From assembly GCF_017355955.1 (NCBI RefSeq), contig NZ_JAFFID010000001.1:2604001-2668000 (forward strand): 64,000 nt of DNA. Direction: 5' to 3'. This document shows positions 1 to 64,000 of this stretch, piece after piece. The number at the start of each line of letters is the position of its first letter. Within the stretch, counting starts at the first letter, position 1. The notes under the pieces are model-generated. The model was not told the DNA's origin. It did no database searches and saw nothing but the letters and a program-made list of their open reading frames with translations. The position numbers and the translations under genes are program-made. This DNA is from Sabulibacter ruber (GTDB taxonomy: Bacteria > Bacteroidota > Bacteroidia > Cytophagales > Hymenobacteraceae).

Positions 1-243
1 GCGCAACCTGATTGCACCAGAAGCGCGTGTGATAGCGGGTCTGGAAGTTGTAACAGCAGCACCGTAAGCCGGTACTCGAGTCAGCAGAGTATAGTTTTTA
101 GCCACACCATCCACCACTGATTTGGCATTGTAAGTAGCAGCATCAAATTCTACAACAGCTTTTTCATAAACAATGTCATCGTTTTCTATGCAAGAGTTCA
201 GGAAAAATACTGCTAAGGCAAATATATAAAGTAGGTTCTTCAT
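1..243 (-). CDS. Lipoprotein downstream of SusC/SusD, C-terminus outside window
   Basis: Only the first 81 codons are present; the gene continues left of base 1. The product starts MKNLLYIFALAVFF and has a lipobox LNSC (Cys18), so it is an exported lipoprotein, probably on the outer membrane. The visible mature part has no motif I can assign. It starts 12 bp after the SusD stop, so it is the third gene of the operon SusC-SusD-lipoprotein. In Bacteroidetes this position is often taken by a small surface glycan-binding (SusE-like) lipoprotein or a short unknown one. That role is inferred from position only. The ATG at 241-243 has no visible Shine-Dalgarno sequence. Confidence 0.75.
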   Translation of the reverse strand, partial: MKNLLYIFALAVFFLNSCIENDDIVYEKAVVEFDAATYNAKSVVDGVAKNYTLLTRVPAYGAAVTTSRPAITRASGAIRLR

Positions 244-255
244 TTTTAATAACAA

Positions 256-1770
256 TTAATAACCGCTGTTTTGCTTCAAATTAGGATTCCCGTCAACATC
301 AGCCTGAGGTACTGCTGGCAGAATCACATCTTCAGTGAAGGCAACTGTTGCACCAGTAGCAGGCTTCAGAATATCCAATCCTAATCTCTTCAGGTCAAAG
401 AATCTGTGTCCTTCAAACGCGAATTCTAATCTGCGCTGCAGGAGAATCTCATTTTTCAGATCCTGACCTAAGGCAAGAGACGGCTCCAGCCCTCTGTTAG
501 TTCTAATTCTGTTGACGTCTAGCAGGGCATTTACGTCACCGCCAGCAGTATTCGCATAAGCCTCAGCTCTGTTTAAATACATCTCTGCAATGCGAATCAC
601 TGGAATGTTATCCACGTTGATGAACCCACTTTTTCCTAAGAACTTGGTAGTCTCCACGTATGGAGCACCTCTACCCGCAGTTCCTAACTCAAACAGTAGA
701 TTCCTAACATCGGAAGAACGAGCTGTGATGGCCGCGTTAGCAGTACCGTTACCAGTAACAGTGATACCTAAAGCAGATAAAAGAGATGGAGTAGGAACTA
801 GGTCACCAAATCCACCAGTCTGGTTACGGTTTCCTCTTTGAACCAAGGTAGTGAAAGCAGTCTGCAGAGACTCGTTCACCCCATTGCTTTCTGCTTGAGC
901 AGAAAACTGGATTTCAAAGATGGATTCTGGATGCACAGCACCACCCCAGGCAGCAACATAGTTTCCAGCATTGGTCAGAGAAGCACCTCTCGTATCAATT
1001 GCCGCAGTAGACATTTCAATTACCTTAGGATAATCCTTTCTGTACAAGGCTACCCGTGAGTACAATGCCTGAACCGCCACTTTAGAAGCTCTGCCTGGTG
1101 TAGAAAAAGCACCGCCAGTACCATATTTGGCAATAGCATCATCCAAGTCAGCATAGATGGCAGTATATACATCCTCAATAGCTGGTCTGCTTGGTTTGAA
1201 TTCCAATGCCGCTGCTGGAGTTTTGAAGGCAGTAGTAACAACAGGAACGCCTCCTCTGTTTTTAGCATCTACAACTGCTCCAGGAATGTAAGCATAAGCT
1301 CTTACCAAGTCAAAGTGATACAAGGCTCTCAAAAACTTAAGTTCAGCTATGTAACTGTTCTTCAGATCTTCTGTAACGGTAGCTCCTTGCAAAGTTGGGA
1401 TAGCATCCAGAATATAGTTAATTCTGGCAATAGCGTTGTAGGAAGTTGTCCAATGGGTAAAATGGTTGGCTGCTCCTCTAATGTTAGCAGCTTCGTTTAC
1501 CAAACGGCCAGACTTACCAGTAGCCATTCCATTATCAGCTAGTGCTTCAGGCAAAGTAACTAGTCTGTTACCGTACTCAGTTAAGCCTTTTAGTGGCACA
1601 TATACGCCAATGATAGCCGCTTCTACGTTTTCTCTTGTGGTAAGCGCAGTACTGGCGTCGATTGCTGTTTCTGGATTGATTTCGATCAACTCATCGCAAG
1701 AGATGGAAGAGAAAGAAATACACGCAGCAAGAGCAATCGTATTTATTTTATATAAAAAACTTTTTTTCAT
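256..1770 (-). CDS. SusD/RagB family nutrient-binding outer-membrane lipoprotein (pair 1)
   Basis: The 504-residue product has a type II signal peptide with a lipobox ending at Cys25 (SSISC). The family's usual end is present: an EILLQRRLEFAFEGHRFFDLKR block at about 440-462 and a final NPNLKQNSGY. SusD proteins are helical TPR-like lids that hand glycans or peptides to the partner SusC channel in the outer membrane. It lies 11 bp after the SusC gene (1782-4817), so the two are co-transcribed. The substrate cannot be read from the sequence and no glycoside hydrolase is in view. Length is normal for the family (450-550 residues). Confidence 0.95.
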   Translation of the reverse strand: MKKSFLYKINTIALAACISFSSISCDELIEINPETAIDASTALTTRENVEAAIIGVYVPLKGLTEYGNRLVTLPEALADNGMATGKSGRLVNEAANIRGAANHFTHWTTSYNAIARINYILDAIPTLQGATVTEDLKNSYIAELKFLRALYHFDLVRAYAYIPGAVVDAKNRGGVPVVTTAFKTPAAALEFKPSRPAIEDVYTAIYADLDDAIAKYGTGGAFSTPGRASKVAVQALYSRVALYRKDYPKVIEMSTAAIDTRGASLTNAGNYVAAWGGAVHPESIFEIQFSAQAESNGVNESLQTAFTTLVQRGNRNQTGGFGDLVPTPSLLSALGITVTGNGTANAAITARSSDVRNLLFELGTAGRGAPYVETTKFLGKSGFINVDNIPVIRIAEMYLNRAEAYANTAGGDVNALLDVNRIRTNRGLEPSLALGQDLKNEILLQRRLEFAFEGHRFFDLKRLGLDILKPATGATVAFTEDVILPAVPQADVDGNPNLKQNSGY

Positions 1771-1781
1771 TTGAAGAAATA

Positions 1782-4700
1782 TTAGAATCCTAATTGAACA
1801 CCAACGGTGACGTTTTTACCATTAGGGATGATCCCTAAAGCGGTAGAATAAAATTCCGGATCGTACCCAGGGAAATCTGTGTAGGTGTACAGGTTCGTAC
1901 CTTGTACATACACTCTGCCGCTTGTTAAGAATCTAACTCTTGAGATCAGACTTTCAGATAGGTTATAGCCAATCTGAACGTTTTTCAATCTGATATAATC
2001 TGTTTTCAAATAGTTGCGAGAAGAGGCTGTAACGTGGTTGTTTCCTTGAGCCTCTGCACCATTCACATATGGTCTTGGCACATCAGTGATTTGGCCAGGA
2101 GTTGTCCATCTACGATCATAAAGCTCTTGCAAGCCGTTGAATGATCTGTTACCATTCTCCATCAAGAACGCATACTGCTGATCAAGTTCTTTTCTCCCGT
2201 ATTGGTACTGGAATAAGAAAGTGAAGTCAAATCCTTTGTAAGAAAAGGTGTTTTCTACGCCACCTGTGTGCTTAGGACGAGTAGTACCAATGTTTCTTCT
2301 GTCTGTTGACGCATTCAAGGTATAAGTGATGTTACCATTACCATCGTACCACATTGGTCTACCTGTTGCAGGGTTTACACCGGCGTACTCATAAGACCAG
2401 ATAGTTCCTATGTCTTCACCAACCCGGATACCAGGTCTGCCAGGCAGCACTTCGTTACCACCGTATAATCTGGTTACCTCATTATGAATATAGGTATAGT
2501 TGAAGTTTGTTCTCCACTGGAACCCTCCAAGGTCAAGGTTTACTGTGTTCAGTTCAACCTCCAAACCTCTCTGCTCCATAGCACCTACGTTTGTCCATAC
2601 GCTGGTAAAACCAGTGGTAGACTGAAGTGGCTGCTCAAATAAAAGGTCATCATTCTCTTCAATGAAGGCACCCAAAGTACCAGTCACTCTGTTTTTCAGG
2701 AAGGCGAAGTCAATACCCATGTCCAACATGGTACGTACTTCCCACTTCAGGTCTTCATTAGCAAGGCCGGTTGGGGCAATACCTGGAGCACTGCGGTAAA
2801 TACCAGCGGTTCCATAAAGCGGACGGGCCAAGAAGTTGTCAATACCATCACGACCGTTTTTCCCCCAGCTAGCTCTCAACTTTAAAGAGTTGATCCACTC
2901 GATATCTTTCAAGAAATTTTCCTCAGAGATGTTCCACGCCGCGGCAACACCTGGGAATACACCCCAACGGTTGTTGATACCAAAACGAGAAGAACCGTTA
3001 TAAGAAACAACACCTCTTAGGGAGTATTTCCCATTGAACAAATAGTTGATAGAACCAAATACAGCATTTCTCTTATAGCCAGTGTAGCCTGAGCTTAAGC
3101 TTACCGGGTTAGCAGCTGCACTCAAAAGTCTGAACTCTGGAGAAGGGAAACCAGTACCGCTAGATGACATGTTTCTGCGCTGCTCGGTTCTCCACTCAAA
3201 ACCAGCCTGGGCATCAACCTTGTGGATTTCATTAAAAGTTTTAGTGAAGTTCAACAACTGCACTGTCTGGAAGTTGGTGTTCCAGTCTGCAGCAGCAAAC
3301 CCGTACCCTCTAACGTTGAAACCATCAGCAGTTCTTGGGTCATAATAGAAATCTGACTGGATGTTGCTGTAGTCTAAGCTATAAGATGAGCGGAAAGACA
3401 AGCCAGGAACAATCTTGTAGACAGCAGCAATTGAACCGATTACTGAATTCGTTCTTTGAGTACCGCCAGACCACTCGTTTACCGCCAATACGTTTTGGTT
3501 CAAGATACCGGCAAATACCTGGCCGCTTCCTGTTAAACCATAATACGTACCGTTTTCATTTCTGAATGGGTTACTTGGGAGGATTAAGCTACCTGCAAAT
3601 GTTGGGCTACCAATAGTAGAACCACTTGTTACATAAGGAGCAGTCTGATGGAATGAGCTTAAGTTTAATCTGGTTTCAAAGCTCAATTTATCAGTAGCGC
3701 TGTGATCAAGGTTCAGGCGTAGAGTTCCTCTTCTAAAGTCAGCAGCAGTTACAATAGCCTCCACCTGGTTGTAACCTCCAGAAATGAAGAACGATGTTTT
3801 CTCGTTTCCTCCACTCGCTGAAACTTCATAGTTATTCACCTTCCCGCGTTGGAACAATTCGTTTTGCCAGTCATAAGTTGGCAATGCTGCTAATTGTGCA
3901 TCAGTGGCAGTAGAAGGAAGCCCTACTTCGGTCAGTGTATTGGTTCTTGCAGATGCAGCAGAGCTCCCAGAGTTAACTCTTGCCTCGTACCTCATCTGGT
4001 AATAATCCTGTGTATTTAATACATCGTATTTTCTGAGCGCCTCAGAAAAACCAGTGTAGTAGTTGGCTGTAAATCTAGTTCTGCCAGCTTTACCTCTTTT
4101 AGTTGTAATGATTACTACACCATTTGCAGCCTGTGAACCATAGACCGCAGCTGTTGCAGCATCTTTGATAACTTCTATTGACTCAATATCATTTGTATTG
4201 ATAGAAGCCAAAGGGTTAGATTCTGTATAAGATACCCGGCCACCCCCTGTGCTGATTTGCACACCATCTACAATGTAGAGCGGCTGAGTACTTGCGTTAA
4301 CAGAACCAATACCACGGATCTGCACATTAATAGCACCTCCTGGCAAACCATTGTTTGCTTGTACAATTACACCAGCTGCTCTTCCTTGCAATGCTTTGTC
4401 CAAAGACGGAATAGGCTGGTTTTGGATGGATGCTCCGCTTACCTGAGCAATCGCACCTGTTACTTCGCGTTTTTCCTGAACACCATAACCGGTAACTACG
4501 ATCTCTGAAATCTGGCGAGAATCAGAAACCAAGCGCACGTTTACAGTAGATTGGTTCCCAATGGCTACTTCCTGGTTTTGATAACCAATAAAAGAAAAGA
4601 CAAGGGTTCCTCCAGCGTTAGGCACCCCAATTGTGTAAGAGCCGTTCACATCCGTTGGTGAAGCGGTTGTGCTCCCTTTGAGTTGGACAGTCACACCAGG

Positions 4701-4817
4701 CATTCCCTCTCCTGATGTGGCATCCGTCACTCGTCCTGTCACAGTTCGATTTTGCGCCCACGCCTGCCCCACAAGCGTCAGCAACAAAACGAAGCTGAAT
4801 AGTAAAGTTTTCTTCAT
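1782..4817 (-). CDS. SusC/RagA family TonB-linked outer-membrane transporter (pair 1)
   Basis: This 1011-residue product has a signal peptide (cleavage near residue 21, AWA-Q), a carboxypeptidase-regulatory-like domain at 24-100 (GRVTD, GYQNQEVAIG), the linker SEIVVTGYG at 104-112, and a plug domain at about 115-245 with DIESIEVIKDAA (210-221) and YGSQAANGVVIITTKRG (226-242). The rest is a beta-barrel ending in GVQLGF, as barrels of this class do. It imports a SusD-bound ligand using TonB energy. A promoter candidate sits 44 bp upstream (4861-4890). The first 110 residues are about 80% identical to the SusC of pair 2 while the barrels differ, so the two pairs probably take different substrates. 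Confidence 0.96.
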   Translation of the reverse strand: MKKTLLFSFVLLLTLVGQAWAQNRTVTGRVTDATSGEGMPGVTVQLKGSTTASPTDVNGSYTIGVPNAGGTLVFSFIGYQNQEVAIGNQSTVNVRLVSDSRQISEIVVTGYGVQEKREVTGAIAQVSGASIQNQPIPSLDKALQGRAAGVIVQANNGLPGGAINVQIRGIGSVNASTQPLYIVDGVQISTGGGRVSYTESNPLASINTNDIESIEVIKDAATAAVYGSQAANGVVIITTKRGKAGRTRFTANYYTGFSEALRKYDVLNTQDYYQMRYEARVNSGSSAASARTNTLTEVGLPSTATDAQLAALPTYDWQNELFQRGKVNNYEVSASGGNEKTSFFISGGYNQVEAIVTAADFRRGTLRLNLDHSATDKLSFETRLNLSSFHQTAPYVTSGSTIGSPTFAGSLILPSNPFRNENGTYYGLTGSGQVFAGILNQNVLAVNEWSGGTQRTNSVIGSIAAVYKIVPGLSFRSSYSLDYSNIQSDFYYDPRTADGFNVRGYGFAAADWNTNFQTVQLLNFTKTFNEIHKVDAQAGFEWRTEQRRNMSSSGTGFPSPEFRLLSAAANPVSLSSGYTGYKRNAVFGSINYLFNGKYSLRGVVSYNGSSRFGINNRWGVFPGVAAAWNISEENFLKDIEWINSLKLRASWGKNGRDGIDNFLARPLYGTAGIYRSAPGIAPTGLANEDLKWEVRTMLDMGIDFAFLKNRVTGTLGAFIEENDDLLFEQPLQSTTGFTSVWTNVGAMEQRGLEVELNTVNLDLGGFQWRTNFNYTYIHNEVTRLYGGNEVLPGRPGIRVGEDIGTIWSYEYAGVNPATGRPMWYDGNGNITYTLNASTDRRNIGTTRPKHTGGVENTFSYKGFDFTFLFQYQYGRKELDQQYAFLMENGNRSFNGLQELYDRRWTTPGQITDVPRPYVNGAEAQGNNHVTASSRNYLKTDYIRLKNVQIGYNLSESLISRVRFLTSGRVYVQGTNLYTYTDFPGYDPEFYSTALGIIPNGKNVTVGVQLGF

Positions 4818-4860
4818 GTGTTTTTTGGTTTGTTTGTAGAGATATGATTTGTTTGATATT

Positions 4861-4890
4861 CTAATATATAGAATTTATCAACATTAACAA
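4861..4890 (-). promoter_or_regulatory. Bacteroidetes-type promoter of SusC pair 1
   Basis: Read on the minus strand there is a TTG (4890-4888), exactly 19 bp, and TATATTAG (4868-4861), close to the TTG-N19-TAnnTTTG consensus of Bacteroidetes sigma-ABfr. The surrounding GTTAAGGATTTGTTA is repeated upstream of the second SusC gene with the same spacing to its -7 box. Confidence 0.6.
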
Positions 4891-5343
4891 ATCCTTAACA
4901 TATCATTTTTAGAAACATTTTTTAGTTTCATAACTCTACGTACTAAGACAAACCAAAATATTTTCCCATTTTAATATTAAACGCAGAAAATTTTTATCAC
5001 CAAAACAAAATACTCATTCTTTTTAAATATTTATTTTAAATATAAAAATATAGACCACAAACATTATTATTTCATGGTCCAAAGAAAGTTTGAAGTTAAA
5101 TAAGACAAATTGGAGAAATGCATAATAGAGCAAGATATGAGGAAAGCAAAAGTCAACAAATACATAACCCACTAGTTAACATTAGCTTATATCATTGTTA
5201 AATAATTAGAGGTTGAAGACTGCAGTGAAAACAATTTGATTGTTAGTCCTTTTCTTTTGTTCCAAAAGGAAATAAGCTTTTCCTATAGAATATACTTTTA
5301 TTGCACGCACTTGTACTTACCCATTCTACATGTCGTAGACAAT
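4891..5343. other. AT-rich spacer between the two SusC/SusD operons
   Basis: No credible reading frame, RNA gene or repeat is visible. The sequence is very AT-rich with A/T runs, especially near 4970-5060, and could hold regulator sites for the left operon. No specific operator is recognisable. Confidence 0.5.
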
Positions 5344-5379
5344 AAAAAAAGCCCTCTACAATTTAGTAGAAGGCTTTTT
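5344..5379 (-). terminator. Terminator after SusD pair 2
   Basis: The hairpin arms AAAAAGCCCTCTAC and GTAGAAGGCTTTTT (one mismatch) enclose a 7-bp loop, with T runs on both sides. It lies 25 bp after the SusD stop, in the place expected for its transcript end. Confidence 0.85.
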
Positions 5380-5403
5380 CATTGTTAGTTAGCAAGCGGT
5401 TTA

Positions 5404-6837
5404 TTAATAACCTGTGTTTTGCTCAATATTTGGGTTAGCATCACGCTCTCCTTGCGGAATTGGTTGAATTCTTTTTGGATTATCTACCTCAATCAATCTT
5501 GCAGTGGCAGGATGCTCGCTTGTGCGTTGGATTGGTCTATTCAAACGCATGAAGTCCCAGTATCTGTGGCCTTCAAAAGCAAGTTCTTTCCTTCTTTCTT
5601 TAAGGATATCTTCTATCAGTTGATCTCCAGCAGACACATAAGGAGCTCCGTTTCTGGTAGCAGCAAGTCCGTTCAACGTTAATAATGCGGCGGCCTCTTC
5701 TCCTGTTCTGGCTTGGGCTTCAGCCAAAATCAACACAACTTCTGCGTATCTGATAACTTTGATATCGTCTTTATCAGCAGCATTAGACGTGTTAGGGTAC
5801 TTATTTACAACATAGGCTGGATCTACTGTACCTTTCTTTCCAACTACTATAAGCCCTTTACGGACATCACCAGTAGTATACGTGTTATAAAGGTCAGTAG
5901 TAGCTAGCATATCTCCATAACCGTTCAGGTCATATAGGTAAGCTAATGCATTGGTTCCATTGTTGTTTACACCATCCAACCCTATCTCAAACAAAGTTTC
6001 CACTTTATTAGTCCTTGCGGCTCCAGATGCCCAATAAGAAGCAAAATCAGCAGCAGGCACCAACTTATACCCTGAGTTGTTTACAACATCCAAAGCGGCG
6101 GCCTTTGCCTTCACAAAATCACCCATGTATTGATATGCTCTCGCTTGCAAGGCCTTGGCGGCATATTTCGTAAAGAAAGCTGAGCTTTTGCTTACGGTCA
6201 TCAGGTTGTAAGCTTGATCTAAATCAGAAATGATTTGCGCGTAAACCTGCTGAACAGTACTTCTGGTTGGTTTGAAATTAGTGTAATACTCCGTTGGATT
6301 ACTCGTGCTAAATTCAGCAACAATAGGAACACCAGGAGCATTTGGATCAACGGTGTAAGGCTTAGCGAAAAACTTAACCAGTTCAAAGTGGCACAAAGCC
6401 CTTACTGCTAATGCCTCGCCTTTCAATTGGTTGACCGTAGCTTGATCTGCCTGGGTAACAGATGGAAGCTCAGCAAAAATCACCGTATTAGCCCGCAAGA
6501 TGGAGGTATACAGGGCACTCCACATATCACTCGGCTCGGCAGTAGCCACTGTTGTAGAAAAGTTGTTCTGGGTTAGATACCTTCCGGAGTTACTTGGCGC
6601 AATGTAAACATTGTCAGCCATTAAGTCGCCCATGATCGGAATGCTTCTACCAAAGGCACCAACAGCACGCAAGGAATTATACATACCATTAGCTGCTGCC
6701 TGCAAATCATTAGTAGTAACAATAGCCGAACCTACAGGCAAAGAAGTGTACGGCTCCTGATTCAGGAATTCATCACCACATCCGCTCAACAGTAAAGATG
6801 CTGAGAGAACAGACGTATATAAATACTTTTTAAACAT
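5404..6837 (-). CDS. SusD/RagB family nutrient-binding outer-membrane lipoprotein (pair 2)
   Basis: The 477-residue product has a lipobox LLSGC (Cys20) followed by GDEFLNQEPY, a common SusD start. Near the C-terminus it has ILKERRKELAFEGHRYWDFMR and the final NPNIEQNTGY. It is the surface lid of the SusC channel encoded 10 bp upstream (6848-9856). Two TAA stops follow each other at 5406-5401. It differs clearly from the SusD of pair 1 outside the family blocks. The ligand is unknown. Confidence 0.95.
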   Translation of the reverse strand: MFKKYLYTSVLSASLLLSGCGDEFLNQEPYTSLPVGSAIVTTNDLQAAANGMYNSLRAVGAFGRSIPIMGDLMADNVYIAPSNSGRYLTQNNFSTTVATAEPSDMWSALYTSILRANTVIFAELPSVTQADQATVNQLKGEALAVRALCHFELVKFFAKPYTVDPNAPGVPIVAEFSTSNPTEYYTNFKPTRSTVQQVYAQIISDLDQAYNLMTVSKSSAFFTKYAAKALQARAYQYMGDFVKAKAAALDVVNNSGYKLVPAADFASYWASGAARTNKVETLFEIGLDGVNNNGTNALAYLYDLNGYGDMLATTDLYNTYTTGDVRKGLIVVGKKGTVDPAYVVNKYPNTSNAADKDDIKVIRYAEVVLILAEAQARTGEEAAALLTLNGLAATRNGAPYVSAGDQLIEDILKERRKELAFEGHRYWDFMRLNRPIQRTSEHPATARLIEVDNPKRIQPIPQGERDANPNIEQNTGY

Positions 6838-6847
6838 TTCTATTTAC

Positions 6848-9800
6848 TTAAAAATTAACGTTTAATCCAAAAGTCACTGATTTAGACATTGGAATATCTG
6901 CGTTGGCCGCACTATTCACCCCTGCTTCTGGATCCATAGGAAGATTTTCGTCAAATGTCTTTGTAAGAAGGTTCGTTCCCCTCACATACACGTTCACTTT
7001 AGACAAGCCCAGGCCAGAGATCCACTCTCTCTTCAGGTCGTACCCTAAAGACAGGTTTCTCAATCTGATGAAATCTCCTTTGTATAAGAATCTTGTAGAA
7101 AGAGAGCTAGAGTTATTAGCGGAGTTATAGACATACTTAGGCACATCAGTAACATCACCAGGCTTTTGCCATCTATCCAAGGCTTTTCTGTATTTGTTGT
7201 TCAATGGACTTGCACCATCCATCATGTAAAATTCCCAACTGTCTCTCACATAGTTACCGAAGTTGTACACGATCAAGGCATCTAAAGTGAAACCTGCAAA
7301 AGAGAAGGTATTGTTAAATCCACCAAAGAATTTTGGAGAACCGCTCTTATACGGCACACGCGCTGCCTGGCTGTAAGAAGTTGTTTTCTCTGTTTTTTCA
7401 GCATCTCTCCACCACTGAGGGTTACCAGTTGCCGGGTCTACTCCAGCCCATTGGCGAACGTAGTACGTACGGTAATCATATCCTTCTCTGATCAGGTAAG
7501 CTCCGTCAATGATATCAGCACCGTCTACCAGTTTGGTTACTTTGTTCTTATTGAAAGCGATGTTGAAGTTCGTGTTCCATTTGAAGGCACCATCAATAGG
7601 ATATCCGCTAATGGTAACTTCAACACCTCTGTTCTTCATTTCCCCGATGTTCTGAAGAACTGAGCTAAAGCCGGTTGTTCTAGAGATTTGTCTGTTCAAC
7701 AACATATCACTGGTTGTTCTTTCATAATAATCAACTGTGATATTCAATCTGTCCTGGAAGAAACCTAAGTCAATACCAGCATCGAATGGTTTGTTTTGCT
7801 CCCAAGTCAACTCAGTATTACCTAAGTTGTTAAAGGCTCCACCTGGGGTGCTGTTATAGTTTAAGCCATACCCGAAAGTTGGACGCCAAGTGTAGTTCCC
7901 GATATCTCCGTTACCATTCACTCCGTAAGAAGATCTAACCTTTAAGGTTGATAAGAATTCAAGGTTACTCATGAATTCTTCTTCGTGCACATTCCAGCTT
8001 GCACCTACAGACCAGAAGTTACCATACCGGTTGCTAGAACCAAATCTGGAAGAACCATCTCTCCGGAAGGTACCACTCAGCACATACTTACCTTCATAAG
8101 TTAAATTCAGGGCAGAGATAATTGAGTTGAAGGTATAATCACTTCCGCTACCACTAGCGGCTACAGGAGTTGCAGCAACAGCAGAAGAAGGCAGATCGTT
8201 AGTTAAAGGATAGCCAGTTGTGTTTGTAGTGATGTTGTACTGAGCAGACTTTTGCGCCTCGTAACCTAAAGTAGCGTCTCCGGTTAGTTTTTCAACACCT
8301 GGCACATTGAATCTGTAGTTCAATTGATTTGTTGTGATCCAGTTGAAGATACGGGTATAGTAGTTGTAACCACGTCCGGTAACGGTTCTACCATCTCCGT
8401 GGAATGGGTTCCAGAACATCTCCTCCTCCAAGCTAGTATAGTCAATACCTACTTTTGAGGTGAATTTCAGATTTTGAAGGATATTCCAGGTAGCTCCAAT
8501 AGACCCAATAGCCTTTGCGTTTCTAAGCTCACGTTTATCATTCTCAACCAAATACAAAGGGTTGAAGTTACCAGTATAGCCTAAAGAACCAGCTCTGCTG
8601 ATATTCAAAGTACCATCCTCATTATAAGGGTTTTGAGTAGGCAACAAAAAGCCCGCGGACCCAATTGGGTTAGCAAACCCACCTCCGTTTGCTGGAGTAT
8701 GTTGGTTTACGTTGGACACATTCAGGGTATTGAAGAAGGAAAGCTTACTATTGATAGTATGATTCAAGTTCAACGTTCCAGACACTCTCTGCATGTCAGA
8801 GCCAATTACTGGCGCTTCTTGCTTGAAGTAACCTCCAGACACATAAAACTGTGTTTTGGCATCACCACCTGAAGCAGAAAGATTGTAGGTTTGTTGGTTA
8901 CCTCTTCTTGTAACCAGATCATACCAATCAGTATCAACGCCTGAACCAGCACCAAGAGCAGCAATTCTAGTATCAATTTCAGCAGTTGTGAAACCTCCAT
9001 TGTTAACCAAGCCTTCTCTGGTGAGTGTTAACCACTCGTCTGCGTTCAGCAATTGGCCTGCCTCTGGTAACTTAGCAATGTCTGTATAGCCATACTCAGC
9101 AGATGCATTGAATTTGGTTTGACCTGAACGGCCTTTCTTGGTAGTAATTAAAATTACCCCGTTAGCTCCTCTAGATCCGTAGATAGCAGTGGAAGCAGCA
9201 TCTTTCAACACGCTTACACTTTCAATGTCATTAGGGTTGAGACCAGCTAATTGGTTTGAAGTGGGAGTCAATCTGGAAACGTCACCTGTATTCAAGATCA
9301 CACCATCTACTACATAAAGTGGGTTAGAACCAGCGTTGATAGAACCAATACCTCTGATTCTGATTTGCTGGTTAGCACCTGGCTGGCCAGAGAAACCTAC
9401 AGACTGCAAACCTGCTACCTGACCTTGTAAGATCTGATCTACGGAAGGTAATGGTCTGTCTGCAATTTTATCAGCAGATACAGTTGACACAGAACCAGTC
9501 ATTTCATCCTTAGTCAGAGATTGGTAACCAGTTACAATTACTTCATTCAATGCACGGGCATCGGAAACCAAGCGAACGTTGATGGTTGACTGAGTTCCAA
9601 TGGCAACTTCTTGGTTTGTATAACCAATAAAGGAAAAGACCAATGTTCCTCCACCATTTGGAACACTGATAGAGTAATTACCTTCTACATCAGTTGGCGC
9701 AGCAACAGTAGATCCTTTTAGCTGAACGGTAACACCAGGCATTCCTTCTCCAGTCGCTCCATCAGTTACTCGTCCTGTCACAGTTCGGCTCTGTGCCCAC

Positions 9801-9856
9801 GCTTGTCCCACAAGCGCTAACAGCAAAACCAAACTGAAAAGTAAAGTTTTCTTCAT
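6848..9856 (-). CDS. SusC/RagA family TonB-linked outer-membrane transporter (pair 2)
   Basis: The 1002-residue product has a signal peptide to about residue 21, a carboxypeptidase-like regulatory domain at 24-100, the linker NEVIVTGYQ, a plug with DIESVSVLKDAASTAIYGSR and GANGVILITTKKGRSG at about 210-245, and a long barrel ending in FGLNVNF. It forms the outer-membrane channel for the SusD encoded 10 bp downstream. In place of the usual VTGYG just before the plug this protein has VTGYQ, a common variant. A promoter candidate lies 44 bp upstream (9900-9929). It is an ancient paralogue of the other SusC: alike in the N-terminal signalling part, different in the barrel. Confidence 0.96.
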   Translation of the reverse strand: MKKTLLFSLVLLLALVGQAWAQSRTVTGRVTDGATGEGMPGVTVQLKGSTVAAPTDVEGNYSISVPNGGGTLVFSFIGYTNQEVAIGTQSTINVRLVSDARALNEVIVTGYQSLTKDEMTGSVSTVSADKIADRPLPSVDQILQGQVAGLQSVGFSGQPGANQQIRIRGIGSINAGSNPLYVVDGVILNTGDVSRLTPTSNQLAGLNPNDIESVSVLKDAASTAIYGSRGANGVILITTKKGRSGQTKFNASAEYGYTDIAKLPEAGQLLNADEWLTLTREGLVNNGGFTTAEIDTRIAALGAGSGVDTDWYDLVTRRGNQQTYNLSASGGDAKTQFYVSGGYFKQEAPVIGSDMQRVSGTLNLNHTINSKLSFFNTLNVSNVNQHTPANGGGFANPIGSAGFLLPTQNPYNEDGTLNISRAGSLGYTGNFNPLYLVENDKRELRNAKAIGSIGATWNILQNLKFTSKVGIDYTSLEEEMFWNPFHGDGRTVTGRGYNYYTRIFNWITTNQLNYRFNVPGVEKLTGDATLGYEAQKSAQYNITTNTTGYPLTNDLPSSAVAATPVAASGSGSDYTFNSIISALNLTYEGKYVLSGTFRRDGSSRFGSSNRYGNFWSVGASWNVHEEEFMSNLEFLSTLKVRSSYGVNGNGDIGNYTWRPTFGYGLNYNSTPGGAFNNLGNTELTWEQNKPFDAGIDLGFFQDRLNITVDYYERTTSDMLLNRQISRTTGFSSVLQNIGEMKNRGVEVTISGYPIDGAFKWNTNFNIAFNKNKVTKLVDGADIIDGAYLIREGYDYRTYYVRQWAGVDPATGNPQWWRDAEKTEKTTSYSQAARVPYKSGSPKFFGGFNNTFSFAGFTLDALIVYNFGNYVRDSWEFYMMDGASPLNNKYRKALDRWQKPGDVTDVPKYVYNSANNSSSLSTRFLYKGDFIRLRNLSLGYDLKREWISGLGLSKVNVYVRGTNLLTKTFDENLPMDPEAGVNSAANADIPMSKSVTFGLNVNF

Positions 9857-9899
9857 TTGTTTTTGAGTTGTTTGTTAAGCTATGATTTGTTTTGATCGG

Positions 9900-9929
9900 C
9901 CAATTTACCGACTCTTTCAATAGTAACAA
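9900..9929 (-). promoter_or_regulatory. Bacteroidetes-type promoter of SusC pair 2
   Basis: On the minus strand TTG (9929-9927), 19 bp and TAAATTGG (9907-9900) match TTG-N19-TAnnTTTG with one deviation. It sits in the same TTAAGGATTTGTTA context and at the same distance from the ATG as in pair 1, which supports both calls. Confidence 0.6.
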
Positions 9930-10245
9930 ATCCTTAACATCAATTTTAAACTCAGTTTTAAAACCAGAATAGAACAATATCGTATAAGGCTTCTTCTTGA
10001 GGGAGATCCATGAAGGCAATATGATAAAAGAGACGGTTTATCCTTTGTATCTATTTATGAATTTTCTATAAACATCGCTTCATCCTTTGAAAATCCTCAA
10101 ATAACAATCAGATAAATGTTCTTTAAAAATTCCAATAAATTTTACATGTTAAACACCTACCTTTTATCAGGATTTGAACAAGCTTCTTCTTTGTTATCAA
10201 ACCACAAAACAAAGAAGGCCAATGATTAACATAATAATTTCAAAC
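9930..10245. other. AT-rich spacer without gene
   Basis: No supported reading frame is present. The minus-strand frame covering 9762-10019 only extends out of the SusC signal-peptide region in another frame. Nothing else is recognisable here except the promoter to its left and the terminator to its right. Confidence 0.5.
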
Positions 10246-10281
10246 AAAAAGCCTCTGCCAGTTACCCGGCAGAGGCTTTTT
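10246..10281 (-). terminator. Terminator after the DUF6588 gene
   Basis: Perfect 14-bp arms AAAAAGCCTCTGCC and GGCAGAGGCTTTTT enclose an 8-bp loop. The hairpin is 17 bp downstream of the stop of the minus-strand gene. Confidence 0.9.
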
Positions 10282-10298
10282 GCATAAGTAAGTAGACC

Positions 10299-11435
10299 TT
10301 AGTTGAAACCCAGACCAATACCCGCTGTTGCGGTAGGATACTTAGCCAGGGTATACTCTCCATATAAGGAGAAGAAAGCCAGTTTCAGGCGGAGACCACC
10401 GGTAACGCCCCACTGGGTATCTTTCATGTTCAGCAGAACCGGATCCGTGATGTCTTCTACATACTTATTAAAAGGAGCAGTAGTTCGGTAAGCAATCACA
10501 GGGTATCTGCCTTCCACGTTTAGATCAGTCTCTACATTGCTGTAGCGGATACCGGCATATCCGGTGATCACACTAAAGGTCTTGGAGGCGACCAGACTGG
10601 CAGTCCAGGCTTTGGTATTAAGAGTGAGTGCCTGCCCAGCATAGTAAGAGGCTTCGCGCTGCTGAGCAGTCGCGTACGGACGATCCTCTTCGGACAAAGG
10701 CACGTCTATCCCGGCATAGGAACTCTTTAACTTGGTATATCCACCGAAGACAGTAATGTCAAACCCGGGAATCATGCTGATCACCGGAATCCACTGTTTG
10801 ATGCCGTGCTTCACGCCCACGCCCCAAAGCTGACCTTCAAAGTCATCTTGTTTTACTTTAGGGGAATACCTGACAGCTATCTCCGTGTCTTTGATCAACC
10901 CCAAGCTCACCTGAGCCATTGGAACAGGCAGGAAACTATAGCCAGTCCCTTGAGGGGCGTTAATTGAGCCAACTTCCTCTTCAAACTCTATTACTTGGCC
11001 ACCCACAGTTCTGCGGCCCTTGGCATAAAGGGTCAACTCCGGGCCTTCTTCATCCGCCCCAAAGATAGTAGGCGTAAGCACCGGGGTATTGGGATCAAAT
11101 TTTCTGCCGTTTGCGTCTCTAACCGTGGTCAAGCCTAGTTTAGACAAGTCAAACGATTTGTCCTCGTCAGGGGCAAAAGCTGCAGTAGCAAACACGCGTA
11201 CGTCAAAACGACCCAACTTCATGGCTTTGCCAGAGTTAAACCAACCACCGTTCAACCCGTGCCCAAACGCTTTGCTGGCAGGCTCTATGTAAGCTCTCAC
11301 CAACTTATTCGCATCCTCCTTGCCAGACCTGATAAACTCCCCTACTTCGTCCTGGGCCTGGGCAGGTGTTGCCGCCAGAAAAAAGCCCAGCACTGGCATT
11401 GCCAGAAAAGAGATTCTACGTAGACATTTCTTCAT
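10299..11435 (-). CDS. DUF6588 family outer-membrane protein
   Basis: The 378-residue product has a signal peptide (cleavage after about residue 26, PAQA-Q). Right after it come blocks I recognise from the DUF6588 family of Bacteroidetes: GKEDANKLVRAYIEPASKAF and GHGLNGGWFNSGK at about 38-70. Many alternating beta stretches follow, and the protein ends in FN, consistent with a beta-barrel of the outer membrane. The function of the family is unknown. The gene stands alone, with its own terminator 17 bp downstream and a 159-bp spacer upstream. The family assignment rests on memory of the N-terminal blocks, not on a search. Confidence 0.7.
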   Translation of the reverse strand: MKKCLRRISFLAMPVLGFFLAATPAQAQDEVGEFIRSGKEDANKLVRAYIEPASKAFGHGLNGGWFNSGKAMKLGRFDVRVFATAAFAPDEDKSFDLSKLGLTTVRDANGRKFDPNTPVLTPTIFGADEEGPELTLYAKGRRTVGGQVIEFEEEVGSINAPQGTGYSFLPVPMAQVSLGLIKDTEIAVRYSPKVKQDDFEGQLWGVGVKHGIKQWIPVISMIPGFDITVFGGYTKLKSSYAGIDVPLSEEDRPYATAQQREASYYAGQALTLNTKAWTASLVASKTFSVITGYAGIRYSNVETDLNVEGRYPVIAYRTTAPFNKYVEDITDPVLLNMKDTQWGVTGGLRLKLAFFSLYGEYTLAKYPTATAGIGLGFN

Positions 11436-11553
11436 TTCACACTTCTTTTAATTGGTTCAGTAGCTGTTTGTACAATACTTTTTAGAGTGCGAACTTCATT
11501 AAATAACAGCAACTTTCAAATAGGACAATCTTACAATACCTAATTTTTAGTAG

Positions 11554-11591
11554 CTGTTCTGAACCTGGTTTTCAGGAAACTGGCTTAAACG
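11554..11591. repeat. 38-bp dispersed palindrome, copy 1
   Basis: The left half is CTGTTCTGAACCTGGTTTT and the right half ends GGCTTAAACG, with the inner TTTTCAGGAAA. It ends 3 bp from the stop codon of the TauE/SafE gene. It is a diverged but full-length copy of the family described in the findings. Confidence 0.55.
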
Positions 11592-11594
11592 CCT

Positions 11595-12350
11595 TTACTG
11601 AAAAGTATCGTAGGCAAATTTGAGGATAATGCCGGTGACTACCACCAAAAACAGCTTCCGGACGAAACCAGAACCTTTGGCCAACGCTATGCGGGTGCCC
11701 ACCATAGAACCCAAAACACTGCTGATCGCCATCGGGATGCCTATATGATATAAAATGTACCCTTTGTACCCGAAGTACAGCAGCGCCGAGAGGTTGGTAG
11801 CCACGTTCACCACTTTGGCCGAGGCTGAGGCGGTGAGAAAGTTGAACCCGAAGATGCCCACGAAGATGAACATGAGGAAAGAACCGGTGCCGGGCCCGAA
11901 GAACCCGTCATAGAACCCAATCACCAAACCCACTGCTACGCCGTACCAAACTTCTTTGGAATGCGCCAACCGCGGGGCATGGATGGAACCGAAATCTTTC
12001 CGGAAGAACGTGTACACCGCCACCGAAATCAGCAGCACCAGAATCAAGGGTCTGAGCAGCGAGGTATCAAAATGGCTCACCGCCCGGGCACCCAGAAAAG
12101 AAAACACGAACGCCGAAAACGCTGCCGGCAAAAGCGCCCGCCAATTGATTTCCACATTGCGGGCGTAGCGCCACATAGAAACCGAAGTACCCGCAATACT
12201 GGAGAGCTTACCGGTTCCAAACACCGCCGGCACGGGAATACCCGGCAAAAAAACAAACAGGGCAGGAAGCTGAATGAGTCCACCTCCGCCCACTACAGAA
12301 TCAATCAAGCCTGACAGAAACGCAAACAGGCACAAAAACACAATTTCCAA
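11595..12350 (-). CDS. TauE/SafE (TSUP) family membrane permease
   Basis: The 251-residue product is highly hydrophobic with about seven to eight membrane segments. It has the family's glycine-rich N-terminal signature SVVGGGGLIQLP (18-29) and the second-repeat block GFYDGFFGPGTGSFLMF at about 144-160. TSUP permeases export or import small sulfur or organic anions such as sulfite, sulfoacetate or taurine products; the substrate here is unknown. The frame has no ATG at its start: TTG at 12350 gives MEIVFLCLF, and a GTG three codons later is the alternative. No in-frame ATG lies upstream before a stop at 12378-12380. It stands alone, with a 120-bp spacer to the next gene. Confidence 0.88.
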   Translation of the reverse strand: MEIVFLCLFAFLSGLIDSVVGGGGLIQLPALFVFLPGIPVPAVFGTGKLSSIAGTSVSMWRYARNVEINWRALLPAAFSAFVFSFLGARAVSHFDTSLLRPLILVLLISVAVYTFFRKDFGSIHAPRLAHSKEVWYGVAVGLVIGFYDGFFGPGTGSFLMFIFVGIFGFNFLTASASAKVVNVATNLSALLYFGYKGYILYHIGIPMAISSVLGSMVGTRIALAKGSGFVRKLFLVVVTGIILKFAYDTFQ

Positions 12351-12441
12351 CTTCTTAGAATTAAGCCGACACCGCCGCTAATGAAACCGCAAAGATTCTG
12401 AAAATGTGTGGCCTAACCAAAGCGTTCTTGACTAGAGGTTT

Positions 12442-12479
12442 TGTTTTAAGGCTCCTTTTCTTGAAACAAGCTAAAAACG
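12442..12479. repeat. 38-bp dispersed palindrome, copy 2, overlapping a stop codon
   Basis: The halves are TGTTTTAAGGCTCCTTTTC and TTGAAACAAGCTAAAAACG. The right end lies inside the lamin-tail gene: its stop TAG (12473-12471) and the last Arg-Phe codons are written by the palindrome. Confidence 0.65.
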
Positions 12480-15044
12480 ACCGCCCACCACCACCGTTTC
12501 CTTCAGCACCTCCCGCGTGCCCTGCAGGTTGAACAGATCCACCAGTACCACATAATACCCAATGGCGGCTTTGGAACCGGCATCGGTCAGTCCGTCCCAC
12601 TGCAGCACGCTCTCCGCGCCCAGTAAAGTGTTGGCTGAGAGTTTCCGGATGTGCCTGCCCTTGGCATCAAAGATGGTCACGTTGGCCACAAAGCCCTGCT
12701 GGGGCAACCTGAACTGCAAAAGCAAGGCATCATCCACACCATCGCCGTCTGGGGTGATGATCCTGGGCTGCAAGGTAAGTTTACTGGCGGATGGTATAGT
12801 TTCCTGCGCCTGCGAATTCTCATAACCGGGCGTGGCTTTCACGTTGGTAGCCGCCGAATGGAAGTTGGCCGTGGTAGACGGCCCTGCCAACGTGATTCGC
12901 TCCAGGGAAACGCCCTCGGCATCTGAAATGAGTCTGAAGTGCTGACTGCTTTGATAACTCACCTCGTCCATGATGCTGTCGTTGGGTAAGAGCAACACCA
13001 CCGTTCCCGCCTCGTCTGGGAAAGACGGCAAAGAAACCACCTCCATAAACTTCTCTGATTTCCCCTGCGGATATTCTCTGGGCAGAAGCGCTGCGTCTTC
13101 CGTGAGCACCAGGTACTCGCCGGGAGCTAATAAACGATGCTCGCTCGTGATCACTCGGGCGCTGGCTATCTCATTAGTAGTATTACGATTAGCTATCTTC
13201 CAACCCTGCAGATTCAGGTAGTTGGAAGACCGATTGACTACCTCCACAAAGTCTACTCCTCCCGGACTTGGGTTGAACAGAATCTCATTGATGACCACGT
13301 CTCCTTTCTTAGGAGCAGCGGGCAAGAGCACCGTTTGTTGTTGCCCTGCAGCTACATTCCCTGCACAATCCTTCACGCCGTGCACGGTGACGGTATACCG
13401 GTGGTTTTCCTGCAAAGGCGCGGCAAGGGTTAACTCCACTTCGGTTAAATCCGCGGCCAGAAGGCGCACCTGTTGCACGGTGATGCTAGAGGAAACCGTG
13501 TACCTGTTCACCTGCACGGCCTCAGCGCTGTCTACCGGCTCATCAAACTGCAGCACCACTTTTGTAGGCGAGAGCGCGAGAACCTGTTGCAGGACTGGCG
13601 CGGTTTGGTCTACCCGCTGCACTGAATTGGGCTGTCCCGGCGTGCCGCCTTTAGCGTTTTCTGAGGCCGTCCACTGCGAAGCTCCGGTACAATTGCTGTT
13701 CACATCTAGTAACTCCAAACTCCAGCCGCCCTCTCTTTTGTTGTTGTCCCGGTACCAGGAATTGCTGTAGCGCACCACATCGATTAATTGGTTTTCGGCA
13801 TTTAACAGCTCCACGGCATCGCCGGAATCATTGAGCGATGGGAATGTGGAAAGGCCAAGCACCGGACCAAATGGCTGGAAAAGTGCGGTGTCAGTGGCGG
13901 CACAGACAATCAGATAGGCGCCGGGCTTTAATAGATAAGGAGGAAAAACACCCGCATTGGACGTAGCATCTGAATATTGCCACCCTTGCAGATTGAACGT
14001 TTTATCGCTGCGGTTGTAAAGCTCAATGTATTCGGCCTTGGGTAAATCCTGCAAGGGATTCAGGTCTGCGTAGATTTCGGTAATCCTCACGTCACCGGGC
14101 TGCGCCACCGGAGAGTAAGCGAACGTACTGGTCTGGTTTTGGGCTACATTGCCATCAGCATCAGCCAGTCTGAGTACTCGTATCTGGTTGTTTCCTGTCT
14201 CAAACTCCTGCTGGAACTGCAGTTTCACTACCTGCGGGTTTGTGGCACTCCACTCCAGGTTGTTTGGCGTGATGGCTCCGTTCAGCACAAAGTTAGCTGG
14301 GTTGGTAGCATCGGCTTCCAGAATTGGTTCAGAAAAGGTCAGCTCCAAGGTGCTTGGCCCGGTAGCTTTGGTGCTTACTAAACCTGGTGCTCCAATGTCT
14401 TTGATGGTGAAATCATCGAAATAGAATCGTTGGGCATTGGCCTGGGAATACCGGAAAAGTACGCCGGCATAAGCTGAGGCAGTGTAGCGGGAATCCTGCA
14501 CCTCCCCTTGTACTGTGTAGTTCTGCCTGGTGCCAGACACATCCAGCTCCAGGGTCCAGTTGTGGGCGGAGGTGCGCGTTACCCGCACCCAGAACTTGTT
14601 GTCAGCGGCGGCAATGGTTTTGTCTGGCCCGTCAATGATCTTGGTGGACGCGCTGCCATTTTTCCGGAAGAGACTTACTTCGTCCTCCGTGCCGCCCATC
14701 CGCACGAAGTAGCCTTTGGAAGCGCCTTTCAGATCAGGTTCGTCAGAAATTAAATGCACTTCGGCGTAGTTACCGGAGGAGGTGGCAAAATTCAGTTGCA
14801 CGTAGTACTCCCACTGCGCTCCAACTGCCAAAGCGCTGGCGGTTGCCAGATGCAACGTGGTGCCGGTCACGGCGGGTCCGCGGCTCTGCAGTTGTTGGGC
14901 GGCGTTTACCTGGAAAAAATCGGTATCGCCCGTCCAGACAGGGGCATGCGTGAAGTCTCCGTCCGAGAAAGTCTCATGAACTTGCGCCTGTAAAGCCTGA
15001 AAAACCGAGAAGAGTAGAAGAAAGACAAGAAAGAATTGCCTCAT
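12471..15044 (-). CDS. Secreted lamin-tail-domain protein with FlgD-like C-terminus
   Basis: The 857-residue product has a signal peptide (cleavage near residue 20, LQA-Q). Residues 22-212 form a lectin/LamG-like module that starts HETFSDGDFTHAPVWTGD and ends YFDDFTIKDIG. Next come two bacterial Ig-like modules (about 215-310 and 480-575), each followed by a lamin-tail domain (about 318-435 with GDVRITEIYADLNP and AEYIELYNRS; about 580-700 with GDVVINEILFNP and DFVEVVNRS). The end (about 760-857) is a FlgD-like module with FDAKGRHIRKL. This architecture is common for cell-surface or secreted proteins of Bacteroidetes, often T9SS cargo. No enzyme domain is visible. It is divergent from asd. 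Confidence 0.85.
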   Translation of the reverse strand: MRQFFLVFLLLFSVFQALQAQVHETFSDGDFTHAPVWTGDTDFFQVNAAQQLQSRGPAVTGTTLHLATASALAVGAQWEYYVQLNFATSSGNYAEVHLISDEPDLKGASKGYFVRMGGTEDEVSLFRKNGSASTKIIDGPDKTIAAADNKFWVRVTRTSAHNWTLELDVSGTRQNYTVQGEVQDSRYTASAYAGVLFRYSQANAQRFYFDDFTIKDIGAPGLVSTKATGPSTLELTFSEPILEADATNPANFVLNGAITPNNLEWSATNPQVVKLQFQQEFETGNNQIRVLRLADADGNVAQNQTSTFAYSPVAQPGDVRITEIYADLNPLQDLPKAEYIELYNRSDKTFNLQGWQYSDATSNAGVFPPYLLKPGAYLIVCAATDTALFQPFGPVLGLSTFPSLNDSGDAVELLNAENQLIDVVRYSNSWYRDNNKREGGWSLELLDVNSNCTGASQWTASENAKGGTPGQPNSVQRVDQTAPVLQQVLALSPTKVVLQFDEPVDSAEAVQVNRYTVSSSITVQQVRLLAADLTEVELTLAAPLQENHRYTVTVHGVKDCAGNVAAGQQQTVLLPAAPKKGDVVINEILFNPSPGGVDFVEVVNRSSNYLNLQGWKIANRNTTNEIASARVITSEHRLLAPGEYLVLTEDAALLPREYPQGKSEKFMEVVSLPSFPDEAGTVVLLLPNDSIMDEVSYQSSQHFRLISDAEGVSLERITLAGPSTTANFHSAATNVKATPGYENSQAQETIPSASKLTLQPRIITPDGDGVDDALLLQFRLPQQGFVANVTIFDAKGRHIRKLSANTLLGAESVLQWDGLTDAGSKAAIGYYVVLVDLFNLQGTREVLKETVVVGGRF

Positions 15045-15102
15045 ATTTAGCCTGTACTTTAATTATCGTGAAAAGTTGGCTTACTTTGCAGATAGTCTCG
15101 CC

Positions 15103-15140
15103 CGTTTTCTGCCTGATTCTCAGAAAACAAGTAAAAAACC
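15103..15140. repeat. 38-bp dispersed palindrome, copy 3
   Basis: The halves are CGTTTTCTGCCTGATTCTC and AGAAAACAAGTAAAAAACC. It lies between two divergent genes, so it is one of the few copies not placed behind a stop codon. Confidence 0.55.
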
Positions 15141-15221
15141 GGCCCGACCACCGCTCCGGAGAAAGCAACCCCACCCGTTCTTCTTCGGGGCACCATACAT
15201 ACATCATTTATTAACCTTTAC

Positions 15222-16211
15222 ATGAAAGTAGCTGTAGTAGGCGCCACCGGCCTAGTGGGTGGCGAAATGCTGAAGGTCCTGGCGGAGCGTAACTTCCCAG
15301 TAGACGAATTGTTGTTAGTGGCCTCTGAAAAATCGGTGGGCCAGAAGATGAGCTTCCAAGGCAAGGAATATACCGTGATCGGGATGGAAGACGCCATTGC
15401 CCAGAAGCCGCAGATCGCCATTTTCTCGGCGGGCGGAGGCGTGAGCAAGGAGATGGCCCCTAAGTTTGCTGAGGCGGGCACTACCGTAGTAGACAACTCT
15501 TCTGCCTGGCGCATGGACCCTACCAAGAAACTGGTGGTCCCTGAAATCAATGCCTCTGAACTGACCCCTGAAGATAAAATCATCGCCAACCCCAACTGCT
15601 CGACCATCCAGATGGTGGTGGCTTTGAACAACCTGCACAAGGCGCTCAAGATCAAACGCATTGTGGTGAGCACCTATCAGTCGGTAACTGGCACTGGTAA
15701 GAAAGCCGTGGACCAGCTCATGAACGAACGTGCCGGCGTGGATGGCGAGAAAGCCTATGCCTACTCCATTGACCTGAACGTGATCCCGCACATCGATGTG
15801 TTCACCGAGAACGGGTACACCAAAGAGGAGATGAAGATGGTGAACGAGACCAAGAAAATCATGGGCGATGATACCATCAGGGTAACGGCTACCACCGTGC
15901 GTATTCCGGTGATTGGCGGGCACTCAGAGTCTGTGAACGTGGAATTTGAGAAAGACTTCTCCCTGGAGGATGTGTACCGTATCTTGAACGAGACGCCGGG
16001 TGTAGTGGTGGTTGACGACGTAGCCAACCTGAAATACCCTATGCCGAAGGACGCCCACGGCAAAGATGAGGTACTGGTAGGTCGTATCCGCCGCGACGAA
16101 ACCCAGGACAGAACCCTGAACATGTGGATCGTGGCCGACAACCTGCGCAAAGGTGCCGCCACCAACGCCGTTCAAATCGCCGAGTACCTGGTAGAGAACA
16201 AACTGGTTTAG
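15222..16211 (+). CDS. asd: Aspartate-semialdehyde dehydrogenase
   Basis: The 329-residue enzyme reduces L-aspartyl-4-phosphate to L-aspartate 4-semialdehyde with NADPH, the branch point to lysine/diaminopimelate, threonine and methionine. The Rossmann start VGATGLVGGEML (6-17), the phosphate-binding SSAWRMD (93-99), the catalytic cysteine in NPNCSTIQ (Cys126) and the acid/base histidine in GGHSES (His234), with Arg227 just before it, are all present. Length is normal. The ATG at 15222 gives the expected MKVAVVGATG start. It is a single gene followed by a terminator 31 bp after the stop. Confidence 0.97.
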   Translation: MKVAVVGATGLVGGEMLKVLAERNFPVDELLLVASEKSVGQKMSFQGKEYTVIGMEDAIAQKPQIAIFSAGGGVSKEMAPKFAEAGTTVVDNSSAWRMDPTKKLVVPEINASELTPEDKIIANPNCSTIQMVVALNNLHKALKIKRIVVSTYQSVTGTGKKAVDQLMNERAGVDGEKAYAYSIDLNVIPHIDVFTENGYTKEEMKMVNETKKIMGDDTIRVTATTVRIPVIGGHSESVNVEFEKDFSLEDVYRILNETPGVVVVDDVANLKYPMPKDAHGKDEVLVGRIRRDETQDRTLNMWIVADNLRKGAATNAVQIAEYLVENKLV

Positions 16212-16242
16212 TTTAGTTTTAGCCAATTCAGCCCATAAACAG

Positions 16243-16270
16243 AAAGGCCACCTTTGCGGGTGGCCTTTTT
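16243..16270 (+). terminator. Terminator of asd
   Basis: The arms AAAGGCCACC and GGTGGCCTTT with a 6-bp loop are followed by more T residues. Confidence 0.85.
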
Positions 16271-16307
16271 ACTTATATATGAATATGGCTTCGGGTGAAG
16301 CTCGGAG

Positions 16308-16655
16308 TCACTTACCGTTCGTCCAGATGGTTTTCAGGTTTTTCACTTCTTCAAAAAAGTTGGGGCAGGTTTCATCGCCGCCATAACAGAGCAGGTTCCC
16401 GTCACAATCGTACACCGAGTCAATGGAGTTGATGCCCGGCGCGCAGTTCCCCAGCACAAAAACAGTATTGCCGCGCAGCGTTCCGGTCTTCACAAACTGG
16501 CAGTACTCAGATTTCTGCAAGTCCAGCACCCGCGTACGCAACCAACCAATGTTCTGCACCGGGTTTTCCACTAAGCACGTCCGGTTCACCTGCTCTTCTT
16601 CGCAGGAAGTAAATGCCACAAGGCAGAGCAGACAAAAGGCGTACAGGGTTTTCAT
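16308..16655 (-). CDS. Small cysteine-rich lipoprotein (DUF6970-like)
   Basis: The 115-residue product has a lipobox FTSC (Cys18). Its mature part has seven cysteines, including VYDCDGNLLCYGG and ETCPNF near the C-terminus. The order 'NP ... WL ... C ... VYDC(D/N)GN.LC ... CP.F' resembles the DUF6970 group of Bacteroidetes lipoproteins, whose function is unknown. The paired cysteines suggest disulfides in the periplasm or at the surface. It stands alone and converges with asd. The family name is from memory; the lipoprotein call is secure. Confidence 0.75.
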   Translation of the reverse strand: MKTLYAFCLLCLVAFTSCEEEQVNRTCLVENPVQNIGWLRTRVLDLQKSEYCQFVKTGTLRGNTVFVLGNCAPGINSIDSVYDCDGNLLCYGGDETCPNFFEEVKNLKTIWTNGK

Positions 16656-16835
16656 AAGGAATCAATCTGGGGGCTATACTTAGAAGATGCTCCATTAGGT
16701 CAAAAGGATGCTTAGGCCCCCATCTTTTTTTCTCCTGCCAGAAAATCCCTCCTTTAGCCTGGTAGCCTTACCCCCATACGAAAACCCGATGCTGTTGGCT
16801 TACCTGCGGAGAAACTTCTTGAGTTTTATTAATGC

Positions 16836-16864
16836 AAAAGAGGCTCCCAACAGAAGCCTCTTTT
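16836..16864 (-). terminator. Terminator after the phosphodiester glycosidase gene
   Basis: Perfect 10-bp arms AAAAGAGGCT and AGCCTCTTTT enclose a 9-bp loop, 69 bp after the minus-strand stop at 16933. Confidence 0.8.
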
Positions 16865-16873
16865 GTTTAGGTG

Positions 16874-16911
16874 CGTTTTGGGGGTACTTAGAGCAAAACA
16901 GCTCAAAAACG
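16874..16911. repeat. 38-bp dispersed palindrome, copy 4
   Basis: The halves are CGTTTTGGGGGTACTTAGA and GCAAAACAGCTCAAAAACG; 12 of 19 positions pair. It begins 21 bp after the stop of the 1830-residue protein gene and precedes its terminator. Confidence 0.6.
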
Positions 16912-16932
16912 CTATTACAACTCAAATTGGCG

Positions 16933-19900
16933 CTACTCTTTCATGACGCGGTGCACGGTTCTACCATCCACGGTATTCACTACCACCAGATAAGTGCCGG
17001 GCTGCTGCCTGGAAAGATCAAGCGCCACCTTGTTATCAGTGAAATCACCCTTGGTCAGGAGCACTCGGCCAAACATATTCATCACCTGAATAGAAGCACC
17101 TTTCAGCACCGATTGCGGCAGTTCCACGTACACGGTGCCGGTTGTGGTGGGCACCGGATATACTTTCACCGATAGTGCGTCTTTGTCTTTTCTGGGCCCT
17201 ATTTCTGATTTGAACTGCAAAGGAACCAGGTAATAACCGGTGGTATACGGCGGCGTGTCTTTATACTGCCGCACTACCCCTTCCAGTTTCAGCATGCCAC
17301 TTGGGGCAGGCAGGTTGTAGACAGAGGAAGTACTGGGCACCAGCATATTGATGATACCGGCGGTAGACTCCAGCGTCACTTCGAAACCATGGTAGCCCAC
17401 GCCGGTGGTCCACTGACTCTTATCTACCGGGAAGGCCTGGTGAATAGTCACCGGCACCGATTCCAGTTCCTCACCGATGGAAGTCACCGTGGCGCGGGTT
17501 GGCAGCGTGCTGTTGGCCTGCAGCAGGAACAGAGAATCTACCTCCACGCGCAGCAGTCCGTTGTAGTTGCGCAGCATGCCAATGGCGGCTACGCTGTCTT
17601 TCGGCTGCGGCGTGAAGGTTCTTGCCCCCTTCGTGGCCCGATAGAGTTGTACCGCCTTGCCGCCGCTCATCAACGACAGATCTAAATGGGCACTAGACAG
17701 GTTCGGGCTGGCCACTACGCCTCGCAGCAGCACATATTCTCCCACGTGGATTTCCTTACCAGCTGCGTCTTTCTCTCTGGCCTGGGCAATGGTGTACTCC
17801 CGCAGTTCACGAGGCTCGTCGCCGGTGTTTCCACCGCTTGGCAGTACGTAGCGGTACACATTTCCAACCGCAGAGGAGATAATGTAAGCCGTATCCAAGC
17901 CAGGACTCAAAGTGAGGCCACGCAGGTCAGTGCCGTGGATTTCAGGCAGCGGCAGGGTCCAGGAAAGTTTCTGGGCCGGATTGCTGTCATCGCGGAAGAT
18001 AAGCTTGGCGGGCTGGTCACCGCTGGCGTCTACCACCGCGTACATGCGGTTATTGCTGGCCGCGAAGATGGATTTGGAGTTAGAGACAATCCGGATGGTT
18101 TCCTCCAGCTTCCAGGTAGTGCCGTTGGTGCTGGTGTATTTATCAATCTTGTTTCCCGAGATGTACGGTACGTACAGGGTATTTCCTTCCGGCGAAATAG
18201 CCGAAGCCCTGGCCACTGAACCAGACGTACGAGCCGATAACGCGGTCGCATCGGCTAGGGTCACCACGGTTTCAAACGCAGTGGAATCCGTTGCGCTTTG
18301 TTTGAAGATGTAGCTCTTGTTACCGGTTACCGAAGTCACGAAGATGTTTCCTTTGTCATCGGAGGTAGGGTTGGTCAGGGAAATATCGGTATCCACGCGG
18401 GCTAGCGGCTCTCCGGTGTTCACGTCCAGTTTGTACAGAATGGTATTGAACGCCACCAGAATGTTGCCGTCATGGGCCAGGCCAATACCGGTTACCAATC
18501 TCACTTCTTCTCTCAAGCCTTTGAAGTTGATGAAGTGCAAGTACGATTTGTTGCCCTGGTAGAACTCCAGTTTGTCACTGGTGAACTCCCACGGAGTACC
18601 GTCTGGGTTGTTCACCCGCACGCCTCGGCTATAGCCCACAGACCAGACTTTGCCTTTGCGGTCTACCGTTACGCCGTGACCGTTGGTGGTTGGGGCCGGA
18701 GCAAATGCCGCAATACAGTTCCCGTCTGGGTCTTTCACGCGGCAGTCATACACAAAGCCGGCAGCCGGAATCTCCACTGGACCGGTGATTGGCGCATCGC
18801 TCTTGGTCAGTTGCAGCGCCACGGGAGCACTTATACTCACGTTTTTCCCGTCTGAGGCAATCACGCGGTGGTAGAACGTCACGGCCTGGTTGGCCGGGGC
18901 ATCGCCTAACAAGGCAAACCATTCTTCCTGCGGCACGCTGTACTCTGCGTTGAGGCCTACCGGTTGATGCAGCAGCAGTTGGTTGAACTGAGCATCTTTG
19001 GCCAATTGGTAGGTGTAGGTCACGGTGTTCCGTTCGGCATCTGCCTCAGCGTTCCATTTCACAGAGAAGAAGCCTTTGATATTCCGCACCGGATACACTG
19101 TATTGGCATCATGCGAGGTAATCACGGCCATCGCCGGAGCGGCGTTAGCAGGTTTGTAGAGTTGGGTACGCACCTCGCCCTCGGGCAGGGAATCGGTTTT
19201 GATGAGCACGTAGAACGCACCCATGCTCATGAGTTCTTTCACGGCATAATCTGCGGGCAGGCTGCCGGTGAAGGTGCCGTTGCGCCCATCTTTAGATTCT
19301 ACCTTCAAGGCCAGCTTCATAGTACCTTCCTCGGGATACAGTCCCTGATACAGGGCTACCGCGGTTTTCTCCGGAAGGATTGCGCCTTTTAAGCCGCTGA
19401 ACGAACCTACAAACCTGATATCGTTGCCTACTTCTACGGCTTCTACCGTGCCGGTGGCTTGCCCAACCGTGGCCTTGCGCTTGTTGTAAGAGGAAAGTGT
19501 TCCTGCGGCGGCTCCGCTGATGGGCACGTCGCGCCGGATCAGGTGGCCATTGGCGCCTACAATCACCTCTGGCAGACTCTTCTCATTGAACACCGGCATA
19601 GCGTCGGCATCGGGGTGTTTGATCTCAAAGGTAGTGTAGATGATGGTGTCCTGCTCCAGGAAAACATCCATCAAGGTTACAGTGTTAGGTGCCACGGCAT
19701 CATACCCCAGGTACTTGCGCGGACCCGAACCGGCGGCTCCGGCGTTCATGAACTCCACACCTCCGTGCTTGCCCGGATAATACGCGTGGTGGTGACCGCT
19801 GATGTAGGTATGCACATCCAGTTCTTCCATCATGGCCTGCAAGGCGGCCGCGTTGTTCAGGATGTTGCCGGCAGAGTTGTACTCCTGCGCCACGCCATAC

Positions 19901-22425
19901 AGCGGCAAGTGGCCCACCAGGAAGCGGAACTTAGCGGCTTTAGCAGCCGGACTGCTGAACTGCGCCCGCACCCACGCCAGCTGCTCATTACTGATGTTGG
20001 CACTGCTGGCTTCCCAGGACACAAAGAAAATGTCTGAGTCAGCCGTAGGTTTGTAGGAGAAGTAGAACGGATAATTGGTAGTGTCTACCGGGTGCCAGTT
20101 AGGAAAATTACCAGGCTTTCTCCAGTAGTTGAGGGCTTCCTGGCGGTCAACGGGCATACCAGCCGCCGCGTCATGGTTGCCCATGGTGAACGCGAACGGA
20201 ATACCAGCTTCACGCAACGGTTTGGCTACTTTGTTGTCAAAGCCGTTCCACATGTTGGCCACCTGCGTGGCGTTCAAAGAGGCCGATTGCCCGGCAATCA
20301 TATCTCCGCCGGCTACAACCATGTCGGGTTGCCACAGGCGCGGAATCCGTTGCATGATGCTGTCTACCTGCCACTCATAGGTCACCGACCCAAAGCCGGA
20401 GTTCAGATCACTGATCACAGCCAAGCGGAAATCGCCGCGGGCAGGCATCACTTTCACCTGGTAGGTACGGCTGGCGCTGGTGTTGCGCACATCGGTCACC
20501 TCAAACCGGAAGTTCACGTTGCTGTTGACTGCATCTTCCAATTTGTGGGTGAAGGTATAGTCTTGCTGCGGCTGGGCGTTCAGGGCGATGGTGCTGCCCA
20601 ACTGCTGCTCAGAACCACCATCCACCGATTTAAACACCTTCAGCTCTTTCAGGTTGATGTCCTGCACGCGGGTCTCCAGGCTAAGATCCAAATTGAGCGG
20701 CTGCCCAAAAGCATGCCGACCAGATTCTTTACCGCCTTTGAATACCACCTGCGTGAGCGACACCACGCGGTATTCAAAGTTCTTTGACACAGTTCGGCCG
20801 AAGCTGTCTTCCAGCTCAAACCGGAAATGTACCGGCCCCAGCGGGTCAGAGGCTGCGTAGCTGAAGGAATAGGTATGACTAAAACTGCCGTTCAGCGGAA
20901 TATCACCGCCCACCTGTTGCTCTGGATTATCGCCTACTTTCTTGAAAATACGCAGTTTCTGCACTGTAAACCCAGAGTTAGGGCTAGTGAGCAGTAGGTC
21001 AAAAGAGCTGGTGCGGTCTTGTACTACTTCCTCCAGCTCGGTTCCGTTAGAGAACGCAATGGCGGGCATGCTCTCCTCTACTTTCACCAGAGAAATGGCA
21101 TCGGCGGAAACAAACTGTCCCGAGGCCTGGTTGCTGATGACCACGGAGTCATTGGGGCCCAGGTCAAACGTACCTAGCACGTTGAATTTGCTTCCATTCA
21201 AGGTTTGGTTCACGCGCACGGTGTCTGGCGCTGCTCCGCCGGTACGGTAAATGATGTAAGGCGTGTTGGTGCTTCTATTGCTGGCGGCTACCCACCAGGC
21301 ACTCAGCTCATACCGGCCCGCCGATATGCCTTTCAATTTGTAAGAGGCGTAACTTGAACCGTCTCCAGTGGCTAAGACTCTGGCTTTGGAGGTGCCGTAG
21401 AAGCCAGTATTGGAAGACTCAGACCAGGCACCGCGTTCAGCGTAAAGAGCAGTGTTATCAGTGTCATAGACGTGCGTGCGGCGTTTCAGGATCAAGGCCG
21501 TGGGTACGGCCCGCTGCAAACCGGCATCGGAGGGGCGGATGGTGTTCTTTCCCTTAATGGTGAGGGCCGAGGAACCGCCGCCGTCCAGGTTCATGGCTTC
21601 CTGGGCACCAATACTCACCAGCACATCGGCCATTTGAGGCAGGGTGAGTCCGGCACTGATCCCGTCGTTGCGGCCTTCCACCACCATCAGGATAACTTTG
21701 TTGTCAGCGGTGCGGCCAATGGCAGAGCGGGGTTCGCGGTTATCGCCGCTGGCCCACATGAGCTCTTCGTCTTTGGTCATCCGTTTTACGCCATTGTGCA
21801 CCAGCACCGGTCCGGCACCAATGGCTGTAGAAGCCGGCCACAGGGCAGCTCCTTCTGGGTAAGTTGCGGTGGGCTGCTTGGTGAGTTGGTCTACCGGATT
21901 AGGGTTGGGGTATTGGTACATGGTGTTGGCAGCGCCCACGTGGTAAATCCAGGCAATGTCTGCGATGTTGCCGGGCAGCACGCCAAAAGCACTACGGGTA
22001 GGGTAACTGCCACCGGTAGACTTAGCATTGATGGCCAGAACATTGCCCTCCTGCACCGCGGTACCTAAGGCTTCATACGTGGTGGTATTGAAAAAACCTC
22101 CGTTGATGACGGCATACACCGGTTCTTTCTCCAGGGCAGCCCAGGCATCGGGGGTTTTGGCCGAACTGACCCCAGTACCACCGCCATAAACCGCTTTGAA
22201 TTCCATGTTAGGATCGTTCAGGTCTATTAGGGCGTAATACATCCTGAGTGGGGTTACTCCGGGAGCGGCGGGAGTCTCAGAGTAGAATACTTTGATGGAA
22301 GGGGGAAGCCCGGCGTTGAGGTGAGCGGGCTGGGTCCAGGTATACTGTGCGAAGAGCGGCTGTACCCACAGGAGCAGCCACGCCAGAAGCACCACCCGGA
22401 TGGGGAGGAGTACGTTTTTCTTCAT
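16933..22425 (-). CDS. T9SS-secreted phosphodiester glycosidase / metallophosphoesterase fusion
   Basis: This 1830-residue secreted protein has a signal peptide to about residue 26 (LFA-Q). Residues 60-316 form a NAGPA-type phosphodiester glycosidase domain with NLDGGGSSAL (279-288). A golvesin-C-like beta module follows (320-450), then two FN3/Ig-like modules (455-660). Residues 665-935 form a calcineurin-like phosphoesterase with GGDMI (706), GNHD (749), GHLPLY (838) and SGHHHAYYP (876); its first metal motif is SDLNS (672), with Asn in place of the usual His. A CHRD domain spans about 985-1090, a beta-propeller-like region about 1225-1545 and an OB-like module about 1560-1750. A T9SS C-terminal sorting domain (VKVYPVPTT near 1757 to the end) closes the protein. 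It probably cleaves phosphodiester-linked glycans or cell-wall polymers outside the cell. The substrate is unknown. Confidence 0.88.
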   Translation of the reverse strand: MKKNVLLPIRVVLLAWLLLWVQPLFAQYTWTQPAHLNAGLPPSIKVFYSETPAAPGVTPLRMYYALIDLNDPNMEFKAVYGGGTGVSSAKTPDAWAALEKEPVYAVINGGFFNTTTYEALGTAVQEGNVLAINAKSTGGSYPTRSAFGVLPGNIADIAWIYHVGAANTMYQYPNPNPVDQLTKQPTATYPEGAALWPASTAIGAGPVLVHNGVKRMTKDEELMWASGDNREPRSAIGRTADNKVILMVVEGRNDGISAGLTLPQMADVLVSIGAQEAMNLDGGGSSALTIKGKNTIRPSDAGLQRAVPTALILKRRTHVYDTDNTALYAERGAWSESSNTGFYGTSKARVLATGDGSSYASYKLKGISAGRYELSAWWVAASNRSTNTPYIIYRTGGAAPDTVRVNQTLNGSKFNVLGTFDLGPNDSVVISNQASGQFVSADAISLVKVEESMPAIAFSNGTELEEVVQDRTSSFDLLLTSPNSGFTVQKLRIFKKVGDNPEQQVGGDIPLNGSFSHTYSFSYAASDPLGPVHFRFELEDSFGRTVSKNFEYRVVSLTQVVFKGGKESGRHAFGQPLNLDLSLETRVQDINLKELKVFKSVDGGSEQQLGSTIALNAQPQQDYTFTHKLEDAVNSNVNFRFEVTDVRNTSASRTYQVKVMPARGDFRLAVISDLNSGFGSVTYEWQVDSIMQRIPRLWQPDMVVAGGDMIAGQSASLNATQVANMWNGFDNKVAKPLREAGIPFAFTMGNHDAAAGMPVDRQEALNYWRKPGNFPNWHPVDTTNYPFYFSYKPTADSDIFFVSWEASSANISNEQLAWVRAQFSSPAAKAAKFRFLVGHLPLYGVAQEYNSAGNILNNAAALQAMMEELDVHTYISGHHHAYYPGKHGGVEFMNAGAAGSGPRKYLGYDAVAPNTVTLMDVFLEQDTIIYTTFEIKHPDADAMPVFNEKSLPEVIVGANGHLIRRDVPISGAAAGTLSSYNKRKATVGQATGTVEAVEVGNDIRFVGSFSGLKGAILPEKTAVALYQGLYPEEGTMKLALKVESKDGRNGTFTGSLPADYAVKELMSMGAFYVLIKTDSLPEGEVRTQLYKPANAAPAMAVITSHDANTVYPVRNIKGFFSVKWNAEADAERNTVTYTYQLAKDAQFNQLLLHQPVGLNAEYSVPQEEWFALLGDAPANQAVTFYHRVIASDGKNVSISAPVALQLTKSDAPITGPVEIPAAGFVYDCRVKDPDGNCIAAFAPAPTTNGHGVTVDRKGKVWSVGYSRGVRVNNPDGTPWEFTSDKLEFYQGNKSYLHFINFKGLREEVRLVTGIGLAHDGNILVAFNTILYKLDVNTGEPLARVDTDISLTNPTSDDKGNIFVTSVTGNKSYIFKQSATDSTAFETVVTLADATALSARTSGSVARASAISPEGNTLYVPYISGNKIDKYTSTNGTTWKLEETIRIVSNSKSIFAASNNRMYAVVDASGDQPAKLIFRDDSNPAQKLSWTLPLPEIHGTDLRGLTLSPGLDTAYIISSAVGNVYRYVLPSGGNTGDEPRELREYTIAQAREKDAAGKEIHVGEYVLLRGVVASPNLSSAHLDLSLMSGGKAVQLYRATKGARTFTPQPKDSVAAIGMLRNYNGLLRVEVDSLFLLQANSTLPTRATVTSIGEELESVPVTIHQAFPVDKSQWTTGVGYHGFEVTLESTAGIINMLVPSTSSVYNLPAPSGMLKLEGVVRQYKDTPPYTTGYYLVPLQFKSEIGPRKDKDALSVKVYPVPTTTGTVYVELPQSVLKGASIQVMNMFGRVLLTKGDFTDNKVALDLSRQQPGTYLVVVNTVDGRTVHRVMKE

Positions 22426-22747
22426 GGACGATTAGGTTAAGTTATAGGGGGTAAAGTTGAAACTCGGGTATTACCTGTTAGTCAACAGGCTTTTATCAAA
22501 GCATTAACTTCTCTAACTAACCAGCTCATCTACCTGGCTTCTGCGCGGCTTTCTCTCTTTTCTTTCTCTTCTTCTTTCTTTTCTTGGCTAAGAACTGATA
22601 AAGGAAATGTAGAAGTAATTGCGTTAAACAGCAATCATTTTTTAATATTTCTCACAAAGTGTAAATACCTTACTAAATATTAACCCTGTTTTCTGCCTCT
22701 CCACTCTTACTAGCTGATAAACTGCTCTTTGCTCCATCTACCTGCAC
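22426..22747. other. Spacer upstream of the fusion enzyme gene, no gene seen
   Basis: It contains CT-rich and AT-rich stretches (22540-22590, 22630-22690) and probably the promoter of the minus-strand gene. No clear -33/-7 pair and no reading frame can be supported. Confidence 0.45.
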
Positions 22748-22751
22748 AAAA

Positions 22752-22780
22752 AAAAGAGGTGCCTTATTCAGACACCTCTT
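22752..22780 (-). terminator. Terminator after the lipoprotein gene
   Basis: The arms AAGAGGTG and CACCTCTT enclose an 11-bp loop. On the minus strand they are followed by a run of nine T residues, 120 bp after the stop at 22902. Confidence 0.75.
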
Positions 22781-22832
22781 CTGCAAACTGCTACAGCTTT
22801 CTGTAAAAAGAACTGGCTTTCTGCCGCCTTTC

Positions 22833-22870
22833 TGTTTTCACCTAGTTTATCCAAAAAAGGGCCTAAAACA
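22833..22870. repeat. 38-bp dispersed palindrome, copy 5
   Basis: The halves are TGTTTTCACCTAGTTTATC and CAAAAAAGGGCCTAAAACA. It begins 31 bp after the stop of the lipoprotein gene at 22902. Confidence 0.6.
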
Positions 22871-22901
22871 GAAGATCAGCAGTTTTAGTTAAGCAAAGGA
22901 A

Positions 22902-23969
22902 TTACTGATATTGAATGTACATCGGCTTAGGCGAGAGGGCCAATACCTCTTTTGGCGTGTACAGCTTAGAGCCTTTCTTTTTGGTATCGTTGTAGTAGAA
23001 GATCTTAAAGCCTGTGTACTGCACTGGTTCCCGCTTGATGTAGGTGTTATAGGTGCTTTTCTTCAGGACGCGGTCGCCCCAGCCATCCATGTGCATCACA
23101 AATTGCACGTTGGGCCGCAGCTTGATGTTTTTGTAGTTGGTGACCATGCGCTGGGTAAAACGGTGCACCACCAGAATCTTTGGCGGCAGGTTATACTTCA
23201 CGGCGATATCGTTCAGGAACTGGGTCGCATAGTTGATTTCACTCGCATCCAGGGTACCTATTTTGCGGCCCGGAATGGCTCCGTTCTTCATCGCGAACTC
23301 GGGGTCAATGCCTAAATGCACCTGAGGCAGTTTCAGCCATTGCTCTAAACGTGGTAATTCAGCTTCCACGGTGCTGCGACCAATCTGAATGTCAAGGAAC
23401 ACAATGGCGTTTCTTCTGGCGGCCCAGGCAATTACGGTATCGGCTACGTGGTCGCTCATGCGCAGGCGATACATGCCGCCTTTGCCGGGAGAACCCTGCG
23501 CGGTCACAAAGATCAAATGCAGGGCCGGTTGCACCGGCGTAGAGGGATCTGCGGCCTGCCAGGCTTTCACTTCCCCGTCCAGGCGGTTCAGCATTTTCTC
23601 GGGGGCAATCTCGCCCAGAATGCCCATGCGTTTTGAGAGCGGATTTCCGTAATACGCCACAATTCGTTTATGGGGCAGAATAGCGCCGGGCTTGCTGGCG
23701 GCCTCGTCTTTCACCACAAACTCAGGTTCCCTGGCAGCAGAGTCTGCGGTAGCGGTGGAATCCTTGCCAGGTTTGGCGGCAACTGCCTTGGTAGAATCTG
23801 ATCTGGTTTTGGAAGAGTCTGAAATATGGGCGGTAGAAGGAGCCGCGGCGGCCTTTGCTCCATTGTTTTCTGCCTGCTGGCCCTCAGAACTGCAGGCGCT
23901 CAGGAAAGCAATTCCCAGGACAAAAAGGAGCCGAAGACCCAGGTGGCCTTTCATTAGTTTTGAATTCAT
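22902..23969 (-). CDS. Conserved lipoprotein of unknown function, probable TIM-barrel-like fold
   Basis: The 355-residue product has a lipobox LSAC (Cys26) and an Ala/Ser/Lys/Asp-rich flexible linker to about residue 95. A compact domain follows, with RIVAYYGNPLSKRMGILGE, QPALHLIFVTAQG, IVFLDIQIG, VHLGIDPEF, PPKILVVHRFTQ and the final PKPMYIQYQ. I recognise these blocks from a widespread uncharacterised bacterial lipoprotein family. The alternating beta-strand ends (FLDIQIG, GIDPEF, VVHRFT, MHMDGWG) look like a (beta/alpha)8 hydrolase-like barrel, but I cannot name catalytic residues. ATG at 23969 is the first of two possible starts; Met6 is the other. It is divergent from the response regulator. 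Confidence 0.7.
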   Translation of the reverse strand: MNSKLMKGHLGLRLLFVLGIAFLSACSSEGQQAENNGAKAAAAPSTAHISDSSKTRSDSTKAVAAKPGKDSTATADSAAREPEFVVKDEAASKPGAILPHKRIVAYYGNPLSKRMGILGEIAPEKMLNRLDGEVKAWQAADPSTPVQPALHLIFVTAQGSPGKGGMYRLRMSDHVADTVIAWAARRNAIVFLDIQIGRSTVEAELPRLEQWLKLPQVHLGIDPEFAMKNGAIPGRKIGTLDASEINYATQFLNDIAVKYNLPPKILVVHRFTQRMVTNYKNIKLRPNVQFVMHMDGWGDRVLKKSTYNTYIKREPVQYTGFKIFYYNDTKKKGSKLYTPKEVLALSPKPMYIQYQ

Positions 23970-24262
23970 GTAACTGTAAGTGGGTTAATCAAATGGGCAG
24001 TTTCCCGCTATATCGTCTGGAAGATACTCTTTTTAGGTTGCTTCGCCATAGGAAAGGTCCGCTTTAAGGGAATCTTCTTCCTGAAACACGCACCGCAGCA
24101 CCCTTCGGTTACAAAATCTCTTTCTCTTATTTGCAAGAAAATTTCAAGTCGATCAGACCGGTTTTTTTGGCTAAAATTGCGCTTCTGCCCTGCTTAAATC
24201 TTAGTTCTTACGCTATTCTTTTGCGTATACTGTAACTTTACCGGAAACTAAGCTCTCCACCC

Positions 24263-24724
24263 ATGGAAAGAATCAACCGTGTATTGTTGATAGACGACGA
24301 CGAGATTACTAATTATATGAACCAGCGCGTACTCAATAAAGCCGAGATTGCGCAAAAAATTGACGTGGTAACCGATGGCCAAGCGGCCCTCACCTACTTA
24401 AACAGCCCCGAGCACCTGCAAGCCGATTTACCCCTGGATTTGATACTGGTAGACATCAAGATGTCTGGCATGGACGGCTTTGACTTTCTGGAGCGTTACC
24501 AGCACCTGCCACATACGCAAAAAGCCAGGAAACTATTTGCTTTGTCTTCATCGGCCAGTTTTTATGACCTGCACCGGTTGAAGGAGTTCCCGGACGTAAA
24601 CGGGCATTTGTCTAAGCCGCTCACCCAAGCCGATGCTCTGGCCTTGATCAAGGAGCATTTCTTCGGGTCAGAGGATTCGGCCAGCGGCGTGGCTTCCCTT
24701 CCCGGGCAGGATGATCTGGGTTAA
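24263..24724 (+). CDS. Stand-alone CheY-like response regulator
   Basis: The 153-residue product is a single receiver domain with all phosphotransfer residues: acidic pair Asp11-Asp12 in LLIDDDE, phospho-acceptor Asp64 in LILVDIKMSGMDG, Ser95 in FALSSS and Lys118 in LSKPL. No output domain is present; the last 25 residues are a short acidic/Ser tail. Such small receivers usually relay between a sensor kinase and another protein. No kinase gene is next to it, so partners are unknown. It converges with the sortilin-like gene across a shared terminator. Confidence 0.93.
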   Translation: MERINRVLLIDDDEITNYMNQRVLNKAEIAQKIDVVTDGQAALTYLNSPEHLQADLPLDLILVDIKMSGMDGFDFLERYQHLPHTQKARKLFALSSSASFYDLHRLKEFPDVNGHLSKPLTQADALALIKEHFFGSEDSASGVASLPGQDDLG

Positions 24725-24771
24725 ACTACCTGCCACGGTTCGGCTTACCGAAGCATTCTTTTAACCAAACA

Positions 24772-24835
24772 AAAGCCCCGGCTCCGTTTCAGGCCCGTTT
24801 TCTGTAAAACAGGCCTGAAACGGAGCCGGAGCTTT
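24772..24835. terminator. Shared bidirectional terminator containing a 38-bp palindrome
   Basis: The arms are 24 bp with one mismatch (24772-24795 and 24812-24835), begin AAAGC and end GCTTT, and have a 16-bp loop region. It serves both the response regulator and the convergent gene at 24857. The centre is copy 6 of the dispersed palindrome. Confidence 0.85.
24785..24822. repeat. 38-bp dispersed palindrome, copy 6 (best-paired)
   Basis: The halves are CGTTTCAGGCCCGTTTTCT and GTAAAACAGGCCTGAAACG; 16 of 19 positions pair. It forms the core of a longer terminator, which hints that these elements can act in RNA. Confidence 0.75.
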
Positions 24836-24856
24836 CTACTTCCAGCGCAACCCAGA

Positions 24857-27790
24857 TTATTCCCTGCCGCGGCGCTCCGGCGCTTTCAAGGTGAATTCCT
24901 GAACGGTTTTGTTTCCGTTGGTTTCCACCTCCACCACGTACTTGCCGGGGCGCAGGTACAGCTGCTGGTTGGCGGCTGGCGTTACCTTTACGGGATTACC
25001 GGCTTTGCGGCCTTCGTTCAGAGCCTGCTCATAGGCGCCGGTATTCAGGGGATCCAGGGTAAGGTCATAGGCTACGTAGTTTAACCCTCGCTCGCTTTGG
25101 TCTTTCAGCTCTTTCAGCACCTGACCTTTCTCGGTTTTAACCCGCACGGTGGTGGTTCCGGCGGCATTCACGTAATAGGGCACGGTCAACGTAGGCGTGT
25201 AGGGCTCGCTCCAAGCCCCGAATTTCTGCCCCCACCGCTCTGAGTAGGGCGGCACGTTCAGCGCAAAGGCATGCACTGCTTTTTTCTGCACCTCGGGCGT
25301 TAGCTGTTGCAAATGGGCCACGTTGCCAATGTAGATAGAACGCCCGTGCGTAGCCACCACCAGATCATTCTCGCGCGGATGAATGGCCAGATCATGGACT
25401 GCTACCGAGGGCAGCACATCACCGCCCAAAGCCTGAAAAGTCTGGCCTTTGTCCAGAGACACGTACAAGCCATTGTCTGAGCCTACGTACACAATGTTGG
25501 GGTTCTTAGGATCTTCCTTCACTACGTTTAGCGGCTCTTTTGGCAAATCTGTGCCTAAACGCTTCCAGGTTTTGCCGTAGTCCTGCGACACGTACAGGTA
25601 AGGCGTGAAATCATCCCAGCGGTAGCCGTTGAGCGTGGCATAGACGGTTCCTTCGTTCTGCGCCGAGGCCGCCAACCCACTGATCCACATGTCCTGTGGC
25701 AGTTTGTCTGAGATCTTGGTCCAGGTGTAACCTCCATCGCGGCTAACGTGGATGAGCCCATCGTCTGAGCCGGTGTACAGCAAGCCAAACCGTTTAGGCG
25801 ATTCCTCAATGGTGGTGAGGGTTCCGTATCCCACATCGCCTTTGCGACCGCCTTTGGTGAGATCCCCGGACAGGGCTTCCATGTTCTCGCCTTTGTTCAA
25901 GGAGCGGTGGAATCTGTTGGACCCGAAATACAGCACATCCTGGTTGTGGCGCGACAGCAGAATGGGGCTTTCCCAGTTGAAGCGTAGCGGCCGTTCGCCC
26001 AGTTGGTGTTTGGGTTGGATGGAAAGCCTTTGGCCGGTGGCTTTGTTCAGGCGGTAATACGCACCGTACTGCGAGCCGGTGTACACGGTGTTGTTGTCTC
26101 TAAAGTCAACCTGCACCATCATGCCATCACCGCCGCCCAGACGCTGGTACGGGTAGCGGCCGTTGTCGGTCCAGGCGGAGCTGGCCTGGTAGGTGCTGGG
26201 GCCGCCCCACACGCCGTTGTCCTGCAAGCCACCGTACACGTTGTAAGGCTGCGCCATGTCTACCGTTACGGAATAGAACTGCCCCACGGCCGGCGAGTTG
26301 GCCTTGAACCAGGATTTCCCGTCATCAAAGGTGACGTTCACGCCCCCATCGTTGCCGCTTACTAGATGGCCGGGGCGGGCGGGGCTCACCCAAAGGTCCT
26401 GATGGTCTGAGTGCACGTTATCACCGCCAATCTCCCGCCAGGTTTTACCCGCATCTTCTGATTTCAGCAACGGCACGCCCAGCACGTACACATGGTCTGG
26501 GTTCAACGGCGACACGCGGATAACCCCAAAATAATAGCCGTAGGTGTAGTACAGGTCATCAATGTAACCTTCGTGGGTTTTCTTCCAGGACTGGCCGCCA
26601 TCGTCTGAGCGGTACACCTGCGCTCCGGTCACGGGGGTTTCCACCATAAGCGAGTTGGCATCTACCAGGAAGTCTGACAAAGCCACCGGCCTGATTCTCT
26701 CCGAGGCCACCATTTCCTTCACGGCTCTGGCGGTGTATTGGCGCGGGAAGTTATTCTCTTCCAGGAACGTGTTGAGGGTGGCATCATCCAGCTTCAGGAA
26801 ATCTTCTTTGGAGAAATCTCTGAACTGCTCTTTGCGCAGCCGGTTGCCGGTAGCTACCGCGGGTTTCACATCCGGGCGCAGGTCCTGGTTGTCAACGCTG
26901 GCGTAGAGGATGTTGGGGTTCTTGGGGTAGATGCTCAGGCCAATCCGCCCGATGCCTTCAGTGGCCGGGAAGCCGCTATTGCCGCCGGTGACCCGTTGCC
27001 AGGTCTCGCCGCCATTGGTGCTTTTGAAGATGCCCGAAGTGCCGCCGCTTTCCACGAAATTCCAGGCACGGCGCTCACGGTGCCACATGCTGGCATACAA
27101 AGTATTGTGATTAGACGGGTCAATGACCAGGTCTATGGCTCCGGTGTTATCGTTCCCGCCTTTCAGGACGTGCTTCCAGGTGTTGCCCCCATCAGAGGTC
27201 TTATACACACCACGCTCGGGGTTAGGAGAATATAAGTGCCCCAGCACCGCCACCCAAGCCGTGTTGGGGTCTGAAGGGTTCAGGATAATGCGCCCAATGT
27301 GGTGCGACTCCGGCAAGCCTTTGTACTGCCAGGTTTTGCCGCCATCGGTGCTTTTGTAGATGCCCACGCCCGAGTAAGAGGAACGGCTGGAGTTGGCCTC
27401 GCCGGTGCCCACCCAAATGGTGTTGCTTTTCCAATCCACGGCAATGTCCCCGATGGTGATGACTGTCTCATTGCTGAAAAGCGGCTCAAAGGAGATGCCG
27501 TTATCGGTGGTGTGCCACAATCCGCCTGAGGCATAGGCCACGTAGAAATTGGTGGGATCATCGGGGTTCACGTCCAGGTCTACCACGCGCCCGCTCATCA
27601 CGGTTGGTCCCACATTGCGGAAAGGCAAATTACTGGCAAGGGAGTTTTTCTGGAGCTGTAGCCGCTGCTGGTACCCTTCCAGCCGCGCTTTGGCCGGCGT
27701 GAAAGGAGGCTGCTTTTCTTTTTTCTGGGCCATGGCCGGCAGACTCAAAAGCCCCGCCAGCACCAGCGGGTAAAAGGGTTTGGGGATCAT
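24857..27790 (-). CDS. Sortilin/VPS10-like Asp-box beta-propeller exoprotein
   Basis: The 977-residue product has a signal peptide ending near residue 21 (AMA-Q). At least eight Asp-box (BNR) motifs are visible: STDGGKTW, TSDGGNTW, STNGGETW, SDDGGQSW, SEDAGKTW, SRDGGYTW, SQDYGKTW and SLDKGQTF. These define one or two large VPS10/sialidase-type propellers, annotated in databases as WD40/YVTN/BNR-like or glycosyl hydrolase. No catalytic residues can be named. The C-terminal 130 residues are a beta-sandwich of FlgD/Ig type. The longest frame starts with TTG at 27799; the ATG at 27790 directly before the signal peptide is the better start. It is probably exported to the periplasm or surface. Confidence 0.88.
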   Translation of the reverse strand: MIPKPFYPLVLAGLLSLPAMAQKKEKQPPFTPAKARLEGYQQRLQLQKNSLASNLPFRNVGPTVMSGRVVDLDVNPDDPTNFYVAYASGGLWHTTDNGISFEPLFSNETVITIGDIAVDWKSNTIWVGTGEANSSRSSYSGVGIYKSTDGGKTWQYKGLPESHHIGRIILNPSDPNTAWVAVLGHLYSPNPERGVYKTSDGGNTWKHVLKGGNDNTGAIDLVIDPSNHNTLYASMWHRERRAWNFVESGGTSGIFKSTNGGETWQRVTGGNSGFPATEGIGRIGLSIYPKNPNILYASVDNQDLRPDVKPAVATGNRLRKEQFRDFSKEDFLKLDDATLNTFLEENNFPRQYTARAVKEMVASERIRPVALSDFLVDANSLMVETPVTGAQVYRSDDGGQSWKKTHEGYIDDLYYTYGYYFGVIRVSPLNPDHVYVLGVPLLKSEDAGKTWREIGGDNVHSDHQDLWVSPARPGHLVSGNDGGVNVTFDDGKSWFKANSPAVGQFYSVTVDMAQPYNVYGGLQDNGVWGGPSTYQASSAWTDNGRYPYQRLGGGDGMMVQVDFRDNNTVYTGSQYGAYYRLNKATGQRLSIQPKHQLGERPLRFNWESPILLSRHNQDVLYFGSNRFHRSLNKGENMEALSGDLTKGGRKGDVGYGTLTTIEESPKRFGLLYTGSDDGLIHVSRDGGYTWTKISDKLPQDMWISGLAASAQNEGTVYATLNGYRWDDFTPYLYVSQDYGKTWKRLGTDLPKEPLNVVKEDPKNPNIVYVGSDNGLYVSLDKGQTFQALGGDVLPSVAVHDLAIHPRENDLVVATHGRSIYIGNVAHLQQLTPEVQKKAVHAFALNVPPYSERWGQKFGAWSEPYTPTLTVPYYVNAAGTTTVRVKTEKGQVLKELKDQSERGLNYVAYDLTLDPLNTGAYEQALNEGRKAGNPVKVTPAANQQLYLRPGKYVVEVETNGNKTVQEFTLKAPERRGRE

Positions 27791-27949
27791 AGAAGGCAAG
27801 AGATGAAGTAGTTTGGTTAGATTGTGCCAGAGCTTTTCAGCCCTGCCTTGAAAATAGAGGAAATCTAGCAGTTCTGGAAATAATGGCTCAGAAACAGCAA
27901 TCCGGTCTTAGCCAGGTTTTGCTGCCTAACATGATCGGCATTAAAAATC

Positions 27950-27987
27950 TGTTTTGAGGCTACTTTTAGACAAACAGCCTTAAAACG
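27950..27987. repeat. 38-bp dispersed palindrome, copy 7
   Basis: The halves are TGTTTTGAGGCTACTTTTA and GACAAACAGCCTTAAAACG; 13 of 19 positions pair, and flanking ATC/GAT extends the symmetry. It lies 51 bp after the stop of the alpha/beta hydrolase. Confidence 0.7.
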
Positions 27988-28038
27988 GATTCCCAAAGTT
28001 TCTCATTCGGACTATAGAACCAGGCCTGATCTGCACTT

Positions 28039-28830
28039 CTAAGCCCCTACCGGCGAAATAGTTTCGGCGAATTTTAGCAGCGTCTGCCGGGTAGCCAAGC
28101 TTTTCTCAAACATGCCCATGTGGCCCACGCCGCCAATGAAATACGTCATGCTTTGCTCTGGCAGATGGCACTGCTGTAAGGTGGCCACCAATGGCACGGC
28201 CGGGTCTTCTTTCCCTACCAGAAACAGGATTGGGAAGGTGGCATTTCTCAGCACCAACGTCCGGTCTTCGCGGTCGCGCATGGCCTGGAGGCAGCCCATG
28301 ATTGTTTCCATGGGAGTAGCCTTGCCGATGCTCTGCATTTTCTCAATGGCACGCTGGCAGTTTTGGCGGTTCTTTTCGGCGAATAAGGGGGCTACAAAGC
28401 TGTCCATGAACTTCTCCACGCCGTGTTTCTGCACAAACTCCATGGTTTTGTTCCGGTTTTCCTTTTTCTCCTCAGAATCAGGCAACGCACTGGAATGGAA
28501 AAGACACAAGCCGCGCAGTTTTTCGGGATACTTTTCGGCAAAGGCCAAGGAAACATAGCCACCCATGGAGTGCCCCACCAGCAGGCACTTGTTCACATTC
28601 AAGGCCTGTAAGGTCTCATGCACCTGCTCGGCCTGGCTTTCCATGGAGAAATCCGTAGGCATAGCGCTCTCGCCGTGACCCGGCAAATCAATGAGGATGA
28701 TGCGGTACAGATCTGCCAGCGACTTCACGAAGTCGGTCCAGAGCGCTTTGCTTTCACAGAAACCGTGCAGGAAAACGAGTGTAGGGCCTGAACCCGATAC
28801 GGTATGAGATAAGGTATGCGTAGTTGCCAT
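28039..28830 (-). CDS. Alpha/beta hydrolase
   Basis: The 263-residue soluble protein has the full alpha/beta-hydrolase set: oxyanion HGF (22-24), nucleophile elbow GHSMGG with Ser88, acid Asp209 in GKEDPAVP and His237 in GVGHMGMFE. There is no signal peptide, so it is cytoplasmic. A mobile cap region lies at about 113-185. It resembles small esterases and C-C hydrolases of the BioH/MhpC type; the substrate is unknown. Neighbours do not suggest a pathway. The ATG at 28830 starts the HTLSHTVSGSG strand. Confidence 0.92.
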   Translation of the reverse strand: MATTHTLSHTVSGSGPTLVFLHGFCESKALWTDFVKSLADLYRIILIDLPGHGESAMPTDFSMESQAEQVHETLQALNVNKCLLVGHSMGGYVSLAFAEKYPEKLRGLCLFHSSALPDSEEKKENRNKTMEFVQKHGVEKFMDSFVAPLFAEKNRQNCQRAIEKMQSIGKATPMETIMGCLQAMRDREDRTLVLRNATFPILFLVGKEDPAVPLVATLQQCHLPEQSMTYFIGGVGHMGMFEKSLATRQTLLKFAETISPVGA

Positions 28831-28841
28831 AGGAAGGGGTG

Positions 28842-28879
28842 CGTTTAGAGCTTATTTTACGAAAATCTGGCTAAAAATG
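28842..28879. repeat. 38-bp dispersed palindrome, copy 8
   Basis: The halves are CGTTTAGAGCTTATTTTAC and GAAAATCTGGCTAAAAATG. It lies 41 bp after the lipoprotein stop at 28921 and 11 bp before the hydrolase start. Confidence 0.55.
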
Positions 28880-28920
28880 GCATTCCACCGTGTTGATAGT
28901 TCCTTTTCAACCTGATGGAG

Positions 28921-29517
28921 TTAATGAATACAGCCTTCGTAAATTTCAGCTTTCACGGAGAATGCCTGCGGGGCTTTCTTCCGTAGAATGGCTAAGGCAG
29001 AATCGGCGCTGGCTTGCTGTTCATAAATACCGGTAACCAAGGCAATGGTATTCTCCCTGGCTTGTCTCTGGTACAAACTCAAATACTCCAGGCTCAGATG
29101 GGCATCTGGGCCTCTTATGGGGTAATAGTCCCCGACAAACATCTCGTCTTCGTCATCCTCGGGCAACACAATCCTGTTTTTCTTGGCATCAAAGTACCAC
29201 CCCATGGTGTCAATGGGTTGCGCCAACGCCTGGTGCAGCCGCATCATCTCATTTCTGAGGGGATAATAAGCCTGCCCGGTATCGGCGATGGTGACGTAGT
29301 AAGTCCCGAATTCATTTGCCACGTCTTCGTCAGACATATCGTCTCCTGCCTCTACATTGTCTTGTTGGGGACTCCCTTTTTCAACAGATGGTACCGGTTG
29401 AGGCTCAGAAGCCTTGGGTTCTGTCACCATAGGAGTACTTGTGACTTGTTCCTGGGCGGAAGAGCCGCTACACGAGGCAAGCACAAACAAGAGCAAGGGG
29501 AGCAAATATCCTTTCAT
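28921..29517 (-). CDS. Lipoprotein of unknown function
   Basis: The product is 198 residues if started at the ATG 29515-29517. This start places MKGYLLPLLLFVLASC directly at the N-terminus, with the lipobox ending at Cys16. The longer frame would begin with TTG at 29562 inside the dxs terminator and is unlikely. A Pro/Glu/Ser-rich linker and an acidic stretch (GDDMSDEDV) lead to a mixed alpha/beta domain (YYVTIADTGQAYYPLRNEMMRLHQ ... IYEGCIH). No known motif is recognised. The acidic DEDDEDEM segment could bind cations. It sits between dxs and the hydrolase on the same strand. Confidence 0.8.
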   Translation of the reverse strand: MKGYLLPLLLFVLASCSGSSAQEQVTSTPMVTEPKASEPQPVPSVEKGSPQQDNVEAGDDMSDEDVANEFGTYYVTIADTGQAYYPLRNEMMRLHQALAQPIDTMGWYFDAKKNRIVLPEDDEDEMFVGDYYPIRGPDAHLSLEYLSLYQRQARENTIALVTGIYEQQASADSALAILRKKAPQAFSVKAEIYEGCIH

Positions 29518-29560
29518 TAGCAGATGGTTTCTGAAAGAAAGATAGAAATAATTGGCAAAC

Positions 29561-29596
29561 AAAAAGCCCTCACAAGTTATGAAACCTGTGAGGGCT
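29561..29596 (-). terminator. Terminator of dxs
   Basis: Perfect 10-bp arms AGCCCTCACA and TGTGAGGGCT enclose a 12-bp loop, followed on the minus strand by a T run. It is 22 bp after the dxs stop. Confidence 0.88.
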
Positions 29597-29618
29597 GATT
29601 CTATCTTTTCTAGGATCT

Positions 29619-31535
29619 TTACACGCGTACGGCAACATCCATCAGTTCACGTACGGTGCGCTCAATGCCCTCCGGATCAAAACCACAAAGGCGATGCAGT
29701 TCCAGTTGCGAGCCGTGCTCAATGATCATGTCAGGGATTCCGAGGCGTTTTACCTGGGCCTGGTAGCCGTTGTCTACCATAAACTCCAGCACGGCACTCC
29801 CGAATCCGCCCTGCAAACAGCCGTCTTCTATGGTAACTACTTTGTCGTACTTCCGGAAGATGTGGTGCAGCATTTTCTCATCCAGAGGCTTGGCGAAACG
29901 CATATCATAGTGCCCTGGGCGCAGACCATCCAGTTTCAGGTTCTTGCAAACCTCCACAGCATAGTTCCCGATGTGCCCAATGGTAAGAATGGCCACTTCC
30001 TCGCCTTCCTGAATCACGCGGCCCTTGCCTACTTCAATCACCTCCAGCGGGGTGCGCCACTCCGGCATAACGCCTTCGCCGCGTGGGTAACGGATGGTAA
30101 ACGGTCCCATGCCGTCCTGGCTGGCGGTGTACATGAGGTTGCGCAGTTCCTGCTCGTTCATGGGGGAAGACACCACCATGTTAGGAATGCAGCGCATATA
30201 GGCAATGTCATAGTTTCCGTGGTGCGTCTGACCATCGGCTCCCGCAAAACCGGCTCTGTCTAAGCAGAAAACTACGTGCAGGTTCTGCAGACACACGTCA
30301 TGCACTACCTGGTCATAGCCTCGCTGCATGAAACTGGAGTAGATGTTACAGAACGGCACCAGGCCTTGGGTAGCCAAACCCGCCGAGAAGGTCACGGCGT
30401 GTTGCTCGGCAATTCCTACGTCCAGCGCACGGTCTGGCATGGCCGCCATCATAATGTTCATGCTGGAACCGCTTGGCATTGCCGGTGTCACGCCAAAAAT
30501 CTTGGGGTTCTGCTCTGCCATTTCCAGCAGCGTATGCCCAAAAACATCCTGGTACTTGGGCGGCTGCGGCGTGGTGTGGTGTACTTTGTAGATCTCACCG
30601 GTGACTTTGTCAAACAAACCGGGCGCGTGCCACTTGGTTTGTTCTTTCTCGGCCAGGGCAAAGCCTTTGCCTTTCACCGTCACGCAGTGCAGGATCTTAG
30701 GACCGGGGATTTTCTTCAGGTCTTTGAGCACCAGGGCCAGATGGTTCACGTCATGCCCATCAATGGGGCCGAAGTACCGGAACTTGAGGCTCTCAAACAG
30801 GTTGCTCTGTTTCAGCAGAGAGGCTTTAATGGCGCTTTCCACCTTAGAGGCAATCTGCTGGGCGTTAGGCCCAAACTTGCTGATTTTGCCCAGAATGTTC
30901 CAGATCTCATCACGCACTTTGTTGTAGACGCGGGAGGTGGTAATGTCTGTGAGGTATTCTTTGAGCGCACCCACGTTGGGGTCAATGCTCATGCAGTTAT
31001 CATTGAGGACCACCAGCAGGTCGGCATCGGTAGCACCGGCGTGGTTCAGGGCTTCAAACGCCATACCGGCGGTCATGGAGCCATCACCAATCACGGCAAT
31101 GTGGTGCCGGTCAAATTCTTTCTTGTATTGGGAGGCCACGGCCATTCCCAGCGCCGCCGAGATAGATGTGCTGGAGTGTCCTACGCCAAAGGCATCGTAC
31201 TCGCTTTCTTTTCGCTTGGGGAAACCCGAGATACCATTTAGCTTACGGTTGGTATGGAAAACATCGCGGCGGCCGGTTAAGATCTTATGTCCGTAGGCCT
31301 GGTGCCCCACGTCCCAGACCAACTGGTCATATGGCGTGTTGAACACGTAATGCAGCGCCACGGTCATTTCCACCACCCCTAAACTAGCCCCGAAGTGCCC
31401 CCCGTAAATAGACACGTTGTCAATGATGAATTGCCGTAATTCCTGGCATACCTGCAGCAACTGGTCTTCAGACAGTTGGCGCAAATCAGCTGGCGAGTCA
31501 ATTTTGGCCAGCAGTTCTCCGGGTTCAATTATCAT
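29619..31535 (-). CDS. dxs: 1-deoxy-D-xylulose-5-phosphate synthase
   Basis: The 638-residue enzyme condenses pyruvate and glyceraldehyde 3-phosphate with thiamine diphosphate, the first step of the MEP isoprenoid pathway. Visible motifs are VWDVGHQAYGHK, GVGHSSTSISAALG, the ThDP/Mg motif GDGSMTAGMAFEALNHAG with NDNCMSI, the central SAGLATQG, and RYPRGEG and EDGCLQGGFGSAV near the C-terminus. The ATG at 31533-31535 (MIIEPGELLAKIDSP) gives the usual family length. The longer frame to a GTG at 31673 would add 46 odd hydrophobic residues. It is divergent from scpA. The product feeds menaquinone and carotenoid synthesis. Confidence 0.97.
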   Translation of the reverse strand: MIIEPGELLAKIDSPADLRQLSEDQLLQVCQELRQFIIDNVSIYGGHFGASLGVVEMTVALHYVFNTPYDQLVWDVGHQAYGHKILTGRRDVFHTNRKLNGISGFPKRKESEYDAFGVGHSSTSISAALGMAVASQYKKEFDRHHIAVIGDGSMTAGMAFEALNHAGATDADLLVVLNDNCMSIDPNVGALKEYLTDITTSRVYNKVRDEIWNILGKISKFGPNAQQIASKVESAIKASLLKQSNLFESLKFRYFGPIDGHDVNHLALVLKDLKKIPGPKILHCVTVKGKGFALAEKEQTKWHAPGLFDKVTGEIYKVHHTTPQPPKYQDVFGHTLLEMAEQNPKIFGVTPAMPSGSSMNIMMAAMPDRALDVGIAEQHAVTFSAGLATQGLVPFCNIYSSFMQRGYDQVVHDVCLQNLHVVFCLDRAGFAGADGQTHHGNYDIAYMRCIPNMVVSSPMNEQELRNLMYTASQDGMGPFTIRYPRGEGVMPEWRTPLEVIEVGKGRVIQEGEEVAILTIGHIGNYAVEVCKNLKLDGLRPGHYDMRFAKPLDEKMLHHIFRKYDKVVTIEDGCLQGGFGSAVLEFMVDNGYQAQVKRLGIPDMIIEHGSQLELHRLCGFDPEGIERTVRELMDVAVRV

Positions 31536-31933
31536 AGGGGTGTGTTTGGGTGGACATAGATGCAACAACGTAAGGAACAGAAAGTTTAGCCATATACGTA
31601 GTAGCACCCAGACAAATAGCAAAAATACAGATTTTTTCTGAGAGGTGTTCTTTCTGCCTCCGTCTGGTGACACTCATTTTGCGCTTCTTTTTATAAAAAT
31701 ACAGGAAAAACTTATTTATTCCCAAGGGTTTGCACCAGGAGTAAACTTGACTTTTTCAAAGCCTGCTTAAGTTGGTTTCCTTCAGGGAAGGTCATCAAAT
31801 CTCTTGCCACACCTCCAGATTAGACAAGATTTCAGGAAAACACCTCAAAAACAGCTTCTTCCGGCGCTAAAATTAGCGGTTAGCGTATCTTATGCGTAAT
31901 TTTGGGGTTCAACCATAGTTGTAACGTCCGTCT
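31536..31933. other. Divergent spacer dxs / scpA
   Basis: It carries both promoters but no supported gene. A -7-like TAATTTTG on the plus strand lies at 31897-31904, 30 bp before the scpA start, and a TATTTTTG on the minus strand lies near 31630. Neither has a TTG at the right distance. A half-copy of the dispersed palindrome may lie near 31830-31855. Confidence 0.45.
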
Positions 31934-32710
31934 GTGAGTTTCGAAATAAAGCTGCCCCTCTTTGAAGGCCCGTTTGATCTGTTGCTTTTCTTCATTGAAC
32001 GCGACGAGCTGGACATCCATGATATTCCCATCTTCCGGATCACGAACGATTTCGTGGGCTACATCCGGGAACTGGAGACGCTGAACATGGAAGTGGCCAG
32101 TGAGTTCATCCTCATTGCCGCCACGCTCATGCGCATCAAAGCCAAGATGCTGCTGCCCCGTTTTGAGAAAGACGAGGAAGGCAACGAGATTGACCCGCGC
32201 CAGGAGTTGGTGCAGCACCTGCTGGAGTACAAGCGCTACAAAGAGGTTTTGGGCGATCTTAGTTTGCTGGAAGATGTGCGCCTGCAGCAGGAAAACCGAG
32301 GCAACATTGACGAAGAACTCAGTAAGGTAGCCGCCAAGCACCAACTGGAGTACGAGCTTAAAGACCTCAACCTCTACAGCCTCATGCATGCGTTCCACAA
32401 GGCCATGCAACGGTATGAGGAAGAGCAAAACCGACCCAAGCACACGGTAGTTACCTACCCTTACACCATTGATCAGCAGCGCGTCTACATTAAAAACCGG
32501 GTGCGGGCACAAGGAGCAGTCAATTTCACTGATCTGCTGGAGGCCTTCCCAGACAAAATAGGATTAATTTTTAACTTCCTGGCCATCTTAGACTTGCTTC
32601 AACTAAACGAGATTGGCTTGGAGATTGCGGATGGGTTTAATAACTTCCGTATTGTGCCTTATTCTGAAAACCAGCACCTGACCATCATTGACCATGGATC
32701 TGAATCGTAA
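31934..32710 (+). CDS. scpA: Segregation and condensation protein A
   Basis: The 258-residue product is the kleisin subunit of the SMC-ScpA-ScpB condensin. The N-terminal SMC-binding block FEIKLPLFEGPFDLLLFFIERDELDIHDIPI (3-33) and the helix SEFILIAATLMRIKAKMLLPR (56-76) are typical; the C-terminal winged helix is at about 185-250. The start codon is GTG at 31934, because the only nearby upstream ATG runs into a stop. The gene overlaps the next one by 17 bp, so the two are translated from one mRNA. scpB and smc are not in the window. Confidence 0.95.
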   Translation: MSFEIKLPLFEGPFDLLLFFIERDELDIHDIPIFRITNDFVGYIRELETLNMEVASEFILIAATLMRIKAKMLLPRFEKDEEGNEIDPRQELVQHLLEYKRYKEVLGDLSLLEDVRLQQENRGNIDEELSKVAAKHQLEYELKDLNLYSLMHAFHKAMQRYEEEQNRPKHTVVTYPYTIDQQRVYIKNRVRAQGAVNFTDLLEAFPDKIGLIFNFLAILDLLQLNEIGLEIADGFNNFRIVPYSENQHLTIIDHGSES

Positions 32711-33809
32711 GAAATTACTCTCATACTTCACTCCGCAGCGTATTCTCATTCCCGTGGCGATTGGGTTGGGCGTGATTGGGTACATGTTCTACCGAGACAG
32801 CGCCGAGATGGATTTCTCACCTCTCTACAACGCCAAACCTTTCTGGCTGGTGATGACTTTTCTGGTGTTGGTGGTGCGCGACTTTGGGTACATTTACCGC
32901 ATCCGGTACGTGACCGAGAAATACCTGAGCTGGCGCAAAAGCGTTGACGTGATCATGCTCTGGGAGTTTGCCTCCTGCGTGATGCCCTCTGTGGTAGGCG
33001 GCTCTACCGTGGCAGCCTTTATGCTGAACAAAGAAGGCCTAAGCTTAGGAAAATCACTGGCTTACGTAATGGTAACGGCCATGATGGACAACCTGTACTT
33101 CATCATTGCCGTGCCGCTGGTGTTCCTGATTACTGCCGGAGATATTTTCCCGGAGGTATCAGCCATGGAGTTCTCCGTAACGGCCAGCCTTGAAATTGCC
33201 TTTGCCATCAGCTACATTCTTATTGCGTTTTATGCCTTCTTAATGGCCTATGGGCTTTTGATCAATCCTACGGCTGTAAAGCGCCTTTTCTTGCGGGCTA
33301 CTTCTTACAAACTGACGCGCCGCTGGCGCCCGGGTGCCTATAAGAACGGCAACGAACTGGTATGGGCCTCCCAACAACTGAAAGGCAGCACTTTTGGCTA
33401 CTGGGCCAATGCCGCCCTTAGTACCGCCTTCGTTTGGACCGCCCGTTATTTTGTGATCAACTGCTTGATTGCGGCCTTCACCGACATCAGTTTCCATGAC
33501 CACGTACTTATCTTTTCCCGCAACATGATCTACAAGATTGTGCTGTTGGTAGCCGTTACACCCGGTGGCGCCGGCATAGCCGAGGTTGCTTTCCCCACAT
33601 TCTTCGGGCAGTTCCTGGGCCGTTTCACTACCGTTATTGTGTTACTGTACCGCGTGGTAACCTATTACCTGTACCTGATTTTGGGCTCTTTCTTCCTGCC
33701 TCGTTGGGTACTGCGCGTGTTTGGCGAACATCCTGAAGACGATGAGGACGAAGAAAACCTACGTTTAAGCTCCGTTTCTGAGAAAAGGGACGCAAAACCC
33801 AGATACTAA
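32694..33809 (+). CDS. YbhN/UPF0104-like integral membrane protein (LPG-synthase TM family)
   Basis: The 371-residue product has about eight membrane helices and the family blocks ASCVMPSVVGGSTVAAF (about 97-113) and VAVTPGGAGIAEVAFPTFFG (about 285-304). The family includes the membrane half of lysyl-phosphatidylglycerol synthases/flippases and many uncharacterised lipid-handling proteins; no synthetase domain is present here. ATG at 32694 is preferred over TTG at 32688. Its last 16 codons (RLSSVSEKRDAKPRY) are written through a copy of the 38-bp palindrome, so the C-terminal tail may have been replaced by that element. The acidic stretch DDEDEEN precedes this tail. Confidence 0.87.
   Translation: MDLNRKKLLSYFTPQRILIPVAIGLGVIGYMFYRDSAEMDFSPLYNAKPFWLVMTFLVLVVRDFGYIYRIRYVTEKYLSWRKSVDVIMLWEFASCVMPSVVGGSTVAAFMLNKEGLSLGKSLAYVMVTAMMDNLYFIIAVPLVFLITAGDIFPEVSAMEFSVTASLEIAFAISYILIAFYAFLMAYGLLINPTAVKRLFLRATSYKLTRRWRPGAYKNGNELVWASQQLKGSTFGYWANAALSTAFVWTARYFVINCLIAAFTDISFHDHVLIFSRNMIYKIVLLVAVTPGGAGIAEVAFPTFFGQFLGRFTTVIVLLYRVVTYYLYLILGSFFLPRWVLRVFGEHPEDDEDEENLRLSSVSEKRDAKPRY
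33762..33799. repeat. 38-bp dispersed palindrome, copy 9, inside a coding end
   Basis: The halves are CGTTTAAGCTCCGTTTCTG and AGAAAAGGGACGCAAAACC. It lies fully inside the last codons of the YbhN-like gene and ends 10 bp before its stop codon ends. Confidence 0.6.
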
Positions 33810-33827
33810 CAAAAGTAACCTTTAAGG

Positions 33828-33862
33828 AAAGGGCCGGCTTTTATATAGCCGGCCCTTTTTTG
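33828..33862 (+). terminator. Terminator of scpA operon
   Basis: Perfect 12-bp arms AAAGGGCCGGCT and AGCCGGCCCTTT enclose a 7-bp loop, followed by T residues, 18 bp after the stop. Confidence 0.9.
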
Positions 33863-34078
33863 TTGTAAAAGTGAATCATTGACCTATTTTCTTGGACTGG
33901 GCTCAAGAGGAACCTTGTATCTCATCTAGATTTATTCACCGTTTAGTGTCTCAGATTAGGATTGACCAGACCTGTAAAGCCTCGGCAAACGATTCTGCGT
34001 GCAGAGAAACAAGGTTCCCACTACTACTTTCTGCCTCGTTTCTCTCCGCAACAAAGGAATTACCTCACTGCTTATAGC

Positions 34079-34687
34079 TTACTTCTCATAGGTCTTTTCT
34101 CCGGCTTCTATCCGTACAGGCAATTTGTTTTCTTTTGGAGGGATAGGACAAGAATAGCCCGCACTATAGGCGCAATAGGGATTATAAGCTTTGTTGAAGT
34201 CCAGTAATACACTATCTGTCCCCTCAGGAATGGAGAAATCCAGGTACCGCCCTGTAGCATAGGTTTCTCCTCCGGTGGTCGCATCGGTAAAAGGAATAAA
34301 CAGGTAATCTTTGTATTTAACCTGCTTCATCAAATCCTGACTTTGGTACAAATTCAGCTTCAACGCTTGACCGTGCAACAGGAAGTGCAGTTCTCCATAC
34401 TTCACATAGTCAGGAGTTCTTTTCCCAGTAGTCGGCATCTTGAAAATAGCCTCTTGCGGAGTGCGCACAAATTTGGCCTTTATTTGATAGGCATTGTTTA
34501 TTGGGTAATAAACTAAACCCTTAAACGCTTCCTTTTCCTCAGGTGAAAGTGGAGAATGATCGTCAAACCTGAACGTGCTGTCTTGCTTTGCCCTATGCTT
34601 TGCTATTTCCTGTTCAAAAGTTGCAAGTTCCTGCGCATTTGATAGAAAGGGAAACAAAAGGCAAAGAATTACTAAAAAGGATTTCAT
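34079..34687 (-). CDS. DUF1684 family exported protein
   Basis: The 202-residue product has a signal peptide (cleavage near residue 18, SNA-Q). It has the conserved C-terminal block of DUF1684: YNPYCAYSAGYSCPIPPKEN followed by LPVRIEAGEKTY, and upstream GRYLDFSIPEG and LDFNKAYNP. The invariant Cys and Tyr residues suggest a metal or disulfide site. The family is widespread but uncharacterised. Codon use and GC content drop here compared with the dxs-scpA region. It and the next gene lie on the same strand, 43 bp apart, and may be co-transcribed. Confidence 0.88.
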   Translation of the reverse strand: MKSFLVILCLLFPFLSNAQELATFEQEIAKHRAKQDSTFRFDDHSPLSPEEKEAFKGLVYYPINNAYQIKAKFVRTPQEAIFKMPTTGKRTPDYVKYGELHFLLHGQALKLNLYQSQDLMKQVKYKDYLFIPFTDATTGGETYATGRYLDFSIPEGTDSVLLDFNKAYNPYCAYSAGYSCPIPPKENKLPVRIEAGEKTYEK

Positions 34688-34730
34688 TCCAAGATTATTG
34701 AATTGCTTTTATGATAATAGGAGGGAATTC

Positions 34731-35717
34731 TTAGAAGTACTCGTATTCATATTTAGTTCTCCTCTTCACCTTTCCCCTTTTGCCGCTCCAAACAGTTTGC
34801 TCTAAATCCCCCCTTTGGTTGTATGTATAACTGAATTTATCTAATACTTTACCTTTTCTATCTAACACTATCTTCTCTATTTCATTTCCTTCCTCATCGT
34901 ACAAGAACTTTGTGATGGAGACATCTCTGTCTATCCCAAGGCCGGTTTTTCCCCCCAGGTTAATAATGTGAGAGACTTGCTTATTTTCATCTAAGAGCAC
35001 TTTTTTCTCAGACAACAAAAATCCTTCAGGTGTAGACTCTTTCACAATAAAACCATTTGCTATTGTATCATAATCAATAATTGTGTTTAAATTATTGAAT
35101 GATCTTCCCCTTGGTACGATTCCAGAATACCCACCATTACTCAAAGAGTCATAAGCAGAATATTGGCGTACTTGTGGCTCTGGGTGTGTAAATTTCTCCC
35201 CTTGGCCAAGGTAAAAAGTATCCACTTTGCTGTTAGATTGGTGCACAAATACTTTGCTGATTCTTCCATCTGTGGCATATATATGCCCATCTTCGCGTTT
35301 GTAGCGTTTTTGCTCAACTGTCTTCAGAAGTGTGTTTCGAATTGAGAAGGTTTTATCTATCTCTTTATAATACTCGTATTCTTTCATAGCTAGTGTAGTA
35401 TCCTTCCCGAAGATGGACTCACCAAAGGTGTAGTCAACTTTTCTTTTCAGGCGTGCTTTCTCATCAAATAGCAACTCCTGCTTCAGTACAAAAGGCTTCA
35501 TGCTGAACAAACCTTCACTGCTCACAAAAGTCCTCATTTTCTTTACCCCTTTAGGACCTCTCTCTACGGCAACCTCCCTCATATCTGCATATACCCCTTG
35601 TATTTGTAGGTGGGAACCATCCATTTGCCCAAAGCTAGGACCAGAGAAAAACACGCTTAGAAATACCACAACTAGGCTTGTAACAACATTTTTAAAATCT
35701 TTTTCTAGTAATAGCAT
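34731..35717 (-). CDS. Exported protein of unknown function with YD-repeat-like strands
   Basis: The 328-residue product has an N-terminal hydrophobic segment (VVTSLVVVFLSVFFSG, cleavage near FGQ-M) and is otherwise hydrophilic. The C-terminal half has strand pairs such as FLYDEEGNEIEKIVLDRKGKVLDKF and YTYNQRGDLEQTVW, which look like single RHS/YD repeats. A similar YDSLSNGGYSG is at about 188-198. No enzyme motif is visible. The gene is AT-rich, unlike most of the window, and has a 570-bp AT-rich spacer upstream. Both facts would fit a recent arrival but do not prove it. The start ATG 35717 is the only one that keeps the signal peptide. Confidence 0.65.
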   Translation of the reverse strand: MLLLEKDFKNVVTSLVVVFLSVFFSGPSFGQMDGSHLQIQGVYADMREVAVERGPKGVKKMRTFVSSEGLFSMKPFVLKQELLFDEKARLKRKVDYTFGESIFGKDTTLAMKEYEYYKEIDKTFSIRNTLLKTVEQKRYKREDGHIYATDGRISKVFVHQSNSKVDTFYLGQGEKFTHPEPQVRQYSAYDSLSNGGYSGIVPRGRSFNNLNTIIDYDTIANGFIVKESTPEGFLLSEKKVLLDENKQVSHIINLGGKTGLGIDRDVSITKFLYDEEGNEIEKIVLDRKGKVLDKFSYTYNQRGDLEQTVWSGKRGKVKRRTKYEYEYF

Positions 35718-36288
35718 GCAATACTTGTATTTAATTAAAAATGGAATCAGTTTTTTTCAATAAACAGGTATTAAAATTAATAAAAAGGAAGTATGCTCTG
35801 AAGCAGATTTCCAGAACCTTCGGCATTCAACAAAAGAATTTACCTCCCTTCATTCAGGTTCATAGTGATTCAGACAGGAAATGAACCATGAAAGATGTAC
35901 GCCCCAGCTAGTTGATAACAAAGAGACAAGCCACTTTCCGTTGCTCATTTAAGAGCACTCGTCTTTCTGCCACTACTTTACCTCTTGAATTCTTCCTTAA
36001 AGACAAATAGGCTCTAGCGAATGAAACTTAACTGCACATTGTACTCTATTCTTGTACTGCCTATTGCCTCATCCTGACAACAACCCGCTACCTACTCAAT
36101 ACTTCTGATTACACCATATAAAGTTTGTAAGACCTCCAAAACCTTTCCGTTCAGCCTCGGTTATTATCAAGTGAATGGGTAAGTACAATGGACAAAACAC
36201 AAATGTTTACGTATTGATTACTAACCACTTCACTGTTTCAAACCCCAAAAACGCATATTAAACAATGTAGTACTAGCAAACTCAAACT
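35718..36288. other. 570-bp AT-rich spacer without gene
   Basis: No frame on either strand is credible and no RNA gene is recognised. Short inverted GGTTCAT / ATGAACC arms occur near 35857-35889. The spacer carries the promoters of the two divergent genes; no certain -33/-7 box is seen. Confidence 0.5.
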
Positions 36289-36804
36289 ATGGAATCTATG
36301 GCAACTACCTCAATCCAGGGCATTGGTGTCCGGTATGGCATCATCTCCGCCGTTGCAATGATCGTCTACTTTTTGGTAATTATTTCCCTTGGCTTGCAAG
36401 ACAGCGAAATAATCCGTTTTGCCAGCAACATCTTCATCCTGATAGCCGTGATTCTGGCTATTGGCACTCTCAAGAAGAGACATGATGCCATGAATAGGGA
36501 GACTCCTTACCTACCTGGGCTGGCCATTGGGTTTCTGGTAGGCTTGATAGGCTCAGGGCTGTACGCGGCTTTCATTCTCTTTCACGCTATCTTTATCAAT
36601 CCGGGCTACGCCGGTGTGCTTGAAAACCAAGATTACTTTGGCGTTAGCTTGCCACTAATGATGGTGCTGGGCTCCGTTGTGATACTGGGCACCGCGGTGG
36701 GCGCCATGACCGGCTACATTCTCATGATGGCCTTTGACAATTCTGGAGGCAGCATGGCAACACCCACCACCGGCCATAGACACCTAACCAATAAGCCAAA
36801 CTAA
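36289..36804 (+). CDS. DUF4199 family membrane protein
   Basis: The 171-residue product has four predicted membrane helices (about 16-36, 43-61, 76-98 and 122-150). The pattern of GVRYGIISAVAMIVYFLVI, then IRFASNIFILIAVILAIGTLKKR, a short cytoplasmic loop and a helix with GLAIGFLVGLIGSG is that of DUF4199 proteins of Bacteroidetes. Function is unknown. The C-terminal 20 residues are polar. The gene stands alone and converges with ndk. Confidence 0.72.
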   Translation: MESMATTSIQGIGVRYGIISAVAMIVYFLVIISLGLQDSEIIRFASNIFILIAVILAIGTLKKRHDAMNRETPYLPGLAIGFLVGLIGSGLYAAFILFHAIFINPGYAGVLENQDYFGVSLPLMMVLGSVVILGTAVGAMTGYILMMAFDNSGGSMATPTTGHRHLTNKPN

Positions 36805-36811
36805 GAACATC

Positions 36812-36849
36812 TGTATTCAGCCCTGTTTTCTATAGAACGGGGAAATTCA
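36812..36849. repeat. 38-bp dispersed palindrome, copy 10
   Basis: The halves are TGTATTCAGCCCTGTTTTC and TATAGAACGGGGAAATTCA. It begins 7 bp after the DUF4199 stop and is diverged at its ends. Confidence 0.5.
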
Positions 36850-36860
36850 GCGGCACAAAA

Positions 36861-36892
36861 AAAAACGCCTGACTTTGCAGTCAGGCGTTTTT
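36861..36892. terminator. Shared terminator DUF4199 / ndk
   Basis: Near-perfect arms AAAAACGCCTGAC and GTCAGGCGTTTTT enclose a 6-bp loop, with A/T runs on both sides, between convergent genes. Confidence 0.88.
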
Positions 36893-36914
36893 GGTATGTT
36901 TTCCTGGAAAGAGC

Positions 36915-37334
36915 TTAGAAACGCTCGTCGGCAGAGAAGAAGAAATCGCCTTCAATCTGGGCGTTCTCGTCAGAGTCAGAACCGTGTACGGCGTTGGCCT
37001 CTACAGACTTGGCATAGATTTTACGGATAGTTCCTTCGGCCGCCTGGGCTGGGTTGGTAGCACCGATCAGGGTACGGAAATCCAACACGGCATTGTCTTT
37101 CTCCAGAATCATGGCTACGATAGGGCCAGAACTCATGTATTTCACCAGGTCACCATAGAAAGGACGCTCTTTGTGAACTTCGTAGAATTTACCGGCACGC
37201 TCCTCATTTAAGCGTGTTTTTTTCATGGCTACAATTCTGAAGCCAGCCTCTTCTATCATTTTAGTGATACCGCCAATGTGGTTGTCCTGTACGGCATCTG
37301 GTTTGATCATGGTGAAGGTTATGTTTCCAGCCAT
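36915..37334 (-). CDS. ndk: Nucleoside-diphosphate kinase
   Basis: The 139-residue enzyme balances (d)NTP pools by phosphate transfer through a phospho-histidine. The active-site NAVHGSDS is present with His117, together with the N-terminal [10 protein letters not shown] (6-15), the Kpn-loop [11 protein letters not shown] and [14 protein letters not shown]. Length is normal. It is divergent from nrnA; in many Bacteroidetes ndk and a DHH phosphoesterase are neighbours. Confidence 0.97.
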
Positions 37335-37524
37335 TTTTCTTATCCTTTATTGGGTTTATTAGAGTTTTCGCCGGCAAAAGTAACACACTTTAGGGCAAAA
37401 TTCACCTTATACGGGAAAAAACCCCATCTGGCACGCACCTCCTTGATTTTATTTGTTTTGTACCCGAATTCTTTAGAATTTTGCATCTTGTATCCGCTTT
37501 TTTCAAGCGGATCGTGAGTTTACA

Positions 37525-38535
37525 ATGCAGCAAATTAACGCGCTAAAGGAGCTCTTGCAGACTCCTAAGAAGATCATGATCACCACGCATCACAAACCCG
37601 ATGCGGATGCCCTGGGTTCTTCGTTAGGATTGGCAGGCTACCTTAAGAAAAAGGGGCACCAGGTAAAGGTTATCACCCCTTCAGATTATCCTTCTTTCCT
37701 GAACTGGATGAGCGGGAACGAAGAGGTTTTGGTATACAGTGCCCAGACAGATGCCCTGGCCCAGGAAATCATCAAGGGAGCCGAGGTGATATTCTGCCTT
37801 GACTTCAGTGCCCTCAGCCGGATCAATGAACTGGGGCCCTACATTCAGCGGGCTACCGGTACCAAAGTACTCATTGACCACCATCTGCAGCCCGAGGACT
37901 TCACTGACATCACCTTCTCTGACACCAACGCCGCCGCAACCGCAGAACTGGTGTATGAAGTGATCAGAGCCATGGGCGATGAGTCCTTGATTGATGTGGC
38001 TATTGGGGAATGTCTGTACGCCGGTATTATGACCGATACGGGTTCTTTCCGTCACTCCAGCACCACCCGCAACGTGCACATGATCATTGCCGATCTGTTG
38101 CACAACGGCATTGACATCTGCAAGGTGCACCGCAATATTTATGACAGCTACTCAGAGTCGCGGCTACGGTTTCTGGGCTATGTTTTGAAAGACAAGCTTA
38201 CGGTAGTACGGGAATTCAACACCGCTTACATTGCCGTAACTGCCGAGGAACTGAAGCAATACAACTCCCAAACCGGCGATACCGAAGGCCTGGTGAACTT
38301 TGCGCTTTCCATTGAAGGCGTACGCTTTGCCGCCCTGTTCATTGACCGCTCAGAGGCCGTGAAAATCTCTTTCCGATCAGTGGGTGATATCTCGGTGAAT
38401 GAGTTTGCGCGGGCGCACTTTAACGGTGGCGGTCACAAGAACGCAGCAGGCGGTATCTCGCATCTGCCTCTGAACGAAACCGTTGAAAAATTTGTGAATC
38501 TATTACCGCAGTACGCGGAACAACTGGTAAACTAA
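37525..38535 (+). CDS. nrnA: Bifunctional oligoribonuclease / PAP phosphatase (DHH family)
   Basis: The 336-residue product has a DHH domain with HHKPDADALGSSLG (22-35), CLDFSALSRI and DHHLQPEDF, and a C-terminal DHHA1 domain with the nucleotide-binding GGGHKNAAGG near 305-314. NrnA-type enzymes degrade short RNA pieces and hydrolyse 3'-phosphoadenosine 5'-phosphate. It starts the operon nrnA - FKBP - FKBP; the next start is 32 bp downstream. A weak promoter candidate (TTG at 37453-37455, 18 bp, TAGAATTT) precedes it. Confidence 0.94.
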   Translation: MQQINALKELLQTPKKIMITTHHKPDADALGSSLGLAGYLKKKGHQVKVITPSDYPSFLNWMSGNEEVLVYSAQTDALAQEIIKGAEVIFCLDFSALSRINELGPYIQRATGTKVLIDHHLQPEDFTDITFSDTNAAATAELVYEVIRAMGDESLIDVAIGECLYAGIMTDTGSFRHSSTTRNVHMIIADLLHNGIDICKVHRNIYDSYSESRLRFLGYVLKDKLTVVREFNTAYIAVTAEELKQYNSQTGDTEGLVNFALSIEGVRFAALFIDRSEAVKISFRSVGDISVNEFARAHFNGGGHKNAAGGISHLPLNETVEKFVNLLPQYAEQLVN

Positions 38536-38567
38536 ACCCTTAAAGACGCTTATTTAACCAAAAACCA

Positions 38568-39566
38568 ATGTTCAAAAAATCATTTTACCTGCTGCCAGCT
38601 TTGGCAGTGGCCTTGTTAGCTTCTTCTTGCAAGAATCTGGGCGAGGACAAGTTCATGAAGACTCCTTCTGGTCTGGAGTATAAACTCTACACCCAGAAAG
38701 ACGGCAAGTATGAATTGAAAGAAGCCAAAGTTGACTCTGCTGCCTACAAAGCCAAGCTTGACAAAGTAATGAGCTTTGAGATGGAATACCGTAACGCCAA
38801 AGACTCTTTGTTGTTCAGCACCAAAGACAACGCCATGCCTATCCAGATCAAAATGGTGGAGTCTCCAAACAAAGGCAGCATTGAAGAAGCATTCCTGATG
38901 CTGGACAAAGGTGATAGCGCCGTGTTCAAGATCAACGCTGATACCCTTTTCGCGAAAACCTTCAGAAGCCCGCTTCCTCCGTTCATTGAGAAAGGCAGCT
39001 ACTTGACTTTCTTCGTGAAAGCAACCAACTTACAGACCGAGCAGGAGGCCATGGCCGACTATCCTAAACTGATGGAGCGTCAGCAGAAAGAACTGGAAGC
39101 CCGCGCTGCTAAACAAGGTCCGGTTGATGACAAACTTATCCAGGAGTACATCAAGAAGGAAAACCTGACCATGCAAAAAACTCCGTCTGGTGTTTACTAC
39201 GCCGTTACCCAAAAAGGATCTGGTGCTAATGCCACAGACGGTAAAGTAGTAAGCGTGAAATACAAAGGCACGTTGCTCAACGGCAAAGAGTTTGATTCTT
39301 CTGACAAATCTAACGGTGGTAACCCTATTGAATTCCCGCTGGGCCAAAACCAGGTAATCAAAGGATGGGAAGAAGGCATCAAGCAATTCAACAAAGGCAG
39401 CAAAGGCATCTTGTTGATTCCTTCTCCGCAAGGCTACGGTTCTGTGGCTCGTGGAGCAGAACTGCCAGCTAACTCTATCCTGCGTTTTGATGTGGAGTTG
39501 GTTGACATCAAAGATGCTCCAGCAGCTCCAGCAGCCCCTGCTGGTCCTGCCGGTCCAGGTCTATAA
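38568..39566 (+). CDS. FKBP-type peptidyl-prolyl isomerase lipoprotein with two FKBP domains
   Basis: The 332-residue lipoprotein has a lipobox LASSC (Cys21). Residues 30-155 form a degenerate FKBP-like domain (MKTPSGLEYKLY, FEMEYRNAKDSLLFSTKD, LMLDKGDSAVFKI). Residues 200-312 form a canonical FKBP domain (TPSGVYYAVTQKGSG, VSVKYKGTLLNGKEFDSS, QVIKGWEEGIKQFNKGSKGILLIPSPQGYG). An Ala-Pro-Gly-rich tail closes the protein. It should assist folding of envelope proteins in the periplasm. In gliding relatives the neighbour of the DHH phosphoesterase is gldI, an FKBP lipoprotein, so this may be its counterpart; that is inference from gene order. Confidence 0.93.
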   Translation: MFKKSFYLLPALAVALLASSCKNLGEDKFMKTPSGLEYKLYTQKDGKYELKEAKVDSAAYKAKLDKVMSFEMEYRNAKDSLLFSTKDNAMPIQIKMVESPNKGSIEEAFLMLDKGDSAVFKINADTLFAKTFRSPLPPFIEKGSYLTFFVKATNLQTEQEAMADYPKLMERQQKELEARAAKQGPVDDKLIQEYIKKENLTMQKTPSGVYYAVTQKGSGANATDGKVVSVKYKGTLLNGKEFDSSDKSNGGNPIEFPLGQNQVIKGWEEGIKQFNKGSKGILLIPSPQGYGSVARGAELPANSILRFDVELVDIKDAPAAPAAPAGPAGPGL

Positions 39567-39577
39567 TCTAAAACAAT

Positions 39578-40099
39578 ATGCAACAGTTAGTGAAAAGAAG
39601 CGGTTTGTGGCAGTTGTTGCTGGCAGTTTGTACCCTTTTTGTTTTCAACTCCTGCAGCGATACAGATCCGTATGATCCGTATGCCAATTTTGACCACGCA
39701 GCCCAAGCGGCTTACGAGGAGGAGGTTATCAAAGCGTACCTGACGCAGAACAACATCACAGACTTTACCCGCACCGCTTCTGGACTCTACTATGTAAAGA
39801 AAGAGGCAGGTACTGGTGACAAACCAACAACAGGCACTAAAGTAACCATTGGTTACATTGGCCGGCTCATCCAGGGAGGGCAGAAATTTGATTCTTCCTA
39901 TGACCGGGCCAAAAACCTGGAGTTTGTGATTGGGAACAAAGAAGTGATTCCTGGTATGGATGAAGGAATGACCTTGATGCAAGAAGGAGAAAAAGCGTTG
40001 CTTCTTATCCCTTCCCGTTTGGCTTACGGCTTAACCGGTTCAGGCAGAATCCCGCCAAATGCCCCTATCATGTTTGATGTTCACCTGATCAGCTTCTAA
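39578..40099 (+). CDS. FKBP-type peptidyl-prolyl isomerase lipoprotein (single domain)
   Basis: The 173-residue lipoprotein has a lipobox FNSC (Cys26) followed by the acidic start SDTDPYDPY. Its one FKBP domain (about 68-172) has ASGLYYVKKEAGTG, VTIGYIGRLIQGGQKFDSSY, EVIPGMDEGMTLMQEGEKALLLIPSRLAYG and IPPNAPIMFDVHLISF. It starts 11 bp after the two-domain FKBP gene and was probably born by duplication from it. A helical segment (AAYEEEVIKAYLTQNNI) precedes the domain, as in FkpA-like isomerases, where it can dimerise. It is the last gene of its operon, before a strong terminator. Confidence 0.93.
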   Translation: MQQLVKRSGLWQLLLAVCTLFVFNSCSDTDPYDPYANFDHAAQAAYEEEVIKAYLTQNNITDFTRTASGLYYVKKEAGTGDKPTTGTKVTIGYIGRLIQGGQKFDSSYDRAKNLEFVIGNKEVIPGMDEGMTLMQEGEKALLLIPSRLAYGLTGSGRIPPNAPIMFDVHLISF

Positions 40100-40119
40100 C
40101 TGTTGCACAGTTATAGCTT

Positions 40120-40163
40120 AAAAAAGAAGAGGCCTCCTTTTGAAAGGAGGCCTCTTCTTTTTT
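40120..40163. terminator. Long palindromic terminator, FKBP operon / recO
   Basis: Perfect 21-bp arms (40120-40140 and 40143-40163) leave only a 2-bp loop, with A/T ends on both sides. It can serve both the plus-strand FKBP operon and the minus-strand recO. Confidence 0.9.
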
Positions 40164-40195
40164 AAGCCTATTTTTCAGAAAATAGGCCTAAAACA
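40158..40195. repeat. 38-bp dispersed palindrome, copy 11
   Basis: The core is AAGCCTATTTTTC and AGAAAATAGGCCTAAAAC. It touches the terminator arm on its left and lies 41 bp after the recO stop. Confidence 0.7.
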
Positions 40196-40235
40196 ACGTT
40201 GTTCCAAATCAACTTGTCTGAGGATAACAGCTGAT

Positions 40236-40949
40236 CTATTCACTCAGCACTTCAGAAAGTACCGGCAGGGATTTGATTTCGCCTAACTGTTCCACGTGTA
40301 ATTGAAAGTACCTAACCAAAAGGTAGAGCAGCTCCCGGCGTACTTTTCCGTTGGGCAAATGCGCACTTTCCTGATTTTGGATTACTTCAGCCAAAAAAGG
40401 TTCTAACTGATGAAGCTGCATCAGGTTATTGTTGCCGGTGGTGCCTGCACCGCCCGCTTCAAATGCTACCTGTGTGATAACCTCTTCGGCCGATGACACG
40501 GCAAACCCCAGATAGGCGGCCAGGTTCAGCAGGAAAGCCAGGTGGAAGTTCTCAAACCCGGTCTCCATTTGGTCGAAATGAAGGATAGACGTATGCAGGA
40601 ACTCAAACAAAGACCGGTTTTCCTCCTCTTCCCTTACTGTTCTGGCCACTATCTCAGACAAGAAAAGCAAGATACTGCTCTTCCTGATATCATAGGGCAC
40701 GGTAGCGAAAGGATGGCTGCATTTGTATTCAGAGATTCTGGTAAGCCCGCCTTTCGCGGAAGGGTACACTACCATGTCCAGCAAAGTAAAAGGCTGGAAC
40801 AGGGCAATACGCGAGGCACTTCCCTTCTTCCGGACACTATTGACAATGTAACTCTGCAGGCCTAACTCCTCGGTGTAAATGCGGACAATGATGGAAGATT
40901 CTTTGAACTTGATGAAGTTGAGAACAATACCACGGGTTTTTACCAGCAT
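40236..40949 (-). CDS. recO: DNA repair protein RecO
   Basis: The 237-residue product has the RecO N-terminal OB-fold start TRGIVLNFIKFKESSIIVRIYTEELG (5-30), then YIVNSVRKKGSA and the LFQPFTLLDMVVY strand. The helical C-terminal domain includes LSEIVARTVREEEENRSLFEFL. It loads RecA onto SSB-coated DNA together with RecR and RecF. The CxxC zinc pairs of many RecO proteins are absent, which is usual in Bacteroidetes. It lies 96 bp after porZ on the same strand; I recall recO-porZ neighbours in other Bacteroidetes. Confidence 0.94.
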   Translation of the reverse strand: MLVKTRGIVLNFIKFKESSIIVRIYTEELGLQSYIVNSVRKKGSASRIALFQPFTLLDMVVYPSAKGGLTRISEYKCSHPFATVPYDIRKSSILLFLSEIVARTVREEEENRSLFEFLHTSILHFDQMETGFENFHLAFLLNLAAYLGFAVSSAEEVITQVAFEAGGAGTTGNNNLMQLHQLEPFLAEVIQNQESAHLPNGKVRRELLYLLVRYFQLHVEQLGEIKSLPVLSEVLSE

Positions 40950-41045
40950 AGAAATGATGTAGTTTCTGACTTATCCTACGAAAACCGGCAGGATTCTGTC
41001 AATAGATAAAGGACGGACCTTGCGGAATCAGTACCCGAATAAAGG

Positions 41046-43361
41046 CTACTGAATGGCAATCTTGGTCATGCAGGTCTGGGTACCATCGGCGGAGGAGGCC
41101 AGCACCAGATACACGCCCGCTTTTGCTTTGCGGCCGTTGTAGTCTCTACCGTGCCAGGCAAACGTGCCCCCGGCAGATTTCCCCTCAAACACCAGGAACC
41201 CGGCTGCATCGGTGATCTTCACAGAGCCGTTATCCGGCAAGCCTGAGATACCAATGGTGCCTGTGAAACCTGCCCTAACCGGGTTAGGAAATACCTGAAG
41301 ACAGTTTTGGTTTACTTTCTCGGTACGGGTAGCGGTGCCCCGATATACCGCAATCCCCCCTTCGGTGCCTATCAATACTTCTCCGGTAGTAGGATTGATT
41401 GAGATGTCTCTGATTTTGTCTGAAGGCAATGGGCTGTTCCGGGTAGTGAAGTGATGAATCATTTCTTCACCGGTTTCATTGAAAAGCCAGATCCCGGTAT
41501 CGGTGCCAATCCATTTCCGGTTGCCGCCGTCTACGGCAATGCTCCTGATCACTTGCCCCTGCAGCAGTGGACGTCTTTCATAGATAGGCAAGTAAGCCCC
41601 TGCGGAGGAAGAAGAGAATAAATCTGGTGAACTGGTGAACACAGCCACTCCGTTGTTGGTACCGGCCCAAACCTCACCTTGCAGGTCTACCGCTAAGGCA
41701 AACACCTGCTTGCCGGGTAAGCCTCCCTGTCCTTCTCCGCCAATGTAGGCGTACCGGCTTTCCAGGTCATCGTACACAATCATGCCGGCATCGTTCCCGT
41801 TGGTACTAATGGTTACCCATTTATAGCCATTATCATCTACCACCACTTTGTCTAAGCCGCTGCCCAATCCGTAGCCCGGAAAAGGATGCGACTTCCAGGT
41901 ACCATCCAGTTTCAATTCATATAACCCGGGAGAGTTGGCAAATTGGTTCCGGTTGGTGACCCAGACGCTTCCGGCGGCATCAATGGCAATGCCCGGCACC
42001 CTGATGTAATTGCGGTCATTCACATCCAGGGAGCTGAGCAAAGGGCTGTTGGTATTATTGTACAACGTGACATCATCCAAACCGTTCCACTCAATCAAAC
42101 CCGCTCCATAACTGGCGATGTAGAGTTTGCCATTCACCGGGTTGCGGCGGGCCATGACCAAATCTCGCGCATGAGCCGGGAACCCGCCACCACTGGCAAA
42201 ATTGTAGCTCACCCACTGGCCGTTCTGGTACTGGTAGAAACCCGCGGCTGAACCGCGTTGCAAATAACCTTGGCTGTAACCGCCGCCTAATACCGTGAAT
42301 AGCCCGGGCTCTGCATACACGCTGAACACGTCTACCGAGGCTGGTCCGTTGGGCACGTACCCTAAGGCCCCGGCATTAGTCATTTGCACTAATCCCTTTT
42401 CATAGCTGGCAGCCCAGATTCCTCCAGCTCTTGCCGGGATAGCCATGCGCACGTTCAGCAGCAAAGGATCCGTTTTGATTGTAGCCTGGCCTGTGGCGTT
42501 TATCTCCAGCACTTCATCTACGCCCGAAATCACCAGCCTGCGACCGTTTGTTTCCATGGCCCTGAACTGATTTCCGGAGGTAGAAAAAGGTGCTTTGCTC
42601 CAGCCAGTTCCGTTGTATTTATAGATGCCATCGTTCGTGACGCCTACCAGTACTTCTCCCCTAAACGCCGAGATGGTTTTCACTGCTTCGGTTCCCAAAC
42701 CTGCCGGCAGCCCATCAGCAGCGCCAAATCGCTTCCAGCTTCTAAAGTCAAGCAGATTGGCATTGTTCAGGCTGGCTCCCATCACTCCGCCGGAGGAAGC
42801 AATGTACAGGCTGTCACGCAACACCACAGAGGAGTAAACCTGCACTGCCTCTCCCTGTGCGCCGAGGTTGCTGTAGGTATCTTTGATTTCAAGCTTTACC
42901 AGATCTACTACCACCAACCCAAAAGACGTGGATACATACGCTTTCTTGTTATGTGTGTACAGATGGTGGATGATCTTGGCACTTGGCATGGTCTTGCGCA
43001 ATAACTCCGTTAGGTTGTGCACCTTGCCGTTCATGAGTAAGTCCAGGTTGGTATTCTCATAGGCAATCACCAACGTGGCCGTGGTTGAGTCATACCGGAG
43101 CGTGCTGAGGTTTACATCACTGAACCCATCGGTACGGGATAGGGTTTGCAGCGTGTTTTCTTCTTTGATATAGCGAAAGAACCCATCCTCTGTGGCGCAG
43201 TAAATGGAAGAGGGGGTTTCGGCAACTGCTTTTGCGCGGTTATTTGGCACGTGGATCTGCCAGGAACCAATTGGCAAGCTGGACGTTTGGGCACTGACCG
43301 TGAGTACCCCCAAAAAGCTACAAAGGATGGTGATGAAACGAAGCAAACTTGAAGACGCCAT
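41046..43361 (-). CDS. porZ: PorZ-like T9SS-associated two-propeller protein
   Basis: The 771-residue product has a signal peptide (cleavage near SAQ-T), the typical PorZ start IGSWQIHVPNNRAKAVAETPSSIYCATEDGFFRY, and two seven-bladed propeller regions with repeated ELNGTGW/GEVLVGVTNDGIYKY-type blades and IGTDTGIWLFNETGEE. The C-terminal 85 residues are a T9SS sorting domain (LQVFPNPVRAG ... YLVLAS). In Porphyromonas gingivalis PorZ sits on the cell surface in the attachment complex and passes anionic LPS to cargo. The frame's first codon is TTG at 43367; ATG at 43361 is preferred. It indicates that a working T9SS exists in this organism. Confidence 0.9.
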   Translation of the reverse strand: MASSSLLRFITILCSFLGVLTVSAQTSSLPIGSWQIHVPNNRAKAVAETPSSIYCATEDGFFRYIKEENTLQTLSRTDGFSDVNLSTLRYDSTTATLVIAYENTNLDLLMNGKVHNLTELLRKTMPSAKIIHHLYTHNKKAYVSTSFGLVVVDLVKLEIKDTYSNLGAQGEAVQVYSSVVLRDSLYIASSGGVMGASLNNANLLDFRSWKRFGAADGLPAGLGTEAVKTISAFRGEVLVGVTNDGIYKYNGTGWSKAPFSTSGNQFRAMETNGRRLVISGVDEVLEINATGQATIKTDPLLLNVRMAIPARAGGIWAASYEKGLVQMTNAGALGYVPNGPASVDVFSVYAEPGLFTVLGGGYSQGYLQRGSAAGFYQYQNGQWVSYNFASGGGFPAHARDLVMARRNPVNGKLYIASYGAGLIEWNGLDDVTLYNNTNSPLLSSLDVNDRNYIRVPGIAIDAAGSVWVTNRNQFANSPGLYELKLDGTWKSHPFPGYGLGSGLDKVVVDDNGYKWVTISTNGNDAGMIVYDDLESRYAYIGGEGQGGLPGKQVFALAVDLQGEVWAGTNNGVAVFTSSPDLFSSSSAGAYLPIYERRPLLQGQVIRSIAVDGGNRKWIGTDTGIWLFNETGEEMIHHFTTRNSPLPSDKIRDISINPTTGEVLIGTEGGIAVYRGTATRTEKVNQNCLQVFPNPVRAGFTGTIGISGLPDNGSVKITDAAGFLVFEGKSAGGTFAWHGRDYNGRKAKAGVYLVLASSADGTQTCMTKIAIQ

Positions 43362-43385
43362 ACCCAAAGTTACACAGATTCAAGC

Positions 43386-43423
43386 CGTTTTAGGCTTACT
43401 TTGGTTTAAACACACGTAAAACG
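43386..43423. repeat. 38-bp dispersed palindrome, copy 12
   Basis: The halves are CGTTTTAGGCTTACTTTGG and TTTAAACACACGTAAAACG. It lies 41 bp after the prenyltransferase stop and upstream of porZ. Confidence 0.65.
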
Positions 43424-43464
43424 ATTGTACTTACTTTCTTATTTCTGGTGGTGCTTCATCCTTT

Positions 43465-44310
43465 TTAGTGCAGCACCAGCATAGAGCAGATTCCGGTGAG
43501 CATAATGGCCTTACACAGCCAACTCAGGTGCGTAAACTCCCTTTTCCTATCGGCAAAGAAGATCTGTCTTACCAAAATAAGGGTAGGCAGCACCACGCCC
43601 ACAAACAAGTACACCACAAACAACGGCTCATGCCAGCGCTTAAGCATAATGAACCCGGTGAACAGCAAGAACAGGAAAATGAGCAAGTACAACACCCATT
43701 TGGTTCTGGGGAGGCCCAGAATGATGGGCAGCGTGCGGCATCTGAAAGAGGCATCGCCCTGAACATCTTCTATGTCTTTGATGATTTCCCGTACCAAAGA
43801 AATCAGAAAAGCAAATACTCCGTAGGCCCAGGCCGCCAACGAGGGCTGACCTGCCTGCAACGGCACTACCAGCACCATAGCCGCCGACAGCAAAGCAATG
43901 GTAAGATTACCAATAAACGGCTGCTTTTTGAACTGGGCAGAATAGCCCCACAAGAGCAAAGCCACTCCCAAAAGCACCAACCCAATGCGTACGCCCAACA
44001 ACAGCCCCAGCAGAACCCCCACCGCCGACAGGTACATATGAATCATCATGGCCTTGCGCCGGGTAAGGAACCGCCCCACCACTACCCTCTCTGGTTTGTT
44101 GATGCGGTCTATCTTGATGTCATAGTAATCATTGATGATGTACCCGGCGGCGGCCACACAGATGGTTGCCACCACCAAGAGCCCGAACTGCCAGGTAAGC
44201 GTCTGCCACAGCGAATGCTCTGGAAACACCAGGAATTTCCGCACCAGCAGCTGCGCCAACAGCATAATGATCAGATTAGGAAACCGAATGAGGGCCAGAA
44301 ACTGCTTCAC
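43465..44310 (-). CDS. UbiA-family prenyltransferase (geranylgeranylglycerol-phosphate transferase-like)
   Basis: The 281-residue membrane protein has about eight helices and both Asp-rich motifs that bind prenyl diphosphate through Mg2+: NDYYDIKIDRINKPER (60-75) and DIEDVQGD (179-186). Bacteroidetes carry this type next to kdsC-like and DUF2520 genes, and it is annotated as geranylgeranylglycerol-phosphate geranylgeranyltransferase. The true acceptor is not known. The start is GTG at 44310; the frame upstream closes within four codons. It may use products that start with Dxs. Confidence 0.88.
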   Translation of the reverse strand: MKQFLALIRFPNLIIMLLAQLLVRKFLVFPEHSLWQTLTWQFGLLVVATICVAAAGYIINDYYDIKIDRINKPERVVVGRFLTRRKAMMIHMYLSAVGVLLGLLLGVRIGLVLLGVALLLWGYSAQFKKQPFIGNLTIALLSAAMVLVVPLQAGQPSLAAWAYGVFAFLISLVREIIKDIEDVQGDASFRCRTLPIILGLPRTKWVLYLLIFLFLLFTGFIMLKRWHEPLFVVYLFVGVVLPTLILVRQIFFADRKREFTHLSWLCKAIMLTGICSMLVLH

Positions 44311-44357
44311 AGGTAAAACTTAAGAGAACGGAAGTTACGGTTTAATTCTTACCTATG

Positions 44358-44385
44358 AAAAAAGCCCCTTCAACAGGGGCTTTTT
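44358..44385 (-). terminator. Terminator of the cold-shock gene
   Basis: The arms AAAAAAGCCCC and GGGGCTTTTT with a 7-bp loop follow the csp stop by 35 bp on the minus strand. Confidence 0.85.
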
Positions 44386-44420
44386 GATGCTTTTACAAAA
44401 TGAGTATGATGCGTAGAAGT

Positions 44421-44615
44421 TTAGATTTTCTTCACGTTAACCGCGTTAATGCCTTTTTTACCTTCTTTGGTGTCGAACTCCACTTTGTCGTGCTGTTGGA
44501 TCTGGATACCATTGAGGCCTGTAATGTGTACAAAGAAATCCTCGTTGGTGGCTTCTTCTGTGATAAAGCCGTAGCCTTTAGACTCGTTGAAGAATTTAAC
44601 AGTTCCTGTTTTCAT
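44421..44615 (-). CDS. Cold-shock domain protein (CspA family)
   Basis: The 64-residue product is one OB-fold cold-shock domain with RNP1-like KGYGFI (13-18) and RNP2-like DFFVHI (26-31), and the normal start KTGTVKFFNESKGYG. It binds single-stranded RNA/DNA and acts as an RNA chaperone. It has its own promoter (44650-44678) and terminator. The AT-rich leader of about 30-35 nt between promoter and ATG is free of GC pairs. Confidence 0.97.
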   Translation of the reverse strand: MKTGTVKFFNESKGYGFITEEATNEDFFVHITGLNGIQIQQHDKVEFDTKEGKKGINAVNVKKI

Positions 44616-44649
44616 AAAAATTTAAAAATTGAAATAATGAATGATTGTG

Positions 44650-44678
44650 TAAATATAGGATTATTATACAAAATCCAA
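44650..44678 (-). promoter_or_regulatory. Promoter of the cold-shock gene
   Basis: On the minus strand TTG (44678-44676), 18 bp and TATATTTA (44657-44650) come close to TTG-N19-TAnnTTTG in a very AT-rich setting, 34 bp before the ATG. Confidence 0.5.
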
Positions 44679-44726
44679 ACTTTATTTATAAAAAAATTAA
44701 AAACAAGGAAAACTGCTTAAAAGTAA

Positions 44727-45221
44727 CTACCAGCGTTTCTGTAGTTTCATGACCATCTCAATGAGTTCACGTACTGCTCCTTTGCCGCCCTCGGCAGTGG
44801 CTACGTACTGCGAGATGTCACAGATATCAATAGCGGCATCGGCGGGACAAGCGGAGATTCCGCAGTGCTGCATCACTTCCATATCAGGCATATCATCGCC
44901 CATGAACACTACTGTTTCTGGGTCAATTCCATAATAATAGACATAATTCTGGAAGGTATCAAGCTTATTCTCAACGCCCAGGTAAATGTCTTTGATATCC
45001 AAAGACTCCAAACGCTTGCGCACCCCAGGCTCATTGCGCCCCGAGATAATGGCAACCCGGTATCCTTTCTTGAGGGCATGCCTGATGGCGTACCCGTCCT
45101 TGATGTTGAAGGCCCGTGCCTGCTCTCCGGTAGAGAAGCACAGCAGGGTGCCATCTGTCAAAACGCCATCCACATCAAAAATGAACGTGGTGATATTCTT
45201 GAAATCAGGAAGTGCTTGCAT
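44727..45221 (-). CDS. kdsC: KdsC-type 3-deoxy-D-manno-octulosonate 8-phosphate phosphatase
   Basis: The 164-residue HAD phosphatase has motif I FDVDGVLTDG (Asp16 nucleophile, Asp18), motif II IISGR, and motifs III/IV with MGDDMPDMEVM. There is no cap domain and the length fits the tetrameric KdsC class, which makes free Kdo for lipopolysaccharide. The DGYAIRHALKKGY segment (42-54) and the ending are typical. It lies upstream of csp and downstream of iscX on the same strand; the 53-bp spacer to iscX suggests one mRNA with it. Confidence 0.92.
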   Translation of the reverse strand: MQALPDFKNITTFIFDVDGVLTDGTLLCFSTGEQARAFNIKDGYAIRHALKKGYRVAIISGRNEPGVRKRLESLDIKDIYLGVENKLDTFQNYVYYYGIDPETVVFMGDDMPDMEVMQHCGISACPADAAIDICDISQYVATAEGGKGAVRELIEMVMKLQKRW

Positions 45222-45274
45222 GACTGATCAGGGATTTTGGCCTAGGAATTGAAAGCAGCAGCTAAAAAAGAAGA

Positions 45275-45514
45275 CTATTGGTTATCGCGCCACTCGTACA
45301 CCCACTTGGCCTGGATTTGCTCCAAATGACCCTCGTTGGCTTCTTCGCGCTTGCCTTCAAAATTGGGAAGGCTCAATACCCACTCCAATAAATCAGTGAA
45401 CCGGATACGGTAGATTTTGTTCTCCCCGAATTCATCGCCAAATTTCTCGTATAGGGCCATGGCAATGTCTTCGTAGTCGTTCCACTTCATTGGTGGTTCA
45501 TATGATTTGCTCAT
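45275..45514 (-). CDS. iscX: Fe-S cluster assembly protein IscX
   Basis: The 79-residue acidic protein has the IscX order MKWNDYEDIAMALYEKFGDEFGENKIYRIRFTDLLEWVLSLPNFEG, then EANEGHLEQIQAKWVYEW. IscX binds IscS and iron and tunes cluster assembly. The insert GENKIYRI between the two halves is slightly longer than in the E. coli protein. No iscS/iscU lies in the window. The gene is next to a 2Fe-2S ferredoxin, which fits a shared role. Confidence 0.9.
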   Translation of the reverse strand: MSKSYEPPMKWNDYEDIAMALYEKFGDEFGENKIYRIRFTDLLEWVLSLPNFEGKREEANEGHLEQIQAKWVYEWRDNQ

Positions 45515-45657
45515 ACTCTTATTAGCTTAAAAATTGCTGATTACTACTTAATAGTGAACTAGAGACCGAAAGGTTTTAAACAAAGGAGTTTTGCTAACTG
45601 ATTTACCCCATCAGTTAGAGTTTAGCTTCTTTACACCCTTAAAACCAGTGGATAATT

Positions 45658-45987
45658 TTAGTGTCCCAGGAAGTCTTGTCTAGGAACGGTGATAACTAAG
45701 TCTTGCCCGCCCTGCACCACGCATTGGCAAGCCAGGCGGGAATTGATACGAGGGTTAACGGCACGGTCAATGTAATCCTCTTCTTTGTCTGAGATCTCAG
45801 GCAGGTCATCCATCCCGCTTTCCACGTAAACATGGCACGTGCTGCAACCGCAAACCCCGCCGCAGTTATGCTGCAACTGAATTCCGTTGTTCAGGGCCAC
45901 GTCTAACACAGATTCGCCTTCTGCCCCCATGTGGGTTTCGTCTGGCTTCCCGTCCTCGAACTTATATGTAATATTAACGACTTTCAT
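45658..45987 (-). CDS. Adrenodoxin-type 2Fe-2S ferredoxin
   Basis: The 109-residue product has the cluster ligands Cys42-x5-Cys48-x2-Cys51 and Cys87 in HNCGGVCGCSTCHVYVESG and LACQC, the pattern of ISC-type (Fdx/adrenodoxin) ferredoxins. Extra cysteines stand at 46 and 89. The acidic helix DLPEISDKEEDYID (61-74) is the usual partner-docking surface. It is probably the electron donor for Fe-S assembly or a P450-like partner. The spacer to iscX is 143 bp, so co-transcription is likely but not certain. Confidence 0.93.
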   Translation of the reverse strand: MKVVNITYKFEDGKPDETHMGAEGESVLDVALNNGIQLQHNCGGVCGCSTCHVYVESGMDDLPEISDKEEDYIDRAVNPRINSRLACQCVVQGGQDLVITVPRQDFLGH

Positions 45988-46079
45988 GCGTATGACTGTT
46001 TAAAGGTGCAAAGGTAGGCATACAACGGCCCTAATCAAAACTCGGTCCTGTTGTAACCAGTTCCTTCCTTTAAACCGCC

Positions 46080-46117
46080 TGTTTTAGGCCTGTTTTCCGG
46101 AAACTAACCCCTTTTCA
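46080..46117. repeat. 38-bp dispersed palindrome, copy 13, supplying a stop codon
   Basis: The halves are TGTTTTAGGCCTGTTTTCC and GGAAACTAACCCCTTTTCA. The left half includes the stop TAA (46086-46084) of the DUF2520 gene and codes for its last residues VSGKQA. Confidence 0.7.
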
Positions 46118-46887
46118 GCCACCGTTTGGATGCTTTGGGTCAGTACCTGGTAAAGATGCTGGTACTGTGGTTCAGAACTGAGCAGTTGCAGGTGCGCCTC
46201 AATGGTATTTACGTCTCCCCGCTGGGCAGGTCCGGTCTGAACCGTGAACGGCGGAAACTGAAAGGCTTTCTGTACAGTCTCCTGCACCAGCGGCGCCACC
46301 AGATTTACCGGCAGATCGGCCTTTTTCAGGATTTCCTGGGCCACGCCCCATAGATGGTTGGTGAAATTACAGGCAAACACCGCCGCCACGTGCAATTGCC
46401 GTCTTTCCTCCCCTTTCATCAACACTACCTGATGGCTGAGTCTTTTGCCTAAGGTAAGAAGGGCTTCTTCGGCGGTTGGTGTAGAGGCCTCCACGCAGAT
46501 AGGAATTTGGGCCCAATTGAGATCCTTTTCTTTGCTGAACGTTTGCAGCGGATAGAACACGCCTGTTGTGACTTCTGTCAGCGAAGCCAACAAAGCCAAT
46601 GGCTGAGCACCGGATGTATGGGCCACTACTGCCCCTTCCGGGAAACTCGCCTTCTGAACCAACTCTGGTAAGGCTTGATCGGGCACAGCCAACAGGTAAA
46701 TATCTGCGTGGGGCAATTCCCGGAAGTTTGTTGCTCCTGTGGGAATAGCGGTTGGAGCATGCTCCACAAGCCTTTGGGCCGAGGCTAAGGTTCTACTATA
46801 AATCACCGGTATCTCTACCCCAATCTTTGCAAGCCCTTTCACCAGGTGCGTGGCTACGTTGCCAGCCCCCACAATTCCTACTTTCAT
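46084..46887 (-). CDS. Rossmann-fold and DUF2520 domain protein
   Basis: The 267-residue product has an N-terminal NAD(P)-binding Rossmann fold (VGIVGAGNVATHLVKGL, 3-19; DIYLLAVPDQAL, 62-73; VVAHTSGAQPL) and a C-terminal helical DUF2520 domain (HVAAVFACNFTNHLWGVAQEIL, about 166-187; GPAQRGDVNTIEAHLQLL). The set resembles ProC-like and F420-dependent reductases, but the substrate is unknown. Bacteroidetes often keep it next to kdsC and the UbiA-type gene, as here. The C-terminal residues come from a palindrome copy. Confidence 0.9.
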   Translation of the reverse strand: MKVGIVGAGNVATHLVKGLAKIGVEIPVIYSRTLASAQRLVEHAPTAIPTGATNFRELPHADIYLLAVPDQALPELVQKASFPEGAVVAHTSGAQPLALLASLTEVTTGVFYPLQTFSKEKDLNWAQIPICVEASTPTAEEALLTLGKRLSHQVVLMKGEERRQLHVAAVFACNFTNHLWGVAQEILKKADLPVNLVAPLVQETVQKAFQFPPFTVQTGPAQRGDVNTIEAHLQLLSSEPQYQHLYQVLTQSIQTVAEKGLVSGKQA

Positions 46888-46973
46888 TATATTGTGTACT
46901 TGTTCTGGAGGATAAAGTAACTGCTTTCTTTCCTTAAGCCCCCACGGAAGTAAAGGAACCAGCCCTTAAGCTT

Positions 46974-47011
46974 CGTTTCAGGGCTGTTATCAGGAAAGCA
47001 AGGCAAAAACA
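46974..47011. repeat. 38-bp dispersed palindrome, copy 14
   Basis: The halves are CGTTTCAGGGCTGTTATCA and GGAAAGCAAGGCAAAAACA. It touches the ccmF terminator, 60 bp after the ccmF stop. Confidence 0.6.
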
Positions 47012-47050
47012 AAAAGCCGTTTGCCTGAGGTTTCTCAAACAAACGGCTTT
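47011..47050 (-). terminator. Terminator of the ccm cluster
   Basis: Perfect 11-bp arms AAAGCCGTTTG and CAAACGGCTTT enclose a 16-bp loop, followed on the minus strand by T residues, 20 bp after the ccmF stop. Confidence 0.85.
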
Positions 47051-47070
47051 GAATCTATCAGATAACTAAG

Positions 47071-49677
47071 TTAGGCCAACTGCTTTTCGCGTTTTACGGC
47101 TACTTTTCCGGCCGGACCTTTAGGGCCCTTGCTGCTGCCTCCTTTTCCGTCTTTGTAGTGGCGCACAATAGCCATCACAAAGCCCGCACTCATAATGATA
47201 GTACCAATCCACAGAATGCTAATGAACGGTTTTTCCATCGCTTTCAGGATGATGTAATCTTTCTGCGTGGTGTTGATACCAATGGTAAATTGACCTTTCT
47301 CCGGATCAATGTTCAGGAGCATGATGCGCAGACCCAGGTCTTCAATCTCCTCAGGAACGCGGCCTACCATACGGTCTCTGATGGCATAGATAGGGTGTGC
47401 GTGGTAGGTACGGCGCTCACCAAGTACCTGCATATCGGCCTGTACGGCTACGTCGCCAGGTTTCAGGTTCAGGAGCAGGGTGTCTTTGGCGGGCTCAATA
47501 CCGTGCAGCACGGCTACGTAGTCATTCACGAACAGCGTATCGCCAATCTTCACCTGGTACTCTTTCAGCTCGCCCCACTCCTTCTCTTCGTTGAAATCCG
47601 GGATAGTGGAAACGTGCGTGTACAGGTCTTTGGTCCCGAACATCTTGATATCCGGTGAGGCCAGTAAGCCCATCTGCGGATTCACCTGCGCCCGAGGGTA
47701 CAAGGTAAATACTTTATTGGTTTCGCGGTTCTTGAATTCTACCTCGTAGTACGTGTTCTCTGGATAGATCTCCACGGTATCGCCGGAGGTATACACCACT
47801 TTGTCGCCGTCTTTCAGCGGACCACGGGCAATAGCCTTGAACTCGTCTTCAATTCTGAAGAGCTGCTGCTTGTTTACGTAATCTGGCAAGCCTTTCACCT
47901 CCAGGTACTGACCTTTATAGGTTACTTTGTACGGTCCCATATCCGTGGCAGCATTTCTCCACAAGAGTACGTTGTCACGGTTGATCTCATCGCCAAACTC
48001 GCGGGCGTACACCATGCCAGACATGTTGGTGGAGATGATGTTAGAGTAACCGGCAGAGAACAAGATACCAATCAGCATCAGGGCCACGCCAATGTGCGCC
48101 ACGGCACCACCGGCAATGGAGACGTTCTTCCGCAGCACCCCCAACAGAATAGCCAGGTTACTGAACACCGCATATAGGGCCGTAGCCAACAACAGAATAT
48201 AAGCAGGATTATCAATGCGCTCAAAGTAGCCCATTTTGCTGACCAACAAGATCAAGCAGGTAAACAGACCCGTGAAGATGAGCGGGAGCATGAACACTTC
48301 AGATAATTTGGTGCCGCTGTTTTGCTTCCGCCACCACAGCAACTGCCCCGTTCCGGAAAGAATGGCAATGGCAATCCCCATCCACATCTGGAACTTGGTA
48401 TAGTGCGCAATCTGATCGGCGGGAAGCGCCACGTTGGTTTTCACACCAATGAAGCCCATGAACGCATTGTACACCGGAATTGACGTAGTAACCAGCACCT
48501 GGAAGGCTCCCAAACACAGCACCGCGGCGCCAATGAATACCCAGAATTCACCAGAATAAGTAGCGATCTCTTTCTCAGTGGCCGGGATGTTTTTCCAGCG
48601 AACCACCAACAGACCAATGGCCAGTACCACGAAAGCTGCCAAGTACGTGAACAACTGACCAGACAAACCAAGGTCAGTAAACGAGTGCACCGAGGCGTTC
48701 CCCAAGATACCGCTCCGCGTTAAGAAGGTAGCATACAACACCAGCAGGAACGAGGTAATGAACAAAATGAACGTAGCACGTAAAGCGGTTCTGCTTTTGC
48801 GGTAGGCCAGCAAGGTATGGATAGCTCCCACCAGCACCAGCCACGGAATGTACACCGCGTTTTCTACCGGGTCCCAGTTCCAGTAACCACCAAAGTTCAG
48901 GGTTTCATAGGCCCAGTAGGCACCCATCATGATTCCCACGCCTAATACTACGGCAGCGAACAAGCCCCAAGGCAAGGCTGGCTTGGTCCAGGAAGAGAAG
49001 TCTTTTTTCCAGAGACCGGCAATAGCGAAGGCAAACGGCACCAGGGTAGCAGCGAAGCCCAGGAACAGCACCGGCGGGTGAATCACCATCCAATAGTTCT
49101 GCAACAGTGGGTTAAGACCGGTACCATCTTTCGGTACGAAGTTCGGGTCCATCTGGAACACCGGGGCATCGGTCATGAAGTCCCGCATCAGGATGAACGG
49201 TGAAGACCCGATTTTCAGGTCCCCAATCACCACACCCAAGATCATAGAGGTCAGGAACAACTGCACAAACGAGAACACCGCCATTACCGGGCTTTCCCAC
49301 TTTTTGCCGGCAAACTTGATGAGCACCAGGCCCAGCAAAGCGTGCCAGAAGATCCACAGAAGGAAAGATCCTTCCTGGCCTTCCCAGAAGCAGGAAATCA
49401 TGTAATGCACCGGCAAGTGGTTACTAGAGTGGCTCCACGCGTAGTGGTACTCGTAGCGGTGCTCGTAAATAATGTTGAAAAGACAGAAAATTATCCCGAA
49501 AACCGCCAGCACGTGCACAAAGAAGGCAACGCGGGCTAGTTTTTTCCAAGAGGCTTGCTCACCATCCAGCGCATTGCCGTTGGCAGCAAAAGAGAAAGAA
49601 AATGAAGAGACCAGCGCCGTCACAAACGCGATGATGACACTGTAGTGACCCAAATCACCAATTAAAGTATTAACCAT
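47071..49677 (-). CDS. ccmF: Cytochrome c haem lyase CcmF/CcsA type
   Basis: The 868-residue membrane protein has about 13-15 helices and the haem-handling WWD motif GGYWNWDPVENAVYIPW near 268-284. Conserved histidines flank it (SHSSNHLPVHYM near 82-93, IHPPVLFLGF near 198-207, GAIHTLLAY near 290). A large periplasmic beta domain lies at about 560-830. It joins haem, delivered by CcmE, to apocytochrome CxxCH motifs. It is the last gene of the ccmBCDEF cluster; a 147-bp spacer with a 26-bp inverted repeat separates it from ccmE. The C-terminal Lys/Gly tail is cytoplasmic. Confidence 0.95.
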   Translation of the reverse strand: MVNTLIGDLGHYSVIIAFVTALVSSFSFSFAANGNALDGEQASWKKLARVAFFVHVLAVFGIIFCLFNIIYEHRYEYHYAWSHSSNHLPVHYMISCFWEGQEGSFLLWIFWHALLGLVLIKFAGKKWESPVMAVFSFVQLFLTSMILGVVIGDLKIGSSPFILMRDFMTDAPVFQMDPNFVPKDGTGLNPLLQNYWMVIHPPVLFLGFAATLVPFAFAIAGLWKKDFSSWTKPALPWGLFAAVVLGVGIMMGAYWAYETLNFGGYWNWDPVENAVYIPWLVLVGAIHTLLAYRKSRTALRATFILFITSFLLVLYATFLTRSGILGNASVHSFTDLGLSGQLFTYLAAFVVLAIGLLVVRWKNIPATEKEIATYSGEFWVFIGAAVLCLGAFQVLVTTSIPVYNAFMGFIGVKTNVALPADQIAHYTKFQMWMGIAIAILSGTGQLLWWRKQNSGTKLSEVFMLPLIFTGLFTCLILLVSKMGYFERIDNPAYILLLATALYAVFSNLAILLGVLRKNVSIAGGAVAHIGVALMLIGILFSAGYSNIISTNMSGMVYAREFGDEINRDNVLLWRNAATDMGPYKVTYKGQYLEVKGLPDYVNKQQLFRIEDEFKAIARGPLKDGDKVVYTSGDTVEIYPENTYYEVEFKNRETNKVFTLYPRAQVNPQMGLLASPDIKMFGTKDLYTHVSTIPDFNEEKEWGELKEYQVKIGDTLFVNDYVAVLHGIEPAKDTLLLNLKPGDVAVQADMQVLGERRTYHAHPIYAIRDRMVGRVPEEIEDLGLRIMLLNIDPEKGQFTIGINTTQKDYIILKAMEKPFISILWIGTIIMSAGFVMAIVRHYKDGKGGSSKGPKGPAGKVAVKREKQLA

Positions 49678-49689
49678 TTTAAATAGTTA

Positions 49690-49816
49690 TGAGTCTTGAG
49701 TTCTGAGTCTTGAGTCAGAAACTCAAAACAACAACCCTAAAACTCTTATAAATGACAATAACTAAGGGAGAATTGGCTTTGCCTTGAATAACTCAAGACT
49801 CAGAACTCAAGACTCA
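49690..49816. repeat. 26-bp inverted repeat built of GAGTCTTGAG units
   Basis: The arm 49690-49715 and its exact reverse complement 49791-49816 each hold two copies of the unit GAGTCTTGAGT, separated by TCT. The 75-bp centre has no gene. It fills the spacer between ccmE and ccmF and could be a hairpin in the mRNA or the trace of a small mobile element. Confidence 0.9.
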
Positions 49817-49824
49817 GAACTGCA

Positions 49825-50250
49825 CTATAGGCTTGCCGTTTCTACCTTCACCTCGTTCTCGGTGTACTTAGAAGGGCATTTAAGCAAAATCTTATCGGCC
49901 ACGAAGGTGTTACCCTGCATGTTTCCGGTGATCACCACCTGCTCAGATCGGTCAAAATCCTGCGGTTTAGGGTTGTAGTACACCACCTGCTGCTCCACCC
50001 GGTTGGTATCTACCAACACAAAGGAAAAGTAATTGGGGTCCAGCATGGGGTCATACTTCATTCCTACAATGTGGCCTTTGGCATCTTTCTTCAGCCGGCC
50101 TACCACATGTACCTTGGTGTCATCGCCTTCCTGAGCTCTGGCTTTGGCTTCATTGAAAGGCACGTACACGCTGGCATCACTAGCAGTAGACATGATGATG
50201 CCGATGGCCACGGCAATAATCAGAATCCCGATAATGTGTATTCTTTTCAT
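49825..50250 (-). CDS. ccmE: Cytochrome c maturation haem chaperone CcmE, Cys type
   Basis: The 141-residue product has an N-terminal anchor (IIGILIIAVAIGIIM) and a periplasmic OB-fold (VHVVGRLKKDAKG, FSFVLVDTN, VVITGNMQGNTFVADKILLKCPSKY). The haem-binding His of the classical HxxxY motif is replaced by Cys125, with Tyr129, giving CPSKY. The Cys form is known from Desulfovibrio and archaea and is covalently haem-binding there. It takes haem from CcmC and hands it to CcmF. It lies 142 bp after the ccmD-like gene. Confidence 0.94.
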   Translation of the reverse strand: MKRIHIIGILIIAVAIGIIMSTASDASVYVPFNEAKARAQEGDDTKVHVVGRLKKDAKGHIVGMKYDPMLDPNYFSFVLVDTNRVEQQVVYYNPKPQDFDRSEQVVITGNMQGNTFVADKILLKCPSKYTENEVKVETASL

Positions 50251-50350
50251 GGTTATTCAAGCATTGGCGGAATACTCCGCTTCTCTAACAACACTTACTT
50301 TAAATTAAATCCGCTTGCCGGCGCTTTTTCTGCATCCGGTAAGCAATTAC

Positions 50351-50388
50351 CGTTTTAGAGCAGTTTAAAGGAAAACTGCCCCAAAACG
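50351..50388. repeat. 38-bp dispersed palindrome, copy 15
   Basis: The halves are CGTTTTAGAGCAGTTTAAA and GGAAAACTGCCCCAAAACG; 14 of 19 positions pair, with one extra flanking C/G pair. It is 4 bp after the stop of the ccmD-like gene, inside the ccm cluster. Confidence 0.75.
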
Positions 50389-50392
50389 GGTT

Positions 50393-50671
50393 TTATTGCC
50401 GAAGCTCGCGCTCTAACCGGCCAATCTTTTTATCTAAGCTGATGAGATACAGCAGAACCCCCAGCAGCACACTTACCAGCACGGCCACCACAATGTAGAT
50501 CTTTCCGTCGCGGCGCAGTACATCGGCCATCTCTGGGTCAGCGGCTGCTTTATCTGCCGAAGTGTATTCAATGGTGGAGCCTTGCTCAGGAGCGTTCTGG
50601 GCGTAAACCGGGGCCGAAAAAGCCGCTGCCCAGGTCAGGAGCAGCATCAGGAGCCATTTATGCATTTTCAT
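50393..50671 (-). CDS. CcmD-like small membrane protein
   Basis: The 92-residue product has a signal peptide (cleavage near VYA-Q), a short polar stretch and one membrane helix IYIVVAVLVSVLLGVLLYLISLDKKIGRLERELRQ (58-92) with a basic cytoplasmic end. It is placed between ccmC and ccmE and overlaps ccmC by 14 bp. This matches the CcmD family of Bacteroidetes, which supports CcmC-CcmE contact. The call rests on position, size and topology more than on conserved residues. Confidence 0.8.
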   Translation of the reverse strand: MKMHKWLLMLLLTWAAAFSAPVYAQNAPEQGSTIEYTSADKAAADPEMADVLRRDGKIYIVVAVLVSVLLGVLLYLISLDKKIGRLERELRQ

Positions 50672-51323
50672 AGAATCGTTGCTTTAAAACTTCCAAACGG
50701 GTGCGCAGGTGCACCACCCAAACTCCCAGCAGGGTCCAACCAATCACGGCCGGATAGAACACGGCACGCAGGCGGCTGTCCAGGTCATAGGAGTTGAAAC
50801 CGGGGTTCCCGCCGTTGCCCGGGTGCAGAGAATCGGTCATGCGCGGCAGGATGAATAAAAGCGGAATAAGCGCCGCAAACGCGAAGATGTTGTACACCGC
50901 ACTGATGCGGGCGCGCTGCTGATGGTCCTGGAAGGAACCGCGCAGAATGAGGTACGCGAAGTAAATCAACAGGCCAATGGCTGAGGCGTTCTGCTTGGGG
51001 TCATTGCTCCAGAACTCGCCCCACGTGAAACGTGCCCACTCCATGCCGGTGATAATGCCCAGCACACCAAACAGGATACCCACCTTCGCCGACTCATAGG
51101 CAATAATATCGTTGCGGGTAAGCGGATTACGCAGGTATTTGATAGAGTACACCACCGACACCAGCAGGATCAGGATCATCCCGAACCACATGGGCACGTG
51201 GAAGTACAGGTTGCGGATGGTCTCGTTCAGGATGGCCAAACGAGGCACCTCACTGAGCATACCCATAATAACTGTATACAACAGCAATACTATGGTCAGC
51301 CATTTCCACCAAGAAAGCTTCAT
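50658..51323 (-). CDS. ccmC: Haem exporter CcmC
   Basis: The 221-residue protein has six membrane helices and the WWD-type block TWGEFWSNDPKQNASAIGLLIYFAY (about 105-129). The conserved histidine of the first loop is in RNLYFHVPMWFGM (His42), and the second is in TDSLHPG. CcmC loads haem onto CcmE. Its start is 2 bp from a palindrome copy, 145 bp after the ccmB stop. The start MKLSWWKWLT fits relatives. Confidence 0.93.
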   Translation of the reverse strand: MKLSWWKWLTIVLLLYTVIMGMLSEVPRLAILNETIRNLYFHVPMWFGMILILLVSVVYSIKYLRNPLTRNDIIAYESAKVGILFGVLGIITGMEWARFTWGEFWSNDPKQNASAIGLLIYFAYLILRGSFQDHQQRARISAVYNIFAFAALIPLLFILPRMTDSLHPGNGGNPGFNSYDLDSRLRAVFYPAVIGWTLLGVWVVHLRTRLEVLKQRFYENA

Positions 51324-51324
51324 T

Positions 51325-51362
51325 CGTTTTTAACTTAATTTTCTGTTTTCGGGCTTAAAACA
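51325..51362. repeat. 38-bp dispersed palindrome, copy 16 (weak)
   Basis: The ends CGTTTTTAAC and GGGCTTAAAACA are kept, but the centre is diverged (8 of 19 positions pair). It lies directly upstream of ccmC. Confidence 0.4.
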
Positions 51363-51467
51363 CCCTTCTTCTTTTTATTTTCCTGGACAGCTCCTGATCA
51401 CAGCAAGCAGCAGCGTTCATCTACAATTTCCTTCCAAGGAAACAAGCTTCTATTTTTCAATCAACTA

Positions 51468-52136
51468 TCAACTGCGCCACAAATACGGGAACAGGATATA
51501 AGACACGGTGACCACAATCATATTGATGGCCAGCAGCACCAGCGCCTCGTCCAGACTCACCGAAGGGTCCAGCCCGTCAATGGCGTTCTTGGACATCTTC
51601 ATGAGCATGAGCAGCATGGGCACCATCACCGGGAAACTGAGCACCGCCATCAGCGTGCCGGTATTGGCCGCTTTGGCCGCGATGCCCGAGATCATGGTCA
51701 GGGACGTGGCAAACCCAACCGCGCCCAGCACAATGGTGACCAGGAACATGCCCACGTCCTGCACCGGGTTGCCAATCACTACTGCGTAGAACGTAAAACA
51801 CAGCAGGGAAAGTACCAGCATGAGCGCCGCGTTGTAGATCATCTTGGCCAGAATCACGCCCTGCGGACTCACCACACTATAATAATAGAGCAAACGGCCA
51901 CGGCTTTCCTGGGCAAATCCCTTAGCAATGGCGTTCACCGCCGTGAACAGCAAAATGATCCAGTACAAGGCATTCCAGACCGGCACCTCCAGTCCTCCGA
52001 AGCGCAAACTGAAGCTTAGGTAACAGATGAAAACCGTGCTGCCCACGTACAGAAGCATGCCGTTGAACGCATACTTCTGCCGCCATTCCAGCACAAAATC
52101 CTTTTGCATCAGGTAGATAACCTCTTTCAGCAGCAC
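51468..52136 (-). CDS. ccmB: Haem exporter CcmB
   Basis: The 222-residue membrane protein has six helices and the family start LLKEVIYLMQKDFVLEWRQKYAFNG, VGSTVFICYLSF and FAQESRGRLLYYYSVVSPQGVILAKMIYN. CcmB is the membrane partner of the ATPase CcmA. The longest frame begins with TTG at 52169; GTG at 52136 gives the usual start MLLKEV and length. ccmA is not in the window, and the next gene upstream is divergent, so the ATPase must be elsewhere. It is the first gene of the cluster. Confidence 0.92.
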   Translation of the reverse strand: MLLKEVIYLMQKDFVLEWRQKYAFNGMLLYVGSTVFICYLSFSLRFGGLEVPVWNALYWIILLFTAVNAIAKGFAQESRGRLLYYYSVVSPQGVILAKMIYNAALMLVLSLLCFTFYAVVIGNPVQDVGMFLVTIVLGAVGFATSLTMISGIAAKAANTGTLMAVLSFPVMVPMLLMLMKMSKNAIDGLDPSVSLDEALVLLAINMIVVTVSYILFPYLWRS

Positions 52137-52217
52137 TTCTTCTAACTTTTCCGCAAAGGTACAACACAAATGAATGCTGATGGATGATTTCCGTCATTAT
52201 TCCCGCCGGGGGTGATT

Positions 52218-52255
52218 TGTTTTAGGGTTACTTTCTGGAAAGTAGCGGGAATATG
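52218..52255. repeat. 38-bp dispersed palindrome, copy 17
   Basis: The left half is TGTTTTAGGGTTACTTTCT and the inner ACTTTCTGGAAAGT is perfectly paired; the right end is diverged. It lies upstream of ccmB. Confidence 0.5.
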
Positions 52256-52383
52256 GAAGAGAATTGGAGGATATTGATGATATCTTGTAGCGTCTTGTGC
52301 ACGTAGTTTGCTTTTGAGGGCGAAGTGCTGCTGATCCAGTGACTCATGAGCTTTGTTGTTTCATAGCTAGCTTTCTGCGCTCA

Positions 52384-52649
52384 CGGCCGCGGGGCCCCGT
52401 CTTCCGCGCTCGCGCTGTATCAGCTTCCTTTGCTCCTTTCAGTCGCAATGCCTGCGGCACCGGAACCTGCTAAGGCGCTCGCCCGAAAGACTGGAATCAA
52501 AGAAAGAGGCAGAAGCAGTGATGGTGATGGTGGAACCGTAGAGACAAGGCACTGCCTTGACTCTTTCACGCATTTCCTTCCATGGTTCAAGTCTGTGACT
52601 TGGACCTACTATGATGGCAGTTTGCAACTGCCGTGAGGCCCTAGCCTCA
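52384..52649. repeat. Cluster of short hairpins and GC-rich palindromes
   Basis: In 266 bp there are CGGCCG and GGGGCCCC (52384-52398), TGCC-TGC-GGCA (52449-52459), CAAGGCA-C-TGCCTTG with outer AGAG/CTCT (52540-52564), GGTTCAAGTC-TGT-GACTTGGACC (52584-52606), GGCAGTT-TGC-AACTGCC (52616-52632) and TGAGGC-CCTA-GCCTCA (52634-52649). Short frames across it on both strands are not credible genes. It may be a composite dispersed repeat. Confidence 0.75.
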
Positions 52650-52745
52650 ACAGGTACATTCAGAGATTAAAGCAGTTCCGATTGAAAACAAATCCTACCT
52701 GTCTTTCTCTTTTCTAAAGTCTTCTGCATGCTTCCAGAAGCCATG

Positions 52746-52783
52746 CGTTTCAATGGTCTTTTCACAAAATCAGCCTTAAAAAC
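52746..52783. repeat. 38-bp dispersed palindrome, copy 18
   Basis: The halves are CGTTTCAATGGTCTTTTCA and CAAAATCAGCCTTAAAAAC. It lies 158 bp upstream of the receptor gene. Confidence 0.5.
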
Positions 52784-52941
52784 AGCTTTTAACCTGCTAT
52801 TTCAGCCTTCCAACAAGAGGTTGAATGCCCTGGTAACATCAGGTTAACATTTGCTTTCTCAACTTAACAATAGCTTAAAAAGGGGTTAATCATGGGGTAA
52901 AGTGGTGGGTCTAGTTTTGCAGCGAGACTAATCATTACCAA

Positions 52942-55758
52942 ATGAAATCTTTTCTACTCACCCTCTCCCTCCTGATAAGCGCGGGTATTAGTTATGCCCA
53001 GCAGGGAACGCTCGCTGGTAAAGTCAAAGACAAAAAGACCGGCGAAGCCATTATTGGAGCCACTGTTTCTGCCACCACCTCTAACGTGGCAGCCACCGAC
53101 ATAGACGGAAATTACGCCCTTAAATTAGCCCCGGGCACCTACAAAGTAACGGTGACCTACGTGTCTTACAAACCGCTTACGTTTGAAGGCATTAAGATTG
53201 AGGCCGGCAAAACCACCACCTTAAACCCTTCTTTGGAAGACGATGCCCACAGTCTGGGCGAAGTAACGGTGGTAGCCGAGCGGCAGGTTAACAATGATAT
53301 TTCGCTCATCAAAGACATCAAGCAAAGCAATATTGTGGTGAGCGGGATGTCTAATGAGCAGATTGTAAAAGCCCAGGACCGCGATGCCGCTGAGGCCGTA
53401 CGCAGAATCCCTGGGGTAACCATCCAGGATAACCGCTTCATCATTGTGCGGGGCTTAAGCGAGCGTTACAACTCCGTGATGCTGAACAACGTGCTCACGC
53501 CTTCTTCTGAAGTAGACGTACGCGCCTTCTCCTTTGATGTACTGCCTACCAGCGTCATAGACCGAATTCTGATTTATAAATCACCGGCCCCCGAATTACC
53601 CGGCGATTTTGCGGGCGGGGCCATTAAGGTCACTACCAGAAACGCGGTAACCGAGAACAGCACCACTTTCAACATTGGAACCGGCTACCGTACCGGCACC
53701 ACTTTCAACAACAACTACTATTCTTACAAAGGCAGCAAAACCGATTTCTTAGGATTTGACAGCGGCACCAGACAATTACCCGGCAACTTCCCAACTACCG
53801 CGCAATTCCAGAACCTGAGTTACGCTGAGCGTGCCCAGTACGGCCAGAACCTGGATCTGCCAAATACCTGGAGACCAGAGAAAGCCACCGCGGCTCCAGA
53901 CCTTCGCCTGAACGTAGGCTTGAACCGGGTCTTTGATGTGGCCGGTAACCGGGTTTCCAGCATCACGGCCTTGACTTACACTAACGCCCGCCTGCGCCAG
54001 AACACTATCCGCAATGACTACCAGCAGCAACAGGCTAACGGCAATGTAGACACCAACTGGAGCTACACAGACCAACTTTCGGGTAACACTGTGCGGGTGG
54101 GCTTGTTGCAGAACTTCTCCATGCGCTTGAATGAGAACAACAAGATAGAATTCCGCAACCTCTTCAACCAGATAGGCATCTCTCAGACCACGGTTCGCCA
54201 AGGCTTCAACTATGAGACCGGTACCGTGAAAGAAGAGCAGAACTACGCCCTGCGTTACGAGAGCCGCAGCATCTACACTGGTCAGTTACAGGGCACGCAC
54301 TCTACCGCAGATCAAAAGAACACCTTCACCTGGTCGGCGGGTTACAACTTCATCAACCGTCAGGAACCGGATTTGCGCCGGGTGCGCACCCAGCGTGATG
54401 CCGGCTCTGAAGGCCCATACCGGGTACAGGTTTCCACCTTGTCTACCCCGTACGATGCCGCCCGTTTCTTCTCTGACCTGAACGAGAGCGCCTACATCGC
54501 CGAAGGTCAGTGGCAGCACCTCTTCAACGCCGCCGATTCTGCCGACGTGGAGAATGCCCCTAAACTGAACATCGGGTTCTACGCCGAAAGAAAAGACCGC
54601 GACTTCAACGCCCGCACGCTCAACTATAAGCGTAACGCCGGAATTGGCGGAGGCAGAACCGATGAAAACATCCTGAACCTACCGCTGGAGCAAATCTTCG
54701 CCCCGCAGAACATCGCCTTCCCGAACGGGCTGATTTTTGACGAAGGAACCACCATCGCTGACAAATACGATGCCTCTAACACCCTTGCCGCCGGGTATGC
54801 CGGTATTGCCAAGCAGTTCTTTGGCCGGGTGAACTTCTACGGAGGGGCTCGGGCTGAGTACAACTGGCGCCAGGTAACCACCGCCGACCAATCGGGCACT
54901 TACGAAGTAGACGATAAGAAACTTTACGTGCTGCCTTCAGTGAACGTGGCCTACAACTTCAGCATCCGTTCCCTGTTGCGCCTGGCTTACGGCATGACAG
55001 TAAACCGCCCCGAATTCAGAGAACAGGCCCGTTTCAGCTTCTATGATTTCAACGAGAACGCCTCGGTGCGCGGTAACAACGAACTGAAGACCGCTACCAT
55101 CCACAACGTGGACATGCGGTATGAATTCTACCCCTCTCCGGCCGAGCTTCTTTCCCTGGGTGTTTTCTACAAGCGGTTCATCAACCCCATTGAAACCAAA
55201 CTGGAAGCCGGTACCGGTACCAACTACACGTTCGTGAATGGTGACTACGCTAACAGCGTGGGAATTGAGGCCGAAGCCCGCAAATCGTTCAGAGATCTGT
55301 TCGGCAGCAAATTCCTCCAAAACCACTCCCTGGTGCTGAATGCCTCATTGATCCACAGCCGCGTGAACCTGGGCGGTGAGTCTTCCAGAGAAGTCCTGGA
55401 GCGTCCTTTGATGGGTCAATCACCCTACATCGTGAACACCGGCTTGTACTACCAAGATGAGGAAACCGGCTGGCAGTACTCCATCATGTACAATGTGCTG
55501 GGCACCAGAATCTACCGCGTGGGCGATGAGCAGAACCCAACCATCTATGAATTGCCGCGCCACGTGGTGGACCTGACGGTTACCAAGAACTTCAAAAACA
55601 GAATGCAGTTGAAGGCTGGCGTGACCGATCTGTTCAACCAGAAATTCCGCTTCAAGGAAGACACCAACCAAGATGGCGAAATCGGGTCAGCAGACCTGCC
55701 TATCTATCTCTTCAACAGAGGCATGTACAGCACCATCACCTTAGGGTACACCTTCTAA
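52942..55758 (+). CDS. TonB-dependent receptor with carboxypeptidase-like N-terminal domain
   Basis: The 938-residue product has a signal peptide (cleavage near SYA-Q), a carboxypeptidase-regulatory-like domain at 22-100 (LAGKVKDKKTGEAIIGATV, GTYKVTVTYVSYKP), a plug (about 115-235) with AAEAVRRIPGVTIQDNRFIIVRGLSERYNSVMLNN, and a TonB-dependent barrel ending in YSTITLGYTF. It lacks the SusC linker and has no SusD partner. The RGLSERYN plug class is typical of large receptors that work with a secreted or surface lipoprotein; here that is the beta-helix protein 52 bp downstream. The ligand is unknown. Confidence 0.94.
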   Translation: MKSFLLTLSLLISAGISYAQQGTLAGKVKDKKTGEAIIGATVSATTSNVAATDIDGNYALKLAPGTYKVTVTYVSYKPLTFEGIKIEAGKTTTLNPSLEDDAHSLGEVTVVAERQVNNDISLIKDIKQSNIVVSGMSNEQIVKAQDRDAAEAVRRIPGVTIQDNRFIIVRGLSERYNSVMLNNVLTPSSEVDVRAFSFDVLPTSVIDRILIYKSPAPELPGDFAGGAIKVTTRNAVTENSTTFNIGTGYRTGTTFNNNYYSYKGSKTDFLGFDSGTRQLPGNFPTTAQFQNLSYAERAQYGQNLDLPNTWRPEKATAAPDLRLNVGLNRVFDVAGNRVSSITALTYTNARLRQNTIRNDYQQQQANGNVDTNWSYTDQLSGNTVRVGLLQNFSMRLNENNKIEFRNLFNQIGISQTTVRQGFNYETGTVKEEQNYALRYESRSIYTGQLQGTHSTADQKNTFTWSAGYNFINRQEPDLRRVRTQRDAGSEGPYRVQVSTLSTPYDAARFFSDLNESAYIAEGQWQHLFNAADSADVENAPKLNIGFYAERKDRDFNARTLNYKRNAGIGGGRTDENILNLPLEQIFAPQNIAFPNGLIFDEGTTIADKYDASNTLAAGYAGIAKQFFGRVNFYGGARAEYNWRQVTTADQSGTYEVDDKKLYVLPSVNVAYNFSIRSLLRLAYGMTVNRPEFREQARFSFYDFNENASVRGNNELKTATIHNVDMRYEFYPSPAELLSLGVFYKRFINPIETKLEAGTGTNYTFVNGDYANSVGIEAEARKSFRDLFGSKFLQNHSLVLNASLIHSRVNLGGESSREVLERPLMGQSPYIVNTGLYYQDEETGWQYSIMYNVLGTRIYRVGDEQNPTIYELPRHVVDLTVTKNFKNRMQLKAGVTDLFNQKFRFKEDTNQDGEIGSADLPIYLFNRGMYSTITLGYTF

Positions 55759-55810
55759 TCAACGACTTACCTTTCAATTATTCCAACTAAACACTTTTCA
55801 GAAAACAAGT

Positions 55811-57148
55811 ATGAAAGACTTAGGTAAATTATCACTTATGCTTTTGGCAGGTCTGGCTTTGGGCTTCACCTCGTGCAATGACAGCGAGGAAGACGGCAAC
55901 ACGCCCACCCCAACCGTGAAAGGCAACGCAAACCTGCAAGGCACTATCTCCGCAAACAGAACCCTTGACGCAGATACCGTTTATACCTTGAAAGGCTTTG
56001 TGTATGTAGACAACAACGCAACCCTCACCATAGAACCAGGTACCATCATCAAAGGCGAAAAAGCTACGCAGGGCACTTTATTGATTCAGCGTGGCGCCAG
56101 AATCATGGCGCAGGGTACCGCCGAAAAACCCATTGTGTTTACTTCTAACCAACCCAAAGGTAACCGTGCTCCCGGTGACTGGGGTGGGGTAGTGATCTTA
56201 GGGAAAGCAAGACACAACCAGGCCGAGGACCCAATTGTAGAAGGTGGACCAGTAGCCTATTACGGCGGAACCAATGACGCCGACAATTCCGGGGTTTTCA
56301 GCTACGTGCGCATTGAGTTTGCCGGTTACCCCCTGCAGCCTAACAAAGAATTGAACGGCCTTACCTTAGGCTCTGTAGGCTCAGGCACCAAGATTGACCA
56401 CGTACAGGTTTCTTTTGGCGGTGACGATGCTTTTGAGTGGTTTGGCGGAACAGTGAACGCCACGCACCTGGTGGCCTACAGAACCACCGATGACATGTTT
56501 GACACTGATTATGGATACAACGGAAGAGTACAGTATGCTTTAGGTATCAGCGACCCTAACATGTGGGACGTGGCCACCGGTGGTGCTTCCAACGGTTTTG
56601 AGTCTGACAACGACGGTGCCGGTTCTACCAGAACTCCATTGACCACCGCTACTTTCTCTAACGTGACCATCATTGGCCCAGGCAACAACTTGCCTTCTGG
56701 TGCTCAGTTTGGCCAGGGTGCTCACCTGAAAAAAGGCACCAGCCTTTCTATCCGCAACTCTATCATCAGCGGTTTCGCCAAAGGCATCACCCTTGATGGC
56801 TCCGTAGTGGAGGGATATGCGCAGAACGGCGGCATCAAAATCATGAACACCGTAGTGGCAGGCGCTGGCGAAAACAGTGCCATTAACAAAGCTTCCTCGT
56901 CTACCTCAGCCTTCAACGCGGCAACCTGGTTTAGCACAGCTGGTAACGGCAACAGCATCAAAGCCATGAATGAGCTTGGCCTGGCAACAACTGCTCCTTA
57001 CTTACCACAGACTGGCTCTATGGCGCTGAGCGGGGCTTCTTTCACCGGCACCACCGGCTTTGAGAACACTACCTTCATCGGAGCCTTCGGTACTACTGAC
57101 TGGACCACCGGCTGGACCAACTGGGATCCACAGAACACTGACTATTAA
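55811..57148 (+). CDS. Surface lipoprotein with right-handed beta-helix
   Basis: The 445-residue product has a lipobox FTSC (Cys22) and an acidic linker. The long body has repeated beta-helix turns: GFVYVDNNATLTIEPGTIIKGEKATQGTLLIQRGARIMAQGTAEKPIVFTS, GDWGGVVILGKA, IDHVQVSFGGDDAFEWFGGTVNATHLV and RNSIISGFAKGI. Many such proteins are annotated as hypothetical or, wrongly, as multidrug transporters. It probably works with the TonB receptor upstream as a surface binder or processing enzyme; no catalytic residues are assignable. It starts 52 bp after the receptor stop and shares its promoter. Confidence 0.85.
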   Translation: MKDLGKLSLMLLAGLALGFTSCNDSEEDGNTPTPTVKGNANLQGTISANRTLDADTVYTLKGFVYVDNNATLTIEPGTIIKGEKATQGTLLIQRGARIMAQGTAEKPIVFTSNQPKGNRAPGDWGGVVILGKARHNQAEDPIVEGGPVAYYGGTNDADNSGVFSYVRIEFAGYPLQPNKELNGLTLGSVGSGTKIDHVQVSFGGDDAFEWFGGTVNATHLVAYRTTDDMFDTDYGYNGRVQYALGISDPNMWDVATGGASNGFESDNDGAGSTRTPLTTATFSNVTIIGPGNNLPSGAQFGQGAHLKKGTSLSIRNSIISGFAKGITLDGSVVEGYAQNGGIKIMNTVVAGAGENSAINKASSSTSAFNAATWFSTAGNGNSIKAMNELGLATTAPYLPQTGSMALSGASFTGTTGFENTTFIGAFGTTDWTTGWTNWDPQNTDY

Positions 57149-57244
57149 TCTACAATATCAAAGACAAGATTGGCCGTCAATATGGGTGAGAAATAACGAT
57201 GGCACAATCACTTTGCGCATGGCTTAGTCTCCCATGCGCAGGGG

Positions 57245-57268
57245 GCCCGCCAGAGATGGCGGGCTTTA
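57245..57268 (+). terminator. First terminator after the receptor operon
   Basis: Perfect 7-bp arms GCCCGCC and GGCGGGC are followed by TTTAT, 97 bp after the beta-helix gene stop. Confidence 0.65.
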
Positions 57269-57280
57269 TCTTTCATGAGA

Positions 57281-57331
57281 AAAACAGAAACAAAACGGGC
57301 CTCCAATGGAGGCCCGTTTTGTTTCTGTTTT
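57281..57331. terminator. Perfect 25-bp palindromic terminator between convergent genes
   Basis: The arms 57281-57305 and 57307-57331 are exact complements with a single base (57306) between them. The arms begin AAAACAG and end CTGTTTT. It serves the receptor operon and the minus-strand small gene. Confidence 0.88.
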
Positions 57332-57367
57332 ATTGGAAAAGTTAATAAAGGGTGAGAGTATAAAGGA

Positions 57368-57706
57368 TTAGTGTCTTTTAGAGGTTGCCTGGTAAGCGGT
57401 GTATAATTTCTGTTGCGCTGGGTTTAAGTGTTGCAGGACCGCGTTTTCGTAACGGGCGCTGATCTCTGCCACCAAAGATTCCAGCCGGTCAGCCGGCGCT
57501 ATGTTATGCACCACATTTAATTCCTGTAGTCTTTCTCTCTCCAGGCCTCTCAGTTTCACAAACTGGGTTTCGCTTAGTTGCAACACCTGGTACAGAGATC
57601 TTGCCTCTGCCTTGCCTGAATTTCTTTCTGTAGGTTGAGACGCGTACGCTGTAGACATTCCAACAAAAGACAACGAGAAGGCGAGAGCAAGAGTAAGATT
57701 TTTCAT
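57368..57706 (-). CDS. Small exported protein of unknown function
   Basis: The product has 112 residues from ATG 57706. This start puts KNLTLALAFSLSFVGMSTAYA at the N-terminus as a signal peptide (cleavage near YAS-Q). The frame is open to 57970, but that extension has a poor composition and lies over the MoxR terminator. The mature 90 residues are helical: SLYQVLQLSETQFVKLRGLERERLQELN, LESLVAEISARYENAVLQHLNPAQQKLYTAY. The LNPAQQKLYTAY ending recalls Spy/CpxP-like or DUF4168-like small periplasmic helical proteins; this is a weak analogy. Confidence 0.7.
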   Translation of the reverse strand: MKNLTLALAFSLSFVGMSTAYASQPTERNSGKAEARSLYQVLQLSETQFVKLRGLERERLQELNVVHNIAPADRLESLVAEISARYENAVLQHLNPAQQKLYTAYQATSKRH

Positions 57707-57899
57707 TTGTAAAGTACAGTTGTTTGTAATTCTGATGCAAAGGTAGGGCTCCAGAGCAGGCCAGAATTTTATATTAGACAAACTATATAATTCAGTAGCC
57801 CAAGATTCAATTTTCCCCGATAAAGCTTTCCCGGCCGTTCGTAGAAACAGCAAAATGCCGGTTGAATGCCCGCATAGAAGGTTAGATGAGCTTAGGTTC

Positions 57900-57936
57900 A
57901 TTTTTGGGCAGCTTTTCTGAAAAACGACCGAAAACA
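57900..57936. repeat. 38-bp dispersed palindrome, copy 19
   Basis: The halves are ATTTTTGGGCAGCTTTTC and TGAAAAACGACCGAAAACA. It touches the MoxR terminator, 53 bp after the moxR stop. Confidence 0.65.
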
Positions 57937-57937
57937 A

Positions 57938-57962
57938 AAAGGCAACCTTCTTCAGGTTGCCT
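57938..57962 (-). terminator. Terminator of the MoxR gene
   Basis: The arms AGGCAACCT and AGGTTGCCT enclose a 5-bp loop, followed by a T run on the minus strand, 27 bp after the stop. Confidence 0.85.
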
Positions 57963-57988
57963 TCTTTCATACTTACTTAAGTATCTTC

Positions 57989-58981
57989 TTAACTGATGGG
58001 CACTTTCCGGAGGATGGCTTCCACAAAGTCCTTGGTCTGCACGTTGTCTGCCTCGGCCTCATAGTTCAGGATAACCCGGTGGCTCAGCACGTCTGAGGCG
58101 ATCTCTTTGATATCCTCCGGCAAAACATAGTCGCGCTCGTCAAAGAAAGCGACTGCCTTGGCGGCCAGGTTCAGGGCAATGCTGGCCCTTGGCGACACGC
58201 CAAACTGCAGGTACTGCGCAAAATCAGTCAACTCATAATCCGCCGGGCGGCGGGTGGCGAAGACCAGCTCAATGATATAGCGCTCCAACGTCTCGGAGAT
58301 CTGCACCTGGTTTATCTCGTTCCTGATGTCAAAGATATCCTGTTTGGTCAGGATGGTGTTCACGGTGCTGCTGTAAGACAGATTGGACATGCGTCGCATC
58401 ACCTCCAGTTCATCGGTCTTGGACAGATAGTCTACGTAAACCTTCATCATGAAACGGTCTACCTGGGCCTCTGGCAACGGATAGGTTCCCTCCTGCTCTA
58501 CCGGGTTCTGAGTTGCCAGTACTAAGAAGGGCAAATCCAGCCGATAGGTCTTCTCCCCAATGGTTACCTGTTTTTCCTGCATGGCCTCCAAAAGCGCAGA
58601 CTGTACCTTGGCCGGCGAGCGGTTCACCTCATCGGCTAGCACCAGATTGGCGAAGATAGGACCTTTCTTTACTTCAAAGGCAGAGGAGCTTTGATTGTAG
58701 ATCATGGTGCCAATCAAGTCTGAGGGCAACAAGTCTGGGGTAAACTGTATCCGTTGAAAATTCAGGTGCAGCACTTTGGCCAAGGTATTAATGGTCAACG
58801 TCTTGGCCAGACCAGGAACACCTTCCAATAGTATATGCCCGTTGGTAAACAGGCCAATAAGCAAGCGGTTCACCATGTACTGCTGCCCTACTACCACTTT
58901 ACTCATCTCTCTGAACACCTGCTTTATCTTCAACTGGTGCTCGCGTATCTTTTCCTGATAGGAGAGTTCTTCCGTTTGCAT
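57989..58981 (-). CDS. MoxR-family AAA+ ATPase
   Basis: The 330-residue product has Walker A GVPGLAKT (54-61), Walker B LVLADEVNRSPAK (113-125), the pre-sensor EQEGTYPLPEAQVDRFMMKV and the lid helices of the MoxR class. Such ATPases act as chaperones that activate metal- or vWA-domain partners; in Bacteroidetes they often head a BatA/B operon. Here the downstream side is a terminator and the upstream gene is DUF486, so the usual DUF58/BatA partners are not adjacent. ATG at 58981 gives the normal start. It is cytoplasmic. Confidence 0.94.
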   Translation of the reverse strand: MQTEELSYQEKIREHQLKIKQVFREMSKVVVGQQYMVNRLLIGLFTNGHILLEGVPGLAKTLTINTLAKVLHLNFQRIQFTPDLLPSDLIGTMIYNQSSSAFEVKKGPIFANLVLADEVNRSPAKVQSALLEAMQEKQVTIGEKTYRLDLPFLVLATQNPVEQEGTYPLPEAQVDRFMMKVYVDYLSKTDELEVMRRMSNLSYSSTVNTILTKQDIFDIRNEINQVQISETLERYIIELVFATRRPADYELTDFAQYLQFGVSPRASIALNLAAKAVAFFDERDYVLPEDIKEIASDVLSHRVILNYEAEADNVQTKDFVEAILRKVPIS

Positions 58982-59035
58982 CTATTCTTTCGTTACGAAT
59001 TGGCTAAGGTAACCATTCTCTTGCATACTCTGGGT

Positions 59036-59407
59036 CTACCATTTCTTAAACACAAAGAAAACCGCCAGCACCAATAGGCCGAATCCCACCAAATGGTTCC
59101 AGGCGAATCTCTCTGTCCTGAAGACATACACTGTTACCAGCGTGAAGACCATAAGAGAGATTACCTCTTGCAGTATTTTCAGTTCAAACAAAGAAAAGGG
59201 TCCTCCGTTCTCCCTGAAGCCAATTTTATTGGCTGGTACCTGAAAAATATACTCAAAGAACGCCAATCCCCAACTAATCAGTATAACGCTTACCAATCCC
59301 AGTTTCTGTAACGCACTTATCTTTTTGAATTGCAGGTGCCCGTACCAGGCAAACGTCATGAACAGGTTAGAAAGGCAGAGCAAAAAGATGGTGTAAAATG
59401 ATTTCAT
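59036..59407 (-). CDS. DMT-superfamily small membrane protein (DUF486)
   Basis: The product has 123 residues from ATG 59407, with four membrane helices. The DUF486 signature is present: LSNLFMTFAWYGHLQF (11-26), ISWGLAFFEYIFQVPANKIGF (about 47-67) and SLFELKILQEVISLMVFTLV (about 72-91). The family is a small relative of drug/metabolite transporters with unknown substrate. The longest frame begins with GTG at 59470 and would add 21 polar residues before the first helix, so it is rejected. It is upstream of moxR on the same strand with 54 bp between them. Confidence 0.9.
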   Translation of the reverse strand: MKSFYTIFLLCLSNLFMTFAWYGHLQFKKISALQKLGLVSVILISWGLAFFEYIFQVPANKIGFRENGGPFSLFELKILQEVISLMVFTLVTVYVFRTERFAWNHLVGFGLLVLAVFFVFKKW

Positions 59408-59873
59408 ATCTGTATAGAGGTAAACACAAATATAACTCTCCTCAAAAGACTTAACACCCTGTGCACCCACGCAAGCAAGGTACTCAACTCCAACTAATTA
59501 CCAATCCAACTTCCAAGGCTTTTGAGTTAGCTAACAACCTGTTTTATAATTATTCTTAAATAAATTCAAACACAAAGCTCTAACGGCTCACCTTCTTTCT
59601 CTAACAGTCAGTTAATCAGATTTATAGTAGTTTATTTAAACTGTTGAAATACGCAATTCAACCGGTGAATAGCCCTATTCATCTACGGCCTCTTTATTTC
59701 ACCGACTACAATTCCAGCTCCACCGAAATATTCATTTTACAAGAACGATAGATCAGAATTTTGCACTGTCAGATGATTAAAGAATAGACAAGGGCTGACT
59801 TAAGTGCAGTTTCAGCCAATGTCGTTTCTGGAAAAAGCTGGCAGGCATGAAAGATTAATCAAAACTAAAGTTT
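59408..59873. other. AT-rich divergent spacer DUF486 / DUF11 protein
   Basis: No supported gene. A 65-codon frame (59804-60001) overlaps the DUF11 gene start out of phase and is taken as chance. An ATTTTGCA like those seen before other starts lies at 59758-59765, but a full promoter is not clear. Confidence 0.45.
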
Positions 59874-62800
59874 ATGGTCCAGAAGTTACGATTCTTGTTA
59901 CTTGCCCTGATCCTGCTCCCATTCACCATGTATGGGGAAGGATCAAAGCAGTTGACACCAAACAGGTCTTCAGATCCCCTTACCAGTGCCAACAACGATA
60001 AGGCCGGGTATCTAGCCCATGATGCTAACTTTCCTAGTGCTTCAGGAGTAGCCATCACCTCCCTTAGCTTCCTGAAACCGGCTGGATTCAGCCGGAACGG
60101 CGCTACGTATTCCAAAGATCACCGGCTTTACATTAGAGTAAAAGCTGGCGAAACGCTTTATTACGGGGTACGCCGGGCTGTACATGACCAAACTTCTGCT
60201 AACCAGACTGATTTAACCATTACCCTTCGGCGCACCGGTTTAGATGGCGTAGATGATGCTTCCTACTCGCAATCCAATACCTTAAGAGCCAATACCAGCT
60301 CTACCAGGAGCATGCTTTTAGTAGCCAATCAAACTGGGGTGATTAACAATGCCACCGAGGTTAACAATGGCCCAAACAGACCCGCTAAAGGAACATATGC
60401 AGCGGTCACGAACGGCTACACTCCCTTGAGCATCACCAACACCACCGGAGTAGACCAGGACTACTATGTTGAATTCACCCAGGCAGGGGAATCTAGCTGG
60501 ACAGATGACGGCCGCCGTTTCTCCGTCTATGACCTGTGGGATTTCACGGTGATTGATGCTAACGGGGCAGAAAGACAGGGTCGTATGCGCAGCAAGCTGT
60601 GGTCTTTCTCGGCCGGCGGCACAGACAACGTTTTCTCCAGAGACTTCAACATGTACCCCCTTATTCCGAGTGAGGATCAGACAGGTAAATTCTTTGTGAA
60701 GAAGATTGAACTGGCCGGTATTGCCCCGCAGAACTTCTTCCGGTTTGTGACCAACCGTTTCGGCTCCACTACCGCTGCCGGTGCAACCGCAGAGGAAAGA
60801 AGGAAAAGCCAGACCAGCCAATTAGACTACCCGGAGCTTTTCAACTTCGTGAACAATCCAGATGAAAGCATCTGGCCCAGCGCCGCTGCTCCAACCTTCA
60901 CCGTTTCCATCAACAACAGCTGCAATACCAGCACCAACGGCGGTAAAGCCATTTTCAACCTCAACACCTCTGAGAGCAGCACCTTTATCGTGCTGATCAA
61001 CCTGAACGGAGTAGATGGTTACCAACCAGGAACCGCCGACGTTTTGCTGCAATCGTCGGGAGCCAGAGGAACGCGTGCGGTGGAATGGAACGGCCTGAAC
61101 GGCTTAGGTCAGGTAGTAGCCAAAAACACCACATTGAATTACTACTTCCGGAACGGTAGCGCCCCGGTGCATTTTCCGGTATGGGACGCAGAGAAAAACC
61201 TGGATGGTTTCAGGGTGCAGGATGTAAGACCACTTGCAGGATCTAACTATGACGGACTCCTTTTCTGGGATGACTCCAACCTCCCTACTTCTACCTTCCC
61301 AACCCCTCAAACTGAGTTGTTCGGGGTTGTTTCTACCAATGGAGTGCACCGTTGGGGAACTTCTACCACTACCGCCGGTGACTTGAAGACCGTTAATACC
61401 TGGACCTACGGTTACACGGGCTCCAGCCAGCAAACCACTACTTTCAACTATGACTGTAGCGCAGACGTGGCCGTGACCAATACCGCGGCTACGGCTCCGT
61501 ACGCCATCGGGAAAGAATTCACCTACACCGTTACCGTTACCAACAACGGTCCCCTACCAGCTACAAACATTGTAGTGACAGACAAACTAGACGCCTCCAA
61601 ATTACAGTTCGTTAGCTCTTCTGACGCCGTTTACAACAGCAGCACCGGTATCTGGACCGTAGGAACCCTGGCTAACGGCGCGTCTAGGACCTTAACTATC
61701 ACTGCCAAGCCATTGGTAATAGGAGCAATTACTTCCACAGCTTCTCAAACCCACACCGAGGCAGACAATATTGCCTCCAACAACAGTGCATCGGCTACTA
61801 TCACGGTACAGCCCGCCGCTGATATTGCGGTAACCAACACGGTCCCAAAAACCAGCTACTATAACGGAGAGTTGGTTACTTATACTATCACGGCTCAGAA
61901 CCTTGGTCCTAATGCTGCCACGGGAGTGACTGTCCTGGATAAACTTCCCTCTGGGCTAACCCTGGAAGGAACCGCCCCAGCCGGATATGACGCTTCTACC
62001 GGTGTCTGGACCGTAGGCAATCTGGCTTTGAACGAGACGAAAACCTTGATCCTGACCGCCAGAGCCTCCCTGCAGGGAACGCATACCACTACAGCAACTT
62101 TGGGCAGCAGAACCAGCAGTGAACTGGACCTGAACAGCAGCAACAACACCATGTCCAATACTATTACCGTCCTGCCTTCGGCTGATGTAGCGGTCAACAA
62201 CGTGGTTTCCAATCCTAACCCTGGGCAGGGAGATGCCATCACGTACACCATCACAGCAATCAACAACGGTCCTAACAATGCCACCAATGTTTCTGTGGCC
62301 AACCAATTACCAGCAGGTTTAACCATCACAGGACATACTGCCAGTGCAGGAACGTTTAATGCTGCTACCGGCACCTGGAATGTGGGATCCATTGTCACAA
62401 GCGGGTCTCAGACACTCACCATCACGGCGCGGCCTACCGTAACCGGCTCTGTAACGGTAACTTCGTCCCAGACCCATACTGAGTATGATGCCCAGGCCAG
62501 CAACAACACAGCCAGCAGTACCATCACGGTGAAGCCTACCGCCGATGTTGCCGTGACCAACGTGGTTACCTCTCCAATTAAAACCAGCTACAGCAACGGC
62601 GAAGAAGTGACCTATACCGTAACGGTTACCAACAACGGACCGAGCACTGCCACCAACGTTTCTATTACAGACAAGCTCCCGGCTTCATTGACGTTCGTAA
62701 GAGCAACTAATTCCAGCGGCACCGGCACCTATGATGCCGATAAAGGAACCTGGTCTGTGGGAACCCTGGCCAGCGGAGCTTCTGCCACCCTCACTTTGGT

Positions 62801-64000
62801 GGGTAAGATAAACCAAAGCGCCATTATCACGACTACGGCTACCCAGACCCACACTGAGTACGACAATACCAACGGAAACAACAGCGCCTCAAACTCCATC
62901 ACCTCCGGCTCTGGCACCATTACCGCTGACATTAAGGTAACCACCGGCATATCCGATGGCCCATACTACACGGGTAAACCGATTACCTTGGGAGTACGGG
63001 TAGACAACGTAGGTCCTGATGCAGCCACAGGAGTGTCTATCAACTCACTTATACCTGCCGGTTTCACCTTGGTGAGCGCGACCCCTAAAGTAGGAACCTA
63101 TGACGCGGCCACCGGCATCTGGACGCTGGGTAGCCTGGCTTCCGGCAGCTTTACCGGCATGAACCTGGTAGTAGTGCCAAACGCTGATCATACGGTGACT
63201 GGCAGCAAAGAATACACCTTTACGGCTTCTAAGAGAACAGGAGTTGAGGTTGATTCCAATACAGGTAATAACACCGCTTCTTCTACCTTCACCGTGCAAA
63301 AGGCAGCAGACCCTTCGGTTAGCGTGGCTGTGACCGGAGATGTAAACGGTGTCTTCTACAAAGGAATTACACAGGCTACCTTCACCTTGACCGTGGCCAA
63401 TAACGGCCCGGACAGAGCCACTAACCTGGTAGGTTTTGACACCCGCACCGGAACCATTGACATCACCTCCGCAGAGCAGGACAAGGAATATGACCCCAAA
63501 ACCGGCAAATGGATCATCCCTGTCCTGGATCCAGGTCAGTCTGTGACCTTAGTGGTGAAAGGGACTCCTAACACTACCGGCCGCCTTAACCTGGGAGGTC
63601 GCATCGCTTCCCTTGACCAAACCGACCTCAATCTGGAGAACAACAAAGCAGTAGCCTTATTGAACGTAGTTCCTGTGGCAGATCTGCAGGTAACCAATAC
63701 CGTTGCCGAGGGCCCTTACTACAACGGTCAGAAAACCACCTTCACCGTTACCGTGAAAAATAATAGCACAGACGCGGCTACCGGGGTGAAGATTGAGGAT
63801 GTACTGCCGGCCGGTCTGACCCTAGTAAGTGCGACTCCATCGGTGGGGAACTATGACCCAGCCACTGGTATCTGGACTTTGGGCACAGACCTTTTAGCGG
63901 GCGCAACCCAATCCATGGTGCTGACCGTGAAACCTACCAACGGTGCCACTTACACCACCACAGCCTCTGTGAAAGCGGCCAATGAATATGACAGCAACGC
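59874..64000 (+). CDS. Giant secreted DUF11-repeat surface protein, C-terminus outside window
   Basis: The frame is open from ATG 59874 to the window end (1375 codons so far). The product has a signal peptide (MVQKLRFLLLALILLPFT, cleavage near YGE). About 500 residues of beta-rich N-terminal region follow (AGYLAHDANFPSASGVAITS, YYVEFTQAGESSW, VEWNGLNGLGQVV), then at least seven tandem DUF11 modules from residue 530. Each has the core AD(V/I)AVTN ... YTVTVTNNGP ... ATNV ... DKLPAGL. Such proteins are adhesins or cell-surface stalks and often carry a T9SS domain at the unseen end. The start has no Shine-Dalgarno. It stands apart from the minus-strand genes to its left. Confidence 0.9.
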   Translation, partial: MVQKLRFLLLALILLPFTMYGEGSKQLTPNRSSDPLTSANNDKAGYLAHDANFPSASGVAITSLSFLKPAGFSRNGATYSKDHRLYIRVKAGETLYYGVRRAVHDQTSANQTDLTITLRRTGLDGVDDASYSQSNTLRANTSSTRSMLLVANQTGVINNATEVNNGPNRPAKGTYAAVTNGYTPLSITNTTGVDQDYYVEFTQAGESSWTDDGRRFSVYDLWDFTVIDANGAERQGRMRSKLWSFSAGGTDNVFSRDFNMYPLIPSEDQTGKFFVKKIELAGIAPQNFFRFVTNRFGSTTAAGATAEERRKSQTSQLDYPELFNFVNNPDESIWPSAAAPTFTVSINNSCNTSTNGGKAIFNLNTSESSTFIVLINLNGVDGYQPGTADVLLQSSGARGTRAVEWNGLNGLGQVVAKNTTLNYYFRNGSAPVHFPVWDAEKNLDGFRVQDVRPLAGSNYDGLLFWDDSNLPTSTFPTPQTELFGVVSTNGVHRWGTSTTTAGDLKTVNTWTYGYTGSSQQTTTFNYDCSADVAVTNTAATAPYAIGKEFTYTVTVTNNGPLPATNIVVTDKLDASKLQFVSSSDAVYNSSTGIWTVGTLANGASRTLTITAKPLVIGAITSTASQTHTEADNIASNNSASATITVQPAADIAVTNTVPKTSYYNGELVTYTITAQNLGPNAATGVTVLDKLPSGLTLEGTAPAGYDASTGVWTVGNLALNETKTLILTARASLQGTHTTTATLGSRTSSELDLNSSNNTMSNTITVLPSADVAVNNVVSNPNPGQGDAITYTITAINNGPNNATNVSVANQLPAGLTITGHTASAGTFNAATGTWNVGSIVTSGSQTLTITARPTVTGSVTVTSSQTHTEYDAQASNNTASSTITVKPTADVAVTNVVTSPIKTSYSNGEEVTYTVTVTNNGPSTATNVSITDKLPASLTFVRATNSSGTGTYDADKGTWSVGTLASGASATLTLVGKINQSAIITTTATQTHTEYDNTNGNNSASNSITSGSGTITADIKVTTGISDGPYYTGKPITLGVRVDNVGPDAATGVSINSLIPAGFTLVSATPKVGTYDAATGIWTLGSLASGSFTGMNLVVVPNADHTVTGSKEYTFTASKRTGVEVDSNTGNNTASSTFTVQKAADPSVSVAVTGDVNGVFYKGITQATFTLTVANNGPDRATNLVGFDTRTGTIDITSAEQDKEYDPKTGKWIIPVLDPGQSVTLVVKGTPNTTGRLNLGGRIASLDQTDLNLENNKAVALLNVVPVADLQVTNTVAEGPYYNGQKTTFTVTVKNNSTDAATGVKIEDVLPAGLTLVSATPSVGNYDPATGIWTLGTDLLAGATQSMVLTVKPTNGATYTTTASVKAANEYDSN
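61461..64000 (+). repeat. Tandem DUF11 coding repeats (seven or more)
   Basis: Module starts are at 61461, 61818, 62181, 62541, 62925, 63309 and 63678, with steps of 357, 363, 360, 384, 384 and 369 bp. All steps are multiples of three. DNA identity between modules is modest, so they are old duplications, not a recent expansion. Confidence 0.85.

Follow-up and report, generated by a model that had tools for sequence, protein, structure and literature searches.

The window, as the whole stretch of 64,000 nucleotides analysed here is called, carries on its reverse strand a gene for a protein of 1830 residues, in which two phosphate-bond-cutting enzyme domains stand in series within one chain. 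The gene is a single open reading frame that begins with ATG. The features of the gene and of its upstream flank are listed below, with residue numbers referring to the encoded protein.

16933..22425, (-): fused gene, 1830 residues, with the layout NAGPA-Golvesin_C-Ig-Ig-MPE-CHRD-(FN3-like)-propeller-(OB-like)-T9SS tail
22348..22425, (-): signal-peptide-like N-terminal stretch, residues 1-26, judged by eye
21472..22293, (-): NAGPA phosphodiester glycosidase domain, residues 45-318, from Pfam, alignments and fold match
21085..21468, (-): Golvesin_C domain, residues 320-447, from Pfam
20761..21078, (-): putative Ig-like module 1, residues 450-555, modeled with beta structure
20452..20760, (-): putative Ig-like module 2, residues 556-658, similar to module 1
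19531..20448, (-): calcineurin-like metallophosphoesterase (MPE) domain, residues 660-965, from Pfam, motifs and fold match
20398..20412, (-): MPE motif I, SDLNS (D-x-N replacing D-x-H), residues 672-676, from alignment
19159..19470, (-): CHRD domain, residues 986-1089, Pfam match below the cut-off here and above it in three relatives
18781..19137, (-): conserved beta module, tentatively FN3-like, residues ~1097-1215, without a Pfam hit
17836..18768, (-): beta-propeller, residues ~1220-1530, SBBP match below the cut-off and propeller fold matches
17191..17823, (-): module named OB-like in the first-pass annotation, residues ~1535-1745, kept in long-form relatives
16945..17163, (-): T9SS type A sorting domain, residues 1755-1827, PF18962 and TIGR04183
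22752..22782, (-): terminator-like stem of 13 pairs with a run of T, lying between the fused gene and its upstream neighbor (22902-23969)

The Pfam matches to NAGPA (PF09992, residues 103-313, E value 4.4e-32, 112 bits against a cut-off of 25), to Golvesin_C (residues 320-447, E value 1.1e-21) and to Metallophos (PF00149, residues 666-882, E value 5.7e-14, 53.4 bits against 21.5) all lie above the curated cut-offs. The C-terminal tail is recognized both by Por_Secre_tail (PF18962, residues 1755-1827, E value 3.7e-8, 34 bits against 27) and by TIGR04183 (32.8 bits against 23), and the large protein is probably exported via T9SS. CHRD (PF07452) scores 21.4 bits in the window protein, under the cut-off of 24.1, and exceeds it in the three fused relatives that were scanned (L084, L083 and L100, with 30.0, 40.5 and 39.1 bits). 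The propeller matches NHL and other propellers in the fold search; the model of the C-terminal half has a mean pLDDT of 53.9 overall, yet reaches 70-90 over most of the propeller stretch. In the model of the N-terminal half, most of residues 110-205, inside the NAGPA domain, are below 50. The first-pass annotation had named all of these domains, and its observation of the fusion is confirmed. Its OB-like module, however, has no Pfam hit in the window protein and is mostly modeled with pLDDT below 50, and its list was missing the two Ig-like modules (residues ~450-658, 27-28% alike) as well as the beta module at residues ~1097-1215. Neither Ig-like module was found in the short fused forms of ~1300 residues.

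The gene is separated from its upstream neighbor by 476 nt. Terminator-like sites are statistically weak in this analysis (8 found, against a mean of 8.8 after shuffling), and the stem at 22752..22782 is the longest of the eight. The stem and the gap together suggest that the fused gene may be transcribed separately from the upstream gene.

Of 16 Rufibacter genomes, 8 carry full-length matches to the protein; one of these is the genome of the window, and the matches in the other seven share 62-95% identity with it. The open reading frame is therefore no chance frame or artefact. In total, 34 fused proteins were compared, which come from several families of Cytophagales, an order that was sampled in part. 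They include one whose contig starts inside the NAGPA domain so that part of it is missing (G165), one in which the frame is broken after CHRD (G226), and the second copy in a Rufibacter genome (G008b). The recurring order is NAGPA, Golvesin, MPE, (CHRD), FN-like and propeller, while linkers and tails come and go; in the fused protein of G247, no CHRD was detected. The fusion in the window is thus no isolated oddity. The earlier idea of joint action had been made to depend on homologues carrying both catalytic cores intact, and they do so, except for the contig that begins inside NAGPA.

The fusion is obligatory for neither domain, since each also occurs alone. NAGPA-Golvesin-T9SS proteins without the MPE domain are found in the genus Rufibacter, and D-x-N MPE proteins without NAGPA are found in Sphingobacterium, in two further genomes (G766 and G609) and, within one order of cyanobacteria, in 11 of the 29 genomes. 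The idea that the stand-alone cyanobacterial genes adjoin NAGPA genes was rejected, as no NAGPA gene was seen at any of the 11 loci (0 to 9.5 kb of flank on either side, in several cases truncated where the contig ends).

NAGPA enzymes cut bonds of the alpha-GlcNAc-1-P type, as exo-enzymes acting on terminal GlcNAc. The signature used here (NGG[FY][FY], PR[TS] and N-x-DGGGS) consists of conserved positions from our own alignments rather than proven catalytic residues. It is present in the window protein as NGGFF (residues 108-112), Arg233, Arg252 and NLDGGGS (residues 279-285), and it aligns with the solved NAGPA chains. Among the 34 fused proteins it is near-invariant, with the positions checked kept mostly in 33-34 of 34; Gly109 is Ala in three, and Arg230 is replaced once. 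The fold and the signature are those of Bacteroides ovatus BACOVA_00430 (3ohg; Z score 19.0, rmsd 3.6 over 215 aligned residues) and of the vertebrate uncovering enzyme NAGPA (6pkg, 6pki, 6pku, 6pky and 6u11). None of these solved chains has a phosphoesterase, in contrast to the window protein.

In the MPE domain, the motif residues are Asp673, Asn675, Asp708, Asn750, His751, His839, His878 and His880, and all eight are the same in each of the 34 fused proteins. Motifs II-V (GD, GNHD, GH and GHxH) are all present. Motif I is not D-x-H in any of the 34 proteins but D-x-N, and the SDLNS sequence at residues 672-676 is as it had been reported in the first-pass annotation. It is no peculiarity of the window protein, as that annotation had treated it, because the same state is fixed in the stand-alone homologues, the cyanobacterial ones included. 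Within the window's own genome, D-x-N is found in 1 of 19 Metallophos matches, and three proteins have D-x-Q. From the alignments, the constancy of D-x-N in fused and stand-alone homologues is taken as the mark of an MPE subfamily, not of decay; the reading of D-x-N as the sign of a dying domain was rejected on this ground and because the other motif positions are invariant.

The closest fold matches of the MPE model are Rv0805 (Z score 20.3, rmsd 3.4 over 243 aligned residues), a cyclic-nucleotide phosphodiesterase, and, tied with it, the glycerophosphodiesterase GpdQ (Z score 19.7, rmsd 2.9 over 231 residues), so that this part of the model matches phosphodiesterases. SMPDL3B (Z score 19.0) and purple acid phosphatase (Z score 18.9) follow. 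As these matches are scattered over the superfamily, they do not give the substrate. The comparison was made with VIA-align, since no MPE enzyme was among the 50 rows listed by plain Foldseek for the N-terminal half, where NAGPA chains stood beside numerous Ig-like or otherwise unrelated entries. A phmmer search of the MPE domain alone against the PDB gave no hits at an E value of 0.01.

In purple acid phosphatases and PhoD, a tyrosine iron ligand sits at GDxxY, after motif II. This tyrosine is missing here (Ala711 in 34 of 34), and the domain is therefore not a purple acid phosphatase, even though purple acid phosphatases are the best sequence hits in the PDB (E value 2.4e-7). A tyrosinate-ligated iron is given as the hallmark of purple acid phosphatases and PhoD in PMC4223295. 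The motif I of ADPRibase-Mn-like proteins, D[VI]Q, is not matched either, the fused proteins having D[LMF]N. The superfamily motif I is worded as DX[H/X] in PMC4334965, and membership in the calcineurin-like superfamily therefore stands.

The neighborhood of the fused gene differs between relatives. Outside Rufibacter, peptidoglycan-recycling genes lie beside it in 7 of 25 loci (L169-L194 without L190, flanks of 10-19.5 kb): murQ and namZ in four, Amidase_2 and GH3-beta-lactamase in two, and GH3-beta-lactamase in one. All seven belong to one moderately supported clade (support 81/74). None of the 13 query genes was found at the other 18 of these loci, and the recycling context was seen at none of the 8 Rufibacter loci (the window, L074, L076, L077, L079, L104, L105 and L190, flanks of 13.5-21 kb; L190 is a second copy in the same genome as L104, and L075 and L078 were left out). 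The count rests on the 13 query genes, so further links may be missed, and it measures recurrence rather than serving as a blind test, because these genes were chosen from loci that already showed the link.

In the four murQ-namZ loci (G888, G092, G076 and G078), murQ and a symporter gene are on one side of the fused gene and NamZ is on the other. The murQ of G888 scores 307.6 bits with TIGR00274, against a cut-off of 302. The first ATG of NamZ is located 21, 123, 43 and 50 nt past the stop of the fused gene, respectively, on the same strand. In G247 and G867, an ATGA overlap joins the Amidase_2 gene to the start of the fused gene. Pfam scans of the neighbors at other fused loci showed no common function (an FeS-assembly-type P-loop NTPase, TauE, a short-chain dehydrogenase, a subtilase and others). 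A cell-wall substrate, proposed earlier with teichoic acids as an example, thus has the murQ, namZ, Amidase_2 and GH3-beta-lactamase neighbors of one clade in its favor, whereas the window's own neighborhood gave no cell-wall clue and no recognized degradative neighbor.

The four murQ-namZ loci resemble the murein-sugar salvage system of Tannerella (MurT/MurK/MurQ and NamZ, PMC10465942) in having NamZ and murQ together with a symporter of the sugar-transport type. On the other hand, the window locus has none of these genes, and the text of PMC10465942, as far as it was available, does not name a fusion of NAGPA and phosphoesterase. Such a fusion is already in print: calcineurin-like domains are also found together with propellers and may be joined to NAGPA (PMC11488536 and its preprint, PMC11188070). 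What is new here is the recycling-gene context. The same source describes Bacillus subtilis ShfP, a large secreted multidomain protein with Ig-like accessory domains and a calcineurin-like catalytic domain. ShfP is a sporulation protein, for which its authors hold lipoteichoic acid to be the likely substrate (PMC11488536, PMC11188070). The likeness drawn here is one of description, and the window protein differs in having no Pfam match to the lamin tail domain, and in having the T9SS tail, D-x-N and an N-terminal NAGPA domain. The 'two-enzyme core' proteins of spore-forming Bacillota also combine NAGPA with a second enzyme and with Ig-like and propeller domains; their second enzyme is, however, a lipocone (TelC) rather than an MPE, and they belong to another phylum (PMC12419801).

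A further parallel in architecture came from plasmids: the N-terminal half matched 12 records, five of which were examined. In Metabacillus dongyingensis, one gene (WP_243551320.1, 1372 residues) has NAGPA near the N terminus and Metallophos near the C terminus, the same order as here. Its MPE domain differs in having Pur_ac_phosph_N in front and D-x-Q in motif I, and it shows a weak local match to the window protein (E value 7e-7, a single comparison). As a different MPE type keeps the same order there, the pairing of NAGPA and phosphoesterase may have arisen more than once. Three of the other records have short NAGPA genes only, as annotated, and the fifth has an unannotated region with a frame of 523 residues.

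In the mechanism proposed here, we infer the substrate, the order of action, the surface location and the metal identity of the fused protein. It would reach the cell surface through T9SS. The NAGPA domain would hydrolyse a sugar-alpha-1-phosphodiester, leaving the phosphate on the acceptor, and the D-x-N MPE domain would next take off this phosphate or cleave the adjoining phosphodiester. The Golvesin, Ig-like, CHRD, FN3-like and propeller modules may keep both sites together and bind the polymer or the surface. Such two-step processing by a T9SS-exported surface protein, with a phosphodiester-linked envelope glycopolymer as the likeliest substrate class, is the reading that we favor from the sequences, at somewhat less than an even chance. 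The relatives with recycling genes suggest that the enzyme pair strips phosphate-linked sugars or polymers from bacterial walls. In the murQ/namZ clade, the substrate would be a polymer on the MurNAc of peptidoglycan, and the cleaned glycan would then be open to NamZ and amidases.

The two domains may instead have unrelated substrates and be tethered for joint export only, in a surface protein that scavenges phosphate and carbon in general and performs no sequential chemistry. The existence of NAGPA-Golvesin-T9SS proteins in the genus and of D-x-N MPEs elsewhere speaks for this possibility, which we regard as rather unlikely, because the order of the two domains is constant in the 34 fused proteins of several families, the Ig spacers appear and vanish while both domains persist, and a second MPE type is likewise fused to NAGPA. 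Processing of the cell's own surface polymer or of lipid-carrier-linked glycans during envelope biogenesis, instead of foreign walls, would suit the window gene, with no degradative neighbor recognized beside it. In plasmids of Paenibacillus cellulosilyticus and Actinomyces oris, moreover, NAGPA genes adjoin GT2/GtrA glycosyltransferase genes, an arrangement that hints at a part in building glycans in other bacteria. Those NAGPA proteins are distant and have no MPE fusion, however, and the neighbors in the informative clade are catabolic (murQ, NamZ, GH20 and GH3-beta-lactamase), so an own-envelope role appears quite improbable.

Two further alternatives concern the MPE domain. Its top fold match, Rv0805, tied with GpdQ, could point to a phosphodiesterase that acts on nucleotides or on nucleic acid outside the cell, with NAGPA serving another purpose; the spread of matches as far as SMPDL3B and purple acid phosphatase and a gene context that in one clade indicates murein sugars leave little probability for this. 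It is very improbable that the D-x-N domain is catalytically altered or non-hydrolytic, with a binding or structural function. The motif I histidine is indeed replaced, and other chemistry is known on calcineurin-like folds, as in the lasso peptide epimerase MslH (PMC10406935), but none of the 34 proteins deviates at the other motif positions, and three proteins of the window's genome have D-x-Q. The amide also has a precedent in human ADPRibase-Mn, an active enzyme with Gln at this position, where it is a metal 1 ligand in a docking model; changing this Gln to His lowered the efficiency 11-27 fold (PMC4334965). The protein also offers a D-x-N metal site for study.

Two-step processing of an envelope glycopolymer can be made more specific. 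The NAGPA domain might cut the alpha-GlcNAc-1-P-6-MurNAc linkage unit and leave MurNAc-6-P, the MPE domain might dephosphorylate it, and NamZ might thereby gain MurNAc ends; we consider this version doubtful. The bond is of the type cut by NAGPA enzymes, which favors the envelope-glycopolymer reading as a whole, and their exo action on terminal GlcNAc counts against that reading, as the linkage GlcNAc is capped by ManNAc. To our knowledge, no enzyme has been described for the linkage-breaking step, and none was named in any title found by our literature search, which is weak evidence. The linkage unit is described as alpha-GlcNAc-1-P on the C6-OH of MurNAc, with ManNAc at O4 of the GlcNAc (PMC7831098, PMC8807736).

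No literature on phosphoesterases of Rufibacter genomes was found. How scavenging bacteria remove wall polymers before they use the glycan has, as far as we know, not been worked out. The usual attachment of wall teichoic acids and other secondary wall polymers to murein is a sugar-1-phosphodiester on MurNAc. The fused protein, whose gene neighbors murQ and namZ in part of the relatives, is a concrete candidate for their removal, and its substrate and the order of its steps become assayable. If wall-polymer removal is true, a role for bacterial NAGPA domains would be indicated, and Gram-positive murein would become food once its wall polymers are detached.

The fused gene in the window is a single open reading frame that combines a NAGPA-type phosphodiester glycosidase and a calcineurin-like phosphoesterase (MPE) in one chain. 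The genes with coordinates in its neighborhood are as follows.

16933-22425, minus strand: fused gene, 1830 residues
22902-23969, minus strand: upstream neighbor, a 355-residue probable lipoprotein without a Pfam match
12471-15044, minus strand: downstream LTD protein, 857 residues, with two LTD stretches, Big_5 and a FlgD_ig/CHU_C-like C-terminus

The domain list of the first-pass annotation holds in its main parts. NAGPA, Golvesin_C, Metallophos and Por_Secre_tail are above the Pfam thresholds in the window protein, while CHRD is below threshold here and above it in three relatives. Golvesin is separated from the phosphoesterase by two Ig-like repeats. A β module with an FN3-like name, a propeller and a further module without an assigned type are located ahead of the tail.

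The upstream neighbor is separated from the fused gene by a 476-nt gap and a terminator-like stem. A VPS10/BNR protein is also encoded upstream, and downstream are a DUF6970 gene, the LTD protein gene and, on the opposite strand, an argC-like gene. Among eight other Rufibacter loci (two of them from one genome, and some on short contigs), the 355-residue and VPS10 genes are upstream in seven, DUF6970 is present in six, and argC and LTD in five. In two Rufibacter loci (L104 in genome G008 and L105 in G014), secreted-type proteins of 443-1540 residues are encoded upstream of the fused gene; they are built from its propeller, OB-like and T9SS-tail modules and contain neither enzyme.

Both catalytic cores are conserved among 34 aligned fused proteins. 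In the MPE, Asp673, Asn675, Asp708, Asn750, His751, His839, His878 and His880 are identical in all 34. In NAGPA, Arg233, Gly237, Arg252, Asn279 and Asp281-Ser285 are likewise identical in all 34, 33 sequences agree at Asn108 and Gly110 (the other has a gap), Gly109 is replaced by Ala in three, and Arg230 is substituted once. Since these signature residues are kept, homologues do carry both cores intact, as would be required for the joint action of the two enzymes that had been proposed from the sequence alone. The MPE is the best conserved part of the protein, with 51-62% identity where NAGPA drops to 31-49% (outside the Rufibacter long forms).

Residues 26-968 were modeled with AlphaFold from 10 sequences, at a mean pLDDT of 66.7. 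The quality is good in the Ig-like modules, middling to good in the MPE, and poor in the middle of NAGPA. With VIA-align, the modeled MPE matches Rv0805 (3ib7; Z score 20.3, rmsd 3.4, 243 aligned residues) and, tied with it, GpdQ (3d03; 19.7, 2.9, 231), followed by rat purple acid phosphatase (18.9, 3.6, 251). The NAGPA region matches 3ohg (19.0, 3.6, 215) and guinea-pig NAGPA (6pku; 16.8, 3.0, 188). These matches to a predicted model support the two folds and do not extend to substrates.

There is one unusual feature in the predicted metal site. Motif I of the MPE, SDLNS (residues 672-676), has D-x-N in place of the usual D-x-H. The pattern D-[LMF]-N is found in all 48 sequences examined, comprising the 34 fused MPEs, 11 stand-alone cyanobacterial homologues, two more Bacteroidota proteins and one Sphingobacterium protein. 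Among the 19 Metallophos matches of the window's own genome, motif I is D-x-H in 12, D-x-G in three, D-x-Q in three (one read by pattern search, as its Pfam match begins past motif I), and D-x-N only in the fused protein. The hallmark Tyr of purple acid phosphatases is absent, as this position (711) is Ala in all 34 fused proteins.

An amide at this position need not mean loss of function, by analogy with human ADPRibase-Mn. In a docking model of that enzyme, Gln27 coordinates metal 1, and with the Q27H mutation three substrates were turned over with 11-13 fold lower efficiency and cADPR with 27 fold lower efficiency (PMC4334965). Asn675 is expected to bind metal 1 through its side-chain oxygen.

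Within a single cyanobacterial order, 11 of 29 genomes have stand-alone D-x-N phosphoesterases (L130-L139 and L081), several of them with twin-arginine-like N-termini, as judged by eye. To our knowledge, they are an uncharacterized family of exported enzymes.

When wide loci are compared, the fused gene is located among murein-salvage genes in 7 of 25 non-Rufibacter loci and in none of 8 Rufibacter loci; the 13 query genes were picked from loci already showing the link, so these counts are descriptive and do not amount to a blind test. The gene order in G888 (L171, family f19) is GH3-β-lactamase, NagX-like, DeoR, symporter, MurQ, fused gene, NamZ and GH20. Its MurQ meets the NCBIfam equivalog cut-off (307.6 versus 302), and its NamZ scores 279.7 bits for PF07075 and 178 bits for PF20732. 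The core of murQ-symporter, fused gene and namZ is found again in G092, G076 and G078, three genomes from the window's own family (genus g3). The distance from the fused-gene stop to the first ATG of NamZ is 21 nt in G888, and 123, 43 and 50 nt in these three genomes, respectively. In G247 and G867, the end of an Amidase_2 gene, whose product has a signal-like N-terminus by eye, overlaps as ATGA with the probable fused-gene start, which in G247 is the second Met of its frame, and a GH3-β-lactamase gene is nearby. In G839, a GH3-β-lactamase gene adjoins the fused gene on the opposite strand. By simple arithmetic, and assuming one murQ copy per genome of about 4.7 Mb, the chance of finding it in a 19.5-kb stretch is about 0.4%.

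The seven loci are not independent, as exactly these seven form one clade in the MPE tree (support 81/74). We read them as one lineage that was rearranged more than once and retained the murein link. The window sits in a different MPE clade, so a corresponding function of its protein would be carried across 52-57% MPE sequence identity. Three NamZ genes are present elsewhere in the window genome.

NAGPA enzymes cut sugar-α-1-phosphodiesters, leaving the phosphate on the acceptor. Release of phosphodiester-linked sugars by these enzymes is described in PMC12419801, and PMC7831098 and PMC8807736 give α-GlcNAc-1-P on the MurNAc C6-OH as the common attachment of wall polymers. By a chain of inference, NAGPA would cut the α-GlcNAc-1-P/MurNAc bond in murein to give MurNAc-6-P, and the phosphoesterase could then clear this phosphate ahead of NamZ action. 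The weak link of this scheme is that the linkage-unit GlcNAc bears ManNAc, and therefore the NAGPA pocket would have to take a substituted sugar, or other enzymes would trim it first.

The pairing of NAGPA with a phosphoesterase as such is not new. Updegrove and colleagues (PMC11488536 and its preprint) describe secreted calcineurin-like phosphoesterases as a broad radiation whose members carry Ig, FN3, propeller and other domains, and some of which are fused to NAGPA; the lipocone paper reports a two-enzyme core in which NAGPA is paired with TelC (PMC12419801); and a Metabacillus plasmid protein, which matches the window MPE weakly, combines NAGPA with a D-x-Q phosphoesterase. Among the titles listed in searches of the open-access literature, no report was found of the Cytophagales form with D-x-N, of its T9SS tail or of the murQ-namZ context.

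NAGPA is also found in other settings. A short NAGPA gene is directly before a 'bifunctional GT2/GtrA' gene on plasmids of Paenibacillus cellulosilyticus (L141, 6431-8431) and Actinomyces oris (L145, 4323-6534), and this arrangement in two phyla makes a link to polyprenyl-phosphate-sugar chemistry possible. Three Rufibacter loci (L107, L108 and L106) have NAGPA-Golvesin-T9SS frames of 581, 565 and 1109 residues, respectively, without the phosphoesterase, and L107 and L108 have a second Golvesin-bearing frame within the same stretch. The window's own genome has a further NAGPA gene in a 342-residue frame (G000:C145:497700-498374).

Matching loci in the genome collection are named as genus Rufibacter, where residues 657-1165 have 93-97% identity in four species and 71-78% in two. 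Full-length matches are present in 8 of 16 Rufibacter genomes. In a draw of the family, 22 of 150 genomes match both NAGPA and the MPE within a single frame; 8 of these are Rufibacter, 13 genus g3 and one genus g6. Strong matches (E < 1e-100) are found in 13 of 50 genomes of genus g3, 6 of 295 in family f19, and 7 of 291 in a draw of the order, the window counted. The draw of the phylum gives 4 of 395 genomes at E 1e-40, two of which have the MPE without NAGPA. This patchy presence, together with the deep conservation, suggests that the function of the fused gene is useful yet dispensable.
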